This document shows, piece by piece, positions 1 through 20,814 of a stretch of 20,814 nucleotides of DNA. The notes beneath the pieces are model-generated. The model was given only the letters and a program-made list of their open reading frames with translations, made no database searches and was not told the DNA's origin. This DNA is from a virus: positions 1-20,814 of IMG/VR virus record IMGVR_UViG_3300045107_000491. One strand, 5' to 3'. Both the position numbers and the translations under genes were made by a program. Within the stretch, counting starts at the first letter, position 1. Each line of letters opens with the position of its first letter.

Positions 1-2675
1 CCGCTTGCGCCAGAGTTCGTACCATCGCCGCCACCCGACCCACCAGGCGCGCCGCCAAAAGGAAACTGGGCGTAGCATACCATCGACGGGTTGCCTGAGT
101 TAGTCAGGTTAGAGCCGTTGCCGCCAGGGTTGCCGGCGGTGCCTGCCGTGCCTCCGCCCTGGTTGGAAACAAAGTTCCAGTTTCGGTGCGAACCGCCGGC
201 GCCACCCGCTGAAGTACCACCTCCGCCTCCACCGCCGGATGCGCCGTTAAGGCCGCTGGTTCCGGCCGTGCCTGTGCCGGTGCCTCCACTAGTCGTGCCT
301 GAGCCCTTGCTGTTGGCGTTGATGGCCGCGGAATTGACCACCAGAATAGGGTTCTGCGAGTAGACGTAGAGGCCAGCCGTGTTGCCGCTGACATTGTTCG
401 TCATCTGCGAGTGCTGCAGAGTGCCGCCGGTAATTTCCAAAGAAGCGTACTGGTGGAACCCATCTTCAGTGGTTGTGCCGGAGGTGATTTCCCGTTTAAC
501 CAGGGTCGAGCCGCCATCCATCCCATCGCCAAACTTTTGGACGCGCTGATAGGGATTGAGCCGGAAAGGTTCGTGAGCGATGCCGGAGACTGTAGGGGTG
601 GAGGTAACCCAGACCACGCCCAGAAATACGGCTGGATTCGCGCTAAACGAGCCGCTCGACACGCAGGACTTCATCTTGTTGGTTCCAAGGTCGAACCAAA
701 ACTGCGGCGTGGTTGTAGCCGAGCAGGCGGGCTGCGTATAGCTATAAATCGGCGCCAGGGTGGTTTCGGCAAAGTCGGTTCCGGAGAAGACTGTACCGGA
801 TGGTGGCCTTTTGACGTAGACGTAATGGAAGGACGACGAGGCCATGCCGGTGATGGCGTCGGTGTAAGTACCGGTTCCTGTGTATTGAGCGCCGTCGATA
901 TTGGCTATCAGGGAGGTGCCAGTGATGGTGAGTTTGTTACCGGCAGTACCTTGCGCGATGAAGTTTGGATTGTTGGAGCCGTCGACTGCCGACAAGCACA
1001 GTCCATTGTCGATTTCGCTGCACGTGAAATTGCTGCTGCCGCCACCACCGGCGCCCCAGCGCAATCCGGTGCTCTGGGTTGAATCGGCAATCAGCACCTG
1101 ACCATCGGATCCGACCGCCAGATTGCTGTACGTATTAGCGCCGGTTCCTGCGATGAGGCCGCCTTTTGCGGTGCCAGGAGCCAGGGCGTTGAAGGCGGCA
1201 ATCGCAGTGGTTTGCCCGGTTCCTCCCTGGGCGATAGGCAGCGCTGCGCTAAGGTGGGTGGCGACCACGGTAGGATTGCGGCCATCGGTGCCGCCCAGGT
1301 CACCGGCCAGCTGCACCCGCCCTCCATAACTGGAGGTGGCAAAACCGAAGTTGTGGCTAGCGTCGATATCGACCAGTACATCGCTGTTGGCGGCGCAACT
1401 GGGAGAGCAGGCCTGATCCACGACAAAACCAAGGAACTGAGATCCTTGCGGGACCAGCTGATCGCCATGATCGGTTGCCTGGCCGCCGTTGGTAGCCGAC
1501 GCCAGGTAGGTATGGCCTTTGACGGCGGCATTATCGAAGCGGAGTGTCGTCTGGCCCTGGACCAGGATGACGGCGGTTCCTGTAGTGCCACAGCCTGAGA
1601 TACAGATGCCTTCGACCAGAGTATCTGTGGTGCGGGCGGTGATGCACTTGTTGGTATCGGGAATGAGGTGAGCCAGGCGTCCGGCCGTGGTTCCAGTAGT
1701 AGTGTCGTTGGCGCACAGAATCCAGTTTTTGGAGATTCCCGGCTCCCACTGTGATGCACCTGAATTCCACACCAGCGGTTGGCGGTCGAGAGTAGGAGCG
1801 GTCGCAGAAACTGATCTGCCCTGAATCGAGGTCGCATTCTGGTTGGTGGAGCAAGAGCTGTAGGAGACGCCGACCGAAGCTGCTGAGTCGGCCTTCAGGC
1901 ACAGTCCGTCTGCGCCGGCAGGGACGCGCGCATTGCTCGTTCCATTGAAGCCGAACAGATCGCCTTTGGTGGTGAGCAAGTTGGCCCCGCCCACTTTGGC
2001 CACCTCGACGAGTCCTGTTCCGTTCTCATTGACCATCAGCTTGCCGCTGGGGCCGAATCCCAGCACTGATTTGTTTGCTCCCGGCGTAGGCAGCGTGCCG
2101 AAGGAGCCTTCCACCGACCAGGGCAGCAAGCTGGTAGAGACGAAGGAGCCGGGGATAGTCAGGTTTCCGGTCGTCTTGTCGAATTCGAAGCCTTGCAGGG
2201 CGCCAAAAGTGTTGGCATCGTTGAACTGGACCTGCCGGTTGGCGCCGGCCACTCCGCCGCCAGAACCGCCACTGCCGCCCAGAGTGACTGGAATAGGTCC
2301 GGAAGAGACGCCGTTGGCGGTAGTGACCGTGTACTCGTACTGTCCTGGAGCCGCCCAAACTCCCCAGTTACCGCGCGAGTCAGCTGCGGCCACGCAAGTA
2401 GAGGTTCCGGCGAGTACTACCTGCTGGTTGGATGGGCAGGCGACAGCGAGAGTTGAGTTGGTGTAAGTCGCTGCCTTGTTGGTGCAGGGAACGGCATTCG
2501 CCGGCGCGTTGCAGAAACTGATGATCGCGTTGGGCTGGGAGACGATGACCGTACCGATGCCGGAAACCGACTTACTCTCGAGCGCCATATCCTGGTGGCG
2601 CACCCCTTGCGGGAACGCCACCATCGCCGGCAAAAGGAGAACTGATAAGCAGACGATAAGCCGGAAGAGTTTCAT
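1..2675 (-). CDS. Large exported phage tail-fibre protein, glycine-rich end (partial)
   Basis: I read one uninterrupted frame of about 891 codons from the ATG at 2675 to the window edge; its C-terminal end is outside the window. Residues 1-24 look like a Sec signal peptide (MKLFRLIV followed by CLSVLLLPAMVA). The middle is beta-rich with phage-fibre spacers such as LTTKGDLFGFNGTSNAR and, at residues 479-490, LPIAQGGTGQTT, which matches the well-known tail-fibre repeat type. From about residue 789 the chain becomes glycine-rich (runs of GGGGGG and GGAGG), like the glycine-rich tips of some phage adhesins. The start overlaps the stop of the gp4-like gene (ATGA), implying translational coupling. 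Role by family and position: receptor-binding fibre or tailspike at the end of the head/tail operon. A signal peptide on a virion fibre is odd. Fibre identity is fairly sure; the exact subtype is not. Confidence 0.8.
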   Translation of the reverse strand, partial: MKLFRLIVCLSVLLLPAMVAFPQGVRHQDMALESKSVSGIGTVIVSQPNAIISFCNAPANAVPCTNKAATYTNSTLAVACPSNQQVVLAGTSTCVAAADSRGNWGVWAAPGQYEYTVTTANGVSSGPIPVTLGGSGGSGGGVAGANRQVQFNDANTFGALQGFEFDKTTGNLTIPGSFVSTSLLPWSVEGSFGTLPTPGANKSVLGFGPSGKLMVNENGTGLVEVAKVGGANLLTTKGDLFGFNGTSNARVPAGADGLCLKADSAASVGVSYSSCSTNQNATSIQGRSVSATAPTLDRQPLVWNSGASQWEPGISKNWILCANDTTTGTTAGRLAHLIPDTNKCITARTTDTLVEGICISGCGTTGTAVILVQGQTTLRFDNAAVKGHTYLASATNGGQATDHGDQLVPQGSQFLGFVVDQACSPSCAANSDVLVDIDASHNFGFATSSYGGRVQLAGDLGGTDGRNPTVVATHLSAALPIAQGGTGQTTAIAAFNALAPGTAKGGLIAGTGANTYSNLAVGSDGQVLIADSTQSTGLRWGAGGGGSSNFTCSEIDNGLCLSAVDGSNNPNFIAQGTAGNKLTITGTSLIANIDGAQYTGTGTYTDAITGMASSSFHYVYVKRPPSGTVFSGTDFAETTLAPIYSYTQPACSATTTPQFWFDLGTNKMKSCVSSGSFSANPAVFLGVVWVTSTPTVSGIAHEPFRLNPYQRVQKFGDGMDGGSTLVKREITSGTTTEDGFHQYASLEITGGTLQHSQMTNNVSGNTAGLYVYSQNPILVVNSAAINANSKGSGTTSGGTGTGTAGTSGLNGASGGGGGGGTSAGGAGGSHRNWNFVSNQGGGTAGTAGNPGGNGSNLTNSGNPSMVCYAQFPFGGAPGGSGGGDGTNSGAS

Positions 2676-3439
2676 CGTAAGCTGCCGCTGTAGTAGTTGA
2701 AACCGGTTCTGGAAGTGAGGCCCTGGCCGGGCTCGCGGGTGGCGATGCGCGGGGATCCGGCATTGTTGCCTTGGATTGCCTTCATGGCCTCAGCGCGCAG
2801 AGCGAGCAGGGCTGGGCTCGGAGCTTTTTCGTAGCTGGGAGCGAGCGATACAGCGAGCGAGTAGACCAGAGCGTCCCAATAAGCCGGCGGCAAAGCCAGA
2901 GGATCGTTCACCGTCGCCACCTGCGTAAGCAGGGTCCAGGTCTCGAGTTCTACCTGCTGAGCCACATTGGGCACAGGCCAGAAGTTAAGCGTGCCGTTGG
3001 GAACGTCAGGAGAGTAGTACAGGTCGGTGGGAATGGAGGTAGCCACATCACGCACGCGATTGGCGGCCCACCATGCATCATCGCGGATGGCGACTGGCGC
3101 GCGCACTGTGGGATTGACTCCCGTAAGCACGATATTGGCGGCCACGATTTTGATCGGGCGCTGGGCAACAATGAAATCGGCGTTGCTGGGGCCGATGCTA
3201 TGAGGCGCCTTGTTGGCAACCAGCTGGTAAGTCTGGAAGCCGACGTTATAGACGTTAATGCGGCGCGCATTCCATTGATCGATGAGGCGCTGCAGTTTGC
3301 GCAGTCCGGGCGCCGCGTCGGAAGTGTCGAGCTCTTCCTCGGGCGACACTGCCCCGATCTCGATCAAAGCATCGAGGATCAGGTCTTTCGCAGTGAGTGC
3401 GATCGGCGGCGGTGCGCTGGGAGGATTGACTGGGGACAT
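2672..3439 (-). CDS. P22 gp4-like head-completion / tail accessory factor
   Basis: This 255-aa protein has the N-terminal signature of the P22 tail accessory factor gp4 family: TAKDLILDALIEIGAVSPEE, then a helical stretch ending LQRLIDQWNARRINVY. A mixed alpha/beta middle and a DALVYSLAVSLAPSYEK helix follow, as in gp4-type proteins. In P22, gp4 binds under the portal after packaging, closes the head and provides the platform for the tail. The length is somewhat above P22 gp4 (166 aa), but related podoviruses have longer versions. It follows the coat gene, as in P22, with two small genes between. Its start lies 3 bp after the previous stop and shows no clear Shine-Dalgarno, so it is probably coupled. 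Its stop overlaps the fibre start. Confidence 0.82.
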   Translation of the reverse strand: MSPVNPPSAPPPIALTAKDLILDALIEIGAVSPEEELDTSDAAPGLRKLQRLIDQWNARRINVYNVGFQTYQLVANKAPHSIGPSNADFIVAQRPIKIVAANIVLTGVNPTVRAPVAIRDDAWWAANRVRDVATSIPTDLYYSPDVPNGTLNFWPVPNVAQQVELETWTLLTQVATVNDPLALPPAYWDALVYSLAVSLAPSYEKAPSPALLALRAEAMKAIQGNNAGSPRIATREPGQGLTSRTGFNYYSGSLR

Positions 3440-3442
3440 AGA

Positions 3443-3766
3443 TTAGCGGCGCCGGCGCGCTGGCGAAGATGGATTTGGTTCCTGCGTCAGAGAAGCATCT
3501 GCGGGCTTTGGGGCAGCATTTGGTTCGAGCGAAAATCCGTTGCTCAGCGCAGCAGATTTTTCCTCATCGCTCGCCACTATCACGGTGCGTCCATCAGATC
3601 CGTAAAGCATGCGCGGATACTCCTGGTACGTATAAGGCGAGACGATGGGCTTAGAGAGGTCGAGCTCAAAATTGTTGATGTTGTCGTTCACGGGCATCTC
3701 CTTAAAGAGTTGCTGGTGTAATTCGCGTTCCCGTTCCCAGTTGATGGTGGAAGGAAACCTGAACAT
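3443..3766 (-). CDS. Small conserved-looking phage protein next to head genes
   Basis: Unrecognised protein of 107 aa if started at the ATG at 3766; an in-frame ATG at 3790 would add eight residues. I prefer 3766 because the 3790 codon lies inside a 13-bp hairpin stem (3788-3825). Neither start has a clear Shine-Dalgarno. The central segment SPYTYQEYPRMLYGSDGRTV followed by IVASDEEKSAALSNGF resembles small podovirus and siphovirus proteins that have a YP-x-MLY motif and a later DEEE-x-AL-x-GW-like motif. Their function is unknown. The C-terminus is proline/serine-rich and ends in RRRR. It sits between an exported structural protein and the gp4-like gene, 3 bp before the latter, so a minor structural or assembly role is a guess. 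Confidence 0.6.
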   Translation of the reverse strand: MFRFPSTINWERERELHQQLFKEMPVNDNINNFELDLSKPIVSPYTYQEYPRMLYGSDGRTVIVASDEEKSAALSNGFSLEPNAAPKPADASLTQEPNPSSPARRRR

Positions 3767-3787
3767 GGTGTGCGGTGATATGGCCGG

Positions 3788-3825
3788 CATCCAGGACGGC
3801 AGCCAATGAGCAGCCGTCCTGGATG
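3788..3825. repeat. 13-bp perfect inverted repeat between two virion genes
   Basis: Bases 3788-3800 (catccaggacggc) are exactly complementary to 3813-3825, with a 12-base loop. With a one-base bulge the stem extends by about four more GC pairs. No T-tract follows on either strand, so it is not a classic intrinsic terminator. On the minus strand it lies between the stop of the exported protein gene (3844) and the start of the next gene (3766), and it contains the alternative upstream ATG. It may protect mRNA ends, separate expression levels, or mask a start codon. Confidence 0.7.
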
Positions 3826-3843
3826 GCCGGGCAGGAAAGGATG

Positions 3844-4542
3844 CTACTTAGCGTGGAGTCGCGGCACCATGAAGTTGTAGGAGCCGGCGGCGGGTGTGCA
3901 GGCCGCAGCGGTCAGCACCGTCCAGTACAGAGTGACGGTGTTGGCGGCTGTGACTCTGGCCCCTACCAGCGGGCAGAGCGAAGTAGGAGCCGGCTGGGAG
4001 ACCACGAAGATCGGTTCCCCTGACAGAAGTCCGTTCACGGTGAAGTTCTGACTTGCTGTCTGGATGGCCGCCGAGGTTGCCGCCGGAGTAATGGAGCCGG
4101 TGGTAAAGAAGTTCTGCCACACTCCGGTAGCCGAATCGCAGCGCCAGTAGAGTCCGGTTCCCATGGCGATATACGGAGCTACCGTGTTCGCCGCGGTGCA
4201 CGACCCCGAGGGGTCGAACACGGTGAACTGGCTGGGAGATCCCACCCAGACCACGGACCCGGAGGCATGGGGATTAGCGCGTGTTCCGGAATGTCCGCGA
4301 GTGACTCCGGCGATAGTTCCGCTGATCGAGTTGACGAACATGGCCTCTTGATCGACGAACAAGATAGTGCTGTTCGCCACAATGCCGGTTGCCGAGGCAA
4401 CCGAAACGAAGGTCGAGGAGGAGTCGGCGATCGCCGATGCCAGCGTCGTTTGGGTCAGCGCTGTTTGTCCGAAGGAGGGCGAAGCAAAGAGCGCGACCGC
4501 AAGAAGAGAGAGTAGCGACAGTTTCACGTGTTTGGAATTCAT
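3844..4542 (-). CDS. Exported beta-rich virion-module protein (decoration/fibre-like)
   Basis: This 232-aa protein begins with a clear Sec signal peptide: basic MNSKHVK, hydrophobic LSLLSLLAVALFA, then a cleavage-like SPSFG-QT. The mature part is rich in Ala, Thr, Ser and Val with few charges, as in beta-sandwich surface proteins. It contains a segment around residues 60-85 (LFVDQEAMFVNSI, then a TRGHSGT-like stretch) of the type seen in phage structural proteins: glycine-rich turns after an EAM motif and a TRG-x-x-GT-x-A-x-x-H-x-x-G pattern. It starts 3 bp after the coat stop with GGGAG upstream, so it is co-expressed with the coat. Position suggests a head decoration or head-fibre protein, but a signal peptide would send it out of the cytoplasm where heads assemble. 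The exact function is unknown. Confidence 0.7.
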   Translation of the reverse strand: MNSKHVKLSLLSLLAVALFASPSFGQTALTQTTLASAIADSSSTFVSVASATGIVANSTILFVDQEAMFVNSISGTIAGVTRGHSGTRANPHASGSVVWVGSPSQFTVFDPSGSCTAANTVAPYIAMGTGLYWRCDSATGVWQNFFTTGSITPAATSAAIQTASQNFTVNGLLSGEPIFVVSQPAPTSLCPLVGARVTAANTVTLYWTVLTAAACTPAAGSYNFMVPRLHAK

Positions 4543-4545
4543 AAC

Positions 4546-5778
4546 CTATGCTCCCACCACACAGACCGCACCGTTGTCCTGGTAGAGATTGCCGAATCCG
4601 ATGAGCTGATCGAAGCGATGGATGTTCATGGACCGGACCGGATCCCATGCCTTGACGAAACGAACGGCGAGGCCGGTTTGTTTGTCCTGGGCTTGCGTTG
4701 CCTGCTCCACAGCTTTCGGCGTGTATAGCTTGCCGCCGACCAGGGCAAAGGCGTACTTGGACAACGCCAGACCGACGGTCCCGACTTTGCCGTTGGGCGC
4801 GGCGGTTCCAGGCCAGAGTGTCAAGGCGGCGCCATTGGCTGGCAGCGCGTCGACGTTCTGATACTGCGAACCAGGGCCGACGATGGCCGGCAAGATGGTG
4901 AGCGCGGCGGTTCCGCCGGCAACCACAGCATCGTTCTGGATAGTGAACTGCTGCGGCTGTGCCGGGCCCGCGATGCGCCGGGTTCTGGGGTTGACGGCAT
5001 TGACGTTGGCGATGGAAATCTTGTCACCCTTTTTGAAGGTGTCGCCGTTAGTGCCGCTGACATTGAGAATGTTGCCGGACTGGTTGGCCCCGTTCACCGT
5101 AACGGCGGCCGCCCAAGTCCCAGCCGTATGGGCGTACAGCGATTGCGACTCGTAGAACTCGAATCCGGCGAGCTCTCCTAGGTAGCCTTCTTTGAAGAGT
5201 TGCGAGATTTCGTCGCGCGGATTGAAGATATTGGTGAGATTCGATCCCAGCGACGCCATCATCGAGCTTGAGATGCACATCGCCTTCTTGCCCGGAGGGC
5301 AGGCTTTCTCCAGCAAGCGCCGGCGCGCGGCGTGATAAGTAGCCACGCTATTGGGATCGGTTCCCAGCGAGCCGACGACGTTCGAGGCATTTTGGTAAGC
5401 GAATTTAGCCGCCCGGGAATCAAGCTCCTGGGCCAGCTGCTGCCCTGCCGGTTCCAAATATTGCTCACGGATCTCCTGCTCGGAGCGCTCGGCTTTGACG
5501 GCTCGCTCATAGTCGTCAAATTCGAAGTCGATCCCGAAGGGCAGATCGAGGGTTACGGTCGTAGACAGCCGCTGAATGCCCTGGGGGTTGTATCCCAGTC
5601 CATCGCGGATGATGAACTGCTGCGGGAATTTGACCTGGACGGTGGCTCCGACAGCGAATTCCTTTTTGAAATCCTTGTCGTAGCTCATGTTGAAGTACTC
5701 TGCAACCACAAGCGAGTTGATGAGGTTGCGGAGGACTTCCATCGAAATCCAGTTTACATTGAGAAATTGATTTGCCAT
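4546..5778 (-). CDS. Major capsid (coat) protein, P22 gp5-like
   Basis: At 410 aa this is close to the 430 aa of P22 coat protein and has the family's features. The N-terminal arm helix (WISMEVLRNLINSLVVAEYF) is followed by a KKEFAVGATVQVKFPQ-type strand, then DLPFGIDFEFDDYERA, typical of the E-loop/P-domain region of gp5-like coats. Residues of about 225-320 form a strand-rich insertion (NILNVSG, GDKISIANV, FTIQND, LTILPAIVG) that fits the inserted I-domain of P22 coat. It ends with WDPVRSMNIHRFDQLIGFG, also typical. It forms the icosahedral shell around scaffold and portal. It starts 9 bp after the scaffold stop with an AAAGGA ribosome-binding site. Confidence 0.92.
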   Translation of the reverse strand: MANQFLNVNWISMEVLRNLINSLVVAEYFNMSYDKDFKKEFAVGATVQVKFPQQFIIRDGLGYNPQGIQRLSTTVTLDLPFGIDFEFDDYERAVKAERSEQEIREQYLEPAGQQLAQELDSRAAKFAYQNASNVVGSLGTDPNSVATYHAARRRLLEKACPPGKKAMCISSSMMASLGSNLTNIFNPRDEISQLFKEGYLGELAGFEFYESQSLYAHTAGTWAAAVTVNGANQSGNILNVSGTNGDTFKKGDKISIANVNAVNPRTRRIAGPAQPQQFTIQNDAVVAGGTAALTILPAIVGPGSQYQNVDALPANGAALTLWPGTAAPNGKVGTVGLALSKYAFALVGGKLYTPKAVEQATQAQDKQTGLAVRFVKAWDPVRSMNIHRFDQLIGFGNLYQDNGAVCVVGA

Positions 5779-5787
5779 TGGGGGTAC

Positions 5788-6828
5788 TTATCCTTTGCGG
5801 CGTTTTAGCTCGCGGGCGTTTGCCGCGTTCATATAGGCGCGGAAATCGCCTTCTTCGACCGCGCGCACAATGTCATCGGGTGGAGGCGTGCCCTTGCCTG
5901 CCACTTCCCTGGGCACTGGTGGCGCGGTAGTAATTTTTTTCTCGGCGGGCCGGGCGAATTTTCCGGAGGAGTCGCGCACCTGCGGCGCTCCATCGGTGTT
6001 CGCCCCAAGCTCCTCCATCACCAATCGCTCTAGTACAACGACCTGGCGGATGGCGGCCGCAGGATCCCGTTCGGCTGTGCGCACGAATTGCTCGAAGTCG
6101 TCAGGCTTGCTGCCCATGACATAGAGCAGGTCCACCATGACGGGCGATGCGTCAATCATGTGCTTGAGCATGGGATCGAGTTTCTGGTCGGCGTAGATCT
6201 TCTGCGCCACCGGGCTGATGACGTCATCGAGGTCGGGATAACGGCTGCGTCCCTGGTCCAGTTGTTCCTGTAGGTGGCGCTGTTGCCGGGCAGCGGCTTC
6301 CTCGGCGCGATACTTGCGCAGCGCCTCCGCCGCTTTCCACTCGCTAAGCGCCTCGAAGTACTCTTCCAGGGTCCTGTAGCGTGGCTGTCCTTGTTCGTCG
6401 ACGTCATCCATCTGCGGCTTTTGCGTGGAGGACGCGGTCACGTTCTGGGCTGCGCTATGCGCGGGCTGTTCCGCCTGGCGTCTGGAGACAGCATCTTCCA
6501 GTTCTCTGATTTTGGCAGTGAGCTGGCGTATGCGCTGCTCAGCTGTGACCTTGCGGGCACGGCTTTTGGGCTCGTCGGGAGCCTGGCCGGATTCCGGTTC
6601 CGGCAAGTTCGATTCTTCTCCGGCGGTTTCAGCTTCTTCACCGGAGGGGATGTCGGATTCCGCCTCTCCAGGCGCTGGGGAGGGTTCCGCTCCCTCCTTT
6701 TGCGGTGTCTCGGGCAGTTTCCCGGTTCTGAGCCAGGTATCACGCTGCTCGCTCGTGATGCTGCTGATATCAATGTCTTGCGTTGCTGTCTCAGCTGCTG
6801 ACGGGGCAGCCGTTTGTACGTCATCCAT
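5788..6828 (-). CDS. Scaffolding protein, P22 gp8-like
   Basis: The 346-aa protein has the layout of a phage scaffold: an acidic, disordered, Pro/Glu-rich N-terminus (to about residue 95), a charged helical region (TAEQRIRQLTAKIRELEDAV) and further helices. It ends in a short basic tail (ARELKRRKG) like the coat-binding C-terminus of P22 gp8. In P22-type phages it co-assembles with coat and portal into the procapsid and leaves through the lattice before DNA packaging. Its place between portal and coat is exactly the P22 order. The start at 6828 is preceded by GGAGA at good spacing. The 90 bp upstream of it hold no gene. Identification rests on context and composition as much as on sequence. 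Confidence 0.85.
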   Translation of the reverse strand: MDDVQTAAPSAAETATQDIDISSITSEQRDTWLRTGKLPETPQKEGAEPSPAPGEAESDIPSGEEAETAGEESNLPEPESGQAPDEPKSRARKVTAEQRIRQLTAKIRELEDAVSRRQAEQPAHSAAQNVTASSTQKPQMDDVDEQGQPRYRTLEEYFEALSEWKAAEALRKYRAEEAAARQQRHLQEQLDQGRSRYPDLDDVISPVAQKIYADQKLDPMLKHMIDASPVMVDLLYVMGSKPDDFEQFVRTAERDPAAAIRQVVVLERLVMEELGANTDGAPQVRDSSGKFARPAEKKITTAPPVPREVAGKGTPPPDDIVRAVEEGDFRAYMNAANARELKRRKG

Positions 6829-6918
6829 CGTGGAATCTCCGATGTGTGGATTGCCGGTGTAACGCGGACCGGCTGCGCGGACAAAATCCTCGTTAGCTAC
6901 AAGATATGCGCCGTGACG

Positions 6919-9120
6919 TCACGCAACCGTTGGCGGCGCTTCAGCCGCGGGCTGTGCGGCTTGATTGCGTGCGACCAGATCCTGAAGGTGAATATTCAGC
7001 TGCCTGACCATGTCGCCGAAAAGCGCCATGCGCTCATTCATCTCTTGCGCTTTCGTGTTAATCTCTGCCACCAACACAGAGGTTTCTGCTTTGAGCCTCT
7101 CGACCGCCATGCGGTATTCGTTGTCGACGATCTTGGCTTGCTTTTCCTGCATCATCTGCGCGAGCTCGTTTTCCTTTTGCTGCGCATAGGCGTTGATGGC
7201 GAGCAGCTGCTGCTGGAGATTATTGATAGCTTCCATCGCCTGCGGCGGGAGTGGCTGCTGTTCGTCAGGAGAGATGATGTCCGCCATTTCCTCCCCTTGC
7301 GGTCCGAGATTGCGCATGCGGATAGCCATCGCCAGAAGTTTTGCGGCGGGGCTGCTCGGCGGCGGCAACTGCGGCAACATCTTGACCAGCTGATCGAGGA
7401 AGTCGGCAACTGCTTCGTGCTGCGATTGGTAGCTTGGTCCGACGGACACCGTGACGTCATGGATGCCGACATCCATGGGATAGTGCTCGGGCTCGCCGCG
7501 CTCGCCGGGATAAGGCGCATGAGTATTGATCCGCACTACTCTGTGCGCATCATCCGTTCCGCGGAACGGCACATCGCGTTCCGTGTCGTACACCACTGGA
7601 ATCATCTGTTCGATGATTCGTCCTGCGAGTTCCAGAGCGCGGTCGAAGTTGTCGACGAAATGGAAGCTGCCGAGCGCCTCCTGGGCCTGGATGCGTTCCA
7701 GCGCAACCCCTGATTTTTCGTTGCGCCGCTGTGCAGCTGTGGGCAGTGGCGTGATGCCCATGGCAGACATGATCGCGCGGCGGTAAGACTCTTTAGCGAT
7801 CTCATAGGCCTGGAAGTTAGGCTGGAATTGTGGCCGGGTGGGCAGCGGTAGCACTTGTCCGGTCGCCTGGTCGACGACAGGATCGGCTTGCAGGAAACCG
7901 TGTGGCACCTCGCTGACAGTTTCCCAGGCGTCGCGGTCGCTCTCAAACTGACCGTAGTAGCCGAGGAACGGCGATTTAGGAGACATCTTCGCTTCTTCGG
8001 CTTCCTGCGAGCAGAGATAGGAATACATCAACTGAGGATCGCGCGCCAATCGAACCATGGAGAGCAGATGACGCTCCGCTCTGCCATGCTCGTTGATCCA
8101 GACCTCTTTGCCGACAACCGGCACGATGGGGATGATGCTGGATGGCTCTTCCTGGGGCGGTTCGAGGATCTCGTATCCGTTGGTCAGGTACTGCACAACT
8201 CGACGGACTTCACAGAGTCTGCTTTTGAGCACCTCCACCTTGGCATCCGCTGGCAGTTCGTCGCGGTAAAGCGTCATTGTCCCTTGCGGGGAATCCACCA
8301 TCAGCAGTTCGCGTTCTTCCTTGGTGGCGCGCCAATATTCTGCGATCACGACATGGTCCTCGCGAATCCAGTCGCTTAGTTCTGCCAGCTCGTCGGAGGT
8401 GAAACCATCAGCTTTAGCGCGCGGATAGCGTCGTTTGAAATCTTCGATTCGAACCGGTTCGAACACAAAAACATACTCTGCGTCGGACCAGTCGGCCTCG
8501 CGGCAGTCAGGATCGTAGAGCACGCAGTCTGGGTTGGTGATTCCTTTGATCCGGATTTCTTGTTCAAACGAGCGCTCCGAGCAGTATTGCCGGGAGATGC
8601 GAAAGAACGAATAGCTGGACTGCAGCATGCGCTCGAATGCGGGGATATAGGCCGAGCGCTGCGCATTAGAACGGTACTCGATTCCGCGGATGAGATTTTC
8701 GTGGGCTTCGGCCGTTTGCGCAGTGGCATCGCCGCCGGCGGGATTGATCTTGATGCCACGTTTGTTCTGCCGGAAACTGCCCATAGCCTGGTGCAGATAC
8801 TGGTTGATCTCGTCGGGAGAGATCAGCGGCCGCTGGGCTTCTTTGCGGCTGCGCTTGGTTTCGTCGTCCCAGGGATCACCCAGGACAAACTTCATGTCGC
8901 GCGCCGCCTCCTCGCGAATCTTCCTCCACTGCTGCGCGGCGTAGCGATAGCGTTCGCGGATTTCCGTGAGCAGCTTTTCTTCGCTATCCGGGAGGCCTTT
9001 GCGTTTATGGCCGAGGCTTGGATCGGCGTGGAGCTCTGCTTTCATTTTGTTTTTTTGCGGAGCGCTGAGCGGAGAAAACTTGGAAAGTAGATAGCGGACT
9101 TGCCGCCTGGCCCATGGCAT
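6919..9120 (-). CDS. Portal protein, P22 gp1-like
   Basis: With the ATG at 9120 the protein is 733 aa, near the 725 aa of P22 portal. I chose this start because a GAGAAG ribosome-binding site precedes it and it lies 1 bp after the upstream stop; an in-frame ATG at 9183 would add 21 residues overlapping the previous gene. Family features include the N-terminal helical region (RYRYAAQQWRKIREEAARDM), FVLGDPWDDET, a stretch about NQYLHQAMGSFRQNKRGIKI and the later SGVALERIQAQEALGSFHF. The last 110 or so residues are a long charged helix, matching the coiled-coil barrel that projects into the capsid in P22. The portal is the dodecameric vertex through which DNA is packaged and ejected, docking the terminase. 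Confidence 0.93.
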   Translation of the reverse strand: MPWARRQVRYLLSKFSPLSAPQKNKMKAELHADPSLGHKRKGLPDSEEKLLTEIRERYRYAAQQWRKIREEAARDMKFVLGDPWDDETKRSRKEAQRPLISPDEINQYLHQAMGSFRQNKRGIKINPAGGDATAQTAEAHENLIRGIEYRSNAQRSAYIPAFERMLQSSYSFFRISRQYCSERSFEQEIRIKGITNPDCVLYDPDCREADWSDAEYVFVFEPVRIEDFKRRYPRAKADGFTSDELAELSDWIREDHVVIAEYWRATKEERELLMVDSPQGTMTLYRDELPADAKVEVLKSRLCEVRRVVQYLTNGYEILEPPQEEPSSIIPIVPVVGKEVWINEHGRAERHLLSMVRLARDPQLMYSYLCSQEAEEAKMSPKSPFLGYYGQFESDRDAWETVSEVPHGFLQADPVVDQATGQVLPLPTRPQFQPNFQAYEIAKESYRRAIMSAMGITPLPTAAQRRNEKSGVALERIQAQEALGSFHFVDNFDRALELAGRIIEQMIPVVYDTERDVPFRGTDDAHRVVRINTHAPYPGERGEPEHYPMDVGIHDVTVSVGPSYQSQHEAVADFLDQLVKMLPQLPPPSSPAAKLLAMAIRMRNLGPQGEEMADIISPDEQQPLPPQAMEAINNLQQQLLAINAYAQQKENELAQMMQEKQAKIVDNEYRMAVERLKAETSVLVAEINTKAQEMNERMALFGDMVRQLNIHLQDLVARNQAAQPAAEAPPTVA

Positions 9121-9121
9121 A

Positions 9122-9619
9122 TCACTTCTCGCGGATGGCTGGGCAATGTGGGCAGATTTCGCGTGCTTCGCCATCGGCGTCATCGCACACCCAGCCTTTG
9201 TTTCGCGCTTGCCTTACGCAGTCGGTCTGGTCGCTGCCCACAAAGACTTCCTGCGAAAGGCATTTAGCGCAAACCATCAAGAGCGAGCCGCGCGACTCGC
9301 GGCGGCGGATCGCTTCTGTGGCGATGTCTTCCAGGCTAGCTGTCTCAGAGTGCGAGATTGCTTCCGAGGCCCGTATGCGGCCCTCACTCACGTAATCGTC
9401 GAGCGGTTTTGCGGTGAATCGCAGACGCGGTTTCAGCGCTTCGTAGGCGTCGGTTCGCTGGTGGGGTTCGACCTTGAGCAGCAGTGCGCGGAAGCGTTCG
9501 TGATCATCGATCAAACTCGCGATCTGGTCGAGCAGCAACCTAGGACTGTCCAGCCCGGCGAACCCATAGCCCTGGAGCGCGGCATTGAGAGCTTTGCGTT
9601 TAGTTGCCTGGGTAATCAT
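9122..9619 (-). CDS. Hypothetical protein with C-terminal zinc ribbon
   Basis: About 165 aa from the ATG at 9619, which lies 10 bp after the stop of the preceding gene; an upstream in-frame start at 9661 would overlap that gene. The first two thirds are helical and charged (TKRKALNAALQGYGFAGLDS, later LIDDHERFRALLLKVEPHQR). The last 50 residues carry a zinc-ribbon-like set: C-A-K-C, two single cysteines, then C-P-H-C close to the end. It is inserted between terminase and portal, where P22 itself has no such gene. I do not recognise the family. DNA or protein binding during packaging is possible given the ribbon. Its stop is directly followed by the portal start. Confidence 0.65.
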   Translation of the reverse strand: MITQATKRKALNAALQGYGFAGLDSPRLLLDQIASLIDDHERFRALLLKVEPHQRTDAYEALKPRLRFTAKPLDDYVSEGRIRASEAISHSETASLEDIATEAIRRRESRGSLLMVCAKCLSQEVFVGSDQTDCVRQARNKGWVCDDADGEAREICPHCPAIREK

Positions 9620-9629
9620 GCTCTCTGCG

Positions 9630-9830
9630 CTACTTCGCCAAGATGCGATTCGCTTTGGCACGGATCCGCGCTGCGGCTTCAGGCGAGAGCCGGCCGCGCT
9701 TGACCATCTGCGTGGCGCGGGCTTTGGCGTTGGCGGCGTGCGCGCGGTCCGGCATTGGATACTTACGCGCTGCGGGCAAACCGAACTTGTTAGCGGAAAG
9801 ATTCGAGCGTGCGGCAGAAGACAGTTTCAT
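9630..9830 (-). CDS. Small basic phage protein, DUF6582-like
   Basis: This 66-aa basic protein has the pattern FGLPAARKYPMPDRAHAANA followed by a helix with MVKRGRLSPEAAARIRAKAN. The KYPxPDxxHAxxA core is typical of small phage proteins that I associate with DUF6582. Similar sequences occur near structural or packaging genes; their molecular role is unknown. It begins 4 bp after the terL stop, with no clear ribosome-binding site, so it is likely translated by coupling. The match is from memory of the motif, not a search. Confidence 0.65.
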   Translation of the reverse strand: MKLSSAARSNLSANKFGLPAARKYPMPDRAHAANAKARATQMVKRGRLSPEAAARIRAKANRILAK

Positions 9831-9834
9831 TGTG

Positions 9835-11325
9835 TCAGGTCCAAGGAGTCGAGCTTCGTGATCGGCGTGGTGTCGCCGGCTTGACCGGCGCGACCGGCAT
9901 AGCGAATGTCAATGCCAGTGCGTCGGCATCGTCCGGCGATCGCAGTCCGCGCTGTCTCATAAGCTCTTTCTTTTCCAGTTTCACGCGCTGCTGGTTGTCC
10001 GACACCAAGCACGGACCGCTGAGATCCGCTTCGAGTTGGGCAGACGTGTCGATCGCCCCGCTCGCCAGCCATTCCTTCATCTTTCCCCACATGTAGTCGC
10101 GCATAGTCACGTAGCGCGGGTTGGGCGAGTGTGCGCCGAAATTGACCGTGGTGATGTTCTTGAAGCCGAGCTGACGCAGTCGCGACTCGACCGGCGCAGC
10201 GATGCCGGCGGAATCGAGGAATAGCATTGCGACCTTCCTTCCGTCGTATGTGCGCGTGAGAATGTCTGCCAACTTCCCCGTGAGGACTGCCGGATCGCGC
10301 GTGAATTCGCCTTTGACTTTAATCGGCGGGATGGAGCGTCCATCGAGGCCCCGCCGGAAGCGAATGACGTTGTCATCTTCCCCGCCCCAGGCGAAATCCA
10401 CTCCCGCCACCAGCGGCTCATCGTCGAGCACGGTCACCTTACGCCGCTGCGCGCCGTGGATTAATTCCAGGTCGATGTACTGGGCGGAGGAAGCGCGCGG
10501 CGGCAGACCGAGAACGTGGACGCGGAACCAGTCGGAATCTTCGCCGTAATCCTGTGCCCACTGCGCGATTTGATCTTTACTGGTGCCTTCGACGTCGCGC
10601 GAATCGAGGATCCAAGTTTTCCAGCGGTGGCGCAGGCGGCCAAAAACGGAATCATAGAATCTGCCGCTGCTGACGGTGGGGTTGCCCAGCAGCAGCCAGA
10701 TGATCTCAGTATCCTCGTCCGTGAGCGCGCCCTCTGCAGTTTCGTAGATGACCGGCGAGATCTCTGACGCTTCGTCAAAGATCAGCAGCAGCCTTCGCCG
10801 CAAGTTGTGCTGCCCGGCTACCGCCGTCGGATTGTTTTCCGACCAGGGCAGGAAATCTACCCGCCAGATTTTTTCGTGCGCCAGGTCGCGGACCTTTATC
10901 GAGGTGACATTGATGTCAAACCAGTCCCTGTTGAGCGCGCGCTCAAACCACTTCGCGAACTCTGGCGAGGTCTTCGTTTCCAGCTGTTTTTGCGTGTTGG
11001 CGGTGACGTTGGTGCGGCAATCGGGAAAGGTCGAGGTGGCCCACCAGGCGAGCATCGCCGCCAGGCTCGATTTGCCCACTCCGTTGCCGCTGGAGATTGC
11101 GATGCGGCAAACGGTATACCGCGTCTTAGGATTGCGGAAGTGTTCGCCGACATATTCGAGTACTTCCCGCTGCCAGGAGCGGGGCCCTGCGAGCTCCGCC
11201 AGGTCGCCCTCTCCCCAGGGGAATCCGTAGAGCACGGCCTGCAGTGGATCGTGGACGAACCCGCCTAGATCTTCCAGCAGCGTCTGTTCAGCAGCTGTCT
11301 GCTCTGCTGCGCTGATAAGGGTCAT
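9835..11325 (-). CDS. terL: Terminase large subunit
   Basis: This 496-aa protein has the complete two-domain terminase layout. Walker A is SGNGVGKS (residues 79-86). Walker B is LLLIFDEA (179-186), with the catalytic Glu after Asp. A motif III-like LLLGNP stands at 211-216. The C-terminal nuclease acids are D310 (AGVDFAWGG), D371 (LFLDSAG) and the SPDDADAL acids near 465. It is the motor that cuts concatemeric DNA and pumps it through the portal. Length and position next to terS and portal match P22 gene 2. The ATG at 11325 overlaps the stop of a 14-codon leader (ATGA). All key residues appear intact. Confidence 0.95.
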   Translation of the reverse strand: MTLISAAEQTAAEQTLLEDLGGFVHDPLQAVLYGFPWGEGDLAELAGPRSWQREVLEYVGEHFRNPKTRYTVCRIAISSGNGVGKSSLAAMLAWWATSTFPDCRTNVTANTQKQLETKTSPEFAKWFERALNRDWFDINVTSIKVRDLAHEKIWRVDFLPWSENNPTAVAGQHNLRRRLLLIFDEASEISPVIYETAEGALTDEDTEIIWLLLGNPTVSSGRFYDSVFGRLRHRWKTWILDSRDVEGTSKDQIAQWAQDYGEDSDWFRVHVLGLPPRASSAQYIDLELIHGAQRRKVTVLDDEPLVAGVDFAWGGEDDNVIRFRRGLDGRSIPPIKVKGEFTRDPAVLTGKLADILTRTYDGRKVAMLFLDSAGIAAPVESRLRQLGFKNITTVNFGAHSPNPRYVTMRDYMWGKMKEWLASGAIDTSAQLEADLSGPCLVSDNQQRVKLEKKELMRQRGLRSPDDADALALTFAMPVAPVKPATPRRSRSSTPWT

Positions 11326-11366
11326 TCCGCCTGCATTTCCACAGCAGCACAGATTTCCACCACCAT
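11322..11366 (-). CDS. Possible 14-codon leader peptide coupled to terL
   Basis: A consensus-like Shine-Dalgarno (AAAGGAGGT, 11367-11375) precedes a short frame MVVEICAAVEMQAE whose TGA overlaps the terL ATG. The ATG is closer to the ribosome-binding site than usual, so the GTG codons just after it could be the true start. terL has only a weak, badly spaced site of its own, so ribosomes finishing this leader could feed terL. It may instead be only a remnant or a coupling device without peptide function. Confidence 0.4.
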   Translation of the reverse strand: MVVEICAAVEMQAE

Positions 11367-11404
11367 ACCTCCTTTAGTAGAAAATCCGGCCGCATCCAGA
11401 TAAT

Positions 11405-11746
11405 TCACAGCTTTTTCCTCAACTGCGTTGCTCGCAAACGAGCTTTTTCGAGCTCCTCCGCGAGGGAGAAGCGAACGTTGAGTTCGACAGGCTTGTCGTG
11501 GATGTGGTTGATGTTCTGCACCGCCTTCCCCAGCTCGCGGTCCGTCAGGTACTTCCGCGTATCCAGCCGGACCCGCAAGTCCTGGGTCCACAGCAGCTCG
11601 TGCCAGCCGAGCTCCCGTGGATCGGTCGGCTTCGCGTCGGGAGGGAGGGCAAGTACGCGCGCCGCCAGGCTCCGGTCCGGCGCCGGACCGGCGTCCGGCC
11701 GCTGTCTTTTTCTGCCGGCGCCAGGCCGGCGGCCGCCCCGCGGCAC
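11405..11746 (-). CDS. terS: Probable terminase small subunit
   Basis: 113 aa, beginning MPRGGRRPGAGRKRQRP, a basic AT-hook-like N-terminus common in phage small terminases. A central region follows (DPRELGWHELLWTQDLRVRL), then a C-terminal basic helix (AEELEKARLRATQLRKKL) that could contact the large subunit. It directly precedes terL, the usual order. The small terminase recognises the packaging site and loads the motor. Another frame of 158 codons overlaps it, but only this one has terminase-like sequence. A perfect 20-bp palindrome lies inside the gene. The family is assigned by motif and context; full-length similarity cannot be tested here. Confidence 0.75.
   Translation of the reverse strand: MPRGGRRPGAGRKRQRPDAGPAPDRSLAARVLALPPDAKPTDPRELGWHELLWTQDLRVRLDTRKYLTDRELGKAVQNINHIHDKPVELNVRFSLAEELEKARLRATQLRKKL
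11672..11691. other. 20-bp perfect palindrome inside terS
   Basis: ccggtccggc is followed directly by its exact reverse complement, in a locally very GC-rich stretch with further ggcgcc palindromes. In P22 the packaging-initiation (pac) site lies inside the small terminase gene, so this could be a recognition site. It could also be chance in a GC-rich Pro/Ala/Gly coding stretch. Confidence 0.45.
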
Positions 11747-11812
11747 TGCCTAGCGACTCCCCGAGACTTCTAAAACTCGCAGCATTCGAAATCTCCATTG
11801 AAAATCAAACAA

Positions 11813-12349
11813 TCAAAGGCGGAGTGCCCTGATCACAGCATCACTCGCTGCCTCGTCCGAAACCCGAAGATATGCGCCAGTCGATGCAATTGATTTGTGT
11901 CCTAGGTACTGCCTGACATTCTCAATTCCCGCGTTTTCAATCGCATGCAGAGCGATCGAGTGCTTGAGCACGTGCGGATGTGAAAGCCTCGCCGCGATTC
12001 CAGCGGCAGTCGAGTATCGCTTGAACAGCCGGCCAAACTGCTGGCGCGTGATGGGAAACAGTCTTTGATTTGCGCGCATTTTCGCCGCGAAATCAATCAG
12101 TGTTTGACGCTCGCTGAACAGCGGATCTGAGTGCTCGATGAGGGGGTGAGTGGTGCGCAAGCTGCCCTTGAGCCGGCGCACGGTGAGTTGACCGTCGCGA
12201 ATGTCATCGCGTTTAATTGCAATGACTTCCGATGCGCGCAGACCATGCCAGTACGCCACCAGAATCATTATCCAGTCACGCTCGCGGCGGGCCCTGGCGG
12301 CGGCGAGGACCGATCGCAATTGCTCTTTTGAAATCGCGTGCAAAATCAA
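11813..12349 (-). CDS. Short tyrosine recombinase (catalytic domain only)
   Basis: The 178-aa protein is a stand-alone tyrosine recombinase catalytic domain. Arg I is R38 (HGLRASEV), the beta-hairpin Lys is K61 (RLKGS), the box II His is H126 in H-V-L-K, the second His is H151 (LGHKS) and the nucleophile is Y160 (TGAYLRV). The usual Arg of HxxR is Lys here (K129). No N-terminal core-binding domain is present, so it has the size of FimB/FimE-type invertases rather than phage integrases of 300 aa or more. The start is a TTG with GGA eight bases upstream; no ATG is available in frame, and an in-frame stop at 12413-12415 limits upstream extension. It could integrate the phage, resolve genome dimers or invert a DNA segment. 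It lies inside the late gene run, 64 bp before terS. Confidence 0.82.
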   Translation of the reverse strand: MILHAISKEQLRSVLAAARARRERDWIMILVAYWHGLRASEVIAIKRDDIRDGQLTVRRLKGSLRTTHPLIEHSDPLFSERQTLIDFAAKMRANQRLFPITRQQFGRLFKRYSTAAGIAARLSHPHVLKHSIALHAIENAGIENVRQYLGHKSIASTGAYLRVSDEAASDAVIRALRL

Positions 12350-12365
12350 AAAATGTTCCGAAACG

Positions 12366-12536
12366 TCATTCCGGAACCTGCCTCTGATGACATACGCAGG
12401 GGCAAGAGATAGCTAAACACTGCTCATGCACGCCGCACAGACACGACTCGCAAATCGCCGCGCCTGGATCTTGCGCCTGGCGGCGCCGGCGGATCAGCTG
12501 CCAAACATAATACTCAGCGGGAACTGTTGTGCTCAT
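12366..12536 (-). CDS. Cys/His-rich micro-protein
   Basis: A 56-aa frame from the ATG at 12536. The N-terminal half is basic (YYVWQLIRRRRQAQ). The C-terminal half has seven cysteines and two histidines in about 21 residues (C-E-S-C-L-C-G-V-H, then C, then C-P-C-V-C-H), enough to bind at least one zinc ion. It overlaps the end of the lipoprotein gene by 23 bp and ends 16 bp before the recombinase start. The overlap and the dense metal-ligand spacing argue for a real gene, but I recognise no family and function is unknown. Confidence 0.5.
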   Translation of the reverse strand: MSTTVPAEYYVWQLIRRRRQAQDPGAAICESCLCGVHEQCLAISCPCVCHQRQVPE

Positions 12537-12765
12537 TTGTGATCGGGGCGGCGTTAATTCTTTCGCAGCCCTTGCGGAAAACGACTTTTACCCGGCGGCA
12601 CTTCGGAGGATCCATCGAGGCGGCGCACCCGGTCAATTCTAACGGCTGCGTGATGCACGGCGGATCGACCAGCAGGGTTACGCCGCCAGCCTGGTTGTGC
12701 TTGGCGGCGCACCCCGAGCAGGCGGCACCGAGTGCCAGAAGCGCAGGGAGGATGCTGCGTATCAT
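12514..12765 (-). CDS. Small lipoprotein, candidate outer-membrane spanin
   Basis: 83 aa. The N-terminus MIRSILPALLALGAACSGC has a short basic start, a hydrophobic core and a lipobox-like end (GAAC or CSGC), so it is probably a lipoprotein processed by signal peptidase II. The mature part has further cysteines (DPPCITQ, LTGCA, PPKCRR, RKGCER) and prolines. It lies directly after a one-TM coiled-coil protein, as an o-spanin follows an i-spanin. In Gram-negative phages that pair fuses inner and outer membranes at lysis. The start has AAGG about 15 bases upstream. Other lipoprotein roles, such as surface exclusion, cannot be ruled out. Confidence 0.6.
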   Translation of the reverse strand: MIRSILPALLALGAACSGCAAKHNQAGGVTLLVDPPCITQPLELTGCAASMDPPKCRRVKVVFRKGCERINAAPITNEHNSSR

Positions 12766-12780
12766 CTGTGCACTGCCGCC

Positions 12781-12981
12781 TTACTTTGCGCGCGGGAGGA
12801 AATCGGTGTTGCGGTCGAGGTAGCCCTCCACGTGCGCGACTCTTTCACCGAGTTCGCGGAGCTGCTCCGCCAAATGATCGCGGCGGCTAGCCCACACAAG
12901 GATCCCGCTAGAGCCCAAGACAGCGAGGCCACCCAGAGCAGCGAGGACGAGCTGCCAGGCATGCTCAGCAGCCACATTCAA
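12781..12981 (-). CDS. One-TM protein with coiled coil (holin or inner-membrane spanin)
   Basis: 66 aa from a TTG at 12981 that overlaps the upstream stop (TTGA). After a short N-terminus there is one membrane helix (QLVLAALGGLAVLGSSGILVW), then a charged amphipathic helix (RRDHLAEQLRELGERVAHVE) and a short tail. This is the shape of a small i-spanin or a single-TM holin-like protein. An alternative overlapping frame (12977 to 12762) is also open but is Ser/Trp-rich and less protein-like. The lipoprotein gene follows 15 bp later. Lysis function is inferred from topology and neighbour only. Confidence 0.6.
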   Translation of the reverse strand: MNVAAEHAWQLVLAALGGLAVLGSSGILVWASRRDHLAEQLRELGERVAHVEGYLDRNTDFLPRAK

Positions 12982-13145
12982 GCCGCCCTCTCCCCGGCCT
13001 CGTCCGATTGGCTTGAGTTCTGTTCTTCATTTCCAGTCTTTTGCGGTGAATAAGTTTCGAAAACAAATCCGTGGCGCTCGAGCGTTCGATCAACTGCGCC
13101 GATCACCCACTCCATAAACAGCATCTCATTCAGCTTCGCCGCCAT
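12978..13145 (-). CDS. Small hypothetical protein
   Basis: A 55-aa frame starting ATG at 13145 (MAAKLNEMLFMEWVIGAVDR) with a C-terminal hydrophilic Gln/Ser/Glu-rich tail. It overlaps the preceding gene by 20 bp, and its TGA overlaps the TTG start of the membrane protein gene, so all three look translationally linked. No ribosome-binding site is obvious. I recognise no family; it belongs to the putative lysis block by position only. Confidence 0.5.
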   Translation of the reverse strand: MAAKLNEMLFMEWVIGAVDRTLERHGFVFETYSPQKTGNEEQNSSQSDEAGERAA

Positions 13146-13416
13146 CGCTGCGCCAGGGACGAGGCGTCGGCGGGCGGAAGATGAGGCCCGGCAGTTCCCA
13201 TGGAGGCATAGTCTCAGGGAGGTAGTAGCTGCGAGGTCGAAGAGGACGTCCAGCGAGAAACACAGATTGGGGGGGGAACATCCGGATCAGCTTCCGCGAG
13301 ATCCGCTCACAGATGAGCCGGCGGACCAGCTCATCGGCGACGTCACGGCGCACATGAGTTGAGGGCCGGGAGAAAACTGTCTGATAGTGAGCGAGAACGC
13401 CGACGCGACAGGACAC
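13126..13416 (-). CDS. Hypothetical protein, first gene of the minus-strand run
   Basis: Up to 96 aa from a GTG at 13416; a GTG about 20 codons later is an alternative start. The core HVRRDVADELVRRLICERIS and RKLIRMFPPQSVF looks like a genuine helical segment, followed by a proline-rich C-terminal half (SYYLPETMPPWELPGLIFRP). No known domain or cysteine motif is visible. As the first gene of the late run it would be the first transcribed from a promoter somewhere in 13417-13560. Function unknown. Confidence 0.5.
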   Translation of the reverse strand: MSCRVGVLAHYQTVFSRPSTHVRRDVADELVRRLICERISRKLIRMFPPQSVFLAGRPLRPRSYYLPETMPPWELPGLIFRPPTPRPWRSDGGEAE

Positions 13417-13560
13417 AGCAGTGCCAGTGGTCTGAAGGCGCCGATGGCCGGCGCCGTGCCTGCGCGAGAATCGTAATGCCTAGCAGAGCCAGGGACAAAC
13501 GTTACCTTTGTGCCACTGGCGATAAGATGCTGAAACTAAGACGTTTAGGCTAGATATAAG

Positions 13561-13821
13561 TCATTCGCCGCCGGTCGGGGAGAGCTGACCAATCTTCGCT
13601 ACCTGACTGCGCGTGGGCCACACAGGCTCTATTTGCGCATTGGAGGGAACGAGATACCCCCAGGGCACTGCAAGATCGGAAGGCATGAGATTGGCTGGTT
13701 CCTTTATCCAGAGCAAGCAGTCGCCGCACTGGACGCCTACACTAAGTCGCTCTTCGCAGAACCTGAGAGCGAGCCTCGCTACCGGAAAACCTGTGCAAAA
13801 CCGGAGTAAGTGCTTGGCCAT
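13561..13821 (-). CDS. Doubtful small protein next to divergent promoter
   Basis: 86 aa from the ATG at 13821. The composition is protein-like (for example CGDCLLWIKEPANLMPSDLA, then VPWGYLVPS), with two CxxC-type cysteines. A minus-strand TATAAT lies 24 bp upstream, but no ribosome-binding site is visible and no family is recognised. A plus-strand frame covers the same DNA and looks worse. A regulator or immunity protein would fit the position, but nothing in the sequence proves it. Confidence 0.35.
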   Translation of the reverse strand: MAKHLLRFCTGFPVARLALRFCEERLSVGVQCGDCLLWIKEPANLMPSDLAVPWGYLVPSNAQIEPVWPTRSQVAKIGQLSPTGGE

Positions 13822-13839
13822 CTACAGGATAAAAAATAT

Positions 13840-13868
13840 TTGACATTATAAACGATTACGGTTAATTT
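13840..13868 (+). promoter_or_regulatory. Putative sigma70 promoter of the plus-strand module
   Basis: TTGACA (13840-13845) is a perfect -35 box. After 17 bp comes TAATTT (13863-13868), a weak -10 box. Predicted transcription would begin about at the A of the ATG at 13875, giving a leaderless mRNA. The -35 overlaps a perfect minus-strand TATAAT (plus strand attata, 13845-13850), whose own -35 is poor. Confidence 0.5.
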
Positions 13869-13874
13869 TGCCGC

Positions 13875-14075
13875 ATGAAACACCGTTTACACAAGCGCGA
13901 ATGTCTCTCTACTGACTGCCCGCGGAGATTCTGGCCGCGGGTCCGCACCCAGCTTTACTGTTCGATCACCTGCAAAAACCGCGAAGCCCTCCGCCGCAGG
14001 CGGGCACGACTAAAAGCTCAAAGGGCAGGAGCTACGGCAGGAGAGCTCGAATCTGCTATTGGAGCTACAGCTTGA
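13875..14075 (+). CDS. Small zinc-finger-like basic protein
   Basis: 66 aa. Cysteines are at C-L-S-T-D-C and later YCSITC, followed by an arginine-rich helix (KNREALRRRRARLKAQR). The YCSxxC-x-n-RRR ending is typical of small phage/bacterial zinc-finger proteins with a CREC...YCSxxCR layout. Nucleic-acid binding is likely from the basic helix. No ribosome-binding site precedes the ATG, in keeping with the predicted leaderless start. Its stop overlaps the next start (TTGA). It would be the first product of the plus-strand promoter. Confidence 0.65.
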   Translation: MKHRLHKRECLSTDCPRRFWPRVRTQLYCSITCKNREALRRRRARLKAQRAGATAGELESAIGATA

Positions 14076-14524
14076 TCCTCGCTCCTCAACACGATACTTC
14101 TTATCGGACATTACCGTCCGAATGTATTGCCCTACTCCTGCAGTATGAGGCAGACTGTGCAGCCCGTTTGAAGGCAGTTCAGACCCAGCGGGAAATGCTG
14201 GCGGAGATTCTGTGGCTTTTGATATCTGGCCGCACTAAATCATCCCACATTCTCACCTACCTCTTGATCGCTGAGCAGCACGAGTACGACGCTTGGCTGC
14301 GCGACGACTACCGTATTGCTCGCATCACCGTAGCCCTTGCCGCGAAAGGCAATCCAAGTCCTTTTGTCGAGGCATGTTACCTGGTCCTAGGCCTCCATCC
14401 CGCCAAAATTTCGCAGGAGATTCTCAAGCGGCGGGAAATTGCCAGCGGCAAGAAGCCTCCCCGCTCTGCTCTGTCCCTCCCCCAGGCCCTCCCCCAGGCC
14501 ATAAAGGAGGAAAGGAGAGGATAG
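14072..14524 (+). CDS. Hypothetical helical protein
   Basis: 150 aa from a TTG overlapping the upstream stop (TTGA). Mostly helical: ECIALLLQYEADCAARLKAV, then EILWLLISGRTKSSHILTYL and a HEYDAWLRDDYRIARITVAL stretch, with a basic, proline-rich tail. There is no signal peptide or cysteine motif. I do not recognise it. Tight coupling to the zinc-finger gene before it and a strong ribosome-binding site for the next gene within its last codons suggest one operon. Confidence 0.55.
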   Translation: MILAPQHDTSYRTLPSECIALLLQYEADCAARLKAVQTQREMLAEILWLLISGRTKSSHILTYLLIAEQHEYDAWLRDDYRIARITVALAAKGNPSPFVEACYLVLGLHPAKISQEILKRREIASGKKPPRSALSLPQALPQAIKEERRG

Positions 14525-14526
14525 CG

Positions 14527-14697
14527 ATGGGTGAGAACGGCGGCAAAAACGACAGACTCCGTGCGCTCTTAAAAGAAATCGCCTGCTGTTTCTGGGAGGA
14601 GTACGAGTTCCGGGAGAACGAGCCGGCGACGATGACGGCCAGGCTCCTCATCGAAGCCGAAGAACTCATTGGAGGAGAACATGATTGCGTTAATTGA
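14527..14697 (+). CDS. Small acidic hypothetical protein
   Basis: 56 aa from the ATG at 14527, preceded by a purine-rich AGGAAAGGAGAGG site. Sequence begins MGENGGKNDRLRALLKEIAC and continues with an acidic helix (FWEEYEFRENEPATMTARLL). Start choice is supported by the ribosome-binding site; a longer frame upstream in the same phase only overlaps the previous gene. Its 3' end overlaps the next gene by 17 bp. Function unknown. Confidence 0.55.
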   Translation: MGENGGKNDRLRALLKEIACCFWEEYEFRENEPATMTARLLIEAEELIGGEHDCVN

Positions 14698-14941
14698 TCT
14701 AGTCGACAGTGTGGTCGAGCGCAACCTGGAAATATGCGCTCACTGCAACCAGCTGCGCGGCGACCACGCGCATCTTGGCGAGTGGTGCCCGCTGCCGGGA
14801 TTGCTTGGATTTTCGAGTTCGCGCCGCTACTTCCCTGCCGTCTGCGAGCACGAAAATGACGGATTCGGCTGCCGCCGTTCCGTTGCCGGAGTCGATCTCG
14901 AAACCGAGTCGTACGTGTGCCTGGAGCACTTTCCGCGATGA
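14681..14941 (+). CDS. Small Cys-rich, probably zinc-binding protein
   Basis: 86 aa from the ATG at 14681, with GGAGGAG at ideal spacing. Putative metal ligands run along the chain: C-A-H-C, then E-W-C, V-C-E-H, G-C-R and V-C-L-E-H, which could form one or two zinc sites. No enzyme motif is seen. It overlaps the previous gene by 17 bp and its stop overlaps the next ATG. A role as a small regulator or host-protein binder is a guess. Confidence 0.6.
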   Translation: MIALIDLVDSVVERNLEICAHCNQLRGDHAHLGEWCPLPGLLGFSSSRRYFPAVCEHENDGFGCRRSVAGVDLETESYVCLEHFPR

Positions 14942-15042
14942 ATCGACTCAGGAACGCCATAAACATCCTAGCGGTTTGGTCCGTGGTGTTCACGTACTGC
15001 GTGGTTTTCTGGTACGTGATTTTCCGCTCCCTTGCGCACTGA
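14938..15042 (+). CDS. 34-aa single-TM micro-protein
   Basis: Sequence starts MNRLRNAINILAVWSVVFTY and continues CVVFWYVIFRSLAH, nearly all one membrane helix with a basic N-terminus. The ATG overlaps the upstream TGA (ATGA), a spacing seen many times in this module, which argues that it is translated. Such micro-proteins can be membrane-active phage factors, but nothing specific can be assigned. Confidence 0.5.
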   Translation: MNRLRNAINILAVWSVVFTYCVVFWYVIFRSLAH

Positions 15043-15068
15043 CGAATTTTCGACGGAGGCGCCTGAAG

Positions 15069-15275
15069 ATGAATCGGCATACCTGCGAGGGTTGCGGCAA
15101 GCGGCCGTCCCGTTTCTTCGACCGGGACGCGGAAGGTTTTGGCCGGCGGTGGCATGCTGACCGGACTCACACTCTATGCCGGCAGTGTTATCGCAGCCAG
15201 ATGGAGTTTGGCAATCAGCTACGTCGCCAGGGCGCAGCAGACAGGAAGAAAAATGAGCTACCAGAGCAGTTTTGA
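15069..15275 (+). CDS. Small zinc-finger protein (CxxC...CxxC)
   Basis: 68 aa from the ATG at 15069, with a GGAGG site upstream. It begins MNRHTCEGCGKRPSRFFDRD and continues with RRWHADRTHTLCRQCYRSQM, so two CxxC pairs about 28 residues apart form a zinc ribbon-like unit, followed by a polar basic helix. The 3' end overlaps the next gene by 23 bp. Nucleic-acid or protein binding is likely; the family is not recognised. Confidence 0.6.
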   Translation: MNRHTCEGCGKRPSRFFDRDAEGFGRRWHADRTHTLCRQCYRSQMEFGNQLRRQGAADRKKNELPEQF

Positions 15276-15597
15276 TTTTATCCCGCCGCTTGCGGTCGGC
15301 TTGTCGGCGGCGATAGCCCGGCGCTCTGATCCGGAATCATCCCATCGGGCCGGAGGGGAGATAACCGTGTCCGGGCGCCGGGAAGGCCAGCTGCTAGGCG
15401 TTCTGGCGCTGGTACGCAAGTATCCGGGATCAACCTCGCTAGAGCTTGCCTACAAGTCGTTCAGCCTGGACCGCTACGTGGTCGCGCGGCGCCTGCCAGA
15501 GCTCGAAAAAGCCGGATTGGTGAGTCGAGGCCCCCTAAAGCAGTGCGGGATCTCGAAAAAATTAGCGCTGACCTGGGTGCCGGCGCGGAAAGGATGA
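15253..15597 (+). CDS. Winged-helix DNA-binding protein (phage type)
   Basis: 114 aa from the ATG at 15253 (AGGAAG upstream). Residues 22-45 (ARRSDPESSHRAGGEITVSG) match the conserved leader of a common phage winged-helix family, and a MarR/IclR-like wHTH follows: LLGVLALVRKYPGSTSLELA, then DRYVVARRLPELEKAGLVSR. It probably binds DNA or a DNA-replication complex. Codons 46 to 111 lie within a 196-bp segment that is repeated exactly at 16341-16536, where the frame has no start. This upstream copy is the intact gene. Confidence 0.75.
   Translation: MSYQSSFDFIPPLAVGLSAAIARRSDPESSHRAGGEITVSGRREGQLLGVLALVRKYPGSTSLELAYKSFSLDRYVVARRLPELEKAGLVSRGPLKQCGISKKLALTWVPARKG
15381..15584. repeat. Direct repeat, copy 1 (204 bp)
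   Basis: Bases 15389-15584 are identical to 16341-16536 by direct reading (196 bp, offset 952). A further 7 bp (ggaaggc) match beyond one C/T difference at 15388/16340. Copy 1 is the core of the intact winged-helix gene. Confidence 0.93.
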
Positions 15598-15606
15598 GAG
15601 CAGAAC

Positions 15607-15837
15607 ATGGATACCACGGTATGGAATGTTTGCCCAGCGTGTTCCACACCGCATCGCGGCGAGGCTGGCTCGTATTGCGAGGAATGCAAGATCTTATCCC
15701 AGGGCTATTCGGTGCGCGAGCCGCGGGAGGTTGATCAGGAGGGGAGGCGCCTGCTGGCGCTGCTGGTGAATGGGTTTTTGATTTTCGCGTCAGCCTATAT
15801 TGCCGGAAACCTTCTGATTGCGATAGTACGCCGATGA
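15607..15837 (+). CDS. Zinc-ribbon protein with C-terminal membrane helix
   Basis: 76 aa. An N-terminal ribbon (VCPAC, then YCEEC 14 residues later) is followed by a polar linker and a membrane helix near the C-terminus (ALLVNGFLIFASAYIAGNLL). It is therefore probably tail-anchored, with the ribbon in the cytoplasm. It is the first gene of the cassette between the two 196-bp repeats. Its TGA overlaps the next ATG. Function unknown. Confidence 0.6.
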   Translation: MDTTVWNVCPACSTPHRGEAGSYCEECKILSQGYSVREPREVDQEGRRLLALLVNGFLIFASAYIAGNLLIAIVRR

Positions 15838-15968
15838 CCGCCACCGACAAAGAGCTGTACGAGTGTATGTGCTGCGAACGGACCGTGGAGCTCGACCAGC
15901 ATGGACGCTGTCCCCTCTGCGGATCTGAGATCGTCATGCCGGTGGCATTAATTGAAAAAGCGCAATAG
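15834..15968 (+). CDS. 44-aa zinc-ribbon micro-protein
   Basis: Frame from the ATG at 15834 (ATGA overlap). It has the pairs C-M-C-C and C-P-L-C separated by about 15 residues (ERTVELDQHGR between), a minimal zinc ribbon, then a short tail. Too short for a catalytic role; likely a protein- or nucleic-acid-binding module. No family recognised. Confidence 0.55.
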   Translation: MTATDKELYECMCCERTVELDQHGRCPLCGSEIVMPVALIEKAQ

Positions 15969-15992
15969 GCGTGTTTAAAGCAGAGGGAAGCG

Positions 15993-16145
15993 ATGGCGCA
16001 TGAATGCATTTTCTGTGGGCAGGAGTGCTACTGCGATTGCGATGACACTGGCGGATTGCCGCAACCGGACGACTGCCCACACCTATTGGGTAGGTGCGAG
16101 AGTTCGGCGGATTGCGACGAATGGGAGGAGAAGGAGGAACGTTGA
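15993..16145 (+). CDS. 50-aa very Cys/Asp-rich micro-protein
   Basis: The frame begins at the ATG at 15993, with AGAGGGAAG upstream. It has eight cysteines in 50 residues (C-I-F-C, then C-Y-C-D-C, C-P-H, C, C) among many Asp/Glu, suggesting metal binding. It overlaps the next gene's TTG start (TTGA). No family recognised. Confidence 0.5.
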   Translation: MAHECIFCGQECYCDCDDTGGLPQPDDCPHLLGRCESSADCDEWEEKEER

Positions 16146-16342
16146 AACGGCTTAACACACCATGCCCTCTTTGCAACTCTGAACCAAACGCCGCGCTGCG
16201 GCACATCATCATCGAACAGCACTATCCCGATCTGTTCAGCGCGGTCGATGACGCGACCTACGACGGTCCCGTGTCAGCGATGGGAGTGGGACGAACCCCG
16301 CAGGAGGCCGTCAAAAGCCTGTTCGAACAGGAGGAAGGCTAG
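16142..16342 (+). CDS. Small conserved phage protein (YDGP / EAV motif)
   Basis: 66 aa from a TTG at 16142; an AGGAGGA site seven to ten bases upstream and a TTGA overlap with the previous stop support this start. It opens with C-P-L-C and has the segment DATYDGPVSAMGVGRTPQEA, a YDG...G-x-G-x-T-x-x-EA-x motif common in small phage proteins of unknown function. The last four codons and the TAG stop lie at the start of repeat copy 2; the C-to-T difference between copies creates this stop. Confidence 0.6.
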   Translation: MKRLNTPCPLCNSEPNAALRHIIIEQHYPDLFSAVDDATYDGPVSAMGVGRTPQEAVKSLFEQEEG

Positions 16343-16536
16343 CTGCTAGGCGTTCTGGCGCTGGTACGCAAGTATCCGGGATCAACCTCGCTAGAGCTTG
16401 CCTACAAGTCGTTCAGCCTGGACCGCTACGTGGTCGCGCGGCGCCTGCCAGAGCTCGAAAAAGCCGGATTGGTGAGTCGAGGCCCCCTAAAGCAGTGCGG
16501 GATCTCGAAAAAATTAGCGCTGACCTGGGTGCCGGC
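16333..16536. repeat. Direct repeat, copy 2 (204 bp)
   Basis: Second copy of 15381-15584, 952 bp downstream, with one difference. It begins within the last codons of the gene ending at 16342 and stops abruptly after gccggc at 16536. The lack of silent changes means the duplication is recent or is kept identical by gene conversion. Confidence 0.93.
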
Positions 16537-16597
16537 ACACCCGACCGCAGCAGCGCGGTGGTCTCTGTTTCCTGCACGTCGAAGACAGTCGCCATAG
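16343..16597 (+). pseudogene. Headless copy of the winged-helix gene
   Basis: The winged-helix core (residues 47-111 of the 15253 gene) is repeated here in frame but is preceded by a stop and lacks the first 45 residues and any ATG. After the repeat the frame continues into a foreign 19-residue tail ending at 16597. It is probably non-functional, unless an internal GTG or TTG is used. Confidence 0.7.
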
Positions 16598-16719
16598 AGC
16601 CGCACGACGGCACGATTTACTTCGCGAAGCGCCTCGGGAAGATCGAAGCCTTCGTCGAAGATCCGCGCCAGCAGGCACTCTTCGCCGAACAGGAGCCAGC
16701 AAGCCCAAACCAGCAGTAG
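16495..16719 (+). CDS. Chimeric or truncated small protein after the repeat
   Basis: A frame from a GTG at 16495 begins inside repeat copy 2 and continues to 16719. The non-repeat part (SCTSKTVAIEPHDGTIYFAK, then KIEAFVEDPRQQALFAEQEP) looks like genuine protein, so the original gene may have started at a GTG at 16558, or may have lost its 5' part when the repeat inserted. No ribosome-binding site supports either start. Family unknown. Confidence 0.4.
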   Translation: MRDLEKISADLGAGTPDRSSAVVSVSCTSKTVAIEPHDGTIYFAKRLGKIEAFVEDPRQQALFAEQEPASPNQQ

Positions 16720-16728
16720 GAGTCAGCC

Positions 16729-17154
16729 GTGAAAAATTCGTTGCGCAGCAACCAGCTTTGTCCCGTGCATCGCAGTTACTACTGCTGCGGTCGCGCGCGC
16801 ACAGAACGCCTCGAAAAGAAGCTCGAACGCGGCCGGAGGCCTTCAGCGCTGAAAGGATGGATCCAGGTTGGAGAAGGTCTGTGGCGAATCGAGGATCAAT
16901 TTCATCCCCGCGGATACCGCGAAAAGCGCTCGGCAGACCAGCTGCGGCGGATCAAGAACCAGCTGCTGTTGGCCGGAGCAAAATGCCTGTATTGCGCATC
17001 GCCATGGACTGACTACAGAGATGTAGAGGTAGCGCACAAAGAGCCCAAGGGGATGGGCGGAGCCAGGCGCGATGACCACCCGGACAACCTGGGATTGGCG
17101 CATCGTGCGTGTAACTGGAAGAACGGATCGCGACGGTTCGGCGGCGGACGCTAG
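16729..17154 (+). CDS. HNH endonuclease
   Basis: 141 aa from a GTG at 16729 with TAGGAG upstream. The C-terminal half has an HNH layout: C86-L-Y-C89, H103 in EVAHKEPKGMGG, N120 in DHPDNLGLAHR, and H125/C128 as the last zinc-ligand pair. The N-terminus carries additional Cys/His (C11-PVH, C19-C20-G) and a basic helix. HNH proteins nick or cut DNA; free-standing phage versions may be homing nucleases or help packaging. This one lies in the early module, far from the terminase, so homing or host-DNA attack is as likely as packaging. Confidence 0.78.
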   Translation: MKNSLRSNQLCPVHRSYYCCGRARTERLEKKLERGRRPSALKGWIQVGEGLWRIEDQFHPRGYREKRSADQLRRIKNQLLLAGAKCLYCASPWTDYRDVEVAHKEPKGMGGARRDDHPDNLGLAHRACNWKNGSRRFGGGR

Positions 17155-17185
17155 GCCGGAGGGTTGAATGACCAATGCAAAAAAT

Positions 17186-17207
17186 CTGGCCTGGAAACCC
17201 AGGCCAG
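17186..17207. terminator. Hairpin with minus-strand T-tract before ATPase gene
   Basis: CTGGCCTGG (17186-17194), loop aaac, CCAGGCCAG (17199-17207): a perfect 9-bp stem. Read on the minus strand it is followed by ATTTTTT, the form of an intrinsic terminator for antisense transcription. On the plus strand it has no T-tract and sits directly 5' of the AAAGGAG site at 17209-17215. Confidence 0.65.
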
Positions 17208-17222
17208 TAAAGGAGATGGAAC

Positions 17223-18437
17223 ATGACTAATCAATTCTACAGCAAGACCGCAATCACCGGATCCAACGGGTCCGGGAAAACTGCCACCGCAATGTTGTTT
17301 GCTATTGGCCTGGCGATTCAGTCCGGCAAGCGGCCAGTGGTCACCTTTGACTCCGAAAAACGCCACGTATTCTGGCAGAGCGCTTTCGCTGCGGAGGGTA
17401 TTCCGCTGATTGTGGTGCCCGGGCGATCATTCAAGTCCATGAACGAGAGTCTGCGTACTGCCCAGCGCGAGCGGGCTGCGGTATGGATCGGAGACTCGCT
17501 GACTCCCGCCTGGCAGGAGCTGGTGGAGAGCTTCGCCCTGCCGGATGGCCGTCTTCCGGTAGAGCGGCAGAGCCAGCTGCGGCGCATGTGGAACGGATTT
17601 GTGGTCGAGTTTCTCGACGCCCAGTTCCATGGCATCGGCTGTGGGCGCCTGGGTTGGGAGTGGGTCAATGCCGAGAATGCCGACGGCAATCGGGAACTCG
17701 TGAAGGGAGATCCAAAGTTCAAGGCTGGCGGCGGGGAATCCTTTGGCTACGACTGCCATCTCGAGCTTGAGATGCGGCGCCACGAGTGGCAGACCATCGA
17801 AAAGAAGTCAAAGCGCCGCAGAATCGACGTTTCGCATATTTGCACCGTAGTCAAGGACGCGACCGGGGCGCTGTCCACGCTGGAATTCCAGTTTCGACCC
17901 TTGCAGGGAGGATACAAGACCGGAGCATATCGCAGAGTGTACGAATGCCTGCTGCCACACTTGAAGGTAATGGAGAATCTTCCTGACGCCAAGGTCGGCG
18001 GTGCTTCTTCCCGGGAACTCCTGGTATCGGGAGAGTCCGAGTATGCCCGCGACCAGAAGGAGCGGGCGATTGCCCTCGAGAAATTCACTGGCACGCTGAA
18101 TCTCATCTGGCCCGGGCAAACCGCAGCTGAGAAGCGCGCGCGCGCCATGGTGCTTCACCAAGTCACAGGCACGCTGTCGATGACCGAGGTTGAGAACAAT
18201 CTCTCCACGCCGAAGCTGATTCAGGCTGCCGAAGTGGCCGGCAATCTCAAACAGATTATCGAACAGGAAGGCTATCCAGCCGGGGAGGAGAGGGAGTGGA
18301 GGCGCAACCTGATGGCGATGATTGACCTGGCAATGCATCCGGAGAAGAACCTCACCTTCCTGGAAGTCATGGGAGCCAAGTCGGTCAAAAAGGTTCTGGC
18401 CGAAAAGGAACAGCGAAGGGCTCAGGCAGGTGATTGA
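17223..18437 (+). CDS. P-loop ATPase, RecA/Sak4-like phage recombination protein
   Basis: The 404-aa protein carries Walker A GSNGSGKT (residues 13-20) at its very N-terminus and a Walker B-like AVWIGDSLT with D91. This layout is typical of phage RecA-fold ATPases (AAA_24 or Sak4 type) that act with single-strand binding proteins in recombination or replication. The middle (AENADGNRELVKGDPKFKAG, then RRRIDVSHICTVVKDATGAL) continues the ATPase core, and the C-terminal 130 residues are helical and charged. No helicase motifs or DNA-polymerase domains are seen. The start is set by AAAGGAG at 17209-17215. It is the largest intact plus-strand gene and the only clear DNA-metabolism enzyme besides the nucleases. 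Confidence 0.75.
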   Translation: MTNQFYSKTAITGSNGSGKTATAMLFAIGLAIQSGKRPVVTFDSEKRHVFWQSAFAAEGIPLIVVPGRSFKSMNESLRTAQRERAAVWIGDSLTPAWQELVESFALPDGRLPVERQSQLRRMWNGFVVEFLDAQFHGIGCGRLGWEWVNAENADGNRELVKGDPKFKAGGGESFGYDCHLELEMRRHEWQTIEKKSKRRRIDVSHICTVVKDATGALSTLEFQFRPLQGGYKTGAYRRVYECLLPHLKVMENLPDAKVGGASSRELLVSGESEYARDQKERAIALEKFTGTLNLIWPGQTAAEKRARAMVLHQVTGTLSMTEVENNLSTPKLIQAAEVAGNLKQIIEQEGYPAGEEREWRRNLMAMIDLAMHPEKNLTFLEVMGAKSVKKVLAEKEQRRAQAGD

Positions 18438-18449
18438 GCACAGAGCTTA

Positions 18450-18480
18450 GCTCCCGCTTACGGGGATAAAGCGCAGGAGC
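18450..18480 (+). other. Hairpin in intergenic leader
   Basis: GCTCC-CGCTT (18450-18459), loop acggggat(a), AAGCG-ca-GGAGC (18469-18480): ten pairs with a two-base bulge. It starts 13 bp after the ATPase stop and precedes a second, larger inverted repeat. Confidence 0.5.
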
Positions 18481-18485
18481 AAGCC

Positions 18486-18565
18486 GGGAACGTTCAGGAG
18501 GAGAAAGTGGGAGCAACGCGACTCAGAGTTAGCCATGCAAGCTCCCGCTCCTCCGGAACGTTCCC
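18486..18565 (+). promoter_or_regulatory. 80-nt near-perfect inverted repeat before second HNH gene
   Basis: The arms 18486-18503 and 18548-18565 are complementary at 17 of 18 positions. Inside them a second pair (gggagc near 18508, gctccc at 18541-18546) extends the fold, leaving a loop of about 27 bases. Each arm holds GAACGTTC, and the right one is the full palindrome GGAACGTTCC. The AGGAG ribosome-binding site (18566-18570) starts at the base after the right arm. It could be an RNA control element or a DNA operator. Confidence 0.65.
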
Positions 18566-18577
18566 AGGAGCAGCTGG

Positions 18578-19087
18578 ATGATACGCAATCTGCGCTGGCT
18601 ACAGAAGTTCGGATGCGAGTGCTGGTACTGTGGGTCGACGCTGGTGCCGGAAGAGGCGACGGTAGATCATCGCGTGCCTAGGTGCCGGGGAGGATCAGAT
18701 CGGCCCTCGAACCGCGTTCCGGCGTGCCGGCGCTGCAATTCCATGAAACGGGACAAGACGGAGGCGGAATTCTATGTCTACAAACCGTGCTTTCGGCGCA
18801 GGCAGAGGCGTTATCCAAGGATCGGAAGGATTACGCGCTGGGGGCGGCCCAGGAGCAAAAAGCGGGGATGGGAGAGAGACGATTGTTTCTCGGAACGTGT
18901 CTGTAGTAGGCAATTCCGAGACGCAGGTCAGGGTCGCGCTGCTGTACCTAAGAAAATTAGGGCAGAGGAACTTCTACAACTACTTTCCGGAATGCTGGGA
19001 AGAGCCGCTAACTGCCGCGGAGACACTGAAATTCGGCAGGAATCAATCGAAGTGGTGCAACTGCACGGAAGGCAAGGCGAAATCTGA
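18578..19087 (+). CDS. HNH endonuclease, second copy type
   Basis: 169 aa from the ATG at 18578. Residues 13-54 form a compact HNH unit: C15-W-Y-C18, D30-H31 in ATVDHRVPRCRGGSD, N45 in PSNRVPACRRCN, and C50/C53 as the second zinc pair. The motif is better conserved than in the first HNH gene. The rest is arginine-rich, then helical. From 18774 a second frame overlaps it, so the true C-terminus is uncertain. The gene is preceded by a large stem-loop, which may control it. Likely a DNA nicking or homing nuclease. Confidence 0.75.
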   Translation: MIRNLRWLQKFGCECWYCGSTLVPEEATVDHRVPRCRGGSDRPSNRVPACRRCNSMKRDKTEAEFYVYKPCFRRRQRRYPRIGRITRWGRPRSKKRGWERDDCFSERVCSRQFRDAGQGRAAVPKKIRAEELLQLLSGMLGRAANCRGDTEIRQESIEVVQLHGRQGEI

Positions 19088-19118
19088 GCCGCACATCTCG
19101 CGGCACTGGAGCGACTAA
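18774..19118 (+). CDS. Overlapping frame with protein-like C-terminus
   Basis: This is an open frame of 114 codons in another phase over the 3' half of the HNH gene. Its second half (QVRVALLYLRKLGQRNFYNY, FPECWEEPLTAAETLKFGRN) looks like folded protein, while its first 40 residues are Gly/Ser-rich and weak. A GTG at 18897 may be the real start. Its stop abuts the next gene's GTG. Either this is a real small gene overlapping HNH, or a frameshift split one longer gene. Confidence 0.35.
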   Translation: MSTNRAFGAGRGVIQGSEGLRAGGGPGAKSGDGRETIVSRNVSVVGNSETQVRVALLYLRKLGQRNFYNYFPECWEEPLTAAETLKFGRNQSKWCNCTEGKAKSEPHISRHWSD

Positions 19119-19517
19119 GTGAAGCAACTGGCGATTGTGCTGATTTTCGCAGCCATGGCGGGAGCGAAAGACAAACCGGAGCGCCGCTATCACCGCATAT
19201 CAATTGCTGAGATGGCACAGGATGAACCAGCGGACTGGAACAAGGTTAGCACCCATGTCGAGCTCTTTGGTTGGGTGCGCTACGTGGCGCATGAGGATGA
19301 CGGAGACCTGCACATTCGTATCTGCGAGGATCCGCGCATTGAGGGTATGGACCGCAAGCACTGCATAGTAGCCGAATGCACGCCGTGGCTGAAGTGCAGG
19401 CAACCGCGCGTCGGCGCCAAAGTTCTGGTGCGTGGCATCTCGCGCTATGACGCGGAGTCTCCCGGCCATCACTGGTGGGAATGCCATCCCGTAGAGCGCT
19501 TGCAGGTCATTAAGTAA
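19119..19517 (+). CDS. Exported OB-fold-like protein
   Basis: 132 aa from a GTG at 19119 (GGAG upstream). Residues 1-17 (MKQLAIVLIFAAMAGAK) form a Sec signal peptide. The mature part has the strands of a small OB-fold: HVELFGWVRYVAHEDDGDLH, then IRICED, HCIVAECTPW, GAKVLVRGISR and WWECHPVERLQVI. Similar exported bacterial proteins, with DGDLHI and W-x-x-HPVE, are familiar but of unknown function. A phage copy could act in the envelope, for example on adsorption or on lysis timing. No catalytic residues of thermonucleases are seen. Confidence 0.65.
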   Translation: MKQLAIVLIFAAMAGAKDKPERRYHRISIAEMAQDEPADWNKVSTHVELFGWVRYVAHEDDGDLHIRICEDPRIEGMDRKHCIVAECTPWLKCRQPRVGAKVLVRGISRYDAESPGHHWWECHPVERLQVIK

Positions 19518-19540
19518 CAACTCAGCGCGGAGGAGGGAAT

Positions 19541-19771
19541 ATGACAGTGAGCTTTCTTAAAGCGCCTCGGTCGGTTCGCGAGTGGTGGGAGTGTCGCACG
19601 AAACGCTGCGACTACTACAACGATTACCTCGCATACGGCCCGGCAGAGTTGACCCACGAGGGTTACCACGCCGCCATGCGGAAAGCTGAAGCCCACTTCA
19701 AACGCTGCACATACAACGGCCCGAATCTGTGCCCCATGTGCAGCCGGTGGGAGAGAGCGATACGAGCATGA
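19541..19771 (+). CDS. Small Cys-containing hypothetical protein
   Basis: 76 aa from the ATG at 19541 with a GGAGGAGGG site. It is aromatic and charged (REWWECRTKRCDYYNDYLAY), with C-P-M-C near the end (NLCPMCSRWERAIRA). The paired cysteines early and late could hold one zinc. Its TGA overlaps the next ATG. No family recognised. Confidence 0.6.
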   Translation: MTVSFLKAPRSVREWWECRTKRCDYYNDYLAYGPAELTHEGYHAAMRKAEAHFKRCTYNGPNLCPMCSRWERAIRA

Positions 19772-19998
19772 GGTGCGAAGTGGAACTCATTCTCTCGCAG
19801 AGCCAGCCCGATCACGCTTACCAATGCCGCCGCAGCGCCATCGCGACGTGCTCTGCCTGTGGCATCGAGCTTTGCTCTGCCCACAAACGTGAATGTTGCG
19901 GCAAGGACTTCTGTGGCTTTTGTATCGGAGATCACCACGCGAGGCCAGGAGAGCACAGCCAACCGGCGGAGATGATGAGCGGGACATCAGCCGCGTAG
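19768..19998 (+). CDS. B-box/treble-clef-like zinc protein
   Basis: 76 aa from the ATG at 19768 (ATGA overlap). The ligand series CSACGIELCSAHKRECCG, then FCGFCIGDHH, resembles B-box or treble-clef zinc fingers found in small bacterial and phage proteins. It probably binds two zinc ions and mediates protein contacts. The C-terminal 20 residues are polar. Function unknown. Confidence 0.6.
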   Translation: MRCEVELILSQSQPDHAYQCRRSAIATCSACGIELCSAHKRECCGKDFCGFCIGDHHARPGEHSQPAEMMSGTSAA

Positions 19999-20032
19999 TT
20001 GAATTTGCCAGCGCACAGTTCGGAGGAAACCG

Positions 20033-20814
20033 ATGGCCGCAGGTATGAGAGATCACTCAATTATTCCTATCCACGAATGGACGAACGGCGGAGACGAAGT
20101 ACTAGTAGTGCGTTTCTGCGGCCAGGACGGAGCATCTTACTCCGGCGTAGACAGGAGCGGGAAACCAGTCAGTTTCGTCCATCCTCTCCGAGTAGGGGAG
20201 AGCTTAGAAGCGCCCGATTGGGTGGACGACTACAGGTGTGGCGGCGGAATACACGGATGGCCCTGGGGCATGTCGCTCGGGGATGGAAAGACGTGCGATT
20301 GGGCCGCGGTATGGCTCGTATACGGAGTGAAGCCTGCAGACATTAAAGGCGGCAGTGGCGAGCTCATCGGCAAGTGCAAGTTCAGGCGCGGAATCCTGCG
20401 CCATGTTGGGGACTGGCACAGCGCGATGCTGTTCGTCCTCCCTGGACAGATCGCGTGGGTACATCACGCCGCGAGGGGCGCAGCGTCCGCGACAGGCGAG
20501 AGCGGCGCCGCGTCCGCGACAGGCGAGAGCGGCGCAGCGTCCGCGACAGGCTTCAGGGGCGCCGCGTCCGCGACAGGCATCAGGGGCGCCGCGTCCGCGA
20601 CAGGACCCAGTGGAGCCGCGTCCGCGACAGGACCCAGTGGAGCCGCGTCCGCGACAGGACCCAGTGGAGCAGCGTCCGCGACAGGCATCAGGGGCGCCGC
20701 GTCCGCGACAGGCTTCAGGGGCGCCGCGTCCGCGACAGGCGAGAGCGGTGCAGCGTCCGCGACAGGCTTCAGGGGCGCCGCGTCCGCGACAGGCGAGAGC
20801 GGCGCAGCGTCCGC
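20033..20814 (+). CDS. DUF7666-like protein with 9-residue repeats (3' cut)
   Basis: The frame opens at the ATG at 20033 (GGAGG upstream) and is still open at the window end, at 260 codons. Residues 1-148 resemble DUF7666 N-terminal domains: the segments ADDRY-like PDWVDDYRCGGGIHGWPWGM, LGDGKTCDW and FVLPGQIAWV. From residue 149 the chain is a tandem repeat GAASATG plus two variable residues (ES, FR, IR or PS), at least 12 full units. I associate this repeat, with other variable pairs, with DUF7666-type phage and prophage proteins. The small, regular residues suggest a stacked beta-roll or fibre. Role unknown; possibly a surface or host-interaction protein. Confidence 0.7.
   Translation, partial: MAAGMRDHSIIPIHEWTNGGDEVLVVRFCGQDGASYSGVDRSGKPVSFVHPLRVGESLEAPDWVDDYRCGGGIHGWPWGMSLGDGKTCDWAAVWLVYGVKPADIKGGSGELIGKCKFRRGILRHVGDWHSAMLFVLPGQIAWVHHAARGAASATGESGAASATGESGAASATGFRGAASATGIRGAASATGPSGAASATGPSGAASATGPSGAASATGIRGAASATGFRGAASATGESGAASATGFRGAASATGESGAAS
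20477..20814 (+). repeat. 27-bp in-frame tandem repeat, 12.5 copies to window edge
   Basis: Each unit is 27 bp (ggcgccgcgtccgcgacagg plus 7 variable bases) and encodes GAASATG-xx. The copies differ in the last codons, giving xx = ES, ES, FR, IR, PS, PS, PS, IR, FR, ES, FR, ES. Because 27 is divisible by 3, stop-free frames appear in other phases and on the other strand as well. Confidence 0.95.

What the first reader, a model, noticed from the sequence alone, without database searches (positions are those of the whole stretch)
20033..20814. DUF7666-type protein with a perfectly regular GAASATG-xx array
Seen: an N-terminal domain of about 148 residues followed by 12.5 units of 9 residues with seven fixed positions and only two variable ones. 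Known: similar AASATG repeats occur in DUF7666-type phage proteins whose function is not established. Inferred: a rigid stacked fibre displaying pairs of side chains (acidic, aromatic/basic, aliphatic/basic, proline) at fixed pitch. This may be the least understood system in the window.
Basis: partly seen in the sequence, partly recalled or inferred. Interest (0 to 1): 0.75.

Follow-up and report, generated by a model that had tools for sequence, protein, structure and literature searches.

The report
Hypervariable repeat array in phage gene
A phage gene outside the particle-building region makes a protein with a domain resembling the T4 counter-defence protein RIIB, followed by a perfectly regular array of nine-residue repeats that, in related phages, is shuffled and resized while the rest of the gene stays identical, so it may be a fast-evolving tool in the contest between phages and bacteria.

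Summary
An ORF at 20033 runs off the contig end after a 148-residue domain and 12 full GAASATG-xx units plus GAAS. The contig probably stops there because the repeat breaks assembly: 34 of 80 related viral contigs also end in this gene.

The protein belongs to the family of Bordetella phage BPP-1 Bbp36, whose "variable region 2" (VR2) was reported in 2002-2004 and is unexplained. Bbp36 and other relatives are DUF7666 proteins by Pfam; the window protein is homologous to them but does not itself reach the cut-off. New here: (1) the N-terminal domain matches the C-terminal domain of T4 RIIB by profile and by fold; (2) the gene lies among early-type genes, on the strand opposite the virion genes, so a virion fibre is unlikely; (3) in 21 pairs of relatives with identical upstream coding sequence, none share the same array, while 20 share an identical C-terminal cap; (4) array core DNA is homogenised within a phage but replaced synonymously between phages; (5) no reverse transcriptase was found with it. 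Best reading: a dispensable early protein with an RIIB-type domain and a recombination-shuffled solenoid, probably acting in counter-defence. That function is inferred, not shown.

The parts
20022..20026 (+). GGAGG ribosome-binding-like sequence, 6 bases before the ATG
   Evidence: read directly
20033..20814 (+). whole gene as held, open at the 3' contig end; the true C-terminus is not in the record
20033..20476 (+). N-terminal domain, residues 1-148: phrog_18079; homologous to DUF7666 proteins and to the C-terminal domain of T4-type RIIB
   Evidence: phrog_18079 2.6e-16; 34-36% identity to L007, BPP-1 Bbp36, D14O and Mica, of which Bbp36, D14O and Mica hit PF24703; hhalign to RIIB; AF2 pLDDT 77-97 over residues 11-140
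20237..20260 (+). motif C69-G-G-G-I-H-G-W76; C69, G70, G72, H74, G75, W76 invariant in the 93 sequences aligned; C..GLH is shared with RIIB
20372..20380 (+). K114-C-K116, both lysines invariant in the 93 sequences aligned; K-x-R stands at the corresponding place in RIIB (read by eye, outside the hhalign stretch)
20477..20814 (+). tandem array: 12 complete 27-bp units from 20477 (every 27 bases) plus 14 bases of a 13th; encodes GAASATG-xx
20498..20503 (+). first of the two-codon variable cassettes (offset 22-27 of every unit); the four cassettes are GAGAGC, TTCAGG, ATCAGG, CCCAGT
16729..19087 (+). neighbouring early-type genes on the same strand: HNH endonuclease 16729-17154, ATPase-like protein 17223-18437 (phrog_1366), HNH endonuclease 18578-19087
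4546..9183 (-). virion genes on the opposite strand: P22-like coat (4546-5778) and P22-like portal (6919-9183)

Best explanation
This is an early phage protein of the Bbp36/VR2 type. Its N-terminal domain is a DUF7666/RIIB-type domain. Its C-terminal part is an array of 27-bp in-frame units, probably folded as a two-sided beta-solenoid with one 9-residue side per unit, the two variable residues lying at the turns, and in complete relatives closed by a cap of about 60 residues. Unequal recombination or slippage between the identical core sequences changes the number and order of cassettes always in frame, so the protein is not switched off; only its length and its surface pattern (acidic, aromatic/aliphatic, small, basic) change. 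SHOWN: array anatomy, homology, gene neighbourhood, hypervariation in relatives. INFERRED: the solenoid fold of the array, the recombination mechanism, and the role. Most likely role: a dispensable accessory factor acting inside the infected cell against a host- or prophage-encoded exclusion or defence system, as RIIB does against RexAB, with the array as a quickly changing contact surface or spacer. Confidence is about 0.85 for the family, location and hypervariability, and about 0.35 for the counter-defence role.
For: N-domain: phrog_18079, DUF7666 through relatives. RIIB relation: the N-domain profile against the RIIB C-terminal profile gives hhalign probability 82.5%, E 9.8e-6, score 35.1, against a maximum of 18.8 in 40 column-shuffled controls and 12.3 reversed. 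Independently, a fold search of viral models lists many RIIB proteins at probability 1.00. RIIA/RIIB are unnecessary without Rex and needed with RexAB (PMC11879866); bbp36 is likewise dispensable (PMC2884959). Neighbours of relatives: DnaB, RecE, RecT, Erf, SSB, exonuclease, methyltransferase, repressors, CII. Hypervariation: 21 pairs with identical 330-nt upstream coding sequence, 0 identical arrays, 20 identical caps. BPP-1, BIP-1 and BMP-1 differ by 17-20 bases in VR1 and a handful of bases elsewhere, yet VR2 has 14, 20 and 21 units. 45 of 57 arrays have one single core DNA sequence, while 10 different DNA versions of the G[A/S]A[S/A]ATG core exist between phages. No RVT_1 in 35 records including the window.
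Against: No function has been measured for any DUF7666 or VR2 protein that I could find. The RIIB relation is domain-level and distant (14% identity), and RIIA, RIIB's partner, was not found in 32 records bearing these genes. The N-domain also resembles ADP-ribosyltransferase folds weakly (Z 3.1-4.9), so an enzyme is possible. Hypervariation is shown in relatives, not in the window's own phage. Short-read assemblies may scramble or collapse arrays, although the Bordetella records and two complete bacterial genomes (L088, L097) also carry long arrays. The array model has pLDDT of only 51-73, and AF2 overpredicts solenoids for perfect repeats (PMC11795689).
Confidence: 0.45

Rival explanations
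1. The array is a nearly neutral minisatellite: the protein needs some solenoid or spacer of about this composition, and cassette order and number drift freely through slippage, without selection for particular patterns.
For: Copy number runs from about 2 to more than 28 among relatives and order looks arbitrary. Short identical repeats in phage DNA are expected to slip. VR2 changes did not track host tropism (PMC2884959).
Against: Between lineages the core peptide is kept by synonymous codons, so the protein is under selection. The variable residues are restricted to the same few chemistries (x1 mostly D, Y, E, W, N; x2 mostly R, S) in arrays with different core DNA, which plain slippage would not produce. 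In the window x1 and x2 are fully linked (p about 0.003 by shuffling), but copied cassettes explain that too.
Confidence: 0.3
2. The N-domain is an ADP-ribosyltransferase-like enzyme made early, comparable in role to T4 Alt/Mod, and the solenoid positions it or selects its target.
For: The clearest PDB matches to the N-domain are ART folds: TreTu (Z 4.6-4.9), Arr (3.1-3.7), PARP16 (3.5) and a CNFy region that I recall as ART-like (3.8-4.0). Invariant H74 and lysines could be catalytic.
Against: All Z are under 5, in the range of common arrangements; plain Foldseek had no PDB match at E <= 0.001. Conservation of known ART catalytic residues could not be tested without coordinates.
Confidence: 0.1
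3. The protein is a virion fibre or adhesin.
For: Several tail-fibre PHROGs score against the array; solenoids and trimeric head domains occur in fibres.
Against: Those PHROG hits are to low-complexity Gly/Ala/Ser/Thr repeats. The gene is on the strand opposite coat and portal, among early-type genes; relatives sit beside replication and lysogeny genes. The gene occurs with different virion types: only 3 of 18 relatives tested carry the P22-type portal family.
Confidence: 0.06
4. The repeat acts as DNA (iterons, replication origin, recombination or partition site) and the peptide is incidental.
For: Core DNA is identical in all copies within most phages (45 of 57 arrays), and the gene lies in the early region.
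Against: Core DNA is not conserved between phages while the peptide is; the units keep frame and follow a conserved domain.
Confidence: 0.06
5. Collagen-like triple helix.
For: Pfam Collagen hit 2.3e-8 and collagen chains in the PDB search.
Against: The unit is GAA-SAT-Gxx: every third triplet has Ser instead of Gly, with almost no proline; other lineages (GTATAG-xx, 8 residues) do not fit a period of three at all.
Confidence: 0.03

Closest known systems
Bordetella phage BPP-1/BMP-1/BIP-1 Bbp36 with variable region 2 (VR2)
   Same: Homologous N-domain (34-36% identity range), tandem in-frame units with one constant core and a few two-codon cassettes, early-region location
   Different: Unit is 24 bp (GTATAG-xx) rather than 27 bp (GAASATG-xx); Bbp36 reaches the DUF7666 cut-off, the window protein does not; Bbp36 is complete with a cap
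Pfam DUF7666 (PF24703)
   Same: Same domain by homology through Bbp36, D14O, Mica and L094
   Different: The window protein itself is below threshold, as are its nearest relatives L011 and L012
T4-type RIIB lysis inhibitor (protector from prophage-induced early lysis), C-terminal domain
   Same: C..GLH motif and V.P.D(V/I)V strand in the same order; profile and fold matches
   Different: In T4 RIIB the domain is C-terminal and the protein works with RIIA; no array there, and no RIIA in the array phages
Mycobacteriophage Tweety gp54 / Che8 gp57 (tetrapeptide repeats)
   Same: Constant plus variable repeat positions, copy number differing between close phages, compared with VR2 by its authors (PMC2884959)
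   Different: 4-residue AAxx unit; homology of the rest was not tested here
E. coli K-12 YdhT
   Same: Imperfect 9-residue repeats followed by a similar cap (NCBIfam NF007410 hits in L005/L006; phrog_4433 and phrog_18079 hits of YdhT; sequence)
   Different: Chromosomal gene, no DUF7666 hit, repeats degenerate rather than perfect
lasAI/lasAII (hyvI/hyvII) of Liberibacter prophages
   Same: Prophage genes with hypervariable in-gene tandem repeats (PMC4249863)
   Different: 132-bp units, described as autotransporter-like proteins; no relation tested

Membership tests
phrog_18079 (Bbp36-type proteins) | profile match of the N-terminal domain | tested here: met
   2.6e-16 over residues 21-136; BPP-1 Bbp36 matches the same family at 7e-77
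Pfam DUF7666 (PF24703) | score of the window protein at or above the curated cut-off of 27 bits | tested here: not met
   no hit for the window protein at E <= 1; closest relative L011 13.9 bits
Pfam DUF7666 (PF24703) | homology to proteins that do pass the cut-off | tested here: met
   34-36% identity to Bbp36, D14O and Mica, which score 38.8-41.7 bits
VR2-type hypervariable array protein | in-frame tandem array with constant core and few cassettes | tested here: met
VR2-type hypervariable array protein | array differs between otherwise near-identical phages | not testable with these tools
   no near-identical copy of the window's phage was found; met in relatives: 0 of 21 pairs share the array, BPP/BIP/BMP, L012/L013 and L023/L024
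VR2-type hypervariable array protein | C-terminal cap after the array | not testable with these tools
   window truncated; present in the closest complete relatives L011, L012
RIIB lysis inhibitor | C-terminal domain with C..GLH motif | tested here: met
   hhalign 82.5%, E 9.8e-6; fold matches
RIIB lysis inhibitor | whole-protein match to an RIIB family | tested here: not met
   no RIIB PHROG among the families listed for the window protein or its N-domain, nor for the L009 and L012 N-domains
RIIB lysis inhibitor | RIIA partner encoded in the same phage | tested here: not met
   phrog_612 found only in the positive control PhiW-14, in none of 32 other records; many are fragments
Diversity-generating retroelement target | reverse transcriptase in the record | tested here: not met
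   no PF00078 match in 35 records, though many are fragments; BPP-1 has one (brt), annotated with VR1
Collagen-like protein | Gly at every third residue | tested here: not met
   Ser at the middle triplet of every unit, despite the Pfam score
Virion tail fibre | encoded with the virion genes | tested here: not met
   opposite strand to coat and portal; early-gene neighbours in relatives
ADP-ribosyltransferase fold | significant fold match of the N-domain | tested here: inconclusive
   Z 3.1-4.9 to ART chains; no significant Foldseek match
Beta-solenoid | array folds as stacked strands | tested here: inconclusive
   AF2 draws 7-residue strands with 2-residue turns at pLDDT 51-73; AF2 is biased for perfect repeats

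The most novel reading that the evidence does not exclude
A reverse-transcriptase-independent protein diversification system in early phage genes: an RIIB-type domain carries a modular solenoid whose two residues per rung are drawn from a small cassette set and reshuffled by recombination, giving each phage a different, always in-frame surface code that decides which exclusion or defence factor it can neutralise.
Probability: 0.2. Interest if true: 0.85.

Novelty: new variant of a known kind. Interest (0 to 1): 0.6.

Why it matters
VR2 of BPP-1 has stood unexplained for two decades. Placing it in a family found in at least 79 viral contigs and 12 bacterial genomes, joining its domain to T4 RIIB, and showing that hypervariation is confined to the array makes the question testable: does the array set the range of defences a phage can overcome? 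It also warns that short-read assemblies of such phages often break at this gene, so its C-terminus and true diversity are probably under-reported.

Tried and rejected
Collagen (Pfam, NCBIfam and PDB sequence hits): rejected as composition, Gly missing in one of three triplets. Tail-fibre PHROG hits: rejected, low-complexity matches and wrong genomic location. DGR: rejected, no RT in 35 records; the window's variable codons show no adenine-restricted pattern by eye. DNA-site function: core DNA not conserved between phages. Ice nucleation (annotation of the Mica protein): not pursued beyond noting that ice-binding proteins appear among weak solenoid matches. PDB sequence profile search of the N-domain: one chance hit at E 0.72. 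Foldseek against PDB: no significant match. PADLOC: no hit for the array proteins. The original 2004 BPP-1 paper is not in the library, so its claims are cited through PMC2884959. DUF7666 is not mentioned in any held paper.

Full report
THE OBSERVATION. The ORF starts at 20033 with a good ribosome-binding sequence and is open at the contig end. Its 148-residue N-terminal domain is followed by 12 complete GAASATG-xx units and GAAS. All core differences between units are synonymous (three wobble positions), while the two variable codons take only four forms, GAGAGC, TTCAGG, ATCAGG and CCCAGT. The regularity is far beyond chance. The held record is exactly the window, so the C-terminus cannot be read.

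WHY THE CONTIG ENDS HERE. Searches with the N-domain gave 79 viral loci and 12 bacterial genome loci. Of 80 viral loci counting the window, 34 run off the contig end in this gene, against 4 whose contig begins within 900 bases upstream. Nearly all stop in or at the edge of the array. The array therefore seems to break short-read assembly; the truncation is most likely technical, and 12.4 copies is not a measured total.

FAMILY. The N-domain matches phrog_18079 (2.6e-16) and is 34-36% identical to Bordetella phage BPP-1 Bbp36, a protein of Pseudomonas phage D14O and one of Burkholderia phage Mica. These pass the DUF7666 cut-off; the window protein does not, so it is a homologue on a sister branch rather than a Pfam member. 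Complete close relatives (L011, L012) have the same GAASATG-xx array followed by a degenerate unit and a cap of about 60 residues ending in an IKA(D/N)T-x-Y-x-L-KGGKFV motif. Two classes exist: 9-residue units (GAASATG-xx, SASSATG-xx and others) and 8-residue units (GTATAG-xx, STLTGG-xx).

THE N-DOMAIN RESEMBLES RIIB. AlphaFold2 models the N-domain well (pLDDT 77-97 for residues 11-140). Against predicted viral structures the best match is a DUF7666 protein (3.2e-8), and many RIIB proteins follow at probability 1.00. I fetched RIIB from T4 and PhiW-14 and RIIB or RIIB-like matches from eleven further phages. The RIIB C-terminal domain carries C..GLH, V.P.DVV and K.R in the same order as C.GGIHGW, V.PADI and K.K here. 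Profile comparison gives 82.5% probability, E 9.8e-6, score 35.1, while 40 column-shuffled controls reached at most 18.8 and the reversed profile 12.3; the aligned stretch covers the first two motifs. The 8-residue class alone is weaker (27.8%). The clearest PDB matches to this domain are weak ADP-ribosyltransferase folds, which leaves an enzymatic origin open. RIIA and RIIB are dispensable without Rex and needed in the presence of lambda RexAB in diverse phages (PMC11879866). The array phages examined carry no recognisable RIIA, so if the domain works like RIIB, it does so without that partner.

LOCATION. In the window, coat and portal genes lie on the minus strand and this gene lies on the plus strand with HNH endonucleases and an ATPase-like gene. 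In BPP-1 it follows cI by a few genes; in Mica it precedes regulators and a primase/helicase. Scanning 87 neighbours of relatives gave RecE, RecT, Erf, SSB, DnaB, exonuclease, methyltransferases, sigma factor, integrase, repressors and CII; no virion family was among the 25 most frequent of 141 shown. Only 3 of 18 relatives carry the window's P22-type portal family. This argues for an early accessory protein and against a virion fibre.

HYPERVARIATION. BPP-1, BIP-1 and BMP-1 differ in 17-20 bases of VR1 and a handful of others over 42 kb, but VR2 has 14, 20 and 21 units in different orders, and BIP-1 has a cassette (AATTAC) absent from the BPP-1 genome. The same holds for P. aeruginosa-type prophages: in 21 pairs with identical 330-nt upstream coding sequence, none share the array and 20 have identical caps; array lengths range from 42 to 450 bases, in multiples of the unit. 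Relatives nearest the window behave alike: L012 and L013 have an identical N-terminal stretch and different arrays. Changes keep frame, so this is not on/off phase variation. Short-read assembly error could contribute to individual cases.

PROTEIN OR DNA. In 45 of 57 arrays every copy has one core DNA sequence; on average 0.39 of about 19 core bases vary within an array, against 2.96 of 6 in the variable codons. Between phages the same core peptide is written with 10 (G[A/S]A[S/A]ATG, including a few amino-acid variants) or 11 (GTATAG) different DNA sequences. So arrays are homogenised within a phage while selection between phages is on the peptide. The variable residues are chemically restricted across lineages: first mostly D, Y, E, W, N; second mostly R and S. 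The window's set (E/F/I/P with S/R) is a departure, with F, I and P uncommon. No reverse transcriptase was found in 35 records, so this is unlikely to be a retroelement target; recombination between identical cores is the simplest mechanism (inference).

THE ARRAY FOLD. AF2 draws seven-residue strands with two-residue turns, pLDDT 51-73, and ordered strands for the cap in L012. AF2 gives confident but unrealistic solenoids for perfect repeats (PMC11795689), so this is weak evidence. Better evidence is that natural relatives with imperfect repeats keep the period and the cap: E. coli YdhT, with 9-residue repeats and a similar cap, and L089/L092 with degenerate 8-residue repeats.

KNOWN AND NEW. 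Known: VR2 as a 24-bp repeat varying from 9 to 20 copies in bbp36, dispensable, not linked to tropism (PMC2884959). New in this work, as far as the held literature shows: the 27-bp variant, the breadth of the family, the RIIB connection, and the demonstration that hypervariation is confined to the array across many phages. The function remains inferred; counter-defence is my best guess, neutral slippage the strongest rival.

Noticed in passing
L118:7748-8560 (E. coli K-12 ydhT): YdhT consists largely of imperfect 9-residue repeats plus a cap like that of the phage arrays; an uncharacterised chromosomal gene next to ydhU/X/W/V may share this module.
   Followed up: partly
L103:33230-33703 (BIP-1 VR2): BIP-1 carries seven copies of a cassette (AATTAC) that is absent from the BPP-1 genome although the two differ almost nowhere else; its origin is unexplained.
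   Followed up: partly
window 20477-20800: Cassette order is E E F I P P P I F E F E, nearly mirror-symmetric about the P block; possibly chance.
   Followed up: no
L104:33231-33728 (BMP-1 VR2): Near its 3' end the array shows an irregular junction and a 6-base insertion that keep the frame.
   Followed up: no
window 3-2675 (-): Large Gly/Ser-rich ORF running to the contig start on the virion-gene strand; only phrog_32934 (unknown function) matched.
   Followed up: no
window about 15461-15600 and 16413-16560: Minus-strand ORFs at these two places share the same C-terminal peptide (ALIFSRSRTALGGLDSPIRLFRALAGAARPRSGPG), indicating a duplicated DNA segment in the early region.
   Followed up: no
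window 20477-20814; L012, L022, L031, L057 arrays: The Pfam Collagen model (PF01391) scores above its cut-off on these arrays, so automatic annotation may mislabel them as collagen-like.
   Followed up: yes
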